A stretch of 64,000 bases of DNA, from the NCBI RefSeq assembly GCF_015291665.1, contig NZ_CP030048.1:4464001-4528000 (forward strand). The letters are read 5' to 3'. Position 1 is the stretch's first letter. Every line of letters starts with the position of its first letter. Shown one piece after another: positions 1 through 64,000 of the stretch. Both the position numbers and the translations under genes were made by a program. The notes under the pieces are model-generated. The model worked only from the letters and a program-made list of their open reading frames with translations, ran no database searches and was not told where the DNA came from. This stretch comes from Bradyrhizobium sp. CCBAU 53338. GTDB taxonomy: Bacteria > Pseudomonadota > Alphaproteobacteria > Rhizobiales > Xanthobacteraceae.

Positions 1-818
1 GCCGCACACCCATTCTCGTCCGGGGCAGCAAGACGACCAGAGAGGCGCCGACCCTGCTCGCGAGCCTTCCGCTGACGCTCACGTCCGGTCAGCACGTCGC
101 GCTGTCGCAGGTCGCCCGAATTCAACGCGTCGACGGCCCGGTCAAGATCGACCGCGAAGACGGCGCTCGCATGAGCGTGGTTCGGGCCAACGTCCGGGGC
201 CGTGACATGGTCGGCTTCGTCGAAGCGGCCCGCCAGAGGGTCACGGCGGAACTTCAGCTCCCGGAGGGCTATCGGTTGACCTGGGGCGGACAGTTCGAGA
301 ACCAGCAACGTGCCTCCGCACGTCTGTCGGTCGTCGTGCCTGTGGCGATCGGCCTGATTTTCGTCCTGCTCTTCACCACGTTCGGCGCCATCCGGCAGGC
401 CTTGCTCGTGCTCGTGAACATCCCCTTCGCCCTGATCGGCGGCGTGTTCGCGCTGGTCGTCACGGGCGAGTACCTATCGGTGCCGGCCTCGGTCGGGTTC
501 ATCGCGCTGCTCGGGATTGCCGTCCTCAACGGCGTCGTTCTGGTTTCCTACTTCAATCAACTGCGCGCCCACGGCCTGAGCGAGCATCGCATCGTCGTCG
601 AAGGCGCCATGCGCCGGCTTCGGCCGGTGTTGATGACCGCGAGCATCACGGCGCTCGGCTTGATTCCCCTGCTGTTTGCCTCAGGTCCGGGATCCGAGGT
701 CCAGCGACCGCTCGCCGTCGTCGTGATCGGAGGGCTGTTGTCCTCTACGGTGCTGACGCTGATCCTGCTGCCGATCTTGTATCGCCGCTACGGCGGCGCG
801 TCGAAGGTGGCCAAATGA
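1..818 (+). CDS. Heavy-metal RND efflux permease (CzcA/CusA type), C-terminal part only
   Basis: The reading frame is open from base 3, so the gene starts left of the window; about 271 residues of a protein normally over 1000 residues long are present. It shows the last periplasmic porter segment followed by the C-terminal transmembrane block of HME-RND pumps, with the run VGFIALLGIAVLNGVVLVS and the helix-11/12 region containing GSEVQRPLAVVVIGGL. Such pumps sit in the inner membrane and drive divalent or monovalent metal ions through a tripartite CzcCBA/CusCBA channel using the proton gradient. The metal cannot be decided because the metal-binding helix 4 lies outside the window. Its stop overlaps the next start as ATGA, so the pair is translationally coupled. 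Confidence 0.9.
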   Translation, partial: RTPILVRGSKTTREAPTLLASLPLTLTSGQHVALSQVARIQRVDGPVKIDREDGARMSVVRANVRGRDMVGFVEAARQRVTAELQLPEGYRLTWGGQFENQQRASARLSVVVPVAIGLIFVLLFTTFGAIRQALLVLVNIPFALIGGVFALVVTGEYLSVPASVGFIALLGIAVLNGVVLVSYFNQLRAHGLSEHRIVVEGAMRRLRPVLMTASITALGLIPLLFASGPGSEVQRPLAVVVIGGLLSSTVLTLILLPILYRRYGGASKVAK

Positions 819-1126
819 CCGACCAGCAGGTCTGCCTCACGCTGATTGTGCCGCGCCAACTCCGTGAAGAGATGTTCGACTATCTCGCCGAACAGAGCGA
901 CATTGTCTCGGGCTTCACCGCCTCGCGCACCGCCGGCCACGGCGGCGAAGTCCGACTGTACACCGCCGCCGAACGCGTCCAGGGCCATGCCGATCAAGCC
1001 ATGGTCCAGGTCATTCTGGCGCACGATGAAGCCGTCCGCCTGCTCGATCGGATTCGGGGTTCGTTTGCCGGCACCAGGCTCGTCTATTGGACGACGCCCG
1101 TGACGGAATTCGGCATCATCGACTGA
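815..1126 (+). CDS. DUF3240 family protein, partner of a metal RND pump
   Basis: A 103-residue soluble protein whose start overlaps the stop of the RND permease by four bases. The N-terminus (CLTLIVPRQLREEMFDYLAE) and the C-terminal YWTTPV segment fit the DUF3240 family, a small ferredoxin-like-fold group that is commonly encoded right after CzcA/CusA-type permeases. The family has no proven function; a PII-like or metal-sensing role in adjusting the pump is an inference from fold and position. No cysteine pair or His cluster obvious enough to call a metal site is visible. It converges with the TerC gene, leaving three bases between the two stops. Confidence 0.75.
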   Translation: MTDQQVCLTLIVPRQLREEMFDYLAEQSDIVSGFTASRTAGHGGEVRLYTAAERVQGHADQAMVQVILAHDEAVRLLDRIRGSFAGTRLVYWTTPVTEFGIID

Positions 1127-1129
1127 ACA

Positions 1130-1990
1130 CTAGCCTTCAGCCGACGCCTTGGCGTGCTGCTTGGAGGCTTCGAGCGCGGCGGCATTCATGCTGCGGCGGC
1201 GCCAGATCGAGCCGATCAGCAGCACGACGACGATACCGAGCACAGCGCAAAGATATTCAGCCCCACCGCCGCCATGGGCGAATTGCGGCGGAACGTGCAG
1301 AGTGCCGAGCATCCGGTCCAGCGAGACGCCGAACCGACCTTCGGAGAGTGCATGCAGCTTTGGTGCAATGCCGGGATCGGTCGCGATCACCTCGCCGGCG
1401 ATCCAGCCCAGCAGCGCCGCACCGGCCCAAACCAGGATCGGCAATTGTGCGAGCAGCGCCATGATCAGCGCCGCGCCCGCAACGATCAGCGGCACGCTGA
1501 CCGCGAGGCCGAGCACCAGCAGCGGCACGCTGCCATTGGCGGCGGCGGCGACCGCGATGACGTTGTCGAGGCTCATGACGATGTCGGCGACCACGACGAT
1601 CTGCACCGCCTGCCACAGATGCGAGGCGGACTCGACGCCCTCCTCCTCGTTCTCAGGCACCAGCAGCTTGGCCGCGATCACGATCAGCGCGAGTCCGCCG
1701 GCCAGCTTGAGGTACGGCAGAGCCATCAGGCTCGCGACGATACCGGTGAAGACGATCCGCAGCAGCACCGCGGCGCCCGCGCCGAGCACCATGCCCCACA
1801 GCCGATGCCGCGGCTTCAGGCCGCGGCAGGCAAGCGCGATGACCAGCGCGTTGTCGCCGGACAAAAGGACGTTGATCCAGATGATCTTGCCGACCGCGAT
1901 CCAGAAGGTCGGTTCGGCCATCTCATTGCGGAACTGGGTGAAGAATGCCCCGATCGTGGCGGGATCGAAGATCTGCCAGAGCCAGTTCAC
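1130..1990 (-). CDS. TerC/YjbE family integral membrane protein
   Basis: A 286-residue polytopic membrane protein. Both TerC-family Asp motifs are present: LSGDNALVIALA at about residues 43-54 and VADIVMSLDNVIAVA at about 134-148, each inside a predicted helix, with an acidic loop (ENEEEGVES) between. TerC-family members of the YjbE branch are linked to manganese export during membrane protein metalation in Bacillus, and others to tellurite resistance; no ter genes are nearby, so a metal-ion (Mn) export role is the better guess. In Bacillus these genes often follow a yybP-ykoY Mn riboswitch; here only 42 bases separate it from ndk and no such element fits. It may be read through from ndk. Confidence 0.8.
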   Translation of the reverse strand: MNWLWQIFDPATIGAFFTQFRNEMAEPTFWIAVGKIIWINVLLSGDNALVIALACRGLKPRHRLWGMVLGAGAAVLLRIVFTGIVASLMALPYLKLAGGLALIVIAAKLLVPENEEEGVESASHLWQAVQIVVVADIVMSLDNVIAVAAAANGSVPLLVLGLAVSVPLIVAGAALIMALLAQLPILVWAGAALLGWIAGEVIATDPGIAPKLHALSEGRFGVSLDRMLGTLHVPPQFAHGGGGAEYLCAVLGIVVVLLIGSIWRRRSMNAAALEASKQHAKASAEG

Positions 1991-2032
1991 AATGAGTCCT
2001 TATCGCCCCGTCGAATTAGTTCGCCGGCTGGG

Positions 2033-2455
2033 TCAGCCGACGATCTCGTTGCCCGAGAAGAACTGCGCGATTTCGATCGCGGCGGTTTCCGGAGCGTCCG
2101 AGCCGTGCGCGGAGTTCTCGCCGATCGACTTGGCGTAGAGCTTGCGGATGGTGCCCTCGGCCGCCTTCGACGGATCGGTCGCGCCCATCGCATCGCGGTA
2201 CTTGGCGATGGCGTTTTCGGCTTCCAGCACCTGCACCACGACCGGGCCGGAGGTCATGAACTCGACCAGTTCGCCGAAGAACGGACGCGCCTTGTGGACG
2301 GCGTAGAAGGTCTCGGCCTGTTCCTTGGTCATGCGGATGCGCTTCTGCGCGACGATGCGCAGGCCCGCCTTCTCGATCACGGCGTTCACGGCGCCGGTCA
2401 GGTTACGCGCGGTGGCGTCGGGCTTGATGATCGAGAAAGTGCGTTCGATGGCCAT
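2033..2455 (-). CDS. ndk: Nucleoside diphosphate kinase
   Basis: A 140-residue NDK, the usual family length, that transfers the terminal phosphate from ATP to other NDPs through a phosphohistidine. The N-terminus [14 protein letters not shown] and the active-site segment NSAHGSD with the catalytic His at residue 117 are present. The frame is open 48 codons further upstream, but the ATG at 2455 is chosen because an AAGGA sits seven bases before it and the family begins exactly there. It is followed on the same strand by the TerC gene after 42 bases. Confidence 0.96.
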
Positions 2456-2774
2456 GATCTTGTCCTTGAAGAGAAAAAGGTGGTTTGGAGTTGCGGGGCT
2501 TATATCGGCGCCTTGGCGATCCGGCAAGCGAGTGCCGGGACGCACCGAAGGCTGCTTCGCCGCAGGCCGAGGCCCGAATTCCCGGCCGGATTCCAACATG
2601 GATTACAACGATTTCACCCAGATGAACCCAATCTGAAGGCCCTGTCAGGGTTTGGTTCAGCCTCGCCGGCGTAACGTCAGCTCCATCGAAACCAAGCCTT
2701 CCCCCGAGGCGGACCGTTTCGGCGGCCTTTCCATCGACGCGATGCCCCGCGCCGGCAGTTCTGAGGAGATCACC
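2456..2774. other. Divergent intergenic region, ndk to small secreted protein
   Basis: This 319-base gap separates two divergently transcribed genes and must hold both promoters; I could not assign a convincing -35/-10 pair. It carries the 11-base palindrome CCCTGTCAGGG at 2640-2650 followed by TTTGGT; nearly the same string (CCCTGTCAGGG then ATTGGT) recurs at 9695-9711 in another intergenic region. No gene-like open frame of convincing composition is present. Confidence 0.5.
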
Positions 2775-3035
2775 ATGTTGAGGAAACTTTCGCTCGCTGC
2801 AGTCGCCGCGGTCGCGCTGGGTGCCGCACTGGCCCCCACCTCCGCCTCCGCTCACTGGCACGGCGGCGGCTGGGGCTGGCACGGCGGTGGCGGCTGGCAT
2901 CACGGCGGCTGGGGCTGGGGCGGACCGCGCGTCTACGCCGCCCCCGTGGCCTATGGTTACGGCGGCTGCTACGTGCGCCGGCTGGTCCCGACCCCCTGGG
3001 GACCCCGTTGGCGGCTGGTCAACCGCTGCTACTGA
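2775..3035 (+). CDS. Small secreted His/Gly/Trp-rich protein
   Basis: An 86-residue exported protein. The ATG at 2775 is chosen because GAGGAG lies just before it and it gives a clean signal peptide (MLRKLSLAAVAAVALGAALA, cleavage after the Ser-Ala-Ser-Ala region near residue 23). The mature part opens with His-Trp-Gly repeats (HGGGWGWHGGGGWHHGG) and ends with a conserved-looking block with two cysteines (YGGCYVRR and VNRCY). The repeats could bind metal or coat a surface; this is inference. Similar small proteins are frequent in Bradyrhizobium. A strong terminator follows at 3098. Confidence 0.75.
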   Translation: MLRKLSLAAVAAVALGAALAPTSASAHWHGGGWGWHGGGGWHHGGWGWGGPRVYAAPVAYGYGGCYVRRLVPTPWGPRWRLVNRCY

Positions 3036-3064
3036 GCCCGACAGCGCCTTCCTGAATTACCAGA

Positions 3065-3087
3065 GGTACCGTTCCCCCTGCGGTACC
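3065..3087 (+). other. Inverted repeat (hairpin) before terminator
   Basis: GGTACCG and CGGTACC form a perfect 7-bp stem around the 9-base loop TTCCCCCTG, directly downstream of the small secreted protein. The loop resembles that of the following terminator hairpin. It may help 3'-end stability or termination. Confidence 0.6.
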
Positions 3088-3097
3088 TTCCAAGAGA

Positions 3098-3130
3098 GGC
3101 CCCGGCGTTCCCCCCGCCGGGGCCTTGTAT
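3098..3130 (+). terminator. Rho-independent terminator after small secreted protein
   Basis: GGCCCCGGCG (3098-3107) pairs perfectly with CGCCGGGGCC (3115-3124) around a 7-base loop, followed by TTGTATTT. This ends the transcript of the His/Gly-rich protein. Confidence 0.85.
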
Positions 3131-3257
3131 TTGGGCAGATACGACGAATTCATACAATTTTTACTAGAATGCCAGCCATTCCCCGCGGCCTGCGAAACCA
3201 TTTCGGGGGCCAATGACTTGGTACCGTGTCGTAACCTTGCACACACGGAACCCCGCG

Positions 3258-3431
3258 ATGGCTGGCCTCTTTGCCAATGACAGCGAACAGATCGACCGGC
3301 GTACCAGCCGCTCGATTTGCGATGCCGTAGGCGAGCGGCTCCAGCAGAGCATACGCCCCGAACCGCGCCTCCCGACGCATCTCGAGCGGCTCCTCAACGA
3401 GCTGAAACAGCGCGACCGCGACTCGCACTGA
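3258..3431 (+). CDS. Small conserved-looking hypothetical protein
   Basis: A 57-residue basic/acidic helical protein starting MAGLFANDSEQID; the frame is open from 3213, but this internal ATG gives the more protein-like start. It has no signal peptide or membrane segment. The C-terminal half (GERLQQSIRPEPRLPTHLER) faintly recalls the core of NepR-type anti-sigma factors, but the spacing is about three residues short and no phyR or ecfG gene is near, so I do not assign that function. It lies between a terminator and the ABC-F gene, 56 bases before the latter. Confidence 0.55.
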   Translation: MAGLFANDSEQIDRRTSRSICDAVGERLQQSIRPEPRLPTHLERLLNELKQRDRDSH

Positions 3432-3487
3432 CGAAGGGTCACGGAAAAACGGGTTGCGTTTGATCTCGCCTGCGGTGACAAGGCCGC

Positions 3488-5350
3488 ATGCTCTCCATCA
3501 CCGACCTCTCCATCCGCCTCGCCGGACGTCTTCTGATCGATAATAGCTCCGTGCAGATCACGCCCGGCTCGCGCGTCGGCATGGTCGGACGCAACGGCAC
3601 CGGCAAATCGACGCTGTTCAAGGTGATCCGGGGCGAGCTTTCGGCCGAGCACGGCTCGGTCACCTTGCCGCCGCGCTGGCGGGTCGGCAGCCTGGCGCAG
3701 GAGGCGCCGAACGGGCCGGAAAGCCTGATCTCGGTCGTGCTCAAGGCCGACCTCGAGCGCGAAGCGTTGCTCACTGAAGCCGAGAACGCCACTGACCCGC
3801 ACCGGATCGCCGAGATCCAAACCCGCCTCGTCGACATCGACGCGCATTCAGCGCCGAGCCGCGCCGCCGCGATCCTTTCCGGCCTCGGCTTTTCCGCCGC
3901 CGACCAGCTGCGTCCCTGCGCCGAATTCTCCGGCGGCTGGCGCATGCGCGTCGCGCTGGCCGCAACGCTGTTCGCGGCGCCGGATCTCCTGCTGCTCGAC
4001 GAGCCCACCAACTATCTCGACCTCGAAGGCACGCTGTGGCTGGAGGATCACCTCGCGCATTATCCGCGCACCGTGATCGTGATCAGCCACGACCGCGACC
4101 TGCTGGAGAGCTCGGTCGACCAGATTTTGCACCTGGAGCGCGGCAAGCTCACGCTCTACAAGGGCACCTATTCCTCGTTCGAGGAGCAGCGCGCCGCGCG
4201 CGAGCTGCTCGATGCCAAGGCCGTCAAACGCCAGGAGGCCGAGCGCGCCCGCCTCCAGGCCTTCGTCGACCGCTTCAAGGCCAAGGCCTCGAAAGCGCGC
4301 CAGGCCCAGTCTCGCGTGAAAATGCTGGAGCGGCTGAAGCCGATCACGGCGCTGGTGACGGAGGACGTGCGCGAGATCACTTTTCCGGCGCCGGAAAAAC
4401 TGCTGTCGCCGCCGATCATCGCCGTCGACAATGCCTCCGTCGGCTATGATCCGGCGACTCCCGTGCTCAGCCGCGTGACGCTGCGCATCGACAACGACGA
4501 CCGCATCGCGCTTCTCGGCGCCAACGGCAACGGCAAGTCGACCCTCGTCAAGCTGCTCGCTGCCCGTCTTGCGCCCTTCTCGGGCAAGGTGACGCGCGCC
4601 GACAAGCTGTCGATCGCCTATTTCGCCCAGCACCAGCTCGACGAGCTGAACGAGGACGCCTCCGCCTACGACCACGTCCGCAAGCTGATGGGCGATGCGC
4701 CCGAAGCCAAGGTACGCGCCCGCGCCGGCGCGATCGGCTTCTCCGGCAAGGCGGCCGACACCAAGGCAGGAAAACTATCCGGCGGCGAGAAGGCGCGGCT
4801 GTTGCTGGGCCTCGCGACCTTCTTCGGCCCCAACATGATCATCCTGGACGAGCCGACCAACCATCTCGACATCGACAGCCGCGCAGCGCTCGCCGAAGCG
4901 ATCAACGAGTTTCCCGGCGCGATCATCATGGTCTCGCACGACCGCTATCTGATCGAGGCCTGCGCCGACCAGCTCTGGATCGTCGCCGACCGCACCGTGA
5001 CCAATTACGACGGCGACCTCGACGAGTACCGCCGCCTGGTGCTGTCCTCGCGCAATGCCGAGCCCGCCCCGCGCGAGCGCAGCGCTCAGATCGAAAAGCC
5101 GCAGCGTCCCAAGTCGGACAATCGCGGCTCGCTGAAGAAGCGCATCGCGGAAGCCGAAAGCGAGATCGCCCGCGTCACCGAGATCATCGCCAAGATCGAC
5201 ACCGCGCTCGCCCTGCCCGACATCTTTACGCGTGATCCAAAGCAAGCCGCGCAGCTCTCGAAGGCGCGGGCCAATGCCGCCGATGCGCTGGCGCGCGCGG
5301 AAGAACAGTGGCTCGAAGCGAGCGCGCAGTTCGACGAGGCGGCGGGGTAG
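3488..5350 (+). CDS. ABC-F family ATPase (ribosome-associated type)
   Basis: A 620-residue soluble protein with two ABC domains in tandem and no membrane segments, which defines the ABC-F class. First cassette: Walker A GRNGTGKST at 34-42, signature SGGWRMRVAL near 148, Walker B LLLLDEPTNYLD near 167. Second cassette: GANGNGKST near 344, LSGGEKARLLL near 430, IILDEPTNHLD near 451. A charged interdomain linker (about 235-285) and a C-terminal coiled-coil-like tail (about 540-615) follow the Uup/YheS pattern. Family members bind the ribosomal E site and relieve stalled translation; some give antibiotic resistance, but nothing here points to resistance. Confidence 0.9.
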   Translation: MLSITDLSIRLAGRLLIDNSSVQITPGSRVGMVGRNGTGKSTLFKVIRGELSAEHGSVTLPPRWRVGSLAQEAPNGPESLISVVLKADLEREALLTEAENATDPHRIAEIQTRLVDIDAHSAPSRAAAILSGLGFSAADQLRPCAEFSGGWRMRVALAATLFAAPDLLLLDEPTNYLDLEGTLWLEDHLAHYPRTVIVISHDRDLLESSVDQILHLERGKLTLYKGTYSSFEEQRAARELLDAKAVKRQEAERARLQAFVDRFKAKASKARQAQSRVKMLERLKPITALVTEDVREITFPAPEKLLSPPIIAVDNASVGYDPATPVLSRVTLRIDNDDRIALLGANGNGKSTLVKLLAARLAPFSGKVTRADKLSIAYFAQHQLDELNEDASAYDHVRKLMGDAPEAKVRARAGAIGFSGKAADTKAGKLSGGEKARLLLGLATFFGPNMIILDEPTNHLDIDSRAALAEAINEFPGAIIMVSHDRYLIEACADQLWIVADRTVTNYDGDLDEYRRLVLSSRNAEPAPRERSAQIEKPQRPKSDNRGSLKKRIAEAESEIARVTEIIAKIDTALALPDIFTRDPKQAAQLSKARANAADALARAEEQWLEASAQFDEAAG

Positions 5351-5356
5351 CTCTTT

Positions 5357-5899
5357 CTATTCGATCACGCGATCGGCGCGCGCGAGCAGCACGGGCGGCA
5401 CATCGACGCCGAGCGCCTTCGCCGTCTTCAGGTTGACGACCAGCTCGTAGCGCCGCGGCGCCTGGATCGGCAGATCGCGCGGCGAAGCCCCCTTCAGGAT
5501 GCGATCGATGTAGTCGACGGGTGCGCTGACCAGTTCGTCCCAGACGAATGTATAGGACATCAGCGCCCCGCTATCGACGGCGCCCAGCACCGAATTAAGT
5601 GCCGGCACGCGAAAGTGGGCACATTGCGCGACGATGTGGTCGCGATGCCCGTTGGTGAACGGCTCTGGAATGACGAGCAGGCTGCCGTTGCCCGCACGGC
5701 TGAACGCTTCGAGCCGGGCCTCGGTCTCGCCGTCATCGTGCGTCCGCATCTCGACCACCTCGATGCCGGATGCAGCGTCCCTCGCGGCGGCAACGAGGCC
5801 AGGCGCATAGGGTGCGGTATCCGGATTGAACAGGATGGCAACGCGGGCAAGCTTCGGATCGAGCTCGCTCAACGGAATTTGTAGCGGCTCGTCGCGCAT
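5357..5899 (-). pseudogene. ABC transporter substrate-binding protein fragment (ABC_sub_bind family)
   Basis: The 180-residue frame matches only the C-terminal part of the roughly 320-residue ABC_sub_bind proteins common in Bradyrhizobium: it opens near LARVAILFNPDTAPYA, which normally lies mid-protein, and ends with the family's typical tail (RYELVVNLKTAKALGVDVPP...LLARADRVIE). The signal peptide and first lobe are missing, and no matching upstream sequence exists because the methyltransferase starts divergently 85 bases away. No permease or ATPase is nearby. It is most likely a decaying remnant that still has an open frame. Confidence 0.7.
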
Positions 5900-5984
5900 C
5901 GTGCGGCTTTCGTGCTACGAAGCAAGCCCTGACCTTTTCGGCCAGAACAATATTTTGAATAGGCAATCTCGAGGGAAATCGCAG

Positions 5985-6773
5985 ATGCCGTCACCCGAAC
6001 CAATCAAATTCACCGACGGCGCGGCCTATGAGCGCTTCATGTCCCCCTGGAGCCGATCGGCGGGGACACTTTTCCTGGATTGGCTGACGCCGGGCTCTGG
6101 ACAGGCCTGGGTTGATGTTGGCGCCGGCAATGGTGCGTTCACCGAGCTCCTGCTTGCGAAATCCGCCCCTTCCTCCGTTTGCGCGATCGACCCCTCCGAT
6201 GCACAGATTGCGACGGCGCGCCAAAAGTTTGCGGGAAAGCCGGTCGAGTTGTCGATTGGCGATGCGATGGCCCTTCTCTATGACGCCAACCGCTTCGACA
6301 TCGCCGTGATGGCACTGGTGCTATTCTTCGTCCCCGACGCGCGCAAAGGTGCTTCGGAAATGGTCCGCGTCACCAAGCCCGGCGGCATGGTTGCATCCTA
6401 CACCTGGGACATTGTGCGCGGCGGCACGCCGACGCAACCGCTGTGGGAGGAGTTGGATGCCCTTGGCATTCCCGCAGCGCGTCCACCGAGCGCGGACATC
6501 TCGCGCTTCGAGGCGCTGAAAGCACTCTGGGCGGAGCTTGGTCTGCGCGAGATCGAAACCCGCGAGTTGGTCGTCGAGCGGACATTCGCCGACTTCGACG
6601 ACTACTGGCTGTCGATGGTCGTCAGCAGCCCGAGCGGCGTGATCGCAAAGCTGTCTGAAAGCCAGGGCGCGGAGCTCAAGAGCCGGCTTCAGGCGCGACT
6701 GCCCGCAAGCGCGACCGGAGCGATCACCGTTCATGCCTCGGCCACTGCGATCAAGGGTCGCAAAGCTGCATAG
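5985..6773 (+). CDS. Class I SAM-dependent methyltransferase
   Basis: A 262-residue soluble enzyme with the SAM-binding motif I VDVGAGNGAF at residues 43-52, an acidic motif II (CAIDPSDAQIATARQ) and a motif IV-like region (FDIAVMALVLFFVPD), of the ubiquinone/menaquinone-methyltransferase-like (UbiE/BioC) fold. The substrate is unknown. The ATG at 5985 is preferred over the longer frame because GAGGGA lies about nine bases upstream and the protein then begins normally for the family. It stands alone between a broken gene and a convergent lipoprotein gene. Confidence 0.85.
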   Translation: MPSPEPIKFTDGAAYERFMSPWSRSAGTLFLDWLTPGSGQAWVDVGAGNGAFTELLLAKSAPSSVCAIDPSDAQIATARQKFAGKPVELSIGDAMALLYDANRFDIAVMALVLFFVPDARKGASEMVRVTKPGGMVASYTWDIVRGGTPTQPLWEELDALGIPAARPPSADISRFEALKALWAELGLREIETRELVVERTFADFDDYWLSMVVSSPSGVIAKLSESQGAELKSRLQARLPASATGAITVHASATAIKGRKAA

Positions 6774-6804
6774 CGATGTCGATGGGTGAAAGGCCGACGG
6801 CGCG

Positions 6805-7344
6805 TTACGTCGCCGCCTTCTTCTTCGCCTTCGGCTTCACGGGCTTCGCAACCACCGGCGGCTCGGGCGTGCCCTCGATTGCGGACAGGCGTCCTGACGT
6901 GAAGGTGTAGATGCCGGCACGCGGACCCGCGGTCCAGGTCACCACCGCGACGCGACGGCCGGCGGGATCAGTGGAGAGATTGACGGTAGAGGGTGCGCCG
7001 ATGCCGCGCACGACGTCGCATTCGGTGTGGCCGAGTGCGACCGTGCCGCCCACGGGCGCCGGCGCCGTCGTCGACGCATTGGCGTCTGCAGGTCCGGGCG
7101 GCGGTGCCATGCCGGGGCAAGCACCGTCGGCGCTGACGAGGTCTTCGGCCCTCACGGGCTTGTCAGGGGTCAGCGGCGGCGACTCGATCGAGATGTTCTT
7201 GATGAACAGGCGGCTCGGCTTGTTGAACCATTCGGCGTCTTTGGCAGACGCCAGCAGATCAGTTCCGCCCGAGCAGCCCGCGATCAGCGGCGCGACCGCG
7301 GCCAACGCAACTATGAGCGACTTTGGAAGCTTTTGATGTCGCAC
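6805..7344 (-). CDS. Lipoprotein with BamE/SmpA-like tail, function unknown
   Basis: A 179-residue protein with a lipoprotein signal peptide: hydrophobic stretch to residue 20 and lipobox LIAGC with the modified Cys at 24. The middle is Pro/Ala-rich (a linker); the later part (LGHTECDVVRGIGAPSTVNL, then a beta-rich WTAGPRAGIYTFTSGRL) loosely resembles the SmpA/OmlA fold of BamE, which I regard as weak evidence. The extreme C-terminus is Lys-rich. Likely anchored in the outer or inner membrane facing the periplasm. It converges with the methyltransferase gene. Confidence 0.65.
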   Translation of the reverse strand: MRHQKLPKSLIVALAAVAPLIAGCSGGTDLLASAKDAEWFNKPSRLFIKNISIESPPLTPDKPVRAEDLVSADGACPGMAPPPGPADANASTTAPAPVGGTVALGHTECDVVRGIGAPSTVNLSTDPAGRRVAVVTWTAGPRAGIYTFTSGRLSAIEGTPEPPVVAKPVKPKAKKKAAT

Positions 7345-7471
7345 GATAAACTAGGTTCCCAGCATGAAGGAGCAGCCCTAAGCGATTGTCCCAACATCAC
7401 TTTGCGGCACGAAGGTGGCCGAAACCAGTCTGTCCGCGAAAGTCCAAATTATCATTAATTGCGCGGGGGCG

Positions 7472-7924
7472 CTAATTCCGCCGCTGCCACCGGCCCCGTT
7501 CGTCCGCCTGCCAATAGGTGACCTCAAATCCGCGCGCCTTGCAATCGGTCCAAGTGCTGCGGGCAGATGCAAGCGCGTCCGGATCGTCGCCGTTGAACAG
7601 CAGTACCATCCGCTCATAACGTTCCGTGTCCTCCGGCAACGCGGCGTTGTCGACCAGGAAGCGAACATTGGCGCCGTTCGGATTGTCCGCCTCGATCGCC
7701 AGCACGATCGGCTGCTCGGCCGCATCGTTCACTCGCCATGTCGCGTGCGGCAGGAAGGAATCGTCGCGATAGGTCCACAAGTGAGCGTCGAGTGCATCGG
7801 CGCGCTCCGGCGAGGTCGACTGCACCACGACGCGCCAGCCGCGCTCGAGCGACTTCTCGAGAAGCGGCGGCAAGACGTTCTCAACCGTCATGTTTTGCAG
7901 ATGGTAGAACAGGACTTCGGTCAT
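7472..7924 (-). CDS. holC: DNA polymerase III subunit chi
   Basis: A 150-residue HolC homologue. The N-terminus MTEVLFYHLQ, the segment RGWRVVVQSTSPERADALDAH and LWTYRDDSFLPHA are the family landmarks. Chi links the clamp loader (through psi) to single-strand binding protein at the fork; many alphaproteobacteria have chi without a recognisable psi. The start lies seven bases after the end of pepA on the same strand, a pairing (pepA-holC) that is widely conserved, so they are probably cotranscribed. Confidence 0.93.
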   Translation of the reverse strand: MTEVLFYHLQNMTVENVLPPLLEKSLERGWRVVVQSTSPERADALDAHLWTYRDDSFLPHATWRVNDAAEQPIVLAIEADNPNGANVRFLVDNAALPEDTERYERMVLLFNGDDPDALASARSTWTDCKARGFEVTYWQADERGRWQRRN

Positions 7925-7930
7925 CTCACG

Positions 7931-9430
7931 TCATTTGCGCTCGTAGTGATCGGCCACCAGGCGGTCGAGCAGCCTGACGCCATAGCCGGACCCCCAGCTC
8001 TGGTTGATGTCGGTCTTGGGCGCGCCCATCGCGGTGCCGGCGATGTCGAGATGCGCCCAGGGCGTGCCATCGACGAAGCGCTGCAGGAACTGCGCCGCGG
8101 TGATCGAGCCGCCGTGACGGCCGCCGGTGTTCTTCATGTCGGCGAACTGGGAATCGATCAGCTTGTCGTATTCGGGACCGAGCGGCAGGCGCCAGACCTT
8201 CTCGCCGCTCTCGATGCCGGCCGCGAGCAGGCGCTCGGCGAGTTCGTCATTGTTGGAGAACATGCCGGCGTGATCGGTGCCGAGCGCGACCACGATCGCG
8301 CCTGTCAGCGTCGCGAGATCCACCATGAACTTCGGCTTGGTCTTCTTGGCGACGTACCAGAGCACGTCGGCCAGCACGAGGCGGCCTTCCGCGTCGGTGT
8401 TGATGATCTCGATGGTCTGGCCCGACATCGAGGTGACGATGTCGCCCGGCCGCTGCGCGTTGCCGTCGGGCATGTTCTCGACAAGGCCGATGGCGCCGAC
8501 CACGTTGACCTTGGCCTTGCGCGCCGCGAGCGCGTGCATCAGGCCGACGACGCAAGCAGCGCCACCCATGTCGCCCTTCATGTCCTCCATGCTGCCGGCC
8601 GGCTTGATCGAGATGCCGCCAGTGTCGAAGCAGACGCCCTTGCCGACGAAGGCGACCGGAGCATCGCCCTTCTTAGCCCCGTCCCAGCGCATGATCACGG
8701 TGCGGCTCGGCCGCGCCGAGCCCTGGCCGACGCCGAGCAGCGCGCCCATGCCGAGCTTCTGCATCGCCTTGACGTCTAAAATCTCGATCTTGACGCCGAG
8801 CTTGCGCAGCTGACTGGCGCGGCGCGCGAACTCCTCGGGATACAGCACGTTCGGCGGCTCGTTGACGAGATCGCGCGCGATGACCACGCCGTCGACCACC
8901 GCGCCGGCGGAGGCAAAGGCCTTCTTCGCAGCGGCAACGTCGTCGACCGCGAGCGAGATGTCGGCGCGCAGCGCGCCCTCCTCGCCGTCCTTCTTCTTGG
9001 TCTTGTAGCGGTCGAACTTGTAGGCGCGCAGGCGCAGGCCCGAGGCGATCGCCACCGCCTGCTCGGTGCTCATGGCGCCGCCGGCCATTTCGGCCATGAT
9101 GGTCATGGCCGCGGAACCCGGCTTGAGCTTGCTGGCGGCCATGCCGCCGAATTTGAGGAAGTCGTTGCCTTTCAGGCTCGAGGCCTTGCCGGTCCCGATC
9201 ACGATCAGGCGCTCGGCCTTCAGCCCCTCCGGGGCGAGGATGTCCAGGGCGGCGCCGCTTTTGCCCTTGAACGAGGCGGCGGCGGCCGCCCGCTTCACGA
9301 GTTCGCTCGCCCCGCCGAGCGCCTTGGCCGTCGCCGGGCCGACCTTCAGAGCGTCGTCACAGAACACGACCAGAATGCCACGGGCGGCGGGCGCCATCGG
9401 GACAAAGCCGACCTTGATGGCATCGGACAT
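7931..9430 (-). CDS. pepA: Leucyl aminopeptidase (M17 family)
   Basis: A 499-residue cytosolic metallopeptidase. The di-metal site is visible: [11 protein letters not shown] at about 262-272, [11 protein letters not shown] near 281 and the family signature NTDAEGRL at 344-351. It removes N-terminal residues from peptides; PepA in E. coli also binds DNA in cer/xer recombination and carAB control, not shown here. The frame is open 13 codons further, but the ATG at 9430 has GAGGAG seven bases upstream. First gene of a pepA-holC unit, divergent from the lpt genes. Confidence 0.95.
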
Positions 9431-9768
9431 GGGTAACTCCTCGAAAACGTGGGGCTTTTTGCCGATCAACCGGTGCGGCCGAAGGCCGGAGCTGAACGGC
9501 GATTCACTCGTCTCGCCCCACTATGGGCCAGAGGCGCGGTCGATGCCAAGCGCGCCCGTGACCGCGACGCCACATCAAGGGAAATATTAACCATATGGAG
9601 AGGGTGCCATGGGTCAGCCATTTTGTTGACGGATCAAAGGGATGGTAGTGAGAAAGTGAGCCTCCGGAAGAGGTGATTGGCCGGCCTTGGGGATCCCTGT
9701 CAGGGATTGGTCGGACAGCGCGAATTCCGGAACGCGTTGGGGACTTGGTGGGATTCGTGCGGTAGCGC
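9431..9768. other. Divergent intergenic region between pepA and lptF
   Basis: A 338-base control region for two divergent operons. It holds a perfect 7-bp inverted repeat ATCCCTG-T-CAGGGAT at 9693-9707, whose core CCCTGTCAGGG is shared with 2640-2650. TTGACG at 9634-9639 could be a -35 box for the lpt operon but lacks a good -10. No ribosome-binding site is clear in front of lptF. I see no gene here. Confidence 0.45.
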
Positions 9769-10938
9769 ATGGGGTCGATCGACAGGTATATTTTCCGCAC
9801 GACGCTGGCGTCGTTTGCGCTGGTCCTGGTCAGCCTCACCGGCGTGATCTGGATTACGCAGGCGTTGCGCGGCATCGACCTGATGACGAGCCAGGGTCAG
9901 ACCATCATGACCTTTCTCGGCATCACCGGGCTCGTGATCCCGGCGCTGGTGCTGATCATCTCACCGATCGCGCTGATGATCGCGATCTCTCACACGCTGA
10001 ACAAGCTCGCGACCGATTCCGAGATCATCGTGATGAATGCCGCCGGCTTCTCGCCGTTCCGGCTGTTCTATCCGTTCTTCTACGCCACCTGCGTGGTGGC
10101 GCTGCTGGTCGCCTTCATCGCCGCCTATCTGGCGCCCGACGGCATGCGCCGGATCAAGCAGTGGGACGCCGAGATCACCGCGGACGTGCTCACCAACATC
10201 CTGCAGCCCGGGCGCTTTGCCCAGCTCGACAAGAACCTCACGATCCGCATCCGCGAACGGCTGCCCGGCGGCATCCTCGCCGGAATCTTCATCGACGACC
10301 GCCGCGATCCCAATGAGCGTATCTCGATCGTCGCCGAGCAGGGCGAGGTCGTGAAGAACGAGAACGGCTCGTTCCTGGTGCTGAAGGACGGCAACCTCCA
10401 GCGCTTCGAGGCCGGCAAGCGCGATCCCGCGCTGGTGGCGTTCGGCCGCTACGGCTTCGACATGTCGAAGTTCGGCAACCAGGGCCACGACGTCACCCTC
10501 GGCATTCGCGAACGCTATCTGTGGGAGCTGTTCTCGCCGTCCGAGGACGACCCCGTCTACAAGCAGATCCCCGGGCAGTTCCGCTCGGCACTGCATGACA
10601 GCCTGCTGGCGCCGATCTACCCCTTCGCCTTTGCCGTGCTGACCTTCGCCTTCCTGGGCGCGCCGCGCACCACGCGCCAGAGCCGCAACTTCTCGATCGG
10701 CTCGTCGATCCTCGCCGTGTTCGGCCTGCGGATGGCGGGCTTCGCCTGTTCGGTCATGTCCGTGAAATCGTCGGGGCCGGTGCTGGTCCAATACGTGATG
10801 GTTCTAGGCGCCATCGGCGTCGGGTTGTGGATGGTCATCGGCGGCATCGTGGTCGAGCCGCCGCCCGGTCTGATGGAAACCGTCAACAGGTCGAATGCGC
10901 GCATCGCGCGGCTGTTCGGACGGCCGGCCGCCGCATGA
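9769..10938 (+). CDS. lptF: LPS export ABC transporter permease LptF
   Basis: A 389-residue YjgP/YjgQ-family protein: three transmembrane helices at each end (about 12-30, 50-75, 95-120 and 285-360) around a large periplasmic beta-jellyroll domain, the LptF/G architecture. With LptG and the ATPase LptB it extracts LPS from the inner membrane and pushes it onto the LptC-LptA bridge. The start MGSIDRYIFR is typical although no strong ribosome-binding site precedes it. The stop overlaps the lptG start as ATGA, so equal translation of the two permeases is expected. Confidence 0.93.
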   Translation: MGSIDRYIFRTTLASFALVLVSLTGVIWITQALRGIDLMTSQGQTIMTFLGITGLVIPALVLIISPIALMIAISHTLNKLATDSEIIVMNAAGFSPFRLFYPFFYATCVVALLVAFIAAYLAPDGMRRIKQWDAEITADVLTNILQPGRFAQLDKNLTIRIRERLPGGILAGIFIDDRRDPNERISIVAEQGEVVKNENGSFLVLKDGNLQRFEAGKRDPALVAFGRYGFDMSKFGNQGHDVTLGIRERYLWELFSPSEDDPVYKQIPGQFRSALHDSLLAPIYPFAFAVLTFAFLGAPRTTRQSRNFSIGSSILAVFGLRMAGFACSVMSVKSSGPVLVQYVMVLGAIGVGLWMVIGGIVVEPPPGLMETVNRSNARIARLFGRPAAA

Positions 10939-12032
10939 GCATGCTCACCAACACGCTCGGGCGCTATTTTGCCGGCCGCTTCGTGGTTGCCGCACTCGGC
11001 GTGTTCGCGAGCATTTTCCTGCTGCTGGTGCTGGTCGATTACATCGAGATGGTGCGCAAGACGTCAGGGCTCGCCTCCGCCTCCGCGATCATGGTGGCCG
11101 AAACCTCGCTGTTCCGCGTGCCGCAGTTGCTGGAGAAGCTGACGCCGTTCTGCATGCTGATCGGCGCCATGACCTGCTATCTTGCGCTCTCCCGCCGGCT
11201 CGAACTCGTGGTGGCGCGCGCCGCCGGCATCTCGGCCTGGCAATTCATCTCGCCGGCGCTCGGCAGCGCGCTTCTGATCGGCGTGATCGCCACCGTCGCC
11301 TACAATCCGATGTCGGCCAATTTGCGCGAACTCTCCAAGCGCATGGAGGCGGAGCTGTTCGGCTCGGCGCCCGGCGGCGGCATCCAGGATGCCTCGGGCT
11401 TCTGGCTCAACCAGGTCACCAGCGACGGCCAGACCATCATCAACGCCGCACGCAGCGAACAGCAGGGCGTCCGGCTCACCGGGCTCACGCTGTTCCGGTT
11501 TGATACAGAGCAGCACTTCAAGGAACGGGTCGAGGCGCGCGAGGCGACCTTGGAGGCCGGTCACTGGCTATTCAAGGGCGTGCGCCGCTTCTCGCTCGAC
11601 GCTCCCCCGATCGATCAGGCGAGCCTGGAAATTCCGACGACGCTGACCGAGGCGCAGGTTCGCAACAGCTTTTCCACACCCGAGACTGTGTCCTTTTGGC
11701 AACTACCGAGCTACATCCGCTCGTCCGAGAGCTCGGGGTTCGCGACAGCGGGATATCGACTCCAGTATCACAAGTTGCTGGCACAGCCGTTTTTGCTCGC
11801 CGCCATGGTGATGCTCGCGGCTTCCGTGTCGCTGCGCTTCTTCCGGATGGGCGGCGTACAGAAGATGGTTTTGAGTGGCGTGGGCGCAGGCTTTCTGCTC
11901 TACGTTCTGTCGAAAGTGACTGAAGACTTGAGCAAGGCTGAGTTGATGCATCCGATCGCTGCGGCGTGGTTGCCCGTGGTGGTGGGCGGCCTCACCGGCT
12001 TTTTGGCCTTGCTTTATCAGGAGGACGGATAG
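10935..12032 (+). CDS. lptG: LPS export ABC transporter permease LptG
   Basis: A 365-residue paralogue and partner of LptF with the same architecture: helices near the N-terminus (YFAGRFVVAALGVFASIFLL), a periplasmic domain, and C-terminal helices (FLLAAMVMLAASVSLRFF and further). The correct start is the ATG at 10935 overlapping the lptF stop; the longer frame upstream is not used. Its stop codon overlaps the GTG of lptD. The order lptF-lptG-lptD places inner- and outer-membrane parts of one machine in one transcript. Confidence 0.93.
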   Translation: MSMLTNTLGRYFAGRFVVAALGVFASIFLLLVLVDYIEMVRKTSGLASASAIMVAETSLFRVPQLLEKLTPFCMLIGAMTCYLALSRRLELVVARAAGISAWQFISPALGSALLIGVIATVAYNPMSANLRELSKRMEAELFGSAPGGGIQDASGFWLNQVTSDGQTIINAARSEQQGVRLTGLTLFRFDTEQHFKERVEAREATLEAGHWLFKGVRRFSLDAPPIDQASLEIPTTLTEAQVRNSFSTPETVSFWQLPSYIRSSESSGFATAGYRLQYHKLLAQPFLLAAMVMLAASVSLRFFRMGGVQKMVLSGVGAGFLLYVLSKVTEDLSKAELMHPIAAAWLPVVVGGLTGFLALLYQEDG

Positions 12033-14518
12033 TGACGGCCGTCCGCCGAGGACAACTGGCTGGCTGGGCGCCGCGCACCCTCGTGCGCGCGAACGGATGT
12101 CGGCTGTCCATTCGCAGGCTCGTGCTGGCCGTCATCGCCGTCGCCTCGCTCGCCGGCATGATCGATCTTGCCGCGGTGGCGCCCGCTGCCGCCCAGGGCT
12201 TCACCTACAATCCGCTGCCGCCCCGTCCGAAGCCGCCGAAGGCCGCCAATGACGGGCAGATGCTCGTGCAGGCGACCGAGGTCGATTACGACTACAACAA
12301 TTCGCGCGTCTCCGCGGTCGGCAACGTTCAGCTGTTCTACAACGGCACCAGCGTCGAAGCCGACCGCGTCGTCTACGACCAGAAGACGAAGCGGCTTCAT
12401 GCCGAAGGCAACATCCGCATGACGGATGCCGACGGCAAGATCACCTATGCGGAGATCCTGGATCTCTCCGACGACTATCGCGACGGTTTCGTCGATTCAC
12501 TGCGCGTGGACACCGCCGACCAGACCCGCATGGCCGCGACCCGCGCCGACCGCTCCAGCGGCAATTACACGGTGTTCGAGAACGGCGTCTACACGGCCTG
12601 CGCGCCGTGCAAGGACGATCCGAAGAAGCCGCCGCTCTGGCAGGTCAAGGGTGCCCGCATCATCCACGACCAGCAGGAGAAGATGCTGTATTTCGAGACG
12701 GCGCAGCTCGAATTCTTCGGCGTGCCGCTCGCCTACCTGCCCTACTTCTCGACGCCCGATCCGACTGTGAAGCGCAAGACCGGATTCCTGATGCCGGGCT
12801 TCACCTCCTACACGGCGTTCGGCTACGGCGTCGAAGTCCCGTTCTACTGGGCGATCGCGCCTGACATGGACGCGACCTTCAGCCCACGCATCACCTCCAA
12901 GCAGGGCGTGCTGTTCCAGGCCGAGTTCCGCCAGCGCCTGATGGACGGCGCCTACCAGGTCCGCGTCTACGGCATCGACCAGCTCAACCCCGACAAGTTC
13001 GCGGGCCTGCCGGGCGACCGTCAGTTCCGCGGCGGCGTCGAGACCAAGGGCCAGTTCGCGCTCAACGACAAATGGGTCTGGGGCTGGGACGGCGTCCTGC
13101 TCTCCGACTACTACTTCATGTCGGACTACCGCCTGTCGGCCTATCGCGATCCGCTCGGCTCGTTCCTGAACCTGCCGACGGATGCGCTGTCGCAGCTCTA
13201 TCTGACCGGCGTCGGCAATCGCAGCTTCTTCGATGCGCGCACGATGTACTGGCTGAGCTTCTCGGGCAACCAGCAACAGGTCCCGGTCGTCTATCCCGTC
13301 ATCGACTACTCGAACGTGCTCAACTATCCGATCTTCGGCGGCGAGGTCTCCTACAAGACGAACTTCGTCAATCTGACCCGCAACGACGCGGTGTTCGACC
13401 CGATCACGACGCTCGCCAACACCAACAGCCTGTGCACGACGACGTCGGCCGATCCGCTCGCGCGCACGCCGTCACAGTGCCTGCTGCGCGGCTTCCCCGG
13501 CACCTACACCCACCTGACGGCGGAGGCGCAGTGGCGCAAGTCCTACACCGATCCGTTCGGCGAGATCTGGACGCCGTTCGCGATCCTGCGCGCCGACGCG
13601 ATCAACGCCGACGTCTCCAACCAGCCGGGCGTGTCGAACTACCTGCCCACCGGCAACACTCAGGCGCTCCGCCTGATGCCGACCGTTGGCCTCGAATATC
13701 GCTACCCCTTCATCAACGTGCAGCCCTGGGGCTCGACCACCATCGAGCCGATCGCGCAGGTCATCATCCGCCCGAACGAGACCTATGCCGGCAGGTTCCC
13801 GAACGAGGACGCCCAGAGCATGGTGTTCGACACCTCGAACCTGTTCAGCGTCGACAAGTTCTCCGGCTACGACCGCGTCGAGGGCGGCGGCCGCGCCAAT
13901 GTCGGCGTGCAGGCCACCACGCAGTTCGACAAGGGCGGCGCGGTCAAGGTGCTGTTCGGACAGTCCTACCAGCTGTTCGGCATGAACTCCTACGCGGTCC
14001 AGGATTCGATCAACACGGGCCTGGATTCCGGCCTCGACAAGCCGCGCTCCGATTACGTCGCGAGCGTCGCCTACTCGCCGAACAGCACCTATACGTTCAG
14101 CGTTCGCTCCCGCATGGACGAGCAGACTTGGAACGTCCAGCGCTTCGAGGCGGAGGGCCGCGCCAACTTCAATCGCTGGTCGGTCAGCATGATGTACGGC
14201 AATTACGCGCCGCAGCCGGAACTCGGCTACCTGACCAGGCGCGAGGGCATCCTGACCTCGGGCTCGATCAAGGTCGCGACCAACTGGGTGGTGACGGGCT
14301 CGGCGCGCTGGGACCTCGAGGCCAACAAGATCAACCAATATGTGCTCGGCGCCGGCTATGTCGACGATTGCTTCGTGCTGGCGGCGAACTATGTAACTTC
14401 GTATAGCTATTCCGCGGGCACCACGCCGCCCGTGCTGAGCCACGCGTTCATGTTCCAGATCGGCTTGCGCACGCTGGCAACCTCGTCGGGGACCAGCAGT
14501 TCCGCCGGCATCCAGTGA
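12032..14518 (+). CDS. lptD: LPS-assembly outer membrane protein LptD
   Basis: An 828-residue protein that forms, with LptE, the outer-membrane gate for LPS. A GTG start at 12032 is chosen: it overlaps the lptG stop and has CAGGAGGA about ten bases upstream, and gives a signal peptide ending at AAAQ near residue 55. An OstA/LptA-like jellyroll follows (DYDYNNSRVSAVGNVQLFY... RLHAEGNIRM) and then a long beta-barrel with many alternating aromatic strands. Several cysteines (CAPC near residue 190, others at about 470-490 and near the end) could form the disulfides known to activate LptD in E. coli. Confidence 0.93.
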   Translation: MTAVRRGQLAGWAPRTLVRANGCRLSIRRLVLAVIAVASLAGMIDLAAVAPAAAQGFTYNPLPPRPKPPKAANDGQMLVQATEVDYDYNNSRVSAVGNVQLFYNGTSVEADRVVYDQKTKRLHAEGNIRMTDADGKITYAEILDLSDDYRDGFVDSLRVDTADQTRMAATRADRSSGNYTVFENGVYTACAPCKDDPKKPPLWQVKGARIIHDQQEKMLYFETAQLEFFGVPLAYLPYFSTPDPTVKRKTGFLMPGFTSYTAFGYGVEVPFYWAIAPDMDATFSPRITSKQGVLFQAEFRQRLMDGAYQVRVYGIDQLNPDKFAGLPGDRQFRGGVETKGQFALNDKWVWGWDGVLLSDYYFMSDYRLSAYRDPLGSFLNLPTDALSQLYLTGVGNRSFFDARTMYWLSFSGNQQQVPVVYPVIDYSNVLNYPIFGGEVSYKTNFVNLTRNDAVFDPITTLANTNSLCTTTSADPLARTPSQCLLRGFPGTYTHLTAEAQWRKSYTDPFGEIWTPFAILRADAINADVSNQPGVSNYLPTGNTQALRLMPTVGLEYRYPFINVQPWGSTTIEPIAQVIIRPNETYAGRFPNEDAQSMVFDTSNLFSVDKFSGYDRVEGGGRANVGVQATTQFDKGGAVKVLFGQSYQLFGMNSYAVQDSINTGLDSGLDKPRSDYVASVAYSPNSTYTFSVRSRMDEQTWNVQRFEAEGRANFNRWSVSMMYGNYAPQPELGYLTRREGILTSGSIKVATNWVVTGSARWDLEANKINQYVLGAGYVDDCFVLAANYVTSYSYSAGTTPPVLSHAFMFQIGLRTLATSSGTSSSAGIQ

Positions 14519-14572
14519 ACCCGTCTGAATTGCCGGCCGCCTGTTCCCCGTTGCGGGATCATCCCGGCTGAC

Positions 14573-15520
14573 ATGCGAGCGAAAACCATGACGACCCGAT
14601 TGCCTGTCTTCCGCCTCCTCCCCCTCATCCTCGTCGTCGTGCTGACGTTTGTCGGCGCGCCGGCGCGGGCGCAGAACATCGTGGTCATGGTCAATGGCGA
14701 TCCCATCACCGATTTCGACATCGAGCAGCGCACCAAGCTCGACACGCTGACGACGCAGAAGACTCCGAGCCGGCAGGACGTCATCAACACGCTGATCGAC
14801 GACAAGCTCAAGATCAAGGAAGGCAAGAAATACGGCGTCGAACCCACCGCTTCCGACATCAACCAGTCCTACGAGGGGATGGCGCAGCGCATGCGCATCT
14901 CGCCGGAGATGCTGACCAAGTCGCTCGAGGTCAAGGGCGTGCGCCCCGACACGCTCAAGAGCCGCATGAGGTCCGAGATGGTCTGGACCAGCCTCGTGCG
15001 CGGCCGCTTCAAGGAGAAGCTGATCGTCGGCGAGAAGGACGTCGCCGACAAGGTGCGGGAAAGCGGTGATGCAAAGCTCCAGATCGAGGGCACCGAATAC
15101 AAGATGCAGCCGATCGTCCTGATCGTGCCGCGCGGCTCGTCCGCCGCTTTCCAGGAGACGCGGATGAAGGAGGCCGAACAATATCGCGCGCGTGTCGGAA
15201 GCTGCGACGAAGCCAATTCGCTGTTCCGTTCGACCCCGAACGCCACCATCCGCGACAGCGTCACCAAGACCACCGCCGACCTGCCGGAAGCGCTCCGCAA
15301 GGTGCTCGACGACACCCCGATCGGCCACCTCACGGCGCCCGAAGTGACCAGGTCAGGCATCGAGATGGTCGTGCTTTGCTCGCGCAAGCCGACCACGATC
15401 GATACGCCGAAGAAGCGCGAGATTCGCGACAAGATGTACCAGGAGAAGTACGAGAAGACCCAGCGGGCCTATCTCGACGACCTCCGCAAGGCGGCGATGA
15501 TCGAATATCACAACCGCTGA
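14573..15520 (+). CDS. surA: SurA-like periplasmic chaperone with one parvulin-like domain
   Basis: A 315-residue exported protein: signal peptide to about residue 33 (ends PARAQ), then the SurA N-terminal chaperone fold (NIVVMVNGDPITDFDIEQRT ... VINTLIDDKLKIKEGKKYGV) and a single C-terminal PPIase-like domain (about 175-290), where E. coli SurA has two and is over 100 residues longer. The parvulin core looks divergent, so chaperone rather than isomerase activity is likely. It presumably escorts LptD and other barrels to the BAM complex, matching its place after lptD. An alternative start lies at 14588. Its stop overlaps the pdxA start. Confidence 0.87.
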   Translation: MRAKTMTTRLPVFRLLPLILVVVLTFVGAPARAQNIVVMVNGDPITDFDIEQRTKLDTLTTQKTPSRQDVINTLIDDKLKIKEGKKYGVEPTASDINQSYEGMAQRMRISPEMLTKSLEVKGVRPDTLKSRMRSEMVWTSLVRGRFKEKLIVGEKDVADKVRESGDAKLQIEGTEYKMQPIVLIVPRGSSAAFQETRMKEAEQYRARVGSCDEANSLFRSTPNATIRDSVTKTTADLPEALRKVLDDTPIGHLTAPEVTRSGIEMVVLCSRKPTTIDTPKKREIRDKMYQEKYEKTQRAYLDDLRKAAMIEYHNR

Positions 15521-16533
15521 TGGCCACCGCTCCCGCAAAACCTCTCGCGCTCACGCTCGGAGAACCCGCCGGCATCGGCCCCGACATCACCATCGCAGCC
15601 TGGCTCAGGCGCCGCGAGCTGGGACTGCCTGCCTTCTATCTGCTCGGCGACGAAGCGTTGATCGCGCAGCGCGCCAGGATGCTCGAAGCCGAGATCAGGA
15701 TCGCTGCGGTGAGCCCGGGCGAGGCCGCAACTGCCTTCGCCGACGCCCTGCCCGTGGTTGCGACCGGGGAGCGTGCGACCGCCGTATCAGGCAAGCCGGA
15801 CGCGTCGAGCGCGCCGGCAGCGCTCGCCTCGATCCGCCAGGCCGTCAGCGACGTGCGCGCTGGATTCGCCAGCGCCGTCGTCACCAACCCGATCGCCAAG
15901 AGCGTGCTCTACCGCGCGGGCTTCCGCCATCCCGGCCACACCGAATTCCTCGCCGAACTCGCAGCCACGCAGGCCGGCGTTCCGCAGCCGGTGATGATGC
16001 TGTGGTCGCCGCGTCTCGCCGTGGTGCCGGTGACGATCCACGTGTCCTTGCGGGATGCTCTCGCCGAACTCACCAGCGACCTCATCGTCTCGACCGTGCG
16101 CATCGTCGCAGCCGAGCTCACGTCCCGCTTCGGCATTGCCCGTCCCCGCATCGCGATATCGGGCCTCAATCCCCATGCCGGCGAGGACGGCTCGCTCGGC
16201 CATGAGGAGCAGACCGTGATCGCGCCGGCGCTCAAGGTTCTGCGCAACGACGGCATCGACGCCAGGGGGCCGCTGCCCGCCGACACCATGTTCCACGAAG
16301 CCGCACGGCAAACCTATGACTGCGCGGTTTGCATGTACCACGACCAGGCGCTGATTCCGATCAAGACGGTCGCGTTCGACGATGCCGTCAACGTCACGCT
16401 CGGCCTGCCCTTCATCCGCACCTCGCCCGATCACGGCACCGCCTTCGACATCGCCGGCACCGGCAAGGCCAATCCGGCGAGCCTTGTTGCTGCGCTCAAG
16501 CTGGCGAGCCGCATGGCGGCTGCAAACAGCTGA
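15520..16533 (+). CDS. pdxA: 4-hydroxythreonine-4-phosphate dehydrogenase
   Basis: A 337-residue PdxA, a metal- and NAD-dependent enzyme of the DXP-dependent pyridoxal phosphate pathway. The start of the protein has the family signature [11 protein letters not shown]; metal-ligand regions [13 protein letters not shown] and [12 protein letters not shown] are present, as is [13 protein letters not shown] near the C-terminus. The ATG at 15520 overlaps the surA stop (TGATG), which decides the start. The surA-pdxA-rsmA order is conserved across many proteobacteria. Confidence 0.95.
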
Positions 16534-17387
16534 TGGGCGCGATCGACGACCTCCCGCCGCTTCGCGAGGTCATTCGCCAGCACGCGCTGTCGGCCCGCAA
16601 ATCGCTGGGCCAGAACTTTCTGCTCGATCTCAATCTCACCGCGCGCATCGCGCGTGCGGCAGCGCCGCTCGAAGACAGCGTCATCGTCGAGGTCGGCCCT
16701 GGGCCCGGTGGACTGACCCGCGCGCTGCTCGCGCTCGGCGCCAAACGCGTCATCGCGATCGAGCATGACGAGCGCGCGATCCCGGCGTTGAAAGACATCT
16801 CAGCGCGCTACCCCGACCGGCTCGAGATCGTGCATGGCGATGCCATGACCTTCGATCCGCGTCCGCTGCTCGCGGGCGAGCGCGCCAAGATCGTCGCCAA
16901 CCTGCCCTACAACATCGCGACCCAGCTCCTGATCAACTGGCTCACCGTGGAGCCCTGGCCGCCCTGGTACGACATGATGGTGCTGATGTTTCAGCGCGAG
17001 GTCGGCGAGCGCATCGTCGCGCGCGAGGACGAGGAGGCCTATGGCCGTCTCGGCGTGCTCGCCAACTGGCGCGCTGAGACGAAAATCCTGTTCGACATTT
17101 CGCCGTCCGCCTTCGTGCCGCCGCCGAAAGTCACGTCGTCCGTCGTGCGCCTGGTGCCGCGCGCGGAGCCGCTGCCCTGCGATCGCAAGCTGCTCGAACA
17201 GGTCGCGGCCGCTGCCTTCGGCCAGCGCCGGAAAATGCTGCGCCAGAGCCTGAAATCGCTTCAAGCGGACCCCGTGCGACTTGCCGCCGCCGCAGGCGTC
17301 GATGCGACGCGGCGCGCCGAGACCATTCCCATCTCGGGCTTTGTTGCCATGGCGCGTGAATTGGCCGATATACGCAACGAAGCGTGA
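16533..17387 (+). CDS. rsmA: 16S rRNA A1518/A1519 dimethyltransferase
   Basis: A 284-residue KsgA/RsmA that dimethylates two adjacent adenines in helix 45 during late 30S assembly. SAM motif [11 protein letters not shown] lies near residue 50 and the catalytic NLPYN near 123; the N-terminal [12 protein letters not shown] is diagnostic. The start overlaps the pdxA stop (TGATG), the last link of the six-gene overlapping chain begun by lptF. Confidence 0.95.
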
Positions 17388-17412
17388 CAATTCATATTCC
17401 GGAGGAAAGAAA

Positions 17413-18471
17413 ATGGCGTTGATGCGTCGGCAGTCCCTGGTCAAGTTCGATGCGCCGCTGTGCGAGACCATCGTCGACACACCAAGACCGCAGGGCGCCG
17501 AGGTGCTGGTGCGCATCGAGCGCTGCGGGCTGTGCCATTCCGACCTGCACATCCAGGACGGCTATGCCGATCTCGGCGGCGGCAAGAAACTCGACACCAC
17601 GCGCGGCATGACGCTGCCCTTCACGCTCGGCCACGAGATCGCCGGCGTCGTCGACGAAGTGGGCCCCGACGTGCCGGCGAGCCTGGTCGGATCCAAGAAG
17701 GCGGTGTTTCCCTGGATCGGTTGCGGCCAGTGCCGCGACTGCAAGAACGGCGACGAGAACCTTTGCGTCAAGCAGCGCTTCCTCGGCGTCTCCATCGACG
17801 GCGGCTTCGCCACCCACGTGCTGGTGCCCGACGCGAAATATCTGCTCGATTACGATCCGCTGCCCGTCAACCAGGCCGCGACGCTGATGTGCTCCGGCGT
17901 CACCGCCTATGGCGCTCTCAAGCGCCTGGTCGATCGTCCGCGCCAGCGCAACCTGCTGCTGGTCGGTCTCGGCGGCGTCGGCATGATGGGCCTGTCGTTC
18001 GCGCAGGCGATGTTCAAGCAGCCGATCACGGTCGCCGATCTCTCGCCGGCCGCGCGCGATACCGCGCTCAAGAACGGCGCAGCCGTCGCCTACGATCCGT
18101 CCGAGCCCGACGTGATCAAGCGCATCCTGAAGGAGACCGACGGCGGCTTCGACGAGGTGGTGGATTTCGCCGGCAACGAGAAGTCGATGGCGTTTGCCGT
18201 CGCCGTCGCCGCGCGCGGCGGCAAGGTCGTGGTCTCCGGCCTGATGGGCGGACAGTTCACGCTGCCGATGGTGCAGTGGGTCTACAAGCGCCTCACCGTC
18301 GAAGGCTTCATGGTCGGCACGCTGGCAGAAGCCCACGAGCTCATGGCGCTCGCCCGCGCCGGCAAGATCAAGCCGACGCCGATGCGCGAAGAGCCGATGG
18401 GCGATGTCCAGAAATGGATCGACGAGCTGCGCGCCGGCAAGGTGGTCGGCCGCATCGTGCTGAAGAACTGA
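17413..18471 (+). CDS. Zinc-dependent alcohol dehydrogenase (MDR family)
   Basis: A 352-residue medium-chain dehydrogenase. Catalytic zinc ligands are in CGLCHSDLH (Cys 41) and GHE (73-75); the structural zinc site is C104-C107-C110-C118; the NAD-binding motif GLGGVGMMG starts near 185. The substrate cannot be read from sequence. A good GGAGG at 17401-17405, eight bases before the ATG, decides the start over a longer frame. It follows rsmA by 25 bases, so read-through from the lpt-rsmA operon is possible, though a separate role is likely. Confidence 0.88.
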   Translation: MALMRRQSLVKFDAPLCETIVDTPRPQGAEVLVRIERCGLCHSDLHIQDGYADLGGGKKLDTTRGMTLPFTLGHEIAGVVDEVGPDVPASLVGSKKAVFPWIGCGQCRDCKNGDENLCVKQRFLGVSIDGGFATHVLVPDAKYLLDYDPLPVNQAATLMCSGVTAYGALKRLVDRPRQRNLLLVGLGGVGMMGLSFAQAMFKQPITVADLSPAARDTALKNGAAVAYDPSEPDVIKRILKETDGGFDEVVDFAGNEKSMAFAVAVAARGGKVVVSGLMGGQFTLPMVQWVYKRLTVEGFMVGTLAEAHELMALARAGKIKPTPMREEPMGDVQKWIDELRAGKVVGRIVLKN

Positions 18472-18545
18472 GTTTTGATCGGCGGCGGGACAATGGTCTT
18501 GCCGCCGCTTACGGAACGGCTGCGGCCGCACTGCGTTGGCAGCGC

Positions 18546-18773
18546 ATGTCCATTCGCTGCACGGTCGAGAGCGCATTCTTCATCGCCTGGAGCTTCCTCG
18601 AGAAGACCGGCGAGCTGGGCGCGCCCGACATCTCCGCAAACATCATTCTCGATGCGATCGAGGCACAGCTCAAAACCGGCGAGCGCCGGCCGCTGATGCT
18701 CGCCAACAGGGCGATCGACGCCTACCGGCATGCGAGCCGGCTGTCATCCGCGTGCGAGGCGCGCCGCGGCTAG
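18546..18773 (+). CDS. Small hypothetical protein, lineage-type
   Basis: A 75-residue protein starting MSIRCTVESAFFIAWSFLEK. The frame has protein-like composition and GC-rich third positions, unlike the shadow frames around it, and no other gene covers the region. It is predicted soluble and mostly helical with a basic C-terminus. I do not recognise a family. It sits in the run of short genes between the alcohol dehydrogenase and the Crp-type regulator. Confidence 0.55.
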   Translation: MSIRCTVESAFFIAWSFLEKTGELGAPDISANIILDAIEAQLKTGERRPLMLANRAIDAYRHASRLSSACEARRG

Positions 18774-18908
18774 AGGGCTCCCTCGCGTTCGGCGCTGATC
18801 TTTTTCGATTTTCCGTAAGCGCTTGTGTGCACTTTGGAACCGTCTGTTCCTGCGCGGAAACGTAGGGTCTCGTCGGTTGCCGATTCCCGGCAGGTAAGAG
18901 AAACACGC

Positions 18909-19613
18909 GTGACCCGCCGGCCCGATAACGAACTCCTCCAGAGGCTCAGCAACCAGGATTTCGAGCTGCTCGCCCCTCATTTGCAATCGATCGACCTCGC
19001 TGCGAACCACGTCCTGCATCATGCCGGTGACAGCATCGCCGTTGTTCATTTCCCCTGTGGCCCCGCCTTCGTATCGTTCGCGGTCCCGGTCGAAGATGAT
19101 CGCGAGGTCGAAAGCCTGCTGGTCGGTCGCGAGGGAGCGGTTGGTCTTCCCTTCGGCCGCGGCCCGTCGCTGGCCTATGCACGCATCGTCGCGAAGGTGG
19201 GCGGCACGGTGCTACGCCTGCCGTTGCGCGCGCTCGAACAGGCGCTGCAGAGATCGGCGACCCTCCAGGATCTGTTCGCACGCTACGCCACCTGTCAGCT
19301 CACTCAGCTGCTCCAGACCGCAGCATGCAATGCCGCGCATTCGATCGAGCAGCGCGCAGCGAAATGGATCATCGCGGCGCAGGAGCACATCGGCGGCGAC
19401 GAAATCCCCCTCACCCATGAGCAACTCGCCGGCATGCTCGGCGTCTCCCGCAGCTATGCCAGCCGCGTCATCCAGATGCTGAAGGCAAGGCGCATCCTTG
19501 CAACGCGTCGCGGTGCCATCCTGATCCTCGACGCACCAGCGCTTTCCGCCAGCGCCTGCGCCTGCAACCGCGCCGTCAAACGGTATTTCGGCAGAGTGTT
19601 GGGCGCGCGCTGA
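18909..19613 (+). CDS. Crp/Fnr family transcriptional regulator
   Basis: A 234-residue regulator: an N-terminal cyclic-nucleotide-binding-like barrel (about 10-120), a long dimer helix, and a C-terminal winged helix with the helix-turn-helix at about 168-193 (LTHEQLAGMLGVSRSYASR). There is no N-terminal cysteine cluster like that of Fnr, and the phosphate-binding cassette of true CRP (GELALI...R.A) is not recognisable, so the effector is probably not cAMP. The GTG at 18909 is chosen, with GGTAAGAG upstream. The C-terminus adds three clustered cysteines (SASACACNR), possibly redox-active. A GGAAC-N5-GTTCC dyad lies at 18836-18850. Confidence 0.8.
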   Translation: MTRRPDNELLQRLSNQDFELLAPHLQSIDLAANHVLHHAGDSIAVVHFPCGPAFVSFAVPVEDDREVESLLVGREGAVGLPFGRGPSLAYARIVAKVGGTVLRLPLRALEQALQRSATLQDLFARYATCQLTQLLQTAACNAAHSIEQRAAKWIIAAQEHIGGDEIPLTHEQLAGMLGVSRSYASRVIQMLKARRILATRRGAILILDAPALSASACACNRAVKRYFGRVLGAR

Positions 19614-19670
19614 CGGCGCTGCCGATCCGCGCGAATGCGGAACATATCGACCTCGCCCGCATTGTCCGAC

Positions 19671-19886
19671 ATGCGGCGGTACTTTTTCCATTTCGAGGGG
19701 CAGCAGCCTCACACCGACACGACAGGCGAATCGCTCCCCGACGATGAGGCTGCCTGGCGCGAAGCGCTCCGCCTCTCCCGCGACGTCGAGCATGCGCTGC
19801 GTCCCGGCGACAGCTGGACGCTCAGCGTGTTCGACGGTACCGAACCGGTCTTCGTACTGGCGATGGTGACGCGGCGGTTTCGGTAG
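19671..19886 (+). CDS. DUF6894-like small protein
   Basis: A 71-residue soluble protein beginning MRRYFFHFEG, followed by an acidic stretch with LPDDEAAWREALRLSRDV and a beta-rich end (WTLSVFDGTEPVFVLAMVTRRF). This layout (Arg-Tyr-Phe-Phe-His start, Leu-Pro-Asp, Ala-rich helix) matches the DUF6894 family, abundant in Bradyrhizobium and of unknown function. The internal ATG at 19671 is preferred because the family starts there. It follows the Crp-type regulator by 57 bases. Confidence 0.65.
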   Translation: MRRYFFHFEGQQPHTDTTGESLPDDEAAWREALRLSRDVEHALRPGDSWTLSVFDGTEPVFVLAMVTRRFR

Positions 19887-20041
19887 CGGGCTGATCTCGG
19901 CACCGGGAGGCAGAATCGGTCCAAGCCGAACCCTCGTTTCGGTTCCTGGGATGGAGCCGGTGCACGCGTCCTTTGGCATCCATTCCTGCCGAATTCCGAT
20001 AGCAGCTCGCGCTGAAACTCGGGTCTCGTCGAAAGCACGAC

Positions 20042-20070
20042 TTGCATTGGCGCGCGAACGGCCGTTCAAT
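20042..20070 (+). promoter_or_regulatory. Possible sigma-70 promoter
   Basis: TTGCAT and TTCAAT are separated by 17 bases, 44 bases before the start of the membrane protein at 20115. The match is moderate and the surrounding gap (19887-20114) shows nothing else. Confidence 0.3.
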
Positions 20071-20114
20071 ATCCACTTGAATCACCAGCACATTTCTTAA
20101 CCTTTGGTTTATCG

Positions 20115-20534
20115 ATGCGGACTGTTCTCATCATCCTGGGCATCTGGCTCCTGATCAACGTGCTCTTCGTCGTGATCATGATTCCGCCGCGCAAGCCGCG
20201 GAAAGCGGATCAGACGCGATCCGGGAGCGGGCTCGCGCCTGTCCGGATCGGCCGGAATGTCTACGCCTACGATGAAGACGAGAAGGTCTCGCTGCGCCAC
20301 ACCATCATCGCCATTGCGATGGGGACGGTGCTCTCGCTGACGCCGCCCTTGCTGGAGGCCGTCGACGACATCAAGCGGATGATCCGGAAATACCGCAAGC
20401 CACCACCACCTGCCGGGGCTGCGGGCGGCGACGGACACCCCCTCGAGACGGCCTTGAGCGAGCTCCGCGCCCGGGAGAACGAGCCCGTCTCCGACCGCTC
20501 GTCATCCGGCGGCCACGACGGCGCGAAGCACTAG
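20115..20534 (+). CDS. Small membrane protein, unknown function
   Basis: A 139-residue protein with an N-terminal membrane helix (residues 3-23), a basic loop (PPRKPRKADQTRSGSG), a second hydrophobic helix near 63-80 and a hydrophilic charged tail of about 50 residues (acidic and Ser/Gly-rich). No enzymatic motif is visible. No clear ribosome-binding site precedes the ATG. Neighbours are other small unassigned genes. Confidence 0.6.
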   Translation: MRTVLIILGIWLLINVLFVVIMIPPRKPRKADQTRSGSGLAPVRIGRNVYAYDEDEKVSLRHTIIAIAMGTVLSLTPPLLEAVDDIKRMIRKYRKPPPPAGAAGGDGHPLETALSELRARENEPVSDRSSSGGHDGAKH

Positions 20535-20635
20535 CGCGCTTCGCATCGCCGCAATTACGTCAGACCCGATCTTGGAACGCCCTGCGCGTCCACCGCGTTG
20601 ACCCTTCGTCGAGGCAACGACGGAGTCTGAACGAT

Positions 20636-20827
20636 ATGACGAAGCCGCTGACAAAGATCGTGCAGCCTGTGCCGGATCAGAACCAAAGCCACAAAGGCGC
20701 CGGCAGCACGCCGACTGTTCCCGTCGATACGACCAAAGGCCATCGCGACGACGAGAAACAGAACATCCGTGAGCAGGCCGCCCACGGCAACCTCACCCAA
20801 AACACCAGCAACCGGCGCACGGGATAG
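20636..20827 (+). CDS. Small hydrophilic protein of the NIREQ..NTxN type
   Basis: A 63-residue, strongly hydrophilic, probably disordered protein. The C-terminal segment NIREQAAHGNLTQNTSNR resembles a motif I recall at the end of many short Rhizobiales proteins (an N-I-x-Q-N-T-x-N type tail); I could not check this. Function unknown. It is the first of two tiny genes 38 bases apart. Confidence 0.5.
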   Translation: MTKPLTKIVQPVPDQNQSHKGAGSTPTVPVDTTKGHRDDEKQNIREQAAHGNLTQNTSNRRTG

Positions 20828-20865
20828 GCGCAGAACCAGGGGGATGAAGAGGAGATACGAACTTG

Positions 20866-21039
20866 GTGACGCCCAGCAAATGGTACGATCCGATCTCGGA
20901 ACGCTGGATCGCACCGCGCGAACTCCACGCCGCAGCTCCCTGCCCCCATGCCAGCGAGAACCACGTGCTCGAGATGCAGAGGTCCATCGAGATCCAGCGC
21001 ATCTGGCGCTTGCTGGTCGATTGCTGCGCAGGCAAGTGA
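20866..21039 (+). CDS. Small hypothetical protein (57 residues)
   Basis: A GTG-initiated frame giving MTPSKWYDPISERWIAPREL and then a helical, His/Cys-containing segment ending CCAGK. A TTG three bases upstream (20863) has the better spacing (eight bases) from GAGGAG at 20849-20854 and may be the real start. The good ribosome-binding site and protein-like composition support a gene. No family recognised. Confidence 0.5.
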   Translation: MTPSKWYDPISERWIAPRELHAAAPCPHASENHVLEMQRSIEIQRIWRLLVDCCAGK

Positions 21040-21257
21040 TGCTCCTGCGCGTGCGTGACGGCGGTGACGCGCGCCGTCCGGCGCATTCTTGTTCTCCTGC
21101 ATGACCGATCCGTCATCCCCAGCAAGGCCCGCCACCATCGCGATCCGCCACCTCGCGATCATCGTCGGCTGCGCCTGCCCGCTCCCACCGCGATCTGCCT
21201 TGCCAGCGCATGTCAGGTCTTCATCCAGACCGGCGAGCAGAGATAAGGGCAGCCGGG

Positions 21258-21838
21258 CAAAACACCAAAACACCGTCAACCCCTTTGCGCAAAAATATTC
21301 TCCTTTCCAGAATTTCGGATTTATGGCATAAGCACCCCCATCCCGGCCCTTGCCAAAGGGGCGCTTCGCGATCGTCACGAGATGCGGGCCGGGTTGCGGT
21401 GGACGCGGTAGCGCCGGCGCGATTGCGCGATGACAGGGCGGGCAACCGTGAGACGTCACGCAACGCGGCACGACACGGCGCGGTCACAGCGGGTTCGTCG
21501 GCGGTCCGGGTGAGCACACGCAAGCCCCGAACGATCAGGCGAAACCGTCCGCGGACGGAGAAGTCGTGTGGTCCTGGCGCCCGGAGCCTGTGCGTCAAGC
21601 CTTGCGGTGATGTGGCGGCCCGACCGGGTGCGCGCGTCAGCCATCTGCAAAGCGACGGGGGCAATAGTGCATCGCTCCCCGAGGAGAGCGCGAAGGACAC
21701 CGTTAAAACCATCCGCGCAGGGAAGGCCGGGCGTTCGGCCAACCTGTGGTCCACCCCGTGTGCATTTCCTGGAGCGCACGGACTTGCGGGTGCCGCCGGC
21801 GCCCGGCCTTCCCTGCGCCCTCTGGCTTTCATAGGGCG
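21258..21838. repeat. Non-coding structured element, probably a dispersed Bradyrhizobium repeat
   Basis: No frame here looks like protein. The sequence has several inverted repeats: CCCGGCCC at 21342-21349 with GGGCCGGG at 21386-21393; the self-complementary CCGTCCGCGGACGG near 21545-21558; and a perfect 19-bp long-range pair described separately. Landmarks such as TTTGCGCAAAAATATTC near 21283, GTGTGGTCCTGGCGCCCGG near 21566 and GCGCAGGGAAGGCCGG near 21715 belong to a sequence that I remember recurring between genes in Bradyrhizobium and relatives; I could not search for it. It lies between two plus-strand genes in a 966-base gap. Transcription direction and function are unknown. Confidence 0.65.
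21715..21818. ncRNA. Large stem-loop of the structured element (candidate RNA)
   Basis: GCGCAGGGAAGGCCGGGCG (21715-21733) is the exact reverse complement of 21800-21818, giving a perfect 19-bp stem. Inside the 66-base loop, CCGTGTGC (21756-21763) pairs with GCGCACGG (21774-21781) with one G-U pair. A stem this long without mismatch in non-coding DNA suggests selection at RNA or cruciform level. No T-run follows, so it is not a standard terminator. Confidence 0.5.
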
Positions 21839-22005
21839 ATGAACGGCAGCAAGGCCCGGACAAACCTGTCGCGGGAACGCGAACCTGTGCGCCTCTCCGA
21901 TCGCGAGACGTGGCGGGCTCGTTCCGGCCATCCGGCCAAAGTGCCGCACCGCTTTTCGGCCGTGCATCTAGCTGGTAGATTGGCGCCATTATTTGGGGAA
22001 TTTTG

Positions 22006-23349
22006 ATGCGCGCGAGGATTTTCAATCGCGTCCTGATGCTGGCGGCGTTCGTCGTCGCCACGCTCAACGTCGCGCAGCCGGCGGCGGCCGAGAAGCGCAT
22101 TGCGCTGGTGGTTGGCAACTCCGCTTACAAGAACATCACGCCGCTCGACAATCCCGCCAAGGACGCCAGCCTGATGGCGCAGACGCTCGGCTCGCTCGGC
22201 TTCGTACTGGTCGGCGGCGGCGCACAGCTCGATCTCGACAAGGCCGCGATGGACATTGCGGTACAAAGCTTCGGCCGGCAGGTGCAGGGCGCCGACGTCG
22301 CACTGTTCTATTATGCCGGTCACGGTGTGCAGGTGGCGGGCTCGAACTATCTGGTACCTGTCGGCGCCAATCCAACGCGCGAAGCCGACGTCGATTTCCA
22401 GATGACCGACGTCAATCTCGTGCTGCGCCAAATGCAGGGTTCGGGCACGCGGCTCAACCTCGTCATCCTCGATGCCTGCCGCAACAACCCATTCGGTTCG
22501 CGCGGCTTGCGCTCCTCCGACGGCGGCCTCGCGCAGATGCGTGCGCCCGAGGGCACGCTGATTTCCTACGCGACGCAACCGGGCAACGTCGCGCAGGATG
22601 GCAGCGACGGCCACAGCCCCTACACCAAGGCGCTCGCGGCGACGATCCGCACCGCGGGCCTCGACGTCTTCCAGACCTTCAACCAGGTCGGCCTCGCCGT
22701 GAAGCGCGCCACCTCGGGCGCACAGCAACCATGGGTGTCGTCCTCGCCGATCGACGGCACATTCTACTTCGTACCCCCGACGCAAGCCGCGCCGCCGCAG
22801 GTCGCGGCGATGCAGCCCGATCCGCTGCCGGCGGATCGCCTGCGTGCCGATCCTGACCGAGTGCCGCTGCGCGATGCCGCGCTGCTCAGCGAATTGAGCG
22901 AGCGGCTCTACGAGCTCAATTTCGATCCTGATACGCCCGACGGGCTCACGCGCGCGATCACGAAGCTTCAGCAACGGATTTCCATGGCGCCAACGGGTGA
23001 AGCGACCGAGGGCCTGCTGCTGCGGATGCGCAAGATGGAGGACCTCAAGCCCTGGGGCTCGATCGTCTACGGCCCCGACAGCAGCAAATGGGGCATCTCG
23101 TGGAACCATGCCTCACGGCGCGCGGCGGTCGCGGATGCGCGCGGCAATTGCGGGGGCGCCAAATGCCCGATCGAACTCTCCTTCTACGGCAGAAGCTGCG
23201 GCGCGTTCGCAATCTCGGACAAATCCTGGTCGCTGGTCCAGCGCGACAGCGTGGAGCGCGCGAAGGATGCCGCGCTTGACGATTGCGGCAAGGCCGGCAA
23301 AGCTTGCCGCATTATTGGAGCCGTCTGTGCCGACGGCTCTGGTCGTTGA
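22006..23349 (+). CDS. Secreted caspase-family (C14) protein with C-terminal DUF4189
   Basis: A 447-residue exported protein. Signal peptide to about residue 28 (ends QPAAA); a caspase-like p20 domain follows with RIALVVGNSAY at 31-41, catalytic His 106 in FYYAGHGVQ and catalytic Cys 158 in VILDACRNNPF, so the dyad is intact. A Pro/Ala linker and helical stretch (about 255-340) lead to a cysteine-rich DUF4189 domain (about 350-447, with NCGGAKCP and DDCGKAGKAC). Such proteins are widespread in Bradyrhizobium as orthocaspase-like peptidases of unknown target, probably cleaving after Arg/Lys. The ATG at 22006 follows GGGGA. Confidence 0.85.
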   Translation: MRARIFNRVLMLAAFVVATLNVAQPAAAEKRIALVVGNSAYKNITPLDNPAKDASLMAQTLGSLGFVLVGGGAQLDLDKAAMDIAVQSFGRQVQGADVALFYYAGHGVQVAGSNYLVPVGANPTREADVDFQMTDVNLVLRQMQGSGTRLNLVILDACRNNPFGSRGLRSSDGGLAQMRAPEGTLISYATQPGNVAQDGSDGHSPYTKALAATIRTAGLDVFQTFNQVGLAVKRATSGAQQPWVSSSPIDGTFYFVPPTQAAPPQVAAMQPDPLPADRLRADPDRVPLRDAALLSELSERLYELNFDPDTPDGLTRAITKLQQRISMAPTGEATEGLLLRMRKMEDLKPWGSIVYGPDSSKWGISWNHASRRAAVADARGNCGGAKCPIELSFYGRSCGAFAISDKSWSLVQRDSVERAKDAALDDCGKAGKACRIIGAVCADGSGR

Positions 23350-23367
23350 TTCTGCCGCTGATTTTTC

Positions 23368-23895
23368 ATGATGGATTTCTGGCTCATGTCGAACACCTCA
23401 AGCCGCCATTTTGCCCTCGCCTCGCTTCTCCTCACACTCGTCTCGCCATCGGCCTTCGCGCAATCCGGCAGCGCCGGCGGCTCGATCGGCAATGACGAAA
23501 AATCGCTGTCCGGCTCGCGCCAGGATGGTTCTTCAGGCCGTTCCGCAGAACCCGCGCCATCGGCGCGCCGGAGCAAGCCGGCCACGGACGAACAACGCTC
23601 GTCGGCACGGCGCGGCGGCGGAAGTGGTGGCGGCGGCAGTTTCGACGGTGCCTGGGCCGTCACCAGCGTCGGCTGCGGCGGCACGTCCAGTGGCGCGACC
23701 GTCGTGACCTCCGGCCGCGTGATCGGCCAAGGCGTCAGTGGGACGGTCAGCGCAAACGGCTCGGTGCACACGTTCGGACAGGGTGATGGCGGCATCACCT
23801 ATACCGGCGCCGGCCGCCTGTCCGCGCGCAGCGGGTCCGGCACGTTCCGCCGCTCCGACGGCTGCTCGGGAACCTGGACCGCGAGCAAGCAGTAA
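23368..23895 (+). CDS. Secreted Gly/Ser-rich protein of unknown function
   Basis: A 175-residue exported protein; the internal ATG at 23386 gives a cleaner signal peptide (MSNTSSRHFALASLLLTLVS, cleavage near PSAFAQ). A disordered Ser/Arg/Gly linker (about 35-90) leads to a compact C-terminal domain of roughly 80 residues starting FDGAWAVTSVGCGG and ending RRSDGCSGTWTASKQ, with two cysteines that could pair. Such a beta-rich domain recurs in secreted rhizobial proteins, but I cannot name it. It starts 18 bases after the caspase-like gene, so they are probably cotranscribed. Confidence 0.6.
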   Translation: MMDFWLMSNTSSRHFALASLLLTLVSPSAFAQSGSAGGSIGNDEKSLSGSRQDGSSGRSAEPAPSARRSKPATDEQRSSARRGGGSGGGGSFDGAWAVTSVGCGGTSSGATVVTSGRVIGQGVSGTVSANGSVHTFGQGDGGITYTGAGRLSARSGSGTFRRSDGCSGTWTASKQ

Positions 23896-24047
23896 CGCGC
23901 TCGAAATTGCCTCATTCGCGGCGGAACGAACGCCCCGCAGGCCCGATTCAAGCCACATCCTCTCCGGATTTGCGGCTCATTGCCACCCAACTCTTTGCTG
24001 AGAAGGGGAAGGTAACGAGTTGCGTCATGCGTAATCGGGAGACCAGG

Positions 24048-25310
24048 ATGGGCAACCGCACCGCAAAGTTCACATCTGCATTGATCGGCAGCATCATCGC
24101 CGGCGTACCCCTGGCTGCCGTCTCGCAGAACGCGCCGGTTGCCCCCGGCGCTGCCAGCACGGTGAATCCCGCGAGCGACTGTCTCACCTCGCCGAAGGGC
24201 GGCGCACCGCAGGGACAACACTGGCACTATCGCGTGGAGCGCGGGACGAAGCGGCAATGCTGGTATCTGCGCGCTGAAGGCGTCAAGGAACCCGCCAAGG
24301 CTGCCACGACCGCGCAGATGGCGAGCAGCACGGCGCAGCCGGATTCACCGCCGCCGCAATCGGTGCAGAATGCGCACGCCGAATACGTCGCGCCGCAGAG
24401 CGCCGCCCCGCAGGCAGCGCCCACGGCCGCGACCGCAGTTCCGGTCACTCAGCCTGCGCCCGCTGCGAACGGCGATCCGCAACAGCCGGCCGTCGCCACA
24501 CGTTGGCCCGACGCTGCACCGGCAGCCGCCTCACCCGCACCGCAGCCGTCGCCTGCAACGACCGACGCACCTGCAGCACCGTCAACCGAGACGAGCGCAA
24601 CGCCGGCCGCATCCCCCGCCCCGGTGGCGCTCGCCGCAGCCGACGCGCCTGCCGAGAAGCCGACCGGTTCGCTCCAGATGCTTCTGCTCGTCGTCGGCGG
24701 CGCGCTGGCGCTCGCTGGCGTCCTCGCCAGCCTGATCTACCGCTTCGCGGGCGGACGCGCGCGCATGCAGACAGCCGATCGCCGCGTCAACTGGGACACC
24801 AGGCAAGATTGCGATGACAGCCGCGCACCGTGGCACGGCGAGCCCGTTCCGGCGCCGCGCGTCGAGCGGCCGCTTCCGATCGACTTCGACGCCGTGCGTC
24901 CGCAAGCCCGTCAGATCGCCGCTTTCAGCGACGCGATCGGCCGGATCGCAGCGCAAGGCCGTCCCGCCGCCGAGGTTACGGTGGAAGAACCTGACGAGAC
25001 CGAGATCGACTGTTTCGAGGGCGAATTCGAGATCGAGGCGCCAGCGCCTCAACTCGCGGCCGAGGCTCATCACGAAGAGACGGCCGATCACGATGAGGAC
25101 GCGCATCAAGAGCACGTCCGCGACGCAGATTCGCATGAGGGGCCCGCGCGCAACGACAATGCGATCGACATCGACATCATCACGGCGATGCTGGAACGGC
25201 TCGCGGCCGAAGGGCCGCGGCTGACGCAGCCGAGCTTCGACGCTACCCTTGAAGCTGACCTTGCAGCCCTCGCACGAAGCTCACGAGGCCGGTCCGCCGC
25301 TCGCGCTTGA
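24048..25310 (+). CDS. Exported, membrane-anchored Pro/Ala-rich protein, unknown function
   Basis: A 420-residue protein with an N-terminal signal peptide (ALIGSIIAGVPLAAVSQ), a conserved-looking segment with HWHYRVERGTKRQCWYLR, a long Pro/Ala low-complexity linker (about 90-200), one membrane helix (about 208-228, MLLLVVGGALALAGVLASLI) and an acidic cytosolic tail rich in Asp/Glu/His. The start at 24048 is chosen for its upstream GGGAG; the frame is open further. Its last 68 bases overlap the 3' end of gmk on the other strand. Function unknown; an envelope role is inferred from topology. Confidence 0.6.
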   Translation: MGNRTAKFTSALIGSIIAGVPLAAVSQNAPVAPGAASTVNPASDCLTSPKGGAPQGQHWHYRVERGTKRQCWYLRAEGVKEPAKAATTAQMASSTAQPDSPPPQSVQNAHAEYVAPQSAAPQAAPTAATAVPVTQPAPAANGDPQQPAVATRWPDAAPAAASPAPQPSPATTDAPAAPSTETSATPAASPAPVALAAADAPAEKPTGSLQMLLLVVGGALALAGVLASLIYRFAGGRARMQTADRRVNWDTRQDCDDSRAPWHGEPVPAPRVERPLPIDFDAVRPQARQIAAFSDAIGRIAAQGRPAAEVTVEEPDETEIDCFEGEFEIEAPAPQLAAEAHHEETADHDEDAHQEHVRDADSHEGPARNDNAIDIDIITAMLERLAAEGPRLTQPSFDATLEADLAALARSSRGRSAARA

Positions 25311-25902
25311 GGCGCTCGGCCTTCAGGATCGACTGGACCTCCGCGAAGGCATCATCGACATTGTGGTTGATGACGATGTAGTCGTACTCGGCCCAATGGC
25401 TCATCTCGTGGCTGGCGCGGCTCATGCGCTTGCGGATGACCTCGTCGGAATCCTGCGCGCGTGAATGCAGTCGCTTCTCGAGATCGCCTGCCGAAGGCGG
25501 CAGGATGAAGACGCTGACGACGTCGGCGCGGGCCTTCTCGCGGAGCTGCTGCGTGCCCTGCCAGTCGATGTCGAACAGCACGTCCTGCCCGGCCGACAGC
25601 GCGGCCTCGACCGGCGCGCGCGGCGTACCGTAGCTGTTGTCGAATACGGTCGCCCATTCCAGCAGCTCGTCACCCTTCACCATCGCGTCGAACCTGGCCT
25701 TGTCGACGAACAGATAGTCGCGGCCATCGACCTCGCCGGGCCGCATCGCGCGCGTGGTCGCCGACACCGACATGCGAAGGCCCGGCATGCGGTCGATCAA
25801 CATCCGCGACAGCGTCGTCTTGCCCGCGCCCGATGGCGAGGACAGTACGAACATCAGTCCGCGCCGCTCGACACCGTCAGTTCCGTGACCGCTCGTCGTC
25901 AT
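25243..25902 (-). CDS. gmk: Guanylate kinase
   Basis: A 219-residue enzyme converting GMP to GDP with ATP. P-loop SSPSGAGKTT at 21-30 and the GMP-binding segment SVSATTRAMRPGEVDGRDY are clear, as is the lid region (EVIRKRMSRASHEMSHWAEYDYIVIN). It starts three bases after yicC ends, and gmk next to yicC is a widely conserved pair. The 3' end overlaps the convergent membrane-protein gene by 68 bases. Confidence 0.95.
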   Translation of the reverse strand: MTTSGHGTDGVERRGLMFVLSSPSGAGKTTLSRMLIDRMPGLRMSVSATTRAMRPGEVDGRDYLFVDKARFDAMVKGDELLEWATVFDNSYGTPRAPVEAALSAGQDVLFDIDWQGTQQLREKARADVVSVFILPPSAGDLEKRLHSRAQDSDEVIRKRMSRASHEMSHWAEYDYIVINHNVDDAFAEVQSILKAERLKRERRTGLVSFVRGLQGQLQG

Positions 25903-25905
25903 CGA

Positions 25906-26793
25906 TCACTCCAGATTCTGGACCTGCTCGCGGAATTGCTCGACCACGTTCTTCATGGCGAGCCCGGTATTGGTCAGCTCGATGTCGTTCGACTTCGAGC
26001 AGCAGGTGTTGACCTCACGGTGAAACTCCTGCGCCAGGAAATCTAGCTTTCGGCCGATCGGGCCGCCCTTGCCGATCAGTTCGCGCGCCTGTGCGACGTG
26101 CGAGGCGATGCGGTCGAGCTCCTCGCGGATGTCGGCCTTGGTGGCGATCAGGATCGCCTCCTGCATCAGACGGTCGGAATCGAAACGGTCCGACGTGTCC
26201 AGCAACGCTGCGATCTGCTCGGCGAGCTTCGCCTTGATCGCCTCCGGCCTGCGGCCCGGCGAGCCTTCCGCCTTCTTGGCGAGCTGCTCGATCTCGTCGA
26301 CCCGCTGGGTCAGTATCTGGCCGAGCGAGGAGCCCTCGCGCTTGCGCATCGCCACGAGTTCGTCGAGCGCCTTGTCGAAAGCCTCCGCTGCGGCAGCGCG
26401 CGCGGCCTTGTCCTCCTCTTCGTCGCCCTCGGGCTCGGCAACCTCGACGACGCCCTTGATGGCGAGCAGGCCGTCGATGCTCGGCGCGACGGCGTCGATC
26501 TTGCCGGAGATGACGGCGGCCGCCTTCAGCACCGCGTTGAGCACGTCCTCATTGACGCGGACGGTGGCGGCCGCGTTGGCGCGCTTGACGTTGAGATTGG
26601 CGTAGACGGTGCCGCGCGACAAAAGCTCGCCCGCGCGCTTCTTGGCGTAGGCCTCGAGCTCGTCGAACCCTTGCGGCAGCCGCACCCTGAGGTCAAAGCC
26701 CTTGGCGTTGACCGACTTCAATTCCCATTCGAACGTATACGGCCCGCTTGCGCCGTGGCTTCGGGCAAAGCCGGTCATGGACGACAGCGCCAT
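25906..26793 (-). CDS. YicC/YloC family endoribonuclease-like protein
   Basis: A 295-residue protein with the family start MALSSMTGFARSHG, the core WELKSVNAKGFDLRVRLPQGF and the C-terminal DUF1732 signature GRKLDFLAQEFHREVNTCCSKSNDIELT. YicC in E. coli is an RNase involved in turnover of the small RNA RyhB; YicC/YloC proteins are conserved next to gmk. The family assignment is sure; the RNA target here is unknown. Confidence 0.9.
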   Translation of the reverse strand: MALSSMTGFARSHGASGPYTFEWELKSVNAKGFDLRVRLPQGFDELEAYAKKRAGELLSRGTVYANLNVKRANAAATVRVNEDVLNAVLKAAAVISGKIDAVAPSIDGLLAIKGVVEVAEPEGDEEEDKAARAAAAEAFDKALDELVAMRKREGSSLGQILTQRVDEIEQLAKKAEGSPGRRPEAIKAKLAEQIAALLDTSDRFDSDRLMQEAILIATKADIREELDRIASHVAQARELIGKGGPIGRKLDFLAQEFHREVNTCCSKSNDIELTNTGLAMKNVVEQFREQVQNLE

Positions 26794-26924
26794 CAGGTCA
26801 AGTTCTCCGACATCATGGGATTCGCAAGGCCATCAGGCCACGCGAAACTTAAGACTATTTTGCAGGAAAGTGGAATCCGCAAAGTCCGCAGGCAGGTCTG
26901 CGTGGGCCTGACGCCGGACCGGGC

Positions 26925-28196
26925 CTAGCGCTGGATTACCGGCGGCGAGGGCTGCACTGCGCCCTGGCGAGCTGGAGCTGCGGGCCGCGCCGGCGGCTTC
27001 TTCTGCTGGGTCGGGCGCGCCGGCGGCGTGGTCGCGGTCGGCGCTGTATCTGCGCCAGCGGGCGCGGCGGCGGCCGGCGCCGGCGCATCGTCGGCCGGCT
27101 CGACCGTGTCGTTCTGGATCTGCTTCTCCATCGCGCGGAGTTTCGCGACGTTCTTCTGGTGCGCGTCGTAGGTCTCGGTGAACGCATGCCCGCCCGAGCC
27201 GTCGGCGACGAAATAGAGGTCGCGGGTGCGGGCCGGGTTGGCGGCGGCCTCCAGCGAGGCGCGGCCGGGATTGGAGATCGGGCCCGGCGGCAGGCCCTCG
27301 ATCACATAGGTATTGTAGGGCGAAGGCTGGGTGATCTCGCTGCGCTTGATCGGGCGGCCCAGCGTGCCCTTGCCGCCGACGAGGCCGTAAATGATGGTCG
27401 GGTCGGACTGGAGCTTGATCTTCTGCTTGAGGCGATTGACGAACACCGCGGCGACGCGGCTGCGCTCGTCCGGCTTGCCGGTCTCCTTCTCGACGATCGA
27501 GGCCAGCGTCACCAGTTGCTCCGGCGTCTTGACCGGCAGATCCTGGCTGCGGCGCTCCCAGATCTCCGCGAGCACGCGCTTGTGCGCCTGCTGCATGCGC
27601 TGGATCACCTGGTCGCGCGGGGTCCCGCGCGGGAACTTGTAGGTCTCGGGCAGCAGCGTCCCTTCACGCGGCACTTCGCGCACGCTGCCGGTGAAGATGT
27701 CGTTGTCGCTCAATCGCGCCACGATCTGCTCGGAGGTCAGCCCTTCCGGAATCGTGACGGCATGCTGCACCACCTTGCCCTCGACGATGGTGGCGATGAC
27801 GTCGCGCAAGCTCGCGTTCTTCTGGAACGAATATTCACCCGGCTTGAGATCCGAGCTCGCCTTCAGCGCAGCCACGGCGCCGATGAAGATCCATGGATTG
27901 ACGTCGGTCACGCCTTCCCGGTTCAGGGTCTCGGCGATGTCGCGCTTCCCGGCGCGCTGGGGAATGTTGACGACCTTGTCTTCCTTCAGCGGCCCGGGCG
28001 ACTCCAGCACCTGCCGGCCGTAATAATAGGCAACACCCGCGCCGATCATGCCGATCAGGAGCAAGGTGATGATGGCGTTGCCGACTACGACGAAGGGATT
28101 GCGCGCCCGCTCCGAACGCTTCGGCGGCGGCGGGACCTGCTCCGGCTCGAGCGCTGCCCGCGGACTCCTGGGCGAAATGGGCGGCCTTTCACTCAT
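26925..28196 (-). CDS. mltG: Endolytic transglycosylase MltG
   Basis: A 423-residue YceG-family lytic transglycosylase that cuts nascent glycan strands at the inner membrane. A cytosolic Pro-rich N-terminus (1-33) precedes one membrane helix (about 36-58). A LysM-like and catalytic domain follow, with the catalytic Glu in LASIVEKETG (Glu 236) and the nearby LQSDPTIIYG motif. The last 70 or so residues are a Pro/Ala tail. In many proteobacteria mltG follows the fab cluster as here (fabF-mltG), 125 bases downstream of fabF. Confidence 0.92.
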   Translation of the reverse strand: MSERPPISPRSPRAALEPEQVPPPPKRSERARNPFVVVGNAIITLLLIGMIGAGVAYYYGRQVLESPGPLKEDKVVNIPQRAGKRDIAETLNREGVTDVNPWIFIGAVAALKASSDLKPGEYSFQKNASLRDVIATIVEGKVVQHAVTIPEGLTSEQIVARLSDNDIFTGSVREVPREGTLLPETYKFPRGTPRDQVIQRMQQAHKRVLAEIWERRSQDLPVKTPEQLVTLASIVEKETGKPDERSRVAAVFVNRLKQKIKLQSDPTIIYGLVGGKGTLGRPIKRSEITQPSPYNTYVIEGLPPGPISNPGRASLEAAANPARTRDLYFVADGSGGHAFTETYDAHQKNVAKLRAMEKQIQNDTVEPADDAPAPAAAAPAGADTAPTATTPPARPTQQKKPPARPAAPARQGAVQPSPPVIQR

Positions 28197-28321
28197 CGAA
28201 GCAACCTGAATCCTGCCGGTTCAATCGCGGCCTGACAATCGCTTGCCGAGCCAAATGCACGCGCCCACAGACATGACTATCGCCGAATACGGCAAAACGG
28301 TGGATTCGTCTCAAACGCAAA

Positions 28322-29587
28322 CTATTGGGCCAGGCGCCGGACGATCACCGACGCATTGGTACCGCCGAAACCAAAAGAATTCGACAACGCGACATTGACC
28401 TCGCGCTGCTTCGCCTTGTGCGGCACGAGATCGATCGCGGTCTCCACCGACGGGTTGTCCAGGTTGATGGTCGGCGGCACGATATTATCGCGAATCGCGA
28501 GGACGGCGAAGATCGCCTCGATCGCGCCGGCCGCACCGAGCAGATGGCCGGTCGACGATTTGGTCGAGGACATCGCAACCTTGGAGGCGGCATTGCCGAG
28601 CAGGCGTTCCACGGCCCCGAGCTCGATCTCGTCACCGAGCGGCGTCGAGGTGCCGTGCGCGTTGATGTAGTCGAGATCGGACGCGGTCAGGCCGGCACGC
28701 TTGAGCGCAGCCGACATGCTGCGGAAACCGCCATCGCCATCGGGCGACGGCGACGTAATGTGATAGGCATCACCGGACAGACCGTAGCCGATCACCTCGG
28801 CATAGATCTTCGCGCCGCGGCGCTGGGCGTGCTCCAGTTCCTCCAGAACGAGGACGCCGGCGCCCTCGCCCATGACAAACCCGTCGCGATCCTTGTCATA
28901 GGGACGCGATGCCTTCTCGGGCGTCTCGTTGAAGCCGGTCGAAAGCGCACGCGCGGCGTTGAAGCCGGCGATACCGATGCGGCTGATCGGCGACTCCGCG
29001 CCGCCGGCGACCATCACGTCTGCATCGCCGAGCGCGATCAGGCGTGCGGCATCGCCGACCGCGTGAGCGCCGGTCGAGCAGGCCGTGACCACCGAATGGT
29101 TCGGCCCCTTCAGCCCATGTGCGATCGAGACGTAGCCGGACGCAAGATTGATCAGGCGGCCGGGAATGAAGAACGGCGACACCCGGCGCGGGCCACGTTC
29201 CTTGAGCAGGATCGCGGTGTCGGCGATACCGTTGAGGCCACCGATGCCGGAACCGATCATGGTGCCGGTCGCGCATTTGTCCTCTTCGGTCTCGGGATGC
29301 CAATTGGCGTCGTCGAGCGCCTGGCCGGCTGCGGCCATGCCGAAGATGATGAAGTCGTCGACCTTGCGCTGGTCCTTCGGCTCCATCCACTTGTCGGGAT
29401 TGAAGCTGTCGTTGCTGCCGTCGCCGCGCACGACGGTGCAGGCGATCTTGGTCTGCAGATCGGAGACATCGAAGCTCTCGATCCTGCGCGCACCGCTTTC
29501 GCCGTTGAGGATGCGTTTCCAGGTTGGCTCGACGCCGCAGCCGAGTGGCGACACCATGCCGAGACCAGTGACGACAACCCGCCTCAT
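28322..29587 (-). CDS. fabF: 3-oxoacyl-ACP synthase II
   Basis: A 421-residue beta-ketoacyl-ACP synthase that elongates acyl-ACP with malonyl-ACP. The catalytic triad is present: Cys 170 in VTACSTGAH, His in [11 protein letters not shown] (about 311) and His in [11 protein letters not shown] (about 348). It lies 108 bases downstream of acpP. The acpP-fabF order is conserved, so cotranscription is expected. Confidence 0.95.
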
Positions 29588-29695
29588 GTCCGAAAACTCC
29601 GCATCGAAAGATTCACGGCCAATAACAAGAAACCGGCTGACCGCTGGGAAGCGGCCCGTCCGGTTTCAATGTTGTCCCCGCGAAAATGAAGAGCC

Positions 29696-29935
29696 TTAGC
29701 TCTTCGCGTTCTTCTCGAGAAACTTCGTGGCGTCGCCGACGGTGAGAATCGTCTCGGCGGCGTCATCAGGAATCTCGCACCCGAATTCTTCTTCGAACGC
29801 CATCACCAATTCGACGGTGTCCAGACTGTCGGCGCCGAGGTCGTCGATGAAGCTCGCTGCGTCGACAACCTTCTCGGGTTCAACACCAAGGTGTTCGACC
29901 ACGATCTTCTTAACCCGCTCGCCAATGTCACTCAT
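29696..29935 (-). CDS. acpP: Acyl carrier protein
   Basis: A 79-residue acidic helical carrier with the phosphopantetheine attachment Ser 37 in [10 protein letters not shown]. It carries growing acyl chains for FabD/FabG/FabF encoded around it. GAGG at 29943-29946 lies seven bases before the ATG. A 314-base gap separates it from fabG, so acpP probably has its own promoter, in line with its need for high expression. Confidence 0.97.
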
Positions 29936-30249
29936 TGCATAACCTCGTGTTGTTCCCTGTAGACCCGACCCCCCGGGACGATACGAGCCGTCGTGGTCGT
30001 GTTACTTGCCTTAATACTTACGAACTTGATTTGGCCCCATCCAAACCGATCCAGGGCCCGGCGAACGACGGCCAAGGCTCCGCATCGCCAATATACAGGG
30101 TTTCAAAAACCTGCAATGGCGTTCTTTGCCCATCCGTTGAAGGTCCGGTTATCATACTTCAACTGCCTTGACTACAAGCCTCATTTCGCTCTGGAAACGG
30201 CCGTTTGCCGCATCCCGCCCCGCCCATGTGGGCAATGCGGAACGCCGCG
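29936..30249. other. Intergenic region between fabG and acpP
   Basis: A 314-base gap within the minus-strand fatty-acid cluster. The minus strand contains TTGCAG and TATATT about 15 bases apart near 30090-30117, a possible acpP promoter with a short spacer. The palindrome AAACGGCCGTTT occurs near 30205-30216. I see no gene and no clear terminator for fabG. Confidence 0.35.
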
Positions 30250-30987
30250 TCAGATCATGGCCATGCCGCCGTTGACGTGGATGGTTTGGCCGGTCACGTA
30301 GGCCGCTTCGTTCGAACTGAGGTAGACGGCGGCGGCCGCGATGTCCTCGGGCGTGCCCAGGCGGTTGGCCGGAACCTTGCTCAAAATCGTCTCGCGCTGC
30401 TTGTCGTTGAGCGCATCGGTCATCGGCGTCTTGATGAAGCCGGGCGCAATGCAATTCGCGGTGACGCCGCGCTTGGCGTATTCGGCGCCCAGCGTCTTGA
30501 TCATGCCGATCAGCCCGGCCTTCGACGCGGTGTAATTGCCCTGCCCGGGATTCCCTGTCACGCCGACCACCGAGGTAATGGCGATGATGCGGCCGAAGCG
30601 CTTGCGCATCATTAATTTGGTGGCGGCGCGCGCCAGGCGGAAGGTCGCCGTCAGGTTGACGTTGATGACCTCGTCCCAGTCCTCGTCGCGCAGCTGAACG
30701 AACAGGTTGTCCCGCGTAATGCCGGCGTTCGCGACGAGAATGTCGACCTGGCCCATCGCAGCTTCCGCGGCGGGAACAAGCGCCTCGACTTCATCGGCCT
30801 TGGAGAGGTTGCAGGGCAGCACATGGGTACGCTCGCCGAGCTTGCCGGCGAGCTCATCCAGCACTTCCTTGCGCGTTCCGGAGATCGCGACGGTGGCGCC
30901 TTGCGCATGCAGCGCCTGCGCGATCGCGCCGCCGATGCCGCCGGTCGCGCCGGTGACGAGCGCCTTTTTGCCAGTCAGATCGAACAT
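30250..30987 (-). CDS. fabG: 3-oxoacyl-ACP reductase
   Basis: A 245-residue SDR reductase using NADPH to reduce 3-ketoacyl-ACP. Cofactor motif GATGGIGG at 13-20, NAG at 87-89 and catalytic Ser 139, Tyr 152 and Lys 156 (in NYTASKAG) are visible. The ATG at 30987 is preferred over a longer frame because GAGGAG lies just upstream. It follows fabD by ten bases. Confidence 0.95.
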   Translation of the reverse strand: MFDLTGKKALVTGATGGIGGAIAQALHAQGATVAISGTRKEVLDELAGKLGERTHVLPCNLSKADEVEALVPAAEAAMGQVDILVANAGITRDNLFVQLRDEDWDEVINVNLTATFRLARAATKLMMRKRFGRIIAITSVVGVTGNPGQGNYTASKAGLIGMIKTLGAEYAKRGVTANCIAPGFIKTPMTDALNDKQRETILSKVPANRLGTPEDIAAAAVYLSSNEAAYVTGQTIHVNGGMAMI

Positions 30988-30997
30988 CGATAGCTCC

Positions 30998-31957
30998 TCA
31001 ACCCTGCTTCGCCGCAGCCAAGGCGTCTTTGGCAGCGGCAATATCGTTCGGTCCGCCGACGGCAACGCCGACGGCGCCGTCGGCGATGCGCTTGACGAGG
31101 CCCGTCAACACCTTGCCCGCCCCGATCTCGAAGAAACGGGTGACGCCCTGGCCCGCCATGTAGGCAACCGACTCGCGCCAGCGCACCGTCCCGGTGACCT
31201 GCTCAACAAGGCGGCGGCGGATTTCGTCGGGATCGGTGATGGCGCTTGCCAGCACGTTGGAGACCAGCGGCGCTGCCGGCGCCTTGATCGTGACCTTGGA
31301 CAGCGCTTCCGCCATCGCGTCGGCCGCCGGCTGCATCAGCTGGCAATGGAACGGGGCGGATACCGGCAGCAGCATCGCGCGCTTGGCGCCCTTGGTCTTG
31401 GCGATCTCGACGGCGCGATCCACCGCCGCCTTGTCGCCGGAGACGACCACCTGCCCGCCGCCGTTATCATTGGCAGCCTGGCAGACCTGGCCCTGCGCGG
31501 CCTCCTTGGCGACCTCCATGGCCGCCTCGTAATCGAGGCCGAGCAGCGCAGCCATGGCGCCGGCTCCAACCGGCACGGCCTTTTGCATTGCGAGACCGCG
31601 GGTACGAAGCAGCCGCGCGGTGTCCGAAATCGTCAGACTGCCGGCCGCTGCCAGCGCCGAATATTCGCCGAGCGAGTGACCGGCGACGAAGGCGGCATCC
31701 CGCCCCACGGAAAATCCGGCTTCAGCCTCAAGCACCCGCAGAGTGGCCACGGACACTGCCATCAGGGCCGGCTGGGCGTTTTCAGTGAGCTGAAGGGTTT
31801 CGGCCGGACCGTCCCAGATCGTGGCCGTCAGCTTCTCTCCAAGTGCGGCATCGACCTCGTCGAACACTGCGCGAGCCGCCGGAAAAGCGTCGGCGAGGGC
31901 CTTGCCCATACCGACTGCCTGGGAACCTTGTCCTGGAAATGTGAATGCTGCCGTCAT
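30998..31957 (-). CDS. fabD: Malonyl-CoA:ACP transacylase
   Basis: A 319-residue enzyme loading malonate from CoA to ACP. The nucleophile elbow GHSLGEYSALAAAG carries Ser 95; the start MTAAFTFPGQGSQAVGMG is diagnostic and sets the ATG at 31957 although the frame is open further. A catalytic His is in the segment APFHCQLM. First gene of the fabD-fabG pair. Confidence 0.95.
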   Translation of the reverse strand: MTAAFTFPGQGSQAVGMGKALADAFPAARAVFDEVDAALGEKLTATIWDGPAETLQLTENAQPALMAVSVATLRVLEAEAGFSVGRDAAFVAGHSLGEYSALAAAGSLTISDTARLLRTRGLAMQKAVPVGAGAMAALLGLDYEAAMEVAKEAAQGQVCQAANDNGGGQVVVSGDKAAVDRAVEIAKTKGAKRAMLLPVSAPFHCQLMQPAADAMAEALSKVTIKAPAAPLVSNVLASAITDPDEIRRRLVEQVTGTVRWRESVAYMAGQGVTRFFEIGAGKVLTGLVKRIADGAVGVAVGGPNDIAAAKDALAAAKQG

Positions 31958-32131
31958 CGGCGCTCCCTGGATCGCTCGAGTCGTGTGCTTCGAGAACCCG
32001 GCAGCCGATGACGTCCGGCCCGAGCCTTGGTTCTCGACCATGCTCCGAAAGGGGCCGTAGACACTGTCCGGGGCCGGAATGTCAAGCCAAGATAGGAACT
32101 TCGGCCTGCATTCACCTGGGGATGCGGCCCC

Positions 32132-33157
32132 CTAAAATCCACCATTGGTCTGGTTGGCATCGACCGCCGCCCCCGCATGCGCGCGGCGCGCGCTGTTCAC
32201 GAGTTGGCCCGGGCGGTCGTCACGATCGGGCTTTGTGGTCGCAAGCCGCAGCACCGCCGCGTAGCCCGGCTGCACCTCCATCCGGCCGGCATGCCGGCTC
32301 GCGCTGAGCAGACGATGCACCTTCGGCAGATTGTAGCAAGGCACGTAGAACAGCAGATGATGTTCGAGGTGATAGTTCACGTAGTACGGCGCGATGAACA
32401 GACGCTCGAGGACATTGGCGTGCGTGGTGCGCGTGTTGCGCAAGGGATCGCTGCTGTCAGGCACGACAGCATGCTCGGCTATGTTGCGGATGCGAGTAAT
32501 GACCATCATCCAGGTGAGCAGCGGCACCAGCCAGAGCAACGGGTACGCCCACCACACGCCGGCCGCCGCGAGACCGGCAAACATCGCGGCGTTGAGGAGG
32601 CATTGCGGACCGAGCTTCTCCCAGAAATGGGCGGCGCGCTGACGCCACGGCCGGTCCTTCGGTCCGAGCGCGTTGAGGAGTTGCGCCCTGCGCTGCTGGT
32701 AGCCGGTCTGCCCGGTAATGTCGCGGATGAACTTGCGGCGGTAGCTCAGCTTCGTGATTGGAAATGGTGCCGACAGCACCAGATCAGGATCATCCTCCTG
32801 CTGCGTGCGCGCATGGTGCTGCAGATGATAGCGCCGATAGCTGCGCGTCTCGGCAAACAAAGGATAGGCGCAGAGCCACTGGCTCAGGGCCAGATTGGTC
32901 TTCTCGTCAGCGGACAGACACCCATGCGCGCCGTCATGCATGAGAATTGCGAGCCCAAGCTGGCGCGAGCCAATGATGGCAACCGCAAGAACATAGGTAA
33001 TCGGATTGGGCCACCACGCGACCAGCACGATCGCACCAATGATGAGCGCCCAGGCGTGCGCGATCATCGCGACGCCCTTCCAGGTCACGCGTTGGCGCAC
33101 ATCGGCGAGTTGATCGTCGGTCAGGAAATCGCGGGCACGCATGCGAAGCGCGGTCAT
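32132..33157 (-). CDS. Membrane fatty acid desaturase family protein
   Basis: A 341-residue membrane di-iron protein with the three histidine boxes of the desaturase/hydroxylase superfamily: HDGAH at 74-78, HLQHH at 111-115 and HLEHH at 263-267, plus membrane helices near 30-48, 53-72, 188-205 and 205-222. The regiospecificity is unknown; it may act on acyl lipids or on other hydrophobic substrates such as carotenoids. It starts three bases after the TetR gene, so the regulator very likely controls it through the palindrome at 33881. The tail after residue 300 is basic and disordered. Confidence 0.87.
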   Translation of the reverse strand: MTALRMRARDFLTDDQLADVRQRVTWKGVAMIAHAWALIIGAIVLVAWWPNPITYVLAVAIIGSRQLGLAILMHDGAHGCLSADEKTNLALSQWLCAYPLFAETRSYRRYHLQHHARTQQEDDPDLVLSAPFPITKLSYRRKFIRDITGQTGYQQRRAQLLNALGPKDRPWRQRAAHFWEKLGPQCLLNAAMFAGLAAAGVWWAYPLLWLVPLLTWMMVITRIRNIAEHAVVPDSSDPLRNTRTTHANVLERLFIAPYYVNYHLEHHLLFYVPCYNLPKVHRLLSASRHAGRMEVQPGYAAVLRLATTKPDRDDRPGQLVNSARRAHAGAAVDANQTNGGF

Positions 33158-33160
33158 GGC

Positions 33161-33865
33161 CTACCCCTCTCCGTCCGAATGGCTTAATCCATCATTTTCA
33201 TCGACGAGACGCAGCCGCGCGGTGTCGCCAGTAGACTTCGCCTGCTCGCCGAGCACGCGCAGCATCTCGGCACACAGCGCCTCTGGCGAGCGACCCATGG
33301 CGTAGCCTTCGAGAATGACGCCGATAGCGACGGCCCAGAACCGCCGCGAGCTTTCGTCGGGCGCGCGCAGCGAGCGCCAGCCATGGCGCGCCACCTGGCC
33401 CGCATAGGCGCGCGCGCCTTCAGCGTGCAGGCGCTCAATCGTGCGCTCGACCAGCGGCGCCAGATCCTGGCGACGCCGCGTCAGCGTCAATGCCTCGGCG
33501 AAGAATGCGATCGAATCGCCGGCGGTCACGGTCTCGGCCAGCGCGCGGGTGTACTCCCGTGGCGTGCGCGCCTTCAGCGCCGCCTGCTCGGTCGCACGGC
33601 CCAGATAGAGGAGATCGCGGCAGGCACATTCGACGAACAGCGCCTCCTTGGTGCGGAAGTAATAGGTGATCTGGCTCGGGAACGCGTTCGCGGCGGCCGC
33701 GATCTCGGTGATCGCAGTGCCCGGCAGCCCCCGCTCCCGAAACAGCGGGCTCGCTGCGTCCAGCAGCAGGGAGCGCATCTTGCGCCCGGCCGAACGCGTC
33801 GCCCGCGCGGCATGTTTGGGGTCGCCTGCCGCCTCAAACGGCTCCTGGGCCGGCTTTTCCGCCAC
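33161..33865 (-). CDS. TetR family transcriptional regulator of the adjacent desaturase
   Basis: A 234-residue repressor-type protein. After about 30 disordered residues comes the TetR helix-turn-helix (LLLDAASPLFRERGLPGTAI and AAAANAFPSQITYYFRTKEA) and an all-helical ligand domain. The GTG at 33865 is taken as start: AAGGAGAGGA lies six to eight bases upstream, whereas the longer ATG frame (33901) begins inside the operator palindrome. The gene leads a two-gene operon with the desaturase, so autoregulation sensing a fatty acid or acyl-CoA is a reasonable inference. Confidence 0.83.
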   Translation of the reverse strand: MAEKPAQEPFEAAGDPKHAARATRSAGRKMRSLLLDAASPLFRERGLPGTAITEIAAAANAFPSQITYYFRTKEALFVECACRDLLYLGRATEQAALKARTPREYTRALAETVTAGDSIAFFAEALTLTRRRQDLAPLVERTIERLHAEGARAYAGQVARHGWRSLRAPDESSRRFWAVAIGVILEGYAMGRSPEALCAEMLRVLGEQAKSTGDTARLRLVDENDGLSHSDGEG

Positions 33866-33880
33866 TGGGTCCTCTCCTTC

Positions 33881-33907
33881 ATTTATTTGTATGACATACA
33901 AACAAAT
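33881..33907. promoter_or_regulatory. Near-perfect palindromic operator for the TetR/desaturase operon
   Basis: The core TTTGTATG-A-CATACAAA is a perfect dyad, and the symmetry extends to 13 bases per arm with one mismatch. It lies 16 bases upstream of the TetR GTG. This AT-rich string stands out sharply against the GC-rich surroundings and fits a TetR dimer site. Confidence 0.75.
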
Positions 33908-33991
33908 AGATCAAGCCGGATTGTGGTATGGGAGGATCGGTCCCCGCCCCCGGCGCCGCAACGATCCGGGCCGAAACCACGGCCCCAAACC

Positions 33992-34019
33992 TTGCAAACC
34001 CGTCCAAAATCCGTATAAC
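33992..34019 (+). promoter_or_regulatory. Likely sigma-70 promoter of the rpsF-rpsR-rplI operon
   Basis: TTGCAA and TATAAC are separated by 16 bases. About 190 bases of leader would precede rpsF, space enough for the S6:S18 autoregulatory RNA known in other bacteria, although I could not identify that motif. The rest of the 33908-34210 gap shows nothing else. Confidence 0.5.
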
Positions 34020-34210
34020 GCGCGCATCCGCAGACCCCGGCCGGGAGCTGAACGGACGGTCTCAGCAAATCCTCAGTGATTTTGGTGTGGCAGGGCCAGT
34101 CGGCCCGTCGTCCCGTGTTTCCGCCTTCTGAGCTTGATCCCAGAGTCCTTTCCGAAGGTCTCTTAAGGGCTTGACGCCGGGCAATGCGCCAACACGAGGA
34201 AAGGACGACA

Positions 34211-34708
34211 ATGGCTCTCTATGAGCATGTTTTTCTCGCGCGCCAGGACGCGAGCACGCAGCAGGTCGAAGAGCTGACTGCGCAGATGACCGGCATCGTC
34301 GAGAGTCTCGGCGGCAAGGTCACCAAGACCGAGAATTGGGGCGTTCGCTCCCTCACCTACCGCATGAACAAGAACCGCAAGGCGCACTTCGTGCTGCTCA
34401 ACATCGACGCGCCGTCCGCGGCGATCGCCGAGATCGAGCGCCAGGAGCGCATCAGCGAAGACGTGATCCGCTATCTCAGCGTCCGCGTCGAGGAGCTCGA
34501 GGAAGGTCCGTCCGCGATGATGCGCAAGGCTGACCGCGATCGCGAGCGTGACGACCGCGGTGGCGGTTTCCGCGGTGAGCGCGAAGGCGGTTTCCGCGGC
34601 GACCGTGAAGGCGGTTTCCGTGGTGGCGATCGTGACGGTGGTGGCTTCCGCGGCGATCGCGGCCCGCGCCGTCCGCGCGACGAAGCTGAAACGACGGATG
34701 GGGAGTAA
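34211..34708 (+). CDS. rpsF: 30S ribosomal protein S6 with extended Arg/Gly-rich tail
   Basis: A 165-residue S6. The first 100 residues are the normal ferredoxin-like S6 fold ([15 protein letters not shown] ... [20 protein letters not shown]). From about residue 108 a tail follows with repeated Gly-Gly-Phe-Arg-Gly units separated by Asp/Glu/Arg, ending [15 protein letters not shown]. coli S6 is about 30 residues shorter and has a Glu tail instead. The ATG at 34211 follows AGGAAAGGACGAC. S6 pairs with S18, encoded next, on the 30S platform. Confidence 0.95.
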
Positions 34709-34713
34709 GAACA

Positions 34714-34953
34714 ATGGCTGAAGCTGGTGCACGCCGCCCGTTTTTCCGTCGCCGCAAGAGCTGCCCGTTCACGGGAGCCAATGCGCCGAAGATCGACTAC
34801 AAGGACTCCAAGCTGCTGATGCGTTACGTCTCCGAGCGCGGCAAGATCGTGCCGAGCCGCATCACCGCGGTGTCCGCGAAGAAGCAGCGTGAACTCGCCC
34901 GCGCCATCAAGCGCGCGCGGTTCCTGGGCCTGCTGCCCTACGTCATTCGCTAA
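34714..34953 (+). CDS. rpsR: 30S ribosomal protein S18
   Basis: A 79-residue basic protein with the typical segments [37 protein letters not shown] and a C-terminal [15 protein letters not shown]. It starts five bases after rpsF. Confidence 0.97.
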
Positions 34954-34964
34954 GACGAATCCGG

Positions 34965-34986
34965 CCGGCGGCATTCAGGCCGCCGG
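34965..34986 (+). other. Hairpin between rpsR and the DUF2232 gene
   Basis: CCGGCGGC (34965-34972) pairs perfectly with GCCGCCGG (34979-34986) around ATTCAG. There is no T-run, so an attenuator or mRNA-stabilising hairpin lowering expression of the following membrane protein relative to S18 is more likely than a terminator. Confidence 0.5.
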
Positions 34987-35081
34987 TCGCGACTTTCTGA
35001 ACTCATAAGGCTTCCGGGTCGTCCGGTCGCCGATGGTTGGGGCGAAGCGCCTCTAACCGCTCGAAGGGAGCGGGACAGCTG

Positions 35082-36059
35082 ATGATGGTATTTGGACTGA
35101 TAGCCCTGATCGCCGGCGCTGCGTCGGCCCTGATGTTCGCCTCGATCGTGTCGGGCGCGCTGATCTCGCTCGTCCTGTTCTATCTCGCGCCGCTGCCGCT
35201 GATGGTCGCCGCGATCGGCTGGGGGCCGCTCTACGCTAGCCTGGGCGGTATCGCCGCCGCGATCGGCCTCGGCGCCATCTTTGGCCTGCCCTATTGCCTC
35301 GCCTTTGCCGTCACCGTCGCACTGCCGGCCTGGTGGCTGGGCCATCTTGTCTTGCTCGGTCGGCACGTCGAGAACACGACGTCTGCCACGGCGGTCGCTG
35401 CGCCGGCCGAACCCGACATCGAATGGTATCCCGTCGGCCGCATCCTGTTGTGGATCGCCGGCTTTGCCGCGCTGACCACGATCGCCGCCCTCCTCACGCT
35501 CGGTAGCGACGCCGAGACCATCACGGGAACGCTGCGGCGTGGCCTGATGCGTATCCTGCGTGCCGCCGATCCGCAGGCGTCCGGCGAAGCCGACCAGTTT
35601 ATCGACGCATTGATCCACATCGCTCCGGCTGCTGCCGCCATCGTCTCGATGATGACGCTCACGCTCAATCTTTGGCTCAGCGCCAAAGTGACGGCGACAT
35701 CGGGCCGGCTGCGGCGCCCATGGCCGGATCTGAAGACGGCCCAACTGCCGGCGATGACGCTAGCGGTGCTCTGCATCGCACTCGCCTTCTGCTTCACCAG
35801 TGGCTTGCTCGCGATCGTCGCGCAGATCGCCACGGCGGCGTTGATGATGGCTTACGCGCTGACCGGATTCGCCGTGCTGCATACGCTGACGCTCGCGCTG
35901 AAGAGCCGCGCCTTCTGGCTTAGCTCGACCTATGCTGTCGTCCTGGTCTTCGGCTGGCCTGTCATCGCGATGGTGATCCTTGGGCTCGCTGACGCCGTGT
36001 TCGGCGTCCGCGAGCGCTTCTTGCGCAATCGGCAACCGCCGCCATTGCCGACATCTTGA
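35082..36059 (+). CDS. DUF2232 (YybS-like) integral membrane protein
   Basis: A 325-residue membrane protein with about eight hydrophobic helices, beginning MMVFGLIALIAGAASALMFA. It matches the DUF2232 family, which in alphaproteobacteria is commonly placed between rpsR and rplI as here. Function unknown; its fixed location in a ribosomal protein operon suggests growth-linked expression rather than a ribosomal role. The second Met codon (35085) could also start it. Confidence 0.8.
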   Translation: MMVFGLIALIAGAASALMFASIVSGALISLVLFYLAPLPLMVAAIGWGPLYASLGGIAAAIGLGAIFGLPYCLAFAVTVALPAWWLGHLVLLGRHVENTTSATAVAAPAEPDIEWYPVGRILLWIAGFAALTTIAALLTLGSDAETITGTLRRGLMRILRAADPQASGEADQFIDALIHIAPAAAAIVSMMTLTLNLWLSAKVTATSGRLRRPWPDLKTAQLPAMTLAVLCIALAFCFTSGLLAIVAQIATAALMMAYALTGFAVLHTLTLALKSRAFWLSSTYAVVLVFGWPVIAMVILGLADAVFGVRERFLRNRQPPPLPTS

Positions 36060-36107
36060 GTTCAACCCGAAACCTGAAAACCCAAAGCACTTCAAAGGAG
36101 AACGAAT

Positions 36108-36707
36108 ATGGAAGTCATTTTGCTGGAACGCGTGAGCAAGCTCGGCCAGATGGGCGAAGTCGTGAAGGTTCGCGACGGCTACGCCCGCAATTTCCTGCTC
36201 AAGCGCGGCAAGGCGCTGCGCGCCACCGCGGACAACCGCGCCAAGTACGACGGCATGAAGGCCGACCTCGAAGCTCGCAACCTTGCCTCGAAGGGCGAGG
36301 CGTCCAAGGTCGCCGAGAAGATCGAGGGCAAGAACATCATCGTGATCCGTCAGGCTTCTGAAGCCGGCCAGCTGTTCGGTTCGGTCACGGTGCGCGACGT
36401 GGTTGCCGCCTTCGAGGCCGACGGCGTTTCGCTGGCTCGTCCGCAGGTTCAGCTCGACGCGCCGATCAAGACCATTGGCAAGCACTCGATCACCGTCGCC
36501 GTCCACCCCGAGGTCGAGGTCGAGGTCACCGTCACCGTTGCGCGCAGCCAGGACGAGGCCGAGCGCATCAACCGCGGCGAGGACATCTCGACCCGCAACG
36601 AGGACCGCGACGCGGCCGCCGAGGCGATCGCCGCCGCCGGCGAGTTCTTCGATCCGGAAGCCCAGCACGACGACGTCGAGCCGGCTCCGGCTGTGGAAGA
36701 GAAGTAA
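36108..36707 (+). CDS. rplI: 50S ribosomal protein L9
   Basis: A 199-residue L9: the N-terminal rRNA-binding domain ([35 protein letters not shown]), the connecting helix and the C-terminal domain ([12 protein letters not shown]). About 45 acidic residues extend the C-terminus compared with the 149-residue E. coli protein, which is common in alphaproteobacteria. AAAGGAGAACGAAT precedes the ATG. A strong terminator follows. Confidence 0.96.
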
Positions 36708-36732
36708 GCCTCGCGCTCAGGCGCAACGCGAA

Positions 36733-36761
36733 GCCCGGCTGCCTCAGGCAGCCGGGTTTTT
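36733..36761 (+). terminator. Rho-independent terminator of the rpsF-rplI operon
   Basis: CCCGGCTGCC and GGCAGCCGGG form a perfect 10-bp stem with loop TCA, followed by TTTTTCGTTTT. The loop TCA is also the complement of the stop codon of the convergent thioesterase gene. Confidence 0.93.
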
Positions 36762-37205
36762 CGTTTTCGCACCCACATCCTCGCTCAGCATCGCGATCGA
36801 GGCGAGCGCCGTCGCCGTATGTTTCTCGACGCCGTCGTTGACGCAGAACACGTCGGCCGCGACCACGGAAACCTGGCGGCCCGGCTTGATCACCCTCGCC
36901 CGGCAAATCAGTTTGTCGCCGACCGCGGGCGACAGCAGATTGAGCTTGTACTCTGCCGTCAGCGCCGGCTGGCCGCGCGAGGTCGCCGCCGCGATGGTCG
37001 TGGCGTTGTCGACCAGGAAAGCGGTGACCCCGCCATGGAAGAAGCCGTGCTGCTGCAGCAACTCCGGCCGGCGCTCGACCGCAATCGTGCAGCTGCCCCG
37101 CGATATCTCCGACAGCTCCGCGCCGACCAGGTTCATGAAACCCTGGCGGCCGACATTGGCGTGGATTCGTTCGGCGATCTGGGCGAAATCGGGATCGTTG
37201 CTCAT
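36744..37205 (-). CDS. PaaI-family hotdog thioesterase
   Basis: A 153-residue single-hotdog protein with the active-site helix HGFFHGGVTAFLVDNA (near residues 53-68) and the beta strands LTAEYKLNLLSPAVGDKLI. PaaI-type enzymes hydrolyse aryl- or acyl-CoA thioesters. The ATG at 37205 overlaps the stop of the TetR gene (ATGA), which decides the start and couples the two. It is presumably the regulated target of that TetR, perhaps removing the CoA ester that the regulator senses. Confidence 0.82.
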   Translation of the reverse strand: MSNDPDFAQIAERIHANVGRQGFMNLVGAELSEISRGSCTIAVERRPELLQQHGFFHGGVTAFLVDNATTIAAATSRGQPALTAEYKLNLLSPAVGDKLICRARVIKPGRQVSVVAADVFCVNDGVEKHTATALASIAMLSEDVGAKTKNPAA

Positions 37206-37813
37206 GACGCACCTCTTTCCTGCTTGTCGACGCGTCCGGGCGGAACCAGCGCGCGGGTGGCGCAAGCGATCAGCGTATCCGCCTCGCCGCGTGGATCGGC
37301 GCGGTCGCGTCCGGAGAGAAAGGCGCGGCAGTAGATCTGCGCTGGGCCGATCAGCTGGCTGACGAACATCACCGGTGTCATCGGCCAAAGCTCGCCGCGC
37401 GCAACGAGCGGCGCGCGCCAGCGTTCGACGCCTTCGGCGAGCCGCGCATTCTGCGCGCGCTGAGCATCGCGAACATCGTCACCCCACTCATTGCGCGAGA
37501 TCTCGAAGAGATAACGCGCCTCGCGGCGGCTCAGCACGACCCAGTCGAGATGGGCGCGGATCAGGCCGCCGATCCCCTGCTCCGCATCCAGCGCCGGATC
37601 GAGCGCGGCCAGCATTGCGGCGTGATAGTGCCGCAGCACCTCCAGGAATAGCGCGCCCGCAAGCTCCCTCTTCGAGCCGAACACATGGAAGAAGCTGCCA
37701 TTGGAAGCACGCGCCTTGGCGCGGATCGCGGCCACCGTCGCGCCCTCGAAGCCCAACCGGTCGAACACCGCAAGCCCTGCCACCAACAGATCGTCGCGCA
37801 TGCCAGATGACAT
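37202..37813 (-). CDS. TetR/AcrR family regulator of the thioesterase operon
   Basis: A 203-residue TetR protein with the helix-turn-helix near the N-terminus (LGFEGATVAAIRAKARASNG, SFFHVFGSKREL) and a helical C-terminal domain. AGGAGAG stands before the ATG at 37813. A perfect 28-bp palindrome lies only ten bases upstream of its start, so autorepression of this TetR-thioesterase operon is very likely. Confidence 0.85.
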   Translation of the reverse strand: MSSGMRDDLLVAGLAVFDRLGFEGATVAAIRAKARASNGSFFHVFGSKRELAGALFLEVLRHYHAAMLAALDPALDAEQGIGGLIRAHLDWVVLSRREARYLFEISRNEWGDDVRDAQRAQNARLAEGVERWRAPLVARGELWPMTPVMFVSQLIGPAQIYCRAFLSGRDRADPRGEADTLIACATRALVPPGRVDKQERGAS

Positions 37814-37823
37814 GGATCTCTCC

Positions 37824-37851
37824 TAGAGTATTACTCTAGAGTAATACTCTA
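37824..37851. promoter_or_regulatory. Perfect 28-bp palindromic TetR operator (two nested dyads)
   Basis: The whole 28 bases are self-complementary. Within it two 11-base dyads, GAGTATTACTC and GAGTAATACTC, stand in tandem separated by TA, which suggests two TetR dimers binding side by side. It is strongly AT-rich against its surroundings and overlaps the probable promoter. Confidence 0.82.
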
Positions 37852-37916
37852 AAATTGGTCAAGACGAGAGAAGGCCGCGCAGGGCGCGGCCTCCAGAGAT
37901 CGACGAGATGATCTGC

Positions 37917-38942
37917 CTATCGCGAGATCGGCGGCGCCGGCGGGCCGGAGGACTCGGCGGCTGCAGGTGATGGCGCAGCGACGGGCGCCGACGGCGCGGG
38001 CTCAGCGGGCTTGGTCGCCGGCTCGGCGCTGGGCGCGGGCTCGGCTGGTTTGGAGACGGCTGCTTCCGCGGGCTTGGGCGCAGCAGGTTCAGCCGGCTTC
38101 GCGACCGCCGGCATGGCTGGTGTCACCTGAGGCACCGGATCGGGGCGCAGCGCCGGCGTCTCGCTGGCGCTCGGCTCGGCCTTGGCGCTCTCCGGCTTGG
38201 CCTCTGCAGGCTTCTCGGCAGGCTTGGAGCTGTCTGATTTGCCGCTGTCGGGCTTGGACTCGGAATCGACCTTGGCGCTCTCGCTCTTTGGTTCAGCCTT
38301 CGATTCGGCCTTGGGCTCGGTCTTCGGTTCAGTCCTGGACTCGACCTTCGGCGCAGCGGTCTCGTCTGTCTCCGGCTTGCCACGCTTGCTTATGCGCTTG
38401 CCCTTGCGGCCCTCGGGCAGTTGTTCGGTGGTCGCCTCCGGCTTCGCACCTTCCTTCGCGCCTTCCTCGCTTGGTCGGGCCGCGCGCTTGTGACGGCCTT
38501 CAGCCGCAGGCGCTGAACCCTCGCCCTCGGGCCTCGCGGCCTCCTGTGAGCGCTGGCGGCGCCCCTGATGCTCCAGCGAATGTCCCGGAGGCGTGTTGGC
38601 CTCCTTGTCCTTGGCGCCGTCCTTCTTCTCCTTGCCGTCCTTCCCGTCCTTGGCCTGGTAACGGGTATCCGTGGCGCCGTTGGAGATCAGGTAGGAGGCC
38701 AGCACGCCAGCCATGTCCGGGCTGGTGGTGTAGTGCTGACGCAGGAAGCCCGGCAGCGAGCCCGGCGACACCGTCTTCAACAGTCCGCGCGGGCTCTTGT
38801 GGCAGGCGTTGCAGGTCTGCGCGAACAGCTGGGAAGGGGCCTTGCCGGCCTCGAGGTTCGTCGCCTGCGCCAGGACGGCATCGGTGGCGCCGAAGCCAAT
38901 CAGAAACAGCACCGTGGCGAGGCTAAGCGCTCGGCTCGACAT
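37917..38942 (-). CDS. Exported cytochrome c-like protein with long Pro/Ala/Lys/Glu tail
   Basis: A 341-residue protein with a signal peptide (RALSLATVLFLIGFGATDAV, cleavage near LAQ) and a single heme-binding motif CNACH (Cys 44, Cys 47, His 48) in a small domain up to about residue 95. From about residue 100 the rest is low complexity: first Lys/Asp/Glu/Arg-rich, then (PAEPAPS)-like repeats to the end. The start at 38942 is chosen for GGAG nine bases upstream; ATGs at 38957 and 38948 are alternatives. The tail could span the cell wall or bind peptidoglycan; this is inference. The redox partner is unknown. Confidence 0.65.
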   Translation of the reverse strand: MSSRALSLATVLFLIGFGATDAVLAQATNLEAGKAPSQLFAQTCNACHKSPRGLLKTVSPGSLPGFLRQHYTTSPDMAGVLASYLISNGATDTRYQAKDGKDGKEKKDGAKDKEANTPPGHSLEHQGRRQRSQEAARPEGEGSAPAAEGRHKRAARPSEEGAKEGAKPEATTEQLPEGRKGKRISKRGKPETDETAAPKVESRTEPKTEPKAESKAEPKSESAKVDSESKPDSGKSDSSKPAEKPAEAKPESAKAEPSASETPALRPDPVPQVTPAMPAVAKPAEPAAPKPAEAAVSKPAEPAPSAEPATKPAEPAPSAPVAAPSPAAAESSGPPAPPISR

Positions 38943-39214
38943 TCCCATCATCTCCATGAAATCCGACAGATACGGCCGGCATCCGGCGCGGCGGCGGTCA
39001 CCTTTTAGCCGATTGCGCTGCGAATGGAAGCGCGCTCCACAAGCATGTGAACACGCGATTTTCGAATATCGGGTTTGAACACAACGCATTAGCGGGGCGG
39101 GAATTGGCCGCCTAGATTTACATGCGCACGCATTGGAACCAATATACTTCCCAGGTGTCGGTGTGACGGCCGGGTAGTCGCATCTTTTCGGGTTCGCTCG
39201 AGAGGTTGGTGCCT

Positions 39215-40465
39215 ATGGACCGCTTGTTGCGTAAGTTCTTGTCCCAATTCATCCGCCGCGGGTCGTTGACGGTGACCTCGGCCGACGGATTGAAATTCAG
39301 CGTCGGTGACGGCTCCGGTCAGCCGGTCGAGGTCCGCTTCGTCACGGCCGACGCACAAAGGAAAGTTCTCGTCAATCCCGAGCTCGGGCTTGGCGAGGCG
39401 TTTATGAACGGCGAGTTCGTTGTCGAGCGCGGCAGCATCGCTGATGCCCTCGCAATCCTGCTCGATCAATCAGACCTGTTGCCGCACTGGGCAAAACCCT
39501 GGTGGCACCTGCGCTATCTCGTCCGCCACCTGAGGCAGTTCAACCCGCGGACGCGCTCGCGCAGCAATGTCGCACATCATTACGATCTCGATGCGCGGCT
39601 CTATTCGCTGTTTCTCGACGCGGACAAGCAATATAGCTGCGCCTATTTCGAGACGCCGGACGCCACGCTCGACGACGCGCAGATGGCCAAGAAACGGCAC
39701 GTCACCGCAAAACTGCGGGTCGACCGCGGCCAGAGCGTGCTCGACATCGGCTCGGGCTGGGGCGGGCTCGGCCTCTATCTCGCCGAGTTCGCAGGCGCCG
39801 ACGTCACCGGCGTGACGCTATCGACGGAGCAGTTGCAGGTCGCCAACGCGCGTGCCGTTGAAAAGGGACTGACGCGACAGGCGCGCTTCCTGCTCCAGGA
39901 TTACCGCGACATCGATGGCCCGTTCGACCGCATCGTCTCGGTGGGCATGTTCGAGCATGTCGGAGCCAGATTTTACGACACCTATTTCAAGCGCTGCGCC
40001 GAGCTGCTCAGCGACGACGGCGTCATGCTGCTGCATTCGATCGGCCGCTCCCAGGGGCCGGATTCGACCAATCCCTGGATCGCCAAATACATCTTCCCCG
40101 GCGGCTACATTCCCTCCCTCTCGGAGGTGCTGCCGTCGATCGAGGACGCCGGCCTGCTGGTCTGCGACATCGAGATCCTGCGCCTGCACTACGCCGAGAC
40201 GTTGAAGGCATGGAGGGAACGCTTCATGGCGCGTCGCGAGGAGGCCGTGCAGCTCTATGACGAGCGCTTTGCGCTGATGTGGGAGTTTTATCTCGCCGCC
40301 TGCGAGATGACGTTCCGCAAGCAGGGCATGATGAACTTCCAAATTCAGCTCACCAAGCGCCAGGGCGTGGTCCCCATGACCCGCGACTATATCGCGCACG
40401 AGGAAGCCCGGTTGCGCGGCCTCGAAAGTGGCGCCAAGCCGAAGCTGAAGCTTGCTGGTGAATAG
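39215..40465 (+). CDS. cfa: Cyclopropane-fatty-acyl-phospholipid synthase family
   Basis: A 416-residue enzyme with an N-terminal lipid-binding segment (about 1-110), QYSCAYF near 139, SAM motif VLDIGSGWGGLG near 175 and SVGMFEHVG further on, all CFA-synthase landmarks. It methylates double bonds of membrane phospholipid acyl chains into cyclopropane rings, usually in stationary phase or acid stress. AGAGG at 39201-39205 lies nine bases before the ATG. A GGAAC box at 39135 hints at an EcfG-type promoter but lacks its -10 half. Confidence 0.92.
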   Translation: MDRLLRKFLSQFIRRGSLTVTSADGLKFSVGDGSGQPVEVRFVTADAQRKVLVNPELGLGEAFMNGEFVVERGSIADALAILLDQSDLLPHWAKPWWHLRYLVRHLRQFNPRTRSRSNVAHHYDLDARLYSLFLDADKQYSCAYFETPDATLDDAQMAKKRHVTAKLRVDRGQSVLDIGSGWGGLGLYLAEFAGADVTGVTLSTEQLQVANARAVEKGLTRQARFLLQDYRDIDGPFDRIVSVGMFEHVGARFYDTYFKRCAELLSDDGVMLLHSIGRSQGPDSTNPWIAKYIFPGGYIPSLSEVLPSIEDAGLLVCDIEILRLHYAETLKAWRERFMARREEAVQLYDERFALMWEFYLAACEMTFRKQGMMNFQIQLTKRQGVVPMTRDYIAHEEARLRGLESGAKPKLKLAGE

Positions 40466-40468
40466 GGT

Positions 40469-40675
40469 CTAGTGGCGCAAGGTCGATATCTGGGAGGCGC
40501 GGTAAGACGCAGTTAACGCCAGTTGAGCCCTCAGTTCGACGACGACCTCGGGCGCGACCGGCTGACGCCGGATTTCGGGCCGCTCGGCATGCTGCATCGC
40601 GGCGATCAGCCCGGACAGCCAAAGCCGGCTGCCTGCCTCGCTTCGCCAATTCTGGAGCTGCCGTTCCGGCCGCAT
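40469..40675 (-). CDS. Small hypothetical protein, convergent with cfa
   Basis: A 68-residue protein starting MRPERQLQNWRSEAGSRLWL, followed by AAMQHAERPEIRRQPVAPEV. A GAGGC lies about seven bases before the ATG; a longer frame starts at 40714. It ends three bases from the cfa stop. Amphipathic helices but no membrane segment. Unrecognised; composition and ribosome-binding site give moderate support. It is divergent from the tiny membrane-protein gene at 40817, with the CRP-like site between. Confidence 0.45.
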   Translation of the reverse strand: MRPERQLQNWRSEAGSRLWLSGLIAAMQHAERPEIRRQPVAPEVVVELRAQLALTASYRASQISTLRH

Positions 40676-40767
40676 CGCTTGCCTCGTTCCCTGCCGGCGG
40701 GTCGTGGGAGACAATTCCCGGTCCGCCCGCCTGTTCCCTATCCTACCCCCGAAAGAATCCGGGGAGA

Positions 40768-40783
40768 TGTGATCTGGTTCACA
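40768..40783. promoter_or_regulatory. CRP-consensus dyad TGTGA-N6-TCACA
   Basis: TGTGATCTGGTTCACA matches both conserved half-sites of the E. coli CRP consensus exactly, with flanking A and T extending the symmetry. It lies in the 141-base divergent gap, 33 bases before the ATG of the 39-residue membrane protein. A Crp/Fnr-type protein of this organism could bind it. Confidence 0.6.
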
Positions 40784-40816
40784 TATCTCTCGACGGCCGT
40801 GCCGTAGACCGTCGAC

Positions 40817-40936
40817 ATGAGCAAAGAGACCCGAACCTCCTTCGACGTGCAGGACGACCTCCGCACCGATTACGCCCTGATCGCCACCGGCGTGGGCGCC
40901 GCGCTGGTTGCGCTGGTCTACCTCCTGCTGGTCTGA
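40817..40936 (+). CDS. Very small single-pass membrane protein
   Basis: A 39-residue frame, MSKETRTSFDVQDDLRTDYA followed by the hydrophobic helix LIATGVGAALVALVYLLLV. The polar charged N-terminus with one C-terminal helix is a typical tail-anchored small-protein layout. No strong ribosome-binding site is visible, but composition is clearly protein-like and the CRP-like dyad upstream supports regulated expression. Function unknown. A 285-base gap to dnaB follows, in which I see no gene. Confidence 0.55.
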   Translation: MSKETRTSFDVQDDLRTDYALIATGVGAALVALVYLLLV

Positions 40937-41221
40937 ACCCGCCCCGGAAGCGCCAGCGCGCCATTTCGCGCGCCTTCAAATACGTCTGCACTCAATTCAT
41001 TAGGTTCATCGTTTCCGGATTATTCCGTGGCGCGATCGCGGCCGCTTCCGGTCCGCCGTGAGTTTCGCGGAAATCCGTCAAGCGCGGCGCATGCTGCGGC
41101 AGCTAATCATCCACCGCTTTTAAGATCGGTTGATAGCGACGAGCTTTTGCTTCCGCTTTGGCTTGAGGCGGCGCTTTATCCCGGCCCCGCATCCGCCGCA
41201 GAAACTTGCTATCGCTCGACC

Positions 41222-42733
41222 ATGGCCCCGACTGATTCGAACGTCCTCAAACTCGCGCCCGAGCCCGGAACCCCCGCGTATCGGAGCGCGCCACACAACA
41301 TCGAGGCGGAACAGAGCCTTCTGGGCGCGATCCTGGTCAACAACGATGCTTTCTACCGCGTCTCCGACTTCCTGGAGCCGAAGCACTATTTCGAGCCGCT
41401 GCACCAGACGATCTACGAGACCGCCGGCAGCCTGATCCGGATGGGCAAGATCGCCACGCCCGTGACGCTGAAGACCTTCCTGCCCGCCGATACCGACGTC
41501 GGCGGCATGACCATCGGCCAATATCTGGCGCGGCTCGCGGCCGAGGCGACCACCATCATCAACGCCCAGGACTACGGTCGCACCATCTACGATCTCGCGC
41601 TGCGCCGCGATCTCATCGGCATCGGCGAGGACATGGTGAATGTCGCCTATGACGCGCCGGTCGACTTCGCGCCACGGGCGCAGATCGAGGACGCCGAGCG
41701 GCGCCTCTACGAACTCGCCGAGTCCGGCCGCTATGACGGCGGCTTCCAGAAATTCTCGCAGGCACTGGCGGTCGCGGTCGACCTCGCTGCAAAGGCATTC
41801 CAGCGCGACGGCAAGCTGTCGGGCATCTCGACGGGCATGCGCGACCTCGACACCAAAATGGGCGGCCTGCAACACTCCGACCTCATCATCGTCGCGGGCC
41901 GTCCCGGCATGGGCAAGACATCGCTTGCGACCAACATCGCCTACAATGTCGCACGAGCCTATGTTCCGGAGCTCCAGGCCGACGGCACCACGAAGGCCGC
42001 CAATGGCGGCGTGATCGGCTTCTTCTCCTGCGAAATGTCGGCCGACCAGCTCGCCACGCGTATCGTGGCCGAGCGCACCGGCGTTCCCTCCTCCCACATC
42101 CGGCGCGGCGGCATCTCGGAAGCCGATTTCGACAAGATCCGGGAGGTCTCGATCGAGCTGCAATCGCTGCCTTTTTATGTCGACGCGACCGGCGGCCTGT
42201 CGATCGCGCAGCTGATGGCGCGCGCGCGCCGGCTGAAGCGACAGAAGGGCCTCGACCTGCTCGTGATCGACTACATCCAGCTGTTGTCAGGCTCGGGCAA
42301 GCGCGCCAGTGACAGCCGCGTGCAGGAAATCACGGAGATCACGACCAGCCTGAAGGCGCTCGCCAAGGAGCTCAACGTTCCGGTCATCGCGCTGTCCCAG
42401 CTCTCGCGCCAGGTCGAATCCCGCGACGACAAACGGCCGCAGCTCTCCGACCTGCGTGAATCCGGATCGATCGAGCAGGACGCCGACGTCGTGCTGTTCG
42501 TGTATCGCGAGGAATATTACCTCGCGATGAAGGAGCCGCGCCCGGGCACGCCCGAACACGAGAAGTGGCAGCTTGACATGAGCCTTGCGCATGGCAAAGC
42601 CGAGGTCATCATCGGCAAGCAGCGCCACGGCCCGACCGGCACCGTCGATCTGGCGTTCGAAGCCTCGGTCACGCGGTTCGGCGACCTAGCGCCTGACAGT
42701 CAGCTGCCGGCTCGCAGCGGCAACGACTACTGA
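41222..42733 (+). CDS. dnaB: Replicative DNA helicase DnaB
   Basis: A 503-residue hexameric helicase. The N-terminal primase-interacting domain starts at PHNIEAEQSLLGAIL; the RecA-like domain has Walker A GRPGMGKTS at 226-234, Walker B LLVIDYIQLLSG and the arginine-finger region ESGSIEQDADVVLFVYREEYY. A small insertion (ADGTTKAANGG) follows the Walker A helix. The ATG at 41222 is preferred because the longer frame upstream has no family similarity. Followed by alr 58 bases downstream, a common neighbour. Confidence 0.96.
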   Translation: MAPTDSNVLKLAPEPGTPAYRSAPHNIEAEQSLLGAILVNNDAFYRVSDFLEPKHYFEPLHQTIYETAGSLIRMGKIATPVTLKTFLPADTDVGGMTIGQYLARLAAEATTIINAQDYGRTIYDLALRRDLIGIGEDMVNVAYDAPVDFAPRAQIEDAERRLYELAESGRYDGGFQKFSQALAVAVDLAAKAFQRDGKLSGISTGMRDLDTKMGGLQHSDLIIVAGRPGMGKTSLATNIAYNVARAYVPELQADGTTKAANGGVIGFFSCEMSADQLATRIVAERTGVPSSHIRRGGISEADFDKIREVSIELQSLPFYVDATGGLSIAQLMARARRLKRQKGLDLLVIDYIQLLSGSGKRASDSRVQEITEITTSLKALAKELNVPVIALSQLSRQVESRDDKRPQLSDLRESGSIEQDADVVLFVYREEYYLAMKEPRPGTPEHEKWQLDMSLAHGKAEVIIGKQRHGPTGTVDLAFEASVTRFGDLAPDSQLPARSGNDY

Positions 42734-42791
42734 GTTCCTTGAGCCAGCAGAGTTCCTTGAACAGTATCTGCCTCTTGCGTAAAACGGCGCC

Positions 42792-44069
42792 ATGACAATG
42801 GCGTCCGACCCGAACATGATCCCGCAATCCGGCCTTCTCTCCGCGGAGGCCAGTCAGGCTGCCGCGCTCGCTGCCTTCGGCGGCGTGCTCACCGTCGATC
42901 TCGACGCCATCATCGCCAACTGGCGCAAGCTCGAGAAGACCGCGGTGCCGGCCGAATGCTCGGCGGTGATCAAGGCCGACGCCTATGGCTGCGGCGCCGC
43001 GCAGGTCGCGCAGGCGCTGAACAAGGCCGGCTGCAAGACCTTCTTCGTCGCCACCATCGAGGAAGCGCGGACCGCGCGCGCGGCGGTGCCGGACGCTGCG
43101 ATCTACGTACTCGGCGGCTATTTCCAGAATACCGGCGAGCACTACGCCAAGATCAACTGCCGTCCCGTGATCGGCGACCTCAACGAACTCGCCGAATGGG
43201 ACGTGTTCTGCCGCCGCACCGGCTGGTCCGGCGGCGCGGCAATCCATATCGACACCGGCATGAACCGGCTCGGGCTGACGCTCCAGGAGGCGCAAGCCAT
43301 CATCCCCCGCATCAATGCCGGCGATCACGGCATCACGCTGGTGATGAGCCATCTGGTCTCGGCCGAGCAGCTCAACAGTCCCGTCAACGCCAGGCAGCTG
43401 GCCGCCTTCCGCGCCATCGCCAGCGAGTTCGCCGGCGTGCCGGCGGCGCTCGCCAATTCCTCAGGTATCTTCCTCGGCGCGCCCTTCCAGTTCGACTTGG
43501 TGCGGCCGGGTGCCGCGCTCTACGGCGTCAATCCGACGCCGGAGGCCGACAATCCAATGCAGCCGGTGGTCGACCTCAAGGCGCGCATCGTGCAGATCCG
43601 CTCCATCGAGCGCGGTGAGACCGTCGGCTATGGCGGCACCTGGAGCGCACGGCGGCCGACCAAACTCGCGATCATCGCGGTCGGCTATGCCGACGGCTAT
43701 TTCCGCGCCGCCAGCTCCAACGACGGCACGCGCGGCGCCGAGGTCATCGTCGCCGGCAAGCGCTGCCCGGTCGCGGGCCGCATCTCCATGGACCTGATCG
43801 CAATCGACATTACCGATCTTCCGCCCAACTCAGCGCGGCGCGGCCACATGGTGACGCTGCTCGGCGAAGGCATCACCGTCGACGAGCTCGCGCATCATTT
43901 CGGCACGATCGGCTACGAGGTGCTGACCAGCCTCGGACATCGCTACGCCCGCGTCTACAAGGGCGGCAATTTCGTCGAGCCGCTGGTGAAGCCGGAGCCC
44001 GCGGAGGCCGCCGAACAGCCCCCCTCCCCGCCACCGCTCGAGCAGAAGGCGGCTCCGCCGCCGAGCTGA
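42792..44069 (+). CDS. alr: Alanine racemase
   Basis: A 425-residue PLP enzyme making D-alanine for peptidoglycan. PLP lysine is Lys 61 in VIKADAYGCG; the second catalytic residue is the Tyr in ETVGYGGTW. The family core starts at about residue 32, so there are 30 extra N-terminal residues (a Met at 42798 could also start) and a Pro/Glu-rich tail of about 35 residues after VYKGGNFVEPL. Cotranscription with dnaB is plausible. Confidence 0.94.
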   Translation: MTMASDPNMIPQSGLLSAEASQAAALAAFGGVLTVDLDAIIANWRKLEKTAVPAECSAVIKADAYGCGAAQVAQALNKAGCKTFFVATIEEARTARAAVPDAAIYVLGGYFQNTGEHYAKINCRPVIGDLNELAEWDVFCRRTGWSGGAAIHIDTGMNRLGLTLQEAQAIIPRINAGDHGITLVMSHLVSAEQLNSPVNARQLAAFRAIASEFAGVPAALANSSGIFLGAPFQFDLVRPGAALYGVNPTPEADNPMQPVVDLKARIVQIRSIERGETVGYGGTWSARRPTKLAIIAVGYADGYFRAASSNDGTRGAEVIVAGKRCPVAGRISMDLIAIDITDLPPNSARRGHMVTLLGEGITVDELAHHFGTIGYEVLTSLGHRYARVYKGGNFVEPLVKPEPAEAAEQPPSPPPLEQKAAPPPS

Positions 44070-44081
44070 GCGTCTCGCCGC

Positions 44082-44300
44082 TTACTTCTTCCGGCTGTCC
44101 AGCGCCGCCTTGCAGGTCGCGCTGAGCTGGTCGCGCTTGGCATTGAGGCAGGCGATGATCTTGCCGCCGCCCGGAGCGATGCCGGCGCAGAATTTGTCGT
44201 AATCCGCCTTGCACGCACCGCGCGGATCGGCCGATTGTGCCGAAGCGGTCCCGGAGAACCCGACGACGAGTGCGAGAACGGCAAAGCTCAACTTGGACAT
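44082..44300 (-). CDS. Secreted cysteine-rich repeat protein
   Basis: A 72-residue protein: signal peptide to about residue 22 (GTASAQ), then four cysteines (30, 38, 51, 63) in the spacing of the cysteine-rich GLG1-type repeat (CKADYDKFCAG, IIACLNAKRDQLSATC). Such single-repeat exported proteins are common in rhizobia; function unknown, probably a small disulfide-stabilised periplasmic protein. CGGAGA precedes the ATG; it diverges from the exonuclease III gene across 40 bases and converges on alr. Confidence 0.75.
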   Translation of the reverse strand: MSKLSFAVLALVVGFSGTASAQSADPRGACKADYDKFCAGIAPGGGKIIACLNAKRDQLSATCKAALDSRKK

Positions 44301-44340
44301 GGTATCTCCGGATACGAAAGGCGAGAGCCGGTAGCTCTAC

Positions 44341-45114
44341 ATGAAGATTGCGACATTCAACATCAACAACATCAATCGCCGCCTGCCCAATCTGCTCGCA
44401 TGGTTGCGCGCGGCGAAGCCCGATGTCGTCGCGCTTCAGGAATTGAAGGTAAGTGATGGCGAATTTCCGGCGGCGGCGATCGAAAAAGCCGGCTATGGCG
44501 CGGTCTGGCGTGGACAGAAGACCTGGAACGGCGTTGCCATTCTCGCCCGCAACGCCGAGCCCATCCTGACGCGCGACCGGCTCCCGGGGCGGCCCGACGA
44601 CCACGAGGCGCGCTACATCGAGGCTGCCGTGCGCGGCATCATCGTCACCAGCATCTACCTGCCGAACGGCAATCCGCAGCCGGGACCGAAATTCGACTAC
44701 AAGCTCGACTGGTTTGCGCGGCTGAAACGCCACGCCAGGACCTTCCTCAAGCAGGATCTGCCCGTCGTGCTGGCGGGCGACTACAACGTCGCGCCTGATG
44801 AGATCGACATCTATCCGACGCGCTCATGGGACAAGGACGCGCTGATCCAGCCGAAGAGCCGCGCGGCGTTCGCCTCGCTCGTCGAACAAGGCTGGTGCGA
44901 TGCGATCCGCGAACTGCACGGCGAGGAGCGCATCTACACCTTCTGGGACTACAAGCGGAACCGCTGGCCGCGCGACGCGGGCCTCAGGCTCGACCACCTG
45001 CTGCTGAGCCCTGCGCTCGTCTCGCGCCTGTCCAGGGCCGGCGTCGACAAGAAGATTCGCGGCGAAGAGGGCGCGAGCGATCATGCGCCGGCGTGGGTGG
45101 TGCTGAGGCGATAG
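44341..45114 (+). CDS. xth: Exodeoxyribonuclease III / AP endonuclease
   Basis: A 257-residue exonuclease-III-family enzyme for base-excision repair. Motifs: MKIATFNINNIN at the start, VVALQELKV (metal Glu), VVLAGDYNVAP, LRLDHLLLSP and SDHAPAWVVL with the catalytic His near the C-terminus. It cuts 5' to abasic sites in DNA. Its stop abuts the convergent GFA gene with no spacer. Confidence 0.92.
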   Translation: MKIATFNINNINRRLPNLLAWLRAAKPDVVALQELKVSDGEFPAAAIEKAGYGAVWRGQKTWNGVAILARNAEPILTRDRLPGRPDDHEARYIEAAVRGIIVTSIYLPNGNPQPGPKFDYKLDWFARLKRHARTFLKQDLPVVLAGDYNVAPDEIDIYPTRSWDKDALIQPKSRAAFASLVEQGWCDAIRELHGEERIYTFWDYKRNRWPRDAGLRLDHLLLSPALVSRLSRAGVDKKIRGEEGASDHAPAWVVLRR

Positions 45115-45483
45115 TCACCACAAATTCTTGCCATCGATCATGTTGACCGGCACGGCGTCCAGATCGAAATCGTCGAACAGGCGCGCGTTCACCGCGACCT
45201 TGGGATTGTCGAAATCAGGCTTGCCGGTCGACCAATCCGGCGACTCCGAATAGGTGCCGCAGCCGCAATTCGCGCAGTAATGATGCTTGACGGTGCGGCT
45301 CCCCCAGAGATAGGTCGCGACGCTGTCGGCGGGCGACAGCAGGCGAAATTGCGCTGGCGCATAATAGGCCCAGAGCGCGCCGCGCTTGGCGCAGAGCGAG
45401 CAGGTGCAGCGCGTCACGCTCTCTGGTGCCTCGGTCACCTCGAACACCGTCTCACCGCAATGACAGCTTGCCTCGACCGGCAT
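45115..45483 (-). CDS. GFA family (CENP-V/Gfa-like) zinc protein
   Basis: A 122-residue protein with the zinc-binding pattern of the Gfa family: CHC at 7-9, CTCSLC at 26-31 and CANCGCG at 70-76. Family members include a glutathione-dependent formaldehyde-activating protein, but most are uncharacterised; without frmA/gfa neighbours I do not claim formaldehyde metabolism. Single gene. Confidence 0.87.
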   Translation of the reverse strand: MPVEASCHCGETVFEVTEAPESVTRCTCSLCAKRGALWAYYAPAQFRLLSPADSVATYLWGSRTVKHHYCANCGCGTYSESPDWSTGKPDFDNPKVAVNARLFDDFDLDAVPVNMIDGKNLW

Positions 45484-45671
45484 GATCCGCTCTCCGTTTT
45501 GTCAGGAGATGGTCGTAGCCCGCCCCTGCTGCCAACATGCTGTCAGCAGCCTGCTTCCGATGGAGCGCGCCCCAGCGAGCGGGCCATCTGGGCAAAACTT
45601 GAAAACAACCCCATGCACAGTAGCCAGCCCCCGCTCGATCCACGCTTTACGCGGATCAAGCAAAGAGCCGT

Positions 45672-46457
45672 TTGACACGTCGGGCAAAACAGCTGCACCA
45701 TGCCACCCTTGGAAAATTGCGCCCTGTTCCCTTGGCCTTCCTTTTTGTCCTCAGCGTCGGCCTGATCGCAGGCACCATTTCCGGCATCGTCGGCACGGGC
45801 TCGTCGATCATGCTGATGCCGGTCCTGGTCTATGCCTATGGACCGAAGGAGGCCGTGCCGATCATGGCGGTCGCGTCCGTCATGGCGAATTTTTCGCGGA
45901 TTCTGGCGTGGTGGCGCGAGGTCGACTGGCGGGCCTGCGTGGCCTATTCGGTCACGGGCATTCCGGCCGCGGCGCTGGGCGCCCGGACGCTGCTCGCCCT
46001 GCCCTCGCACGCTGTCGATCTCGCCATCGGCATCTTCCTGATCGCGATGGTACCGGTCCGGCACTGGCTGGCGCGGCATGACCTCAAGGCCAATCTCTGG
46101 CATCTTGCGATCGGCGGCGCGATCATCGGCTATCTCACCGGCATCGTGGTCTCGACCGGGCCGCTCAGCGTGCCGCTGTTCCTGTTCTACGGCCTCTCCA
46201 GGGGCGCCTTTCTCGCGACCGAAGCCGCCGCCTCGCTCGGCCTCTACTTCGCCAAATCAGTGACGTTCGAGCGCTTTGGCGCGCTGACACTGGAAGTCTT
46301 CGTCAAGGGCTTGATCGCAGGCTCCTCGCTGATGTCGGGCGCTTTCGTCGCCAAGCGCTTCGTGTTGCACCTGAAGCCGGAGATGTTCCGCCAGGTGATG
46401 GATGCGATCATGATCGCGGCCGGGCTCTCGATGCTGTGGAACGCGACGCAGCCTTAG
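45672..46457 (+). CDS. TauE/SafE family membrane transporter
   Basis: A 261-residue (or 246 if the TTG at 45717 is used) polytopic protein with eight hydrophobic helices and the TauE/SafE repeats (IAGTISGIVGTGSSIMLMPVL and GYLTGIVVSTGPLSVPLFL). Family members export sulfite or organosulfur anions; the substrate here is unknown. The start is uncertain: there is no in-frame ATG near, and both TTG candidates have weak ribosome-binding sites. The gap before it (45484-45671) holds nothing I can name. Confidence 0.82.
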   Translation: MTRRAKQLHHATLGKLRPVPLAFLFVLSVGLIAGTISGIVGTGSSIMLMPVLVYAYGPKEAVPIMAVASVMANFSRILAWWREVDWRACVAYSVTGIPAAALGARTLLALPSHAVDLAIGIFLIAMVPVRHWLARHDLKANLWHLAIGGAIIGYLTGIVVSTGPLSVPLFLFYGLSRGAFLATEAAASLGLYFAKSVTFERFGALTLEVFVKGLIAGSSLMSGAFVAKRFVLHLKPEMFRQVMDAIMIAAGLSMLWNATQP

Positions 46458-46460
46458 CGC

Positions 46461-48518
46461 TCAGGCAGCGAATTCCGGTGCGATCGACGGACTGTCGGCC
46501 AGCACGCGATCTTCGCCTCCGCCGGCCCTCGCGAGCCCGCGCAGCACGGCATGAAGCGGCTGCGGCTTGTGATAGAGAAAGCCCTGGCCGAGCCTCACGC
46601 CCATCTCGCGCATCGCCTGCGCCTGCTCGGCGCGCTCGATGCCTTCCGCGACCAGAGTGAGCTCCAGCGTACCCGCGAGCGAAGCGATGACGCCGACGAT
46701 CGCCTTGTCCTCGGCGCTTGCAGGGATTTCGCGAATGAACGCCTTGTCGATCTTGACCTTGTCGAGCGGAAAGCGCCTGAGATGCGCCAGCGAGCTGTAG
46801 CCCGTGCCGAAATCGTCGAGCGCGATGGTCGCCCCTAGGCGCCGCAACCGGCGCAGCGTGTCGGATGCGCTGGCGATGTTGTTGATCAGCGAGCCCTCCG
46901 TGATCTCGAGCTCGAGCAATGCGGGCGCGACGCCGAAGCGCTCGCAGGTCTCCCGCAGTTCGGCCGCGAGAGAGTGATCGGCGAGCTCGGACGGCGGCAG
47001 ATTGATCGCGATCCTGATCTGCGGCCGGCCGGCAGCGGCCAGTTGTTGCAGCGCGCGGCAGGCGTCGGTCAGCACGTAGCGAGTCAGACGTGCGTTGCTG
47101 CCGCTGCGCTCGATCAGCGGCAGGAATTCGCCAGGGCTGATCACGCCGTGTTCGGGATGACGCCAGCGAATGAGCGCCTCGAGGCCAACGACGTCCTGGG
47201 TCACCAGATCGACCTGGCTCTGATACCAGACCTCGAACTGGCCCTCGGAGAAACCTGTAGGAATGGCGAGCTCCAGGTCTCTGCGGCGGCGATAGTCGCG
47301 CTGGAGCGCTTCGTCCAGCACGGCAACGGTGCCGGGCGCCTTGCTCTTGGCATGATAGAGCGCGATGTCGGCCAGCGCCGGCAAGTGGGACAGTTCAGGA
47401 TCGCCGGCACGGCGCACCGCAAGGCCGATGCTGGCGCGTGGCACGACCTGCTTGTCATGCAGCAGGATCGGCGCCGAAATCGCCTCCAGCAATTGCCGTG
47501 CAAAGGTCCGCGCGGCCGCTTCATTGCTGACCTCAGGGCGAATGACCACGAACTCGTCGCCACCGAGCCGCGCGACCCAATCCTGCGGTTCGACCGTGTT
47601 ACGAAGCCGCTCAGAGATGTGGACCAGGAATCTGTCGCCGGCATCGTGACCGAAGGTGTCGTTGATACCCTTGAAGTCGTCGAGATCGATGAAATTGAAA
47701 GCGATCAGCGCGTCAGGCGAACCGGCATTCCTGCTCAAGGTCACGAGACGCTCGGACAGCGAACGGCGGTTGGGCAGCCCCGTAAGCGGATCGTGCGAGG
47801 CCATGTGGCCGAGCCGGTCGAGCGCGCCCGACGTCGTGTGTTGCATCGCATTGAAGGCGTTCGCGAGCTGGCCGAATTCGTTCGACGATTTGACGTCCGC
47901 CGGATAGGCGCGGCCGTCCTGCTTGCTTCGCTGGATCGCCGACATCATCGCGGCCAACGGCTTGCCGATGAAGATGTTGGCGGAGATCCGCATCGCGATC
48001 ACGGTCGCAAGCGTCCCGAGCAAGCCGACGACGAGAAGCAGCCCCAGCCTGCTGCCGGCGCCGACATAGAGCGAGGCGGAAGAATAGGCGATCACGATGC
48101 GGCCGGCCTGAACGGCGATGTTGCCGTTGCGGTAGGCGATCGGACGCGAGACCTCGGTGAGAGCCTGAGCCGTCGGCCGCGCCACCACGCGGGCGATCGC
48201 GACGCCCGTATCGTCGTAGACGGCGGCGGCTGCGATGGTCTCGTCGTGCATGATCTCGTTGAGCACGCTCGTGACCTGGTCGTAGCGCATTTTCCAGAGC
48301 GGCTCGGCAATCAGTTCGGCGCGACTCTCGGCGACACGGGCGATGCGGGCATCGAGCTGCTTGATCTGAGACCAGAAGCTCGAGACCTCGACGCCGGCGG
48401 AAGCAAGCAGTTGTACCAGCAGCAGCACGGGCACGGTGGCCCAGATCATGGCGCGGACAACCGAGCGCGATGGCGTCGGCTTCGTCGAATCGTTCATCTC
48501 GTCAGCGCCCGGCATCAT
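46461..48518 (-). CDS. Membrane GGDEF-EAL protein (c-di-GMP turnover)
   Basis: A 685-residue sensor enzyme: membrane helix (about 22-43), periplasmic domain (about 45-153), second helix (about 155-176), HAMP (about 178-230), GGDEF domain with intact RLGGDEF (319-323) and EAL domain with EALIRWRHP (447 on), DDFGTGYSS, KIDKAF and VAEGIE. Both active sites look complete, so it could make or degrade c-di-GMP, with phosphodiesterase activity often dominant in such tandems. Its start overlaps the stop of the periplasmic binding protein (four bases), suggesting that the binding protein docks on its periplasmic domain. Confidence 0.9.
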   Translation of the reverse strand: MMPGADEMNDSTKPTPSRSVVRAMIWATVPVLLLVQLLASAGVEVSSFWSQIKQLDARIARVAESRAELIAEPLWKMRYDQVTSVLNEIMHDETIAAAAVYDDTGVAIARVVARPTAQALTEVSRPIAYRNGNIAVQAGRIVIAYSSASLYVGAGSRLGLLLVVGLLGTLATVIAMRISANIFIGKPLAAMMSAIQRSKQDGRAYPADVKSSNEFGQLANAFNAMQHTTSGALDRLGHMASHDPLTGLPNRRSLSERLVTLSRNAGSPDALIAFNFIDLDDFKGINDTFGHDAGDRFLVHISERLRNTVEPQDWVARLGGDEFVVIRPEVSNEAAARTFARQLLEAISAPILLHDKQVVPRASIGLAVRRAGDPELSHLPALADIALYHAKSKAPGTVAVLDEALQRDYRRRRDLELAIPTGFSEGQFEVWYQSQVDLVTQDVVGLEALIRWRHPEHGVISPGEFLPLIERSGSNARLTRYVLTDACRALQQLAAAGRPQIRIAINLPPSELADHSLAAELRETCERFGVAPALLELEITEGSLINNIASASDTLRRLRRLGATIALDDFGTGYSSLAHLRRFPLDKVKIDKAFIREIPASAEDKAIVGVIASLAGTLELTLVAEGIERAEQAQAMREMGVRLGQGFLYHKPQPLHAVLRGLARAGGGEDRVLADSPSIAPEFAA

Positions 48519-49684
48519 TCACCGGCGTCGCCCGGCGGCGCTAGCGACGAGATCAGCGTGTCCACCGAGAAGTCGTATCGGCCGCAATGGTCCGGCTTGG
48601 CCCTGAACCGCGCAAAATCGATCCGGTCGAAGGCCCGGGTCTTGATCAGCCCGGCAACGGAGCCGAGATTGTCTCGCGTGATCGCCGACGTCTTGACCTC
48701 GATGTGCGGCGAAGTGGCTGCGAAGTCGCAACCGTCGGCGTAGTCGCGCAGCAGCACGATCGACCAGCCGCCAAGCAGGAAGTGACCGCCGTCGGTCAGC
48801 AGCATGCGGCCGGCCTTGATTTCGCGTAAGGCATCCTCCGACCAGTTGAGGCCGACCACCTGGATATCCTCGCCGGGCGTGATGCCGGCGGCCGCGACAG
48901 CCTTGAGTGCGCCGAGCGCCATCGGATCGTTGCCGGCCCAGATCCCTGCGGGACGGATGCCCTTGCGCTGCGCCCAGCTCAGATAGTTTGCAGCGACCTG
49001 CTCCGCTTCCGACTGCGTCCAGTTCGCGAAGAGCAATCGGTCCACCACAACGTCGGGCGCAGCCGCGACCGCGAGCTGGAGGCCGGCATTGCGGGCGATC
49101 GATGCCGGCGTGGTTTCGTCGCCGCCGATCCCGAGCAGATGGATCTTGCCGTCAGGGCTTTGCCATTTTTCGTTGCGTGCCGCACCGATCAGGGCATTCG
49201 CCATCCGCGCGCCGGCGGTCGTCAGATCGGTCGTGATGTCGCCGAGCCAGTTCTTCAGCGTAGCTCGCGGCGGTCCGAGGCGCACCGCATCTTCGCCGAT
49301 CAGCGTGTTCGACAGCAGCAGCGTCTTGATGCCCGCGACCTCCGCCGCCTCCAGGATCGGAACGGCGGCGGACTCCTCGTTCGAGAGAATGAGGAAGTCG
49401 GGCTTGTCGGCGCGCGCGACCACGCCGAGACCGAGCTCCTGCATGGTGCGGTAGTTGCGCTCGCTGGTCAGCACCTCGACATGGGCGTTGAGCTTGCGGC
49501 CAGCGGCCTGCATGGTCTGCGCGACCATGTCCCAGTAGACCTCGCCGGTCTTGCCGGGGTTCACGAAGACGATGTTGAGCGGTTTTGCGTCAGCCGCAAC
49601 GGCGTGGCCGGCTGGCGCGAGAGCGCCAATGGCCATGCCGACAGCGAGCAATATGCGTAAGAGGATCGTCATTCGTTTCGCCAC
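48515..49684 (-). CDS. Periplasmic sugar-type binding protein (Peripla_BP_4), signalling partner
   Basis: A 389-residue exported protein: signal peptide to about residue 31, then the two-lobed type I binding fold (LNIVFVNPGKTGEVYWDMVA, KPDFLILSNEESAAVPILEA, GIWAGNDPMALGALKA, EDIQVVGLNWSEDAL) of ribose/AI-2-type proteins. No permease or ATPase is adjacent; instead it is translationally coupled to the GGDEF-EAL gene. This resembles the NspS-MbaA arrangement of Vibrio cholerae, in which a binding protein controls a c-di-GMP enzyme. The ligand is unknown. The Met at 49672 is an alternative start. Confidence 0.82.
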   Translation of the reverse strand: MAKRMTILLRILLAVGMAIGALAPAGHAVAADAKPLNIVFVNPGKTGEVYWDMVAQTMQAAGRKLNAHVEVLTSERNYRTMQELGLGVVARADKPDFLILSNEESAAVPILEAAEVAGIKTLLLSNTLIGEDAVRLGPPRATLKNWLGDITTDLTTAGARMANALIGAARNEKWQSPDGKIHLLGIGGDETTPASIARNAGLQLAVAAAPDVVVDRLLFANWTQSEAEQVAANYLSWAQRKGIRPAGIWAGNDPMALGALKAVAAAGITPGEDIQVVGLNWSEDALREIKAGRMLLTDGGHFLLGGWSIVLLRDYADGCDFAATSPHIEVKTSAITRDNLGSVAGLIKTRAFDRIDFARFRAKPDHCGRYDFSVDTLISSLAPPGDAGE

Positions 49685-49874
49685 CCCGTCCTGGTTCCGA
49701 AGCTGGACCTGCGTCCGCTAACATTTGGCAAAGTCCGGCGCGCCAGGGCGGCGTAGAGCTAACAAAGGGTGTATCGGCCACACGAAATCGGGCTAATGGG
49801 AGCGCTCACGGACGCCCGCGCAGCTCACCATTCCGTGCTATCAGCGCATTTGAAACCTCCGACTCACCATACCC

Positions 49875-51323
<1,449 letters not shown>

Positions 51324-51491
51324 CTGGAGGTGACGCCAAGCGTCCCCACCGCTATACAGCCGTCACAAAAGCAGCATGGGATTGCGTGGTTGCGGCCTTG
51401 CCGGGAACGTCGTCTGGCCTTCAGTTAGGGCGGCGGCAAAACACCGATTCGCTGAGCACCCTTTGAGCGTACGAGCGGACCAGACCAGCCG

Positions 51492-52121
51492 ATGCCAGTA
51501 ACACTCCTCGACCTGATCCTGCTCGGTGTGATGCTGATCTCGGGCCTGCTTGCCATGGTCCGCGGCTTCATGCGCGAAATCCTCTCGATCGCGGCCTGGG
51601 GCACCGCGGCGATCGTGACGCTGTACTCGTTCTCCAAGCTGCTGCCGACCGCAAAGACCTATTTCAACAACGACACGGTCGCGAGCGTGGTCGTGGTCGC
51701 CGGCGTCTTCATCGGCACCCTGGTCGTGGTCTCCGTGATCACGGTCCGGATCTCCGACATGATCCTGGACTCGCGCATCGGCGCGCTGGACCGCACCCTG
51801 GGGTTCCTGTTTGGCCTCGCTCGCGGGCTTTTGATCGTGGTGGTCGCCTTCCTGTTCTTCACCTGGCTGGTGCCGGACAAGCAGCGCCCGGACTGGGTCA
51901 GCGGGGCCAAGTCCCGCGTGGTGCTCCAGGGAACCGGGGATTGGCTGATGTCCCTCTTGCCTGATGACCCCGAGAACACCATCTTGAAGAGATTCAAGAA
52001 AAACAAACCAGATGATGATCAAGCTGACACCGACCAGCAGCCTTCGGGCAGTGGCGACGGCTACAGCAAACCGGCTCGTGACAGCCTGAAGAAGCTGATC
52101 GAGAAACCTGCGGCGCGTTGA
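51492..52121 (+). CDS. CvpA family membrane protein
   Basis: A 209-residue protein with four predicted membrane helices in the first 130 residues, opening with VTLLDLILLGVMLISGLLAM and RGFMREILSIAAWG, the CvpA/colicin V production signature. A hydrophilic tail of about 70 residues ends the protein. In many proteobacteria CvpA precedes purF, as here with 28 bases between; its function in envelope maintenance is not settled. Confidence 0.88.
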   Translation: MPVTLLDLILLGVMLISGLLAMVRGFMREILSIAAWGTAAIVTLYSFSKLLPTAKTYFNNDTVASVVVVAGVFIGTLVVVSVITVRISDMILDSRIGALDRTLGFLFGLARGLLIVVVAFLFFTWLVPDKQRPDWVSGAKSRVVLQGTGDWLMSLLPDDPENTILKRFKKNKPDDDQADTDQQPSGSGDGYSKPARDSLKKLIEKPAAR

Positions 52122-52149
52122 TTGAGCCCTAAAGAGAGGCGCGGACGAG

Positions 52150-53661
52150 ATGCGACACCCTGACCAGGACGCCCATACTGAACTCGATCCCGGCTCCGCC
52201 GCGCTAGAGCTTCAGGACGACCTGGAGGGAGATACGGTCCGCGAGGAATGCGGCGTATTCGGCATTTACGGACATCCTGATGCAGCCGCCATCACGGCGC
52301 TCGGCCTGCACGCACTCCAACACCGCGGCCAGGAAGCCGCCGGCATCGTCTCCTACGACGGCAGCCGCTTTCACTCCGAACGCCGCCTCGGTCTCGTCGG
52401 CGACACCTTTTCCCGCCGCGAGGTGATCGATCGCCTGCCCGGCACCATGGCGGTCGGCCATGTCCGCTACGCCACGACGGGCGCCACCATCCTGCGCAAC
52501 GTGCAGCCGCTGTTCGCAGAGCTCAATGCCGGCGGCCTCGCGGTCGCTCACAACGGCAACCTCTCCAACGGCCTGACGCTGCGCCGCGAGCTCGTCAAGA
52601 ACGGCGCGATGATGCAGTCGACCTCCGACACCGAGGTGATCCTGCACCTTGTGGCGCGCTCCAGGCGCGCCCGTTTCATCGAGCGCTATATCGACGCGCT
52701 ACGCGAGATCGAAGGCGCCTATGCGCTGGTCTCGCTGACCAACAAGAAGCTGGTCGGCGCGCGCGATCCGCGCGGCATCCGCCCCCTGGTGCTCGGCGAA
52801 CTCGACGGCTGCCCGATCCTGACGTCGGAGACCTGCGCGCTCGACATCATCGGCGCGCGTTTCGTGCGCGACATCGAGCCCGGCGAAGTCATCGTGTTCG
52901 ACGAGCACGGACAGGACATCCACAAGCCGTTCCCGCCGATGGCGCCACGCCCCTGCATCTTCGAGTACATCTATTTCTCGCGTCCGGATTCCATCGTCCA
53001 CGGCCGCTCGGTCTACGAGGTGCGCAAGGCCTTTGGCGCGCAGCTGGCGCGCGAGAGCCATGTGCCCGTCGACGTCGTGGTGCCGGTGCCGGATTCCGGC
53101 GTGCCCGCAGCGGTCGGCTACAGCCAGCATTCGGGCGTGCCGTTCGAGCTCGGCATCATCCGCAACCACTATGTCGGCCGCACCTTCATCCAGCCGACGC
53201 AGGCGATCCGCGAATCCGGCGTGCGCATGAAGCACTCGGCCAACCGCGCCGCGATCGAAGGCAAGCGCATCATCCTGATCGACGACTCGCTGGTGCGCGG
53301 GACCACGTCGAAGAAGATCGTGCGCATGATGCGCGATGCCGGCGCCAAGGAAGTGCACTTCCGCCTCGCTTCGCCCCCGATCCTCTACCCTGACTATTAC
53401 GGCATCGACCTGCCCGACCGCGGCGGCCTGCTGGCCGCAACGCATTCGCTGGAGGAGATGCGCGAGCTCATCGGCGCCGACTCGCTCGCCTTCCTGTCGA
53501 TCGACGGCATGTACCGTGCGATGGGCGAACCGGGCCGCGACCCCGCCAATCCGAAGTTTGCGGATCACTGCTTCACCGGCGCCTATCCGACCCACCTCAC
53601 CGACCAGACCCAGACGGAGCCGCAGCCGCGGCAGTTGTCGCTGCTGGCGGAGGCAAGCTGA
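52150..53661 (+). CDS. purF: Amidophosphoribosyltransferase
   Basis: A 503-residue first enzyme of purine synthesis, converting PRPP and glutamine to phosphoribosylamine. About 33 N-terminal residues look like a propeptide before the nucleophile Cys 34 in EECGVFGIYGH. The glutaminase half contains ALQHRGQEAAGI; the phosphoribosyltransferase PRPP loop is RIILIDDSLVRGTTSKKIV. No purine riboswitch is visible upstream. Confidence 0.96.
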   Translation: MRHPDQDAHTELDPGSAALELQDDLEGDTVREECGVFGIYGHPDAAAITALGLHALQHRGQEAAGIVSYDGSRFHSERRLGLVGDTFSRREVIDRLPGTMAVGHVRYATTGATILRNVQPLFAELNAGGLAVAHNGNLSNGLTLRRELVKNGAMMQSTSDTEVILHLVARSRRARFIERYIDALREIEGAYALVSLTNKKLVGARDPRGIRPLVLGELDGCPILTSETCALDIIGARFVRDIEPGEVIVFDEHGQDIHKPFPPMAPRPCIFEYIYFSRPDSIVHGRSVYEVRKAFGAQLARESHVPVDVVVPVPDSGVPAAVGYSQHSGVPFELGIIRNHYVGRTFIQPTQAIRESGVRMKHSANRAAIEGKRIILIDDSLVRGTTSKKIVRMMRDAGAKEVHFRLASPPILYPDYYGIDLPDRGGLLAATHSLEEMRELIGADSLAFLSIDGMYRAMGEPGRDPANPKFADHCFTGAYPTHLTDQTQTEPQPRQLSLLAEAS

Positions 53662-53670
53662 CGGCGCGGG

Positions 53671-53804
53671 CGTCATTCCGGGGCGGTCCGCAGGACCGAA
53701 CCCGGGATATCGACGTTGTCTTTCAATCTCCGGATTCCGGGCTCGATGCTTCGCATCGCCCCGGAATGACGGGCACGCGGGGGCTTGTCCCGGCCATCCA
53801 CGCC
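53671..53804. repeat. Palindromic intergenic repeat between purF and the SDR gene
   Basis: CGTCATTCCGGGGC (53671-53684) is the exact reverse complement of 53758-53771. Inside are the short hairpins GGTCC-GCA-GGACC (53685-53697) and CGATGC-TTC-GCATCG. Just after it, GGGGCTTGTCCCGGCCATCC is a degenerate copy of the unit found at 56046-56079. This looks like a mosaic of two dispersed palindromic repeat types. Confidence 0.65.
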
Positions 53805-53818
53805 TGTAAAACCCCGCC

Positions 53819-54562
53819 ATGACAAAGCCCCTCGCGGACCGCATCGCTCTCGTCACCGGCGCCTCGCGCGGCATCGGTTTTGCCACGGCACTCGCGCTCG
53901 CCAGGGCCGGCGCGCATATCGTTGCCACCGCGCGCACGCAGGGCGGGCTGGAGGAGCTCGACGACGAGATCCGGAAAGAGGGCGGCAGCGGCGCCACTCT
54001 GGTACCGCTCAACCTCACCGATACCGACGGCATCGCGCGGCTTGGCGCGGGCCTGCACGAGCGTTACGGCAAGCTCGACATTCTCGTCGGCAATGCCGGC
54101 GTGCTCGGCCCCTCCTCGCCGGTCGGCCATATCGAGCTGAAGACGTTCAACGATGTCTTGGCAGTCAACGTCTCGGCGAACTTCCAGCTGATCCGTTGCA
54201 TGGAGCCGCTGCTCAAGCAGTCCGACGCCGGCCGCGCCGTGTTCATCACCTCGGGCGCCGCCAACAAGGCGACCGCCTATGTCAGCCCCTATGCCGCCTC
54301 CAAGGCCGCACTGGAGACGCTGGCGCGCGCCTGGGCGCACGAGACCGCGAACACGGCCATCCGCGTCAATCTGTTCAACCCGGGCCCGATCCGCACCCGC
54401 ATGCGCGCAACCCTGATGCCGGGCGAGGATCCCGCCACGCTCGACACGCCCGAGCAGGTCGCCGAATTCATCGTCCCGATGTGCGCACCCGACTGGACCG
54501 AGACCGGAAAGTTCTACGACTACAGGACCCGCAGCCTGATGAGCTTCCGCGCACCGGCGTGA
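53819..54562 (+). CDS. Short-chain dehydrogenase/reductase
   Basis: A 247-residue SDR with cofactor motif TGASRGIG near residue 14, NAG near 90, Ser 142-region ITSGAANKA and the catalytic pair in PYAASKAAL. An SDR directly after purF is common in Bradyrhizobium and relatives; the substrate is unknown. Start follows the repeat by about 15 bases without a strong ribosome-binding site. The following 225-base gap holds the promoter of the binding-protein gene. Confidence 0.9.
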   Translation: MTKPLADRIALVTGASRGIGFATALALARAGAHIVATARTQGGLEELDDEIRKEGGSGATLVPLNLTDTDGIARLGAGLHERYGKLDILVGNAGVLGPSSPVGHIELKTFNDVLAVNVSANFQLIRCMEPLLKQSDAGRAVFITSGAANKATAYVSPYAASKAALETLARAWAHETANTAIRVNLFNPGPIRTRMRATLMPGEDPATLDTPEQVAEFIVPMCAPDWTETGKFYDYRTRSLMSFRAPA

Positions 54563-54787
54563 TGACCTCGCCTGAACGGCGAATCCAGAGGTTCAAGCAG
54601 ACCTCGGGCACGCTGAAATAGCGCCTCAACGCATCTTGCCCAGAAGTTAACCAACCGATGACGCTACGACGCAGCATCATCCGGCTTTAAGTGCATTGCC
54701 GCCGTCTCTGGGACAGGCTACGGAATTCGCCGGACGAGGCTCCGCAAGAGAGCCGTCCGCATATTTTGACAATGGAGGAAACCTTTT

Positions 54788-56014
54788 ATGACGACGACGT
54801 TCGCACGCCGCTCCGCGGCACTTCTGGCCTGCGCCGCTTTCGGTTTTGCCACATCAGCCTACGCCCAGGACAAGACCGTCACGATCGGCGTGCTCAACGA
54901 CATGTCCAGCCTCTACGCCGATATCGGCGGTCCCAACTCCGTGGTGGCGGTCAAGATGGCGGTTGAGGATTCCGGCCTGCTTGCCAAGGGCTGGAAGATC
55001 GAGGTCGTCAGCGGCGATCACCAGAACAAGCCTGACATCGGGGTCAACATCGCGCGGCAGTGGATCGACACCCAGAAGGTCGACATGATCACCGACACGC
55101 CGAACTCCGGCGTGGCGCTGGCGGTCAGCAACGTCGCCAAGGAGAAGAACGTCGTCCTGCTCAACAATGGCGGTGCCAGCGCCGACCTCACCGGCAAGGC
55201 CTGCAACGCCAACACCATCTCCTACACCTACGACACCTACATGCTGGCCAACGGCACCGGCAAGGCGCTGACCAAGGCGGGCGGCGACAGCTGGTTCTTC
55301 CTGACCGCCGACTACGCCTTCGGCGCCGCGCTCGAGCGCGACACCAGTGCCGTCGTCACCGCCAACGGCGGCAAGGTGCTGGGTGGCGTCAAGCATCCGC
55401 TCAACACGTCGGACTTCTCGTCCTTCCTGCTCCAGGCGCAGAACTCCAAGGCGAAGATCGTCGGCCTTGCCAACGCCGGCGGCGACACCACCAACGCGAT
55501 CAAGCAGGCGGCCGAGTTCGGCATCGTCGAAGGCGGCCAGAAGCTCGCAGCGTTGTTGCTCTTCATCAACGACGTCCACTCGCTCGGCCTCAAGACCGCG
55601 CATGGCCTGACCTTCACCGAATCCTTCTACTGGGATCTGAACGACAACACCCGCGCCTGGTCCAAGCGCTTCCAGGAGAAGGTGAGCAACCACGCGATGC
55701 CGTCGATGACCCAGGCCGGCAACTATGCGGGCGTGATCCATTACCTCAAGGCGCTCGAGGCGCTCGGCGGCAATCCGCATGACGGCGCCAAGGTCGTCGC
55801 CAAGATGAAGGAAATCCCGACCGACGATCCGCTGTTCGGCAAGGGCCCGCTCCGCGTGGACGGCCGCCGCATCATCCCGGCCTATCTGTTCGAGGTGAAG
55901 AAGCCGGAGGAATCGAAGGGACCGTGGGACTATTACAAGCTGGTCGCGACCATCCCGGCGGAAGATGCCGCCAGGCCGCTCAAGGACAGCGAGTGTCCGC
56001 TGGTGAAGAAGTGA
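54788..56014 (+). CDS. Leu/Ile/Val-type ABC substrate-binding protein, orphan
   Basis: A 408-residue exported protein of the Peripla_BP_6 family: signal peptide to about residue 26 (ATSAYAQ), then TVTIGVLNDMSSLYADIGGP, DMITDTPNSGVALAVSNVAK and AGGDTTNAIKQAAEFGIVEG. Bradyrhizobium encodes dozens of these for amino acids, aromatics or urea. No permease or ATPase follows, so it must share a transporter encoded elsewhere. GGAGGAAACC precedes the ATG, a strong ribosome-binding site. Confidence 0.9.
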   Translation: MTTTFARRSAALLACAAFGFATSAYAQDKTVTIGVLNDMSSLYADIGGPNSVVAVKMAVEDSGLLAKGWKIEVVSGDHQNKPDIGVNIARQWIDTQKVDMITDTPNSGVALAVSNVAKEKNVVLLNNGGASADLTGKACNANTISYTYDTYMLANGTGKALTKAGGDSWFFLTADYAFGAALERDTSAVVTANGGKVLGGVKHPLNTSDFSSFLLQAQNSKAKIVGLANAGGDTTNAIKQAAEFGIVEGGQKLAALLLFINDVHSLGLKTAHGLTFTESFYWDLNDNTRAWSKRFQEKVSNHAMPSMTQAGNYAGVIHYLKALEALGGNPHDGAKVVAKMKEIPTDDPLFGKGPLRVDGRRIIPAYLFEVKKPEESKGPWDYYKLVATIPAEDAARPLKDSECPLVKK

Positions 56015-56045
56015 CCGCGTAGCGGTTTCGCGCTGCTCTGCGACG

Positions 56046-56079
56046 ACGTCATGCCCGGGCTTGTCCCGGGCATCGACGT
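56046..56079. repeat. Palindromic repeat, probable bidirectional terminator
   Basis: ATGCCCGGG (56051-56059) pairs perfectly with CCCGGGCAT (56065-56073) around CTTGT, with an outer ACGTC/GACGT pair and one bulged C. It lies between the convergent binding-protein and der genes and shares its core with 53780-53804. No T-run. Confidence 0.6.
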
Positions 56080-56145
56080 TTCGGGCTCAGGAAACGCTGC
56101 TGCAGGTGGACGAAGCCAAGCGTGCCACCAGTTTCCTGATGTCGC

Positions 56146-57528
56146 TCAGGACGGCCGCTTGCGCTTGTGCGCGAAGGGATTGGCTTTCTCGCGCAGGGTG
56201 ATGCGCACCGGCGTGCCCGGCAGGTCGAAGGCTTCACGCATCGAGTTGATGAGGTAGCGCAAATAGGATTGCGGCACGGCGTCCGCACGCGAGCAGAACA
56301 GCACGAAGCTCGGCGGGCGCGCCTTGGTCTGGGTGATGTAGTTGAGCTTCAGACGGCGGCCCGAGACGGCCGGCGGCGGATTGGCCTGGATCGCCTGCTC
56401 GAACCAGCGATTGAGCGCTGCGGTCGGCACGCGCCTGTTCCAGAGCGCATAGGCGTCCTGGATCGCCTGCATCAGGCGGTCGATGCCCTCGCCCATCAGG
56501 CCGGAGACGGCGACGATCGGCACGCCCTTGAGCTGCGGCAGCCAATGGTCGGCATCGCGGCGCAGCCCCGAGATCGCGCCGCCGCCCTTGGTCTCCATCA
56601 GATCCCATTTGTTGACGGCGAGCACGACCGCGCGGCCCTCGCGCTCGATCAGGTCGGCAATGCGCAGATCCTGCTCCTCGAAGCGATTCTGCGAATCCAT
56701 CATCATCACGACGACTTCGGCAAAGCGCACGGCGCGCAGTGCATCCGCCACCGAGAGCTTCTCCAGCTTCTCCTCGATGCGCGAGCGCCGGCGGAGACCG
56801 GCGGTGTCGAACACGCGAAAATCGCGGCCCTTCCAGTTGATCTCGACCGCAATGGAATCGCGCGTGGTGCCCGCCTCCGGGCTCGTCAGCAGGCGCTCCT
56901 CGCCGAGCAGATGGTTGATCAACGTCGACTTGCCGGCATTGGGACGGCCGACGATGGCCACCCGGATCGGGCGCGTCGCGGCCTCTTCCTCGGAGATCGG
57001 CTCGTCGTCCTCGGCCTCATCCTCCTCGACCGGCTCCGGCATCAGCTTGGCGAGCGCGTCGTAGAGCTCACCCATGCCCTCGCCGTGCTCGGCGGAGATC
57101 TGGATGGGATCGCCGAGACCAAGCGCAAAGGATTCCATCGCGCCGGCATCGCCGTGCTTGCCCTCGCTCTTGTTGGCGACCAGCAGCACCGGCTTGTTGG
57201 CCTTGCGGGCGAAATCGGCGAAGGCGCGGTCGGTCGGCGTGAGGCCGACGCGGGCGTCGATCACGAAGAAGAGCGCATCGGCCTGCGCGATCGCGGTCTC
57301 GGTCTGCTCCTGCATGCGCGCCGTCAGCGAGCCCTTGGCGCCCTCGTCGAGACCGGCGGTATCGATGATGGTGAATTCGAGATCACCGAGCCTGGCCTCA
57401 CCTTCGCGGCGGTCGCGGGTGACGCCGGGCAGATCGTCGACGAGCGCGAGCTTCTGCCCGACCAGACGGTTGAACAGCGTCGACTTGCCGACATTGGGTC
57501 GGCCGATGATGGCGATCGTAAAGGACAT
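56146..57528 (-). CDS. der: Ribosome biogenesis GTPase Der
   Basis: A 460-residue double-GTPase essential for 50S assembly. G1 domain: [13 protein letters not shown] at 8-20, [13 protein letters not shown]; second: [15 protein letters not shown] near 192, [17 protein letters not shown]-terminal KH-like domain ([18 protein letters not shown]). Between the G domains is an acidic linker. It follows the lipoprotein gene in the gene order yfgM-like, lipoprotein, der (all minus strand). Confidence 0.96.
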
Positions 57529-57578
57529 CGGTCATACGTGCGCTGCGGATGCCGCGCCTGTCAATTCAGTGAAAAATA

Positions 57579-58127
57579 TCAGCGCGAGAAAGTGCCGCTG
57601 GGCAGCGGCGCCGGGAAGGCTCCCGGCGTCTGCTGTTGCTGGGTGGTCTGCGCCGGTTGGGCCGGCTGTGCGGATTGCTGGTCCGGCGGAGGCGCGGTGG
57701 TGCGCTTGCGGACGATCTTGTGCTTCGGCGGCGGGGCGGCCGGTGCCGGTGCCGCCTCGGGCTGGGCCTCGCCGTCGACCTCGCCGGCCGGCGCTTCAGC
57801 GGTGGGAGCCGGCTGCCTGGCCTTCTTGCCCTTGGCGGATTTCGACGATTTCGCGGGCTCGGCGGGCGGCGGCTCGGCCGGCAGTGTGGCTACGTCGGGC
57901 GCATCCTGCTGTTGCTGCGCGCCCTTGTACATCTCCTTCGGCACGCCCTGTTCGAGGCCCGGCACGCCTTCGGGAAACACCGGCTTGCGCTCGCCCGGCA
58001 GCTTCTTCTTGGTGTCGAGGAAGTCGAGCAGATCGCTCGGATCGAATCCGCCGCTGGAGCAGCCGCCCAGGAGGCCCGTAAAGGCGATCAGGACAGCGGC
58101 TGCGATCAAACGTGACGTACGGCGCAT
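57579..58127 (-). CDS. Pro/Ala-rich lipoprotein at the bamB position
   Basis: A 182-residue lipoprotein: signal with lipobox LLGGC (Cys near 23), then a conserved-looking stretch FDPSDLLDFLDTKKKLPG followed by VFPEGVPGLEQGVPKEMYKG, then a long Pro/Ala/Gln/Lys low-complexity tail. In E. coli the gene between yfgM and der is bamB, a beta-propeller lipoprotein of the BAM complex; this protein is far too short and lacks any propeller repeat. A role in outer-membrane assembly is suggested only by location. The ATG at 58127 is preferred to the one at 58148. Confidence 0.65.
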   Translation of the reverse strand: MRRTSRLIAAAVLIAFTGLLGGCSSGGFDPSDLLDFLDTKKKLPGERKPVFPEGVPGLEQGVPKEMYKGAQQQQDAPDVATLPAEPPPAEPAKSSKSAKGKKARQPAPTAEAPAGEVDGEAQPEAAPAPAAPPPKHKIVRKRTTAPPPDQQSAQPAQPAQTTQQQQTPGAFPAPLPSGTFSR

Positions 58128-58181
58128 ATCGGTATCTCGTCTGGGCACTCGGGACCGTCAGCTCGCTCGGCTGCTCTCGGT

Positions 58182-58835
58182 TCAGCTCTTGGCGACGGGC
58201 GGCAGCAGGGCCTGGAGCGCCTCGGCGCGCGAGCGCAGGCCCGGCGGGGTTTCGCCGTCCTCGGCAATGGCGTCGACCCATTTGCGGGCGGCGGTGATGT
58301 CGTTGTTGCGCCAGGCCGACAGCGCCAGCAACTCCCGCGCGCTGTGACGGAAGGTCGATTTGGCCTCGGCGGATGTCTCCAGCCGCTGCTGGATGTCGGT
58401 GTAGCTCGCGCTGTCCACCAGCAGGCTGGCCGCGCGGATCTTCGCCAGATCCTGCCATTCGCTACCGACACTGCGGTCGGCGGCAATGTCGTCATACATC
58501 TTGGCCGCGGCCTTGGGATCGCCGGCCGACGCCTCCGCCGCGGCGCGGAGCCGCGACAGGATGCGGTAGCCAGACGGGGCCTTCGCAGCGAGATCGGCAA
58601 AGGCGGTCTCGGCCTCGGCGTGCTTGCCCTGCTCCGACAGTTCGACGGCCTTCTCGAAGGTCGCGCCGGCCTCGGCGGCCTTCTTGGCCTCCAGGTACTG
58701 GTAGCCGCGCCAGCCGCCGACGGCCGCAACGATCAGCACCATCAGGGCGATGAAGTAGAGCGAATATTTGTCCCACAGCTTCTTGAGCTGCTCGCGACGT
58801 ACTTCCTCGTCGACTTCGTCAAATAATTCAGACAC
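58182..58835 (-). CDS. YfgM-like membrane-anchored tetratricopeptide protein
   Basis: A 217-residue protein with a short acidic cytosolic N-terminus (MSELFDEVDEEVRREQLKKL), one membrane helix (about 27-47, YSLYFIALMVLIVAAVGGW) and a periplasmic all-helical TPR-like domain (ATFEKAVELSEQGKHAEAE and following). This matches the YfgM/DUF2133 family, which in E. coli attaches to SecYEG and PpiD to help periplasmic folding. Its location upstream of der is conserved. Confidence 0.83.
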   Translation of the reverse strand: MSELFDEVDEEVRREQLKKLWDKYSLYFIALMVLIVAAVGGWRGYQYLEAKKAAEAGATFEKAVELSEQGKHAEAETAFADLAAKAPSGYRILSRLRAAAEASAGDPKAAAKMYDDIAADRSVGSEWQDLAKIRAASLLVDSASYTDIQQRLETSAEAKSTFRHSARELLALSAWRNNDITAARKWVDAIAEDGETPPGLRSRAEALQALLPPVAKS

Positions 58836-59006
58836 TTATGACAATCCCATGCCCGGCCGGGAGCGCGCGCCAGATCGTGCGCGTCTAAAGCCCGTCCCCA
58901 CGTGGCGGCGGCGATACCCTATCGATATGGCGGTGGCAAGGCAAAGCAAGGCCGATCAAGGCGTTAACGTATGATCCGGGATATCCCGGTACTCGCCCCG
59001 GCCCGT

Positions 59007-60602
59007 TCAGGCCCCGACCAGCAGCTCCCGCAGCTGTCGCTTCACCACCTTGCCATTGGCGTTGCGCGGCAGCGGCTCGGCGGTAACAGTCATGGTCTCC
59101 GGCACCTTGTAGTCGGAGAGGCGTTCCGCGCACCAAGCCCGCAGATCGTCGCTGCCGACCTGCACGCGCGTGACCACGACCGCATGGACGCGCTCGCCCA
59201 GCACCGGGCACGGCTTGGCGATGATCGCGCTCTCGACCACGGCGGGATGACCGGCCAGCACCGATTCGACCTCGGCCGAATAGATCTTGAGGCCGCCCCG
59301 GTTGATCATGTCCTTCTGCCGGTCGAACACGCGGACGAATCCTTCGGCGTCGACCGAGCCGAGATCGCCGGAATGCCAGAAGCCGGCGGTAAAACTCTCC
59401 GCCGTGGCCTTCGGGTTGTTCCAATAGCCCTTGATGACGGAGGCGCTGCCGATCCAGAGCTCGCCGATCTCGCCGGGGGGCAGCTCACGCCCATCCGCCC
59501 CCATCGCGATGATCCGCGCCCCCGGACATGGCAGGCCGACACTGTCGATATGACTCCCCGTCAACTCGCCCGGCATGATGGTAGACGGCGACGTCGTCTC
59601 CGTCGCGCCATAGCAGTTCGCGAGCTTCAGGCCCGGAATCGTCGCCTTCAGCTTCTCGATGGTCGCGACCGGCATCGGCGCGCCGCCAAAGCCGCCGATG
59701 CGCCAGCTCGAGAGATCGTAGCTCTCGAAGTCGGGCTGGAGCAGGCAGAGATTGTACATCGCCGGCACCATCACCGTGTAGGTGACGCGCTCGCGCGCGG
59801 CGAGCTTGAGATAGTCGGCCGCCTTGAACTCCGGCATGATGATCAGCGCACCACCGCAGCAGATCATCGTCGTGATGTTGGCGACGACGCCCGTGACGTG
59901 CCCGAGCGGGACGGCCGCAATCGAACGATCGGCGGCGGTCAACTGCAGGCAGGACACGAACACCATCGAGGAATGCACGATGTTGCAATGGGCGAGCATC
60001 GCGCCCTTCGGCTTGCCCGTCGTGCCCGATGTGTAGAGGATCATCGCGGTGTCCTCCTCGCCCACCTCGACCGGCGTTGGCGCCGGGGCGTTGTCGGCGA
60101 GCACCGCGAAGCGCGACAGAGCCTGATCATTGTCGATGGCGATGCGATGGGTCACATCGGGGACATCCTGCGCATCGGGCAGCCGTTCGGCGAGCGCAGC
60201 CTCGTGGATCAATATCCTGGCGCCGCAATCGGCGAGCACATAGGCGATCTCCGGCTTCTGCTGGCGCGTGCTGAGCAGCACCGTGACCAGCCCCTCATGC
60301 GCGGCGGCAAACAGCAGCAGCGGAAATTCAATGCGGTTGCCGAGCAGGATGGCGACACGGTCGCCGCGTTGCAGGCCGAGCTTGCGAAAGCCCGAGGCAA
60401 TCCGCGCGGCCTGCTCGACCGCCTGCCGCCAGCTCAGCCTGGCACTACCGCAGACGAGCGCTTCGCTGTCACCGCTCCGCGCGGACGCCTCGGCAATCAT
60501 CGCCCAGACGCTGGCCGGCCGCTCTGCGAAGGCCGGCACCACCCGATCACCAAAACGCGCCTCGCACCGCATCGGCGGAATCTGAGATTGCGACCAGTTC
60601 AT
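59007..60602 (-). CDS. AMP-forming acyl-CoA synthetase/ligase
   Basis: A 531-residue ANL-superfamily enzyme activating a carboxylic acid as acyl-AMP and then thioester. Motifs: AMP-binding ILYTSGTTGKPKGAML near 180, NCYGATETTS, GFWHSGDLGSVDAEGF and the C-terminal lysine motif PRNANGKVVKRQL. The substrate is not readable; it is most like the short/medium-chain or cyclohexanecarboxylate-type ligases. GAGGG lies eight bases before the ATG at 60602. It follows NnrU on the same strand by 74 bases. Confidence 0.87.
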   Translation of the reverse strand: MNWSQSQIPPMRCEARFGDRVVPAFAERPASVWAMIAEASARSGDSEALVCGSARLSWRQAVEQAARIASGFRKLGLQRGDRVAILLGNRIEFPLLLFAAAHEGLVTVLLSTRQQKPEIAYVLADCGARILIHEAALAERLPDAQDVPDVTHRIAIDNDQALSRFAVLADNAPAPTPVEVGEEDTAMILYTSGTTGKPKGAMLAHCNIVHSSMVFVSCLQLTAADRSIAAVPLGHVTGVVANITTMICCGGALIIMPEFKAADYLKLAARERVTYTVMVPAMYNLCLLQPDFESYDLSSWRIGGFGGAPMPVATIEKLKATIPGLKLANCYGATETTSPSTIMPGELTGSHIDSVGLPCPGARIIAMGADGRELPPGEIGELWIGSASVIKGYWNNPKATAESFTAGFWHSGDLGSVDAEGFVRVFDRQKDMINRGGLKIYSAEVESVLAGHPAVVESAIIAKPCPVLGERVHAVVVTRVQVGSDDLRAWCAERLSDYKVPETMTVTAEPLPRNANGKVVKRQLRELLVGA

Positions 60603-60676
60603 CGGGTGGCCCTCGTGTTGTTGCTCTTGTCGCCTTCCGCGCATGGGCACGGAGGTGATGCCTCTCGCCGATCCGG

Positions 60677-61261
60677 CTAGCCGCCCATCACGGGAACACC
60701 GATCACGACAGGATGGAACGCAAACGCCAGCGCCAGATAGGCAACGATGCCGACCGCGACCGCGATCAGATCGTTGGTGACGCCGCCCACCGGAATCGGC
60801 GGACCGCCGGCATCCTTGCGATGCTTCAGCGAAATGCGGTCATAGACGCCCCAGCCCAGGAATGAGCCGAACAGGATGATGGAGCCGAGATCGCCATTGG
60901 CGAGCAGATGCGCAAACGCCCACAGCTTGATGCCGGCGAGCATCGGATGTTTCAGCGTCGCATAGATGCGGCCGCGCAGATAGGACGCGACAACCAGGAT
61001 GACGGCAGGCAGCATCAGGGCGACCGTGATGTGCTTCATGGCCTTCGGCGGATACCAGACGTCGATCCAGCCGGTCGCACGATAGTGCGCAAAGCCCCAG
61101 ACGATCAGCGCCAGACCCGCGAGCGAAACCAGCGAATAGAGGATCTTGTAGGTCCCCTCGCCCAGCCGCGCGATCGCCTGCGCACGGGCGTCACGTTTCG
61201 TTGTGAAAACATGGGCAGCGAAAAACAGCACCAGCCCCAGGATCATGACCAGCAGACCCAC
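60677..61261 (-). CDS. NnrU family membrane protein
   Basis: A 194-residue protein with five or six membrane helices and the NnrU-family core (LRGRIYATLKHPMLAGIKLWAF and NGDLGSIILFGSFLGWGVYD). NnrU was first linked to nitrite/nitric oxide reductase expression in Rhodobacter; related isoprenoid-modifying enzymes (Z-ISO) share the fold. No denitrification genes are in the window, so I give only the family. Confidence 0.88.
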   Translation of the reverse strand: MGLLVMILGLVLFFAAHVFTTKRDARAQAIARLGEGTYKILYSLVSLAGLALIVWGFAHYRATGWIDVWYPPKAMKHITVALMLPAVILVVASYLRGRIYATLKHPMLAGIKLWAFAHLLANGDLGSIILFGSFLGWGVYDRISLKHRKDAGGPPIPVGGVTNDLIAVAVGIVAYLALAFAFHPVVIGVPVMGG

Positions 61262-61331
61262 GACATACTCCCCTTAACGAGCGCCCCGCCACTGAGGTAT
61301 CATCGATTGGCCGCCGCTCGCAACTGACGGG

Positions 61332-61910
61332 CTACTTTCCGGGCTCCCGATTGTCGACATAGCGGATCGCAATTGGCCGTCCGGCCAAGGCGCCACCAAG
61401 GCCGCTGGTGAATTTCAGCGGGAGACAGGCGTTCAAAGATGAATTGATCGCGTTGAGGTAGGTGGTGCGCGTTTCGGCGGGGACGCCCGCAGTCGCAAAG
61501 GTCAGCCGCGGCGGGCCGATCAGGCGGCCGGCTTTATTGAAACTGAAGCGAACGGCCACCTGCATGCCCGCGTGCGCATTGTCCGATGGCGGTGACCAGC
61601 AAGCGCGCAGCTCGGCAAAGAGATCACCGATCGTATCGAGATCGTGATCCGGCTTTTGATACTTGGCCCGATCAGCCTCCGCCGGCACGCTCTCGATCGT
61701 GAGCTGGAGGTTCTGGCCATAGGGATAGTCCATCTCGGGAATGCAGGGACCGGGCTCGAGCGGACTGCAATAGGACGGCGTGCAGGGCCTGTTGTCGAGC
61801 ACGCTACACGGCTCGTGCGCAAACGGGATCGGATTGATCTGGCGACGCTGCGCGTCGGCGGCAACGGTCGATATCGCCAACAGTGTGAGAAGGAGAATGC
61901 CGCGCCGCAT
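61332..61910 (-). CDS. Exported protein with TonB/TolA C-terminal-like domain
   Basis: A 192-residue exported protein: signal peptide to about residue 20 (LLLTLLAISTVAADAQ), a cysteine-rich segment (EPCSVLDNRPCTPSYC), then a C-terminal beta domain (VAVRFSFNKAGRLIGPPRL ... YLNAINSSLNACLPLKF) with the strand pattern of TonB/TolA C-terminal domains. No membrane anchor or Pro-rich spanner is present, so it is not a classical TonB. The start is uncertain (61910 chosen for the signal peptide; the frame is open to 61967). Confidence 0.6.
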   Translation of the reverse strand: MRRGILLLTLLAISTVAADAQRRQINPIPFAHEPCSVLDNRPCTPSYCSPLEPGPCIPEMDYPYGQNLQLTIESVPAEADRAKYQKPDHDLDTIGDLFAELRACWSPPSDNAHAGMQVAVRFSFNKAGRLIGPPRLTFATAGVPAETRTTYLNAINSSLNACLPLKFTSGLGGALAGRPIAIRYVDNREPGK

Positions 61911-62013
61911 GCTTTGAGCTCGCGATATCACGTCGATGAAACGTGGCATCGTTCGTGACAGCGTCAAGCCTGCGCGCGTTCACATGCTCGCGCTCAAGCG
62001 GCCGGGCTCCGCC

Positions 62014-63636
62014 CTACCCCTTCTTCTTGACATCCTTGACGTTGGTGAACTCGATGCCTTCGGCGCGCTCTTTGGTGTAGCCGAGATAGAATTCATTCCG
62101 GGCCAGATACACGGGATCGCCATCGACGTCGTCGGCGATGCTCGACGTGTTGGCGGCGATGAAGGTGTCGAGCTTCTTCCGATCATCCGATGAAACCCAG
62201 CGCGCGAGCTGGAACTCGCTCACCTCGAATTCGACCGGCAGCGAATATTCCGCTTCGAGCCGTGCCTTCAGCACGTCGAGCTGGAGCGCGCCGACCACGC
62301 CGACCAATGCCGGCGCGCCGTCGCGCGGACGGAACACCTGGACGACGCCCTCTTCCGACATCTGCTGAAGCGCTTCCTTCAGCTTCTTGGCCTTCATCGC
62401 GTCGGTAAGACGGACACGGCGAACGATTTCAGGGGCAAAACTCGGCACGCCGACGAAGTTGAAATCCTCGCCCTCGGTCAGCGTATCGCCGATGCGCAGC
62501 GTGCCGTGATTGGGAATGCCGACGACGTCGCCGGCAAAGGCTTCGTCAGCGACCGAGCGGTCCTGGGCGAAGAAGAATTGCGGGCTCGACAGCGGCATGC
62601 TCTTGCCGGTGCGCACCAGCTTCGCCTTCATGCCGCGGCTGAGCCTGCCGGAGCAGAGGCGCGCGAAGGCGATGCGGTCGCGGTGGTTCGGATCCATGTT
62701 GGCCTGGATCTTGAATACGAAGGCGCTCATGCGCGGATCGGTCGCCTCGACCTTGCGCTGGTCGCTGTCCTGCGCGCGCGGTTCGGGCGCAAACTTGCCG
62801 AGGCCCTCGAGCAGGTCGCCGACGCCGAAATTGCGCAGCGCGCTGCCGAAATAAACCGGCGTCAGATGCCCCTCACGGAACGCTTCGAGCTCGAACGGTT
62901 TTGAGGCCTCGGTGACGAGCTCGAGTTCGTCCTTCACCGCGAACACGTCAAGGTTCGCACTGAGCTTGGCCAGTTCTTCGATCTCGATCTGCTGCGCAGC
63001 CCCCGTCTTGGCGCCACCGCCTTCGAGCAGGCGCACGCCGCCATTGACGACGTCGTAGGTTCCGAGGAAGTCGCGGCCCCGGCCGACCGGCCAGGTCATC
63101 GGCGTCGTGTCGAGCGCCAGCGTCTTCTCGATCTCGTCGAGCAGTTCGAACACGTCGCGGCTCTCGCGGTCCATCTTGTTGATGAACGTGATGATCGGAA
63201 TGTCGCGCAGGCGGCAAACCTCGAACAGCTTTCGCGTCCGCGCCTCGATGCCCTTGGCGGCGTCGATCACCATGACGGCGGAATCCACCGCCGTCAGGGT
63301 GCGATAGGTGTCTTCCGAAAAGTCCTCGTGGCCCGGCGTGTCCAGCAGGTTGAAGACAAGGCCTTCGAACTCGAACGTCATCACCGAGGTCACGACCGAG
63401 ATGCCGCGCTCGCGCTCGATCTTCATCCAGTCCGAACGGGTGTTGCGCCGCTCACCCTTGGCCTTGACCTGGCCGGCGAGATTGATGGCGCCGCCGAATA
63501 ACAGGAGCTTTTCGGTCAGCGTGGTCTTGCCGGCGTCCGGGTGCGAGATGATCGCAAAGGTGCGTCGCCGCGACACTTCTGCGGCAAGCGGGGAACGGGC
63601 CGGCGATTCGGCTGTGGTGGCGGCAATATCGGACAT
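62014..63636 (-). CDS. prfC: Peptide chain release factor 3
   Basis: A 540-residue translational GTPase that recycles RF1/RF2 from ribosomes. G1 ISHPDAGKTTLTEKLL near residue 30, switch II DTPGHEDFSEDTYRTL near 98, G4 NKMDRE near 152. The length and the C-terminal domain fit RF3. The last 30 residues are charged. It is the last minus-strand gene before the divergent SMR gene. Confidence 0.95.
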   Translation of the reverse strand: MSDIAATTAESPARSPLAAEVSRRRTFAIISHPDAGKTTLTEKLLLFGGAINLAGQVKAKGERRNTRSDWMKIERERGISVVTSVMTFEFEGLVFNLLDTPGHEDFSEDTYRTLTAVDSAVMVIDAAKGIEARTRKLFEVCRLRDIPIITFINKMDRESRDVFELLDEIEKTLALDTTPMTWPVGRGRDFLGTYDVVNGGVRLLEGGGAKTGAAQQIEIEELAKLSANLDVFAVKDELELVTEASKPFELEAFREGHLTPVYFGSALRNFGVGDLLEGLGKFAPEPRAQDSDQRKVEATDPRMSAFVFKIQANMDPNHRDRIAFARLCSGRLSRGMKAKLVRTGKSMPLSSPQFFFAQDRSVADEAFAGDVVGIPNHGTLRIGDTLTEGEDFNFVGVPSFAPEIVRRVRLTDAMKAKKLKEALQQMSEEGVVQVFRPRDGAPALVGVVGALQLDVLKARLEAEYSLPVEFEVSEFQLARWVSSDDRKKLDTFIAANTSSIADDVDGDPVYLARNEFYLGYTKERAEGIEFTNVKDVKKKG

Positions 63637-63739
63637 GGCGGGAGCGTTTGGCAGGGAAAATGGGCTGGATCAAGCCTCATTTGGTGATTGCGGAGCCTCT
63701 CGGCCAGCCCCATATCGGCCTTGGCCATGCTGGCCTTGG

Positions 63740-63792
63740 GGGAGGACGACCTCCCTGCTCATCAGCCTATTGCCTAGCGGGGACGGCCCTGC
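63740..63792 (+). promoter_or_regulatory. Guanidine-II (mini-ykkC) riboswitch
   Basis: Two hairpins with ACGR tetraloops, the hallmark of the guanidine-II class. P1: GGGAGG-ACGA-CCTCCC at 63740-63755. P2: GCGGGG-ACGG-CCCTGC at 63777-63792 with one G-U pair. The linker is 21 bases. The unit ends 18 bases before the ATG of a SugE/Gdx-type transporter, the commonest partner of this riboswitch. Binding of guanidinium is expected to free the ribosome-binding site (GGGAGGG at 63800-63806). Confidence 0.9.
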
Positions 63793-63810
63793 CTTGAAGG
63801 GAGGGTCGTC

Positions 63811-64000
63811 ATGGCCTGGAGCATCCTGTTCGTCGCCGGTCTTCTCGAGATCACCTGGGCGATCGGCCTGAAATATACCGAGGGATTTACCAGGCTTGTT
63901 CCATCCGCGATCACGCTCGCGGCCATGGCGGGCAGCGTGGTCCTGCTCGGACTCGCGCTCAAGTCCCTGCCCGTCGGAACCGCCTATGCGGTCTGGACCG
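63811..64000 (+). CDS. gdx: SMR-family guanidinium exporter (Gdx/SugE type), cut by window end
   Basis: The first 63 residues of a roughly 105-residue four-helix transporter are present. The SMR signature is clear: [20 protein letters not shown] with the essential Glu 13, then Lys-Tyr, and later [12 protein letters not shown] with GTAYAVW of helix 2/3. The Gdx subgroup exports guanidinium by proton exchange and works as an antiparallel homodimer; the riboswitch directly upstream supports guanidinium over quaternary ammonium as substrate. A strong ribosome-binding site lies between riboswitch and ATG. Confidence 0.88.

Follow-up and report, generated by a model that had tools for sequence, protein, structure and literature searches.

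Structured non-coding elements, probably RNA genes, form a dispersed family under concerted evolution in Bradyrhizobium

To our knowledge few large structured RNAs have been described in bacteria. OLE, GOLLD and ROOL are present in few copies and are partly borne on phages or plasmids. Ribosomal RNA operons represent dispersed RNA genes which are homogenised by gene conversion, at far fewer loci than the family described here. The elaborate folds of the large bacterial RNAs OLE, GOLLD and ROOL are outlined in PMC12286853. Transcribed intergenic palindromic repeats, Br-REP1 and Br-REP2, were reported from Bradyrhizobium and Rhodopseudomonas by Hahn et al. 2016 (PMC5082802), where they are given as motifs of 20-40 nt and Br-REP2 is stated to belong to a larger undescribed repeat. 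The same account includes BjsR5, BjsR6 and BjsR7, small RNAs (sRNAs) that occur in B. japonicum USDA 110 as 2-4 imperfect copies, RpoD promoters being present for some (PMC5082802).

We analysed a 64,000 nucleotide stretch of the Bradyrhizobium sp. CCBAU 53338 genome (the window), in which positions 21252-21893 are occupied by an element that can be set beside these systems. It resembles OLE, GOLLD and ROOL in being large and structured but is without an Rfam match, chromosomal and present at dozens of loci. Dispersal and homogenisation are shared with ribosomal RNA operons, although the function is unrelated and the element family is dispensable, its scarcity in some congeners indicating that the RNA is not essential across the genus. 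The Br-REP1 and Br-REP2 sequences given in PMC5082802 are unlike the element, and neither had a match in the window at ≤ 3 mismatches (the Br-REP2 query being a 20-nt part of the consensus). BjsR5-7 are, like the present family, multi-copy in Bradyrhizobium but with 2-4 copies rather than dozens; we set them apart by description, and they may be identical with part of the present family. Rfam release 15, searched with the whole window, returned a Guanidine-II riboswitch only, the element reaching the gathering score of no family. Relaxing the E-value brought up two weak matches of the window element to microRNA precursors, both well under the gathering score and accounted for by its perfect hairpin, and no match fell inside the element at six home-genome loci and five loci from other genera. 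The Guanidine-II riboswitch (RF01068, 34.9 bits) occupies 63738-63791 (+), and the ORF that begins immediately downstream, near 63811, looks by eye like an SMR-type transporter. The top-ranked results from the open-access PMC literature included nothing describing the present family, which is apparently undescribed: a large structured bacterial RNA, but one that is chromosomal, found at dozens of loci and under concerted evolution. We consider it probable that 21252-21893 is one of many structured non-coding RNA genes (~500-560 nt) with their own promoter regions, acting in trans and homogenised by gene conversion.

The whole conserved unit, comprising promoter region and RNA, was placed at ~21252-21893 (+) in the home genome's copy ('W') using nhmmer and alignment with its own paralogues and relatives; homology of the flanks to three relatives ends at 21233-21235 and restarts at 21943-21971. 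An initial annotation had delimited a non-coding block at 21258-21838, which is confirmed but slightly short. Among 91 full copies from five genomes 89 are 582-676 bp in length and two are 524-528 bp. The perfect 19-bp stem described in that block (21715-21733 with 21800-21818) is exact in the sequence and constitutes the longest perfect inverted repeat within 21258-21838, while in 60 dinucleotide shuffles of the block the longest such repeat was ≤ 12 bp (mean 9.1). An 8-bp pair at 21342-21349 and 21386-21393 (CCCGGCCC/GGGCCGGG) is likewise exact and forms part of a covarying helix, and the stem variant GGGAATG with CATTCCC cited in that annotation is present at locus L072. For the central region, described there as a self-complementary hairpin, the comparative model gives a multi-branched domain. 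Folding of the single sequence yields an unremarkable energy (z -1.0 on the + strand, -0.4 on the - strand), which was rejected as evidence, so that the case for structure rests on comparison.

Members of the family share a 5′ to 3′ layout of promoter region, helix P1, central domain, long hairpin and two short hairpins, all given here on the + strand of the window copy. Positions 21304-21332 hold a promoter-like pair read from the sequence and family comparison, TTTCCA-17-CATAAG, whose spacer contains GAATTTCGG; it is a poor instance of TTTACC-17-TATGTG, the form most frequent in the family. Downstream of it the comparative model places P1 and an inner helix at 21342-21393 (21342-21349/21386-21393 and 21361-21371/21375-21385), with double changes in 6 of the 8 bp of P1 and 97 % of its cells paired across a set of 77 sequences. 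The central multi-branched domain (21396-21716) is closed by the long-range helix 21396-21402/21710-21716, which pairs GCGGTGG with CCAYYGC (95 % of cells paired in the same set). Inside this domain are, among others, the helix pair ACGGC/GCCGT and TCGTG/CACGA with A-rich internal loops between, and a sub-domain at 21555-21703 closed by 21555-21559/21699-21703 and 21564-21569/21688-21693. The long hairpin (21717-21816; 95 % paired) includes the 19-bp stem together with apical helices 21741-21747/21786-21792 and 21751-21759/21774-21782. It is followed by a short hairpin at 21817-21837 (21817-21822/21832-21837; 89 % paired) and by the terminal hairpin at 21855-21875, CCCGGAC..GTCGCGGG in the window and CTCGGGCG..CGCCGCGAG in its family form (96 % paired, double changes at three bp). 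The window copy, with its weak -10 box, ranks 58 of 77 in the number of consensus pairs formed.

The 77 sequences are non-redundant, those ≥ 92 % alike having been dropped from 120, which in turn were drawn from 133 loci (with some places represented twice), the remaining loci being partial. For held-out tests 32 type C sequences were set against the 45 others, both halves being taken from one joint alignment. In the covariation null the inferred substitutions were re-placed along the tree, and in slid controls the 3′ partners were shifted by 1-3 columns. Structures predicted from two disjoint sets had 130 pairs in common, of 164 and 155. The type C structure paired 88 % of cells in the 45 held-out sequences compared to 36-46 % when slid, with 10 of its 164 pairs covarying at E < 0.05 compared to 0-2 in the slid controls. 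The reverse test, in which the structure from the 45 was applied to type C, gave 91 % of cells paired and 5 of 155 pairs at E < 0.05, and slid controls over both directions gave 34-46 %. Pairs with p < 0.01 numbered 19 and 15 in the two tests where 1.6 were expected, and the sub-domain pair 21564/21693 covaried significantly in both. Some significant pairs were poorly paired (two of the ten, at 47 % and 80 %, and one of the five, at 75 %); the significant pairs therefore include some that are not base pairs, and a covariation test of all pairs returned just 2 pairs at E < 0.05, both standard. RNAalifold applied to plain alignments identified double-sided changes with pairing kept at 5 of 29 pairs in the 3′ domain and 5 of 9 in the 5′ domain, and gave the same broad layout for three sequence types analysed separately.

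Copies from other genera retain much of this fold. Of 30 such loci 9 were too partial and 21 were full; three copies from G102 (L349, L361, L373) were dropped, leaving 18. The flanks of these three copies, filed under another genus, encode proteins 100 % identical to those of G021, so they are likely Bradyrhizobium contamination. The 18 copies were 73.6 % paired overall compared to 36-45 % when slid, with P1, the long-range helix and the terminal hairpin at 97-98 % (97 %, 98 % and 97 % respectively), core helices at 85-98 %, the long hairpin at 85 % and the short hairpin at 81 %. The apical helices of the long hairpin were just 37-43 % paired, and several inner and apical helices are not conserved in these 18 copies. 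At 13 pairs the majority state had changed on both sides, and four bp of the long hairpin show majority double changes between the two sets. Compensatory change, originally suggested for related sequences, is thus borne out by held-out covariation and by the double changes in other genera; the stems do covary. One conserved fold is supported by covariation beyond phylogeny when proposed pairs are tested, the signal being weak in the all-pairs version.

The suspected dispersal of the element was confirmed by 32 matching pieces on home contig C1, with none listed on C2 (query 21200-21960; 40 of 64 candidates scored). These pieces come from 20 copies, of which 16 are full-length and four incomplete or broken; the twentieth, L048, is a short relic. 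Copies were counted with R1, a covariance model for the 3′ domain, as listed rows of at least 70 bits. This gave 19 in the home genome, which therefore holds far more than a single copy, and, in four other complete genomes of the genus, 44 in G005, 21 in G008, 18 in G021 and 37 in G156; weaker rows that were inspected were mostly the same hairpin on the opposite strand. Six further congeners, picked partly for an apparent scarcity of matches, ranged from none in G192, one 56-bit match in G007, 1 row in G017 and 2 in G092 to 30 in G209 and 82 in G012, a draft with some rows at contig ends. Absence from G192 and G007 is uncertain, since both are drafts and the element appears to break draft assemblies. 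Several matches in G012, G062 and G112 lie at the extreme start or end of draft contigs.

A DNA query, scored on 13 candidates in most genomes, matched 23 of 24 congeners and none of the 16 genomes from other families of the order. R1 at E ≤ 1e-6 matched 76 of 148 genomes of the GTDB family, in 20 of 40 sampled genera including the home genus, a reach limited by the model having been built from that genus. One genome of genus g55 is contaminated, yet a second genome, G078, also matches. Searched in 297 genomes of the order, a P1-loop motif gave no exact matches beyond the home genus, just one-mismatch singletons and one pair; as it misses G062, which R1 matched, it says little about absence. 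Occurrence in Bradyrhizobium, as proposed in the initial annotation, is supported by record titles in a short-pattern scan that matched at least 120 stretches, the genus being named for 74 of the 80 loci listed. The other 6 are from metagenome bins, and all five of those tested contain the element or part of it; no USDA 110 record was among the 80 loci listed. A search with the L033 copy gave no match in 72,556 plasmid records or 50,697 phage records.

A tree of the 91 full copies from five genomes (copies taken: 20 of 37 from G156, 20 of 44 from G005, 20 of 21 from G008, and 18 plus one weak match from G021) revealed subfamilies which cross genomes and, within these, clusters from single genomes. 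Many loci are orthologous, with long flanks that align at ~80-92 %. We compared 28 pairs of loci between genomes for which both flanks could be aligned over 300 bp; as they draw on 39 distinct loci, the pairs are not all independent. Both copies were closer to an own-genome paralogue in 20 pairs, one copy in 3 and neither in 5. The copies had a median identity of 83 % with their orthologue and of 90 % with their best paralogue (the lower of the two values in each pair being taken), and the flanks one of 88 %. The family is therefore under concerted evolution, by gene conversion or by repeated replacement in place. At one locus, L129/L183, two genomes carry different subfamilies. A check of the copies for common boundaries found recurrent ends of the homogenised unit, the right end often being the terminal hairpin or GTGTCTGC and the left end often lying within or just before the promoter region, with some pairs extending into the flanks. 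Copying from the transcript alone was rejected, since the promoter region is often part of what is homogenised. Inspection by eye of the ends of 40 copies from two genomes (two copies being cut by contig ends) revealed neither a target duplication nor a fixed insertion site. L042 was considered as an autonomous version with an inner gene and rejected, its halves being ~2 kb apart with unrelated genes between. The home loci L044 and L045 have ~1.4 kb of upstream sequence that is 99.8 % identical beside copies of different subfamilies with 73 % identity; this is a recent duplication of the upstream region beside different elements.

The window locus is flanked by two genes that lie outside the element. 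Upstream is a decayed, 3′-truncated gene remnant (20862-21235, +) homologous to L083 and L084, in which the frame runs, by eye, beyond the point where the element region of the window copy begins. Directly downstream is a gene for a caspase-domain protein with DUF4189 (22003-23349, +; PF00656, PF13827). Of 60 genomes of the genus 31, the home genome among them, contain DNA resembling the caspase-domain gene. Comparison of 30 caspase-gene loci, including more distant relatives of the gene, identified the element upstream of 7 (home, G207, G005, G019, G001, G024 and G193) and a piece of it at a contig end in G191; it was not seen at the other 22 within the DNA examined. By eye, the upstream gene reads on in G014, G008 and G188 through the position occupied in the home genome by the element and the decayed truncated gene, and G008 keeps what appears by eye to be a decayed piece of the element's left end. 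We therefore take the locus to be probably an ancient one that has undergone losses and local rearrangement, and not the product of a clean, recent insertion event; orthologous loci that are without the element are not clean empty sites. A neighbouring gene conserved across genera was rejected, as matches were scattered only, one of them a porin by eye.

Promoter-like boxes were identified before P1 in 81 of the 91 copies from five genomes, with TTTACC in 56 and TATGTG in 32, and a CCGAAATTCGG-like dyad is present in 71 of the 91. Ten of the 18 copies from other genera have, by eye, a TTGAC box before P1, several with TATATT or TATAGT ~17 nt on, and the remaining copies are without a TTGAC box or cut short. 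In the window copy, which has CATAAG at -10, a strict consensus scan found no promoter and a scan for intrinsic terminators found none. A possible regulator-binding site, made up of a CCCGACGGGCAAA dyad and repeated CAAATCA-like boxes, precedes the promoter region at loci L385-L404 of G012. Within the proposed helices, G-U and A-C cells on the + strand numbered 1193 and 233 compared to 1381 and 439 when the 3′ letters were dealt at random, A-C being depleted more than G-U as expected if a + strand transcript is selected. For pairs whose commonest state is Watson-Crick the observed numbers were 682 and 224, a smaller ratio. Copies tend to be orientated with replication (42 of 56 in total; 29 of 37 in G156 and 13 of 19 in G000, the latter alone not significant), although orthologous loci make these counts not fully independent. 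The scoring of G000 and G156 assumed the origin at the contig start and used sampled GC skew to place the terminus at 4.2 and 3.69 Mb; coding strands sampled in G156 were about even by crude ORF calling.

These data bear on other explanations of the element. That it represents a protein-coding gene family or its pseudogenes is scarcely credible: ORFs of 210 and 248 amino acids do overlap the block in the window copy, and a stop column is common to up to 54 of 77 copies and an ATG column to 42, which we put down to sequence conservation. However, there is no ORF start or stop common to all copies, in keeping with the non-coding nature first proposed, sequence changes follow the helices, and a coding gene was rejected given that just 1 of 91 copies has a coding-like ORF inside. 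Selection had been suggested at the level of either RNA or a cruciform, and of the two RNA is favoured by the G-U/A-C asymmetry and the promoter-like boxes. An element acting purely as DNA, with dispersed palindromes serving as cruciforms or protein-binding sites in the manner of REP/BIME sequences and RNA irrelevant, would agree with the largely intergenic, palindromic copies and their replication-strand bias. We regard it as very improbable since it would not account for the stronger depletion of A-C mispairs on the + strand, for nested multi-branched helices spanning 320 bp, for promoter-like boxes just before P1 or for a length of ~600 bp.

It is also rather unlikely that the family is a non-autonomous mobile or homing element, SINE-like or resembling an ORF-less intron, in which the fold serves its own spread and a cellular function is secondary or absent. 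A copy number of 0 to ~80 among congeners is as expected of a proliferating element, and copies that cluster by genome inside shared subfamilies, recurrent unit ends, the truncated gene beside the window element and the differing subfamilies at L129/L183 could all be read in this way. However, many copies occupy orthologous loci in divergent species, the ends show by eye neither target duplication nor a fixed insertion site, the L033 copy matches no plasmid or phage record searched, and 90 of 91 copies are without a coding-like ORF inside. The high copy counts nonetheless keep a selfish reading alive. We suggest only tentatively that the family might be a new, self-maintaining and self-spreading class of large bacterial RNA, an intricate fold of ~550 nt expressed from as many as ~80 sites in the chromosome. 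Its copies would replace one another in situ, and it could be either an RNA machine needed at high dosage or a selfish RNA gene homing into its own alleles.

Under the favoured explanation, that of many trans-acting RNA genes, the RNA would extend from a 5′ end immediately before P1 (near 21340) to a 3′ end shortly past the terminal hairpin (near 21893). Its fold would comprise a 5′ hairpin, a central multi-branched domain with the long-range helix as its closing stem, a long hairpin and a pair of short hairpins towards the 3′ end. The RNA would work in trans as a structured RNA or ribonucleoprotein, for which the many loci may supply dosage, and the gene copies would persist at inherited loci, homogenised within each genome by gene conversion and subject to lineage-specific gain and loss. 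If true, the family would constitute a prominent and so far unannotated part of the genome in a major genus of nitrogen-fixing soil bacteria, and would offer a natural system in which to study gene conversion between dispersed bacterial loci.
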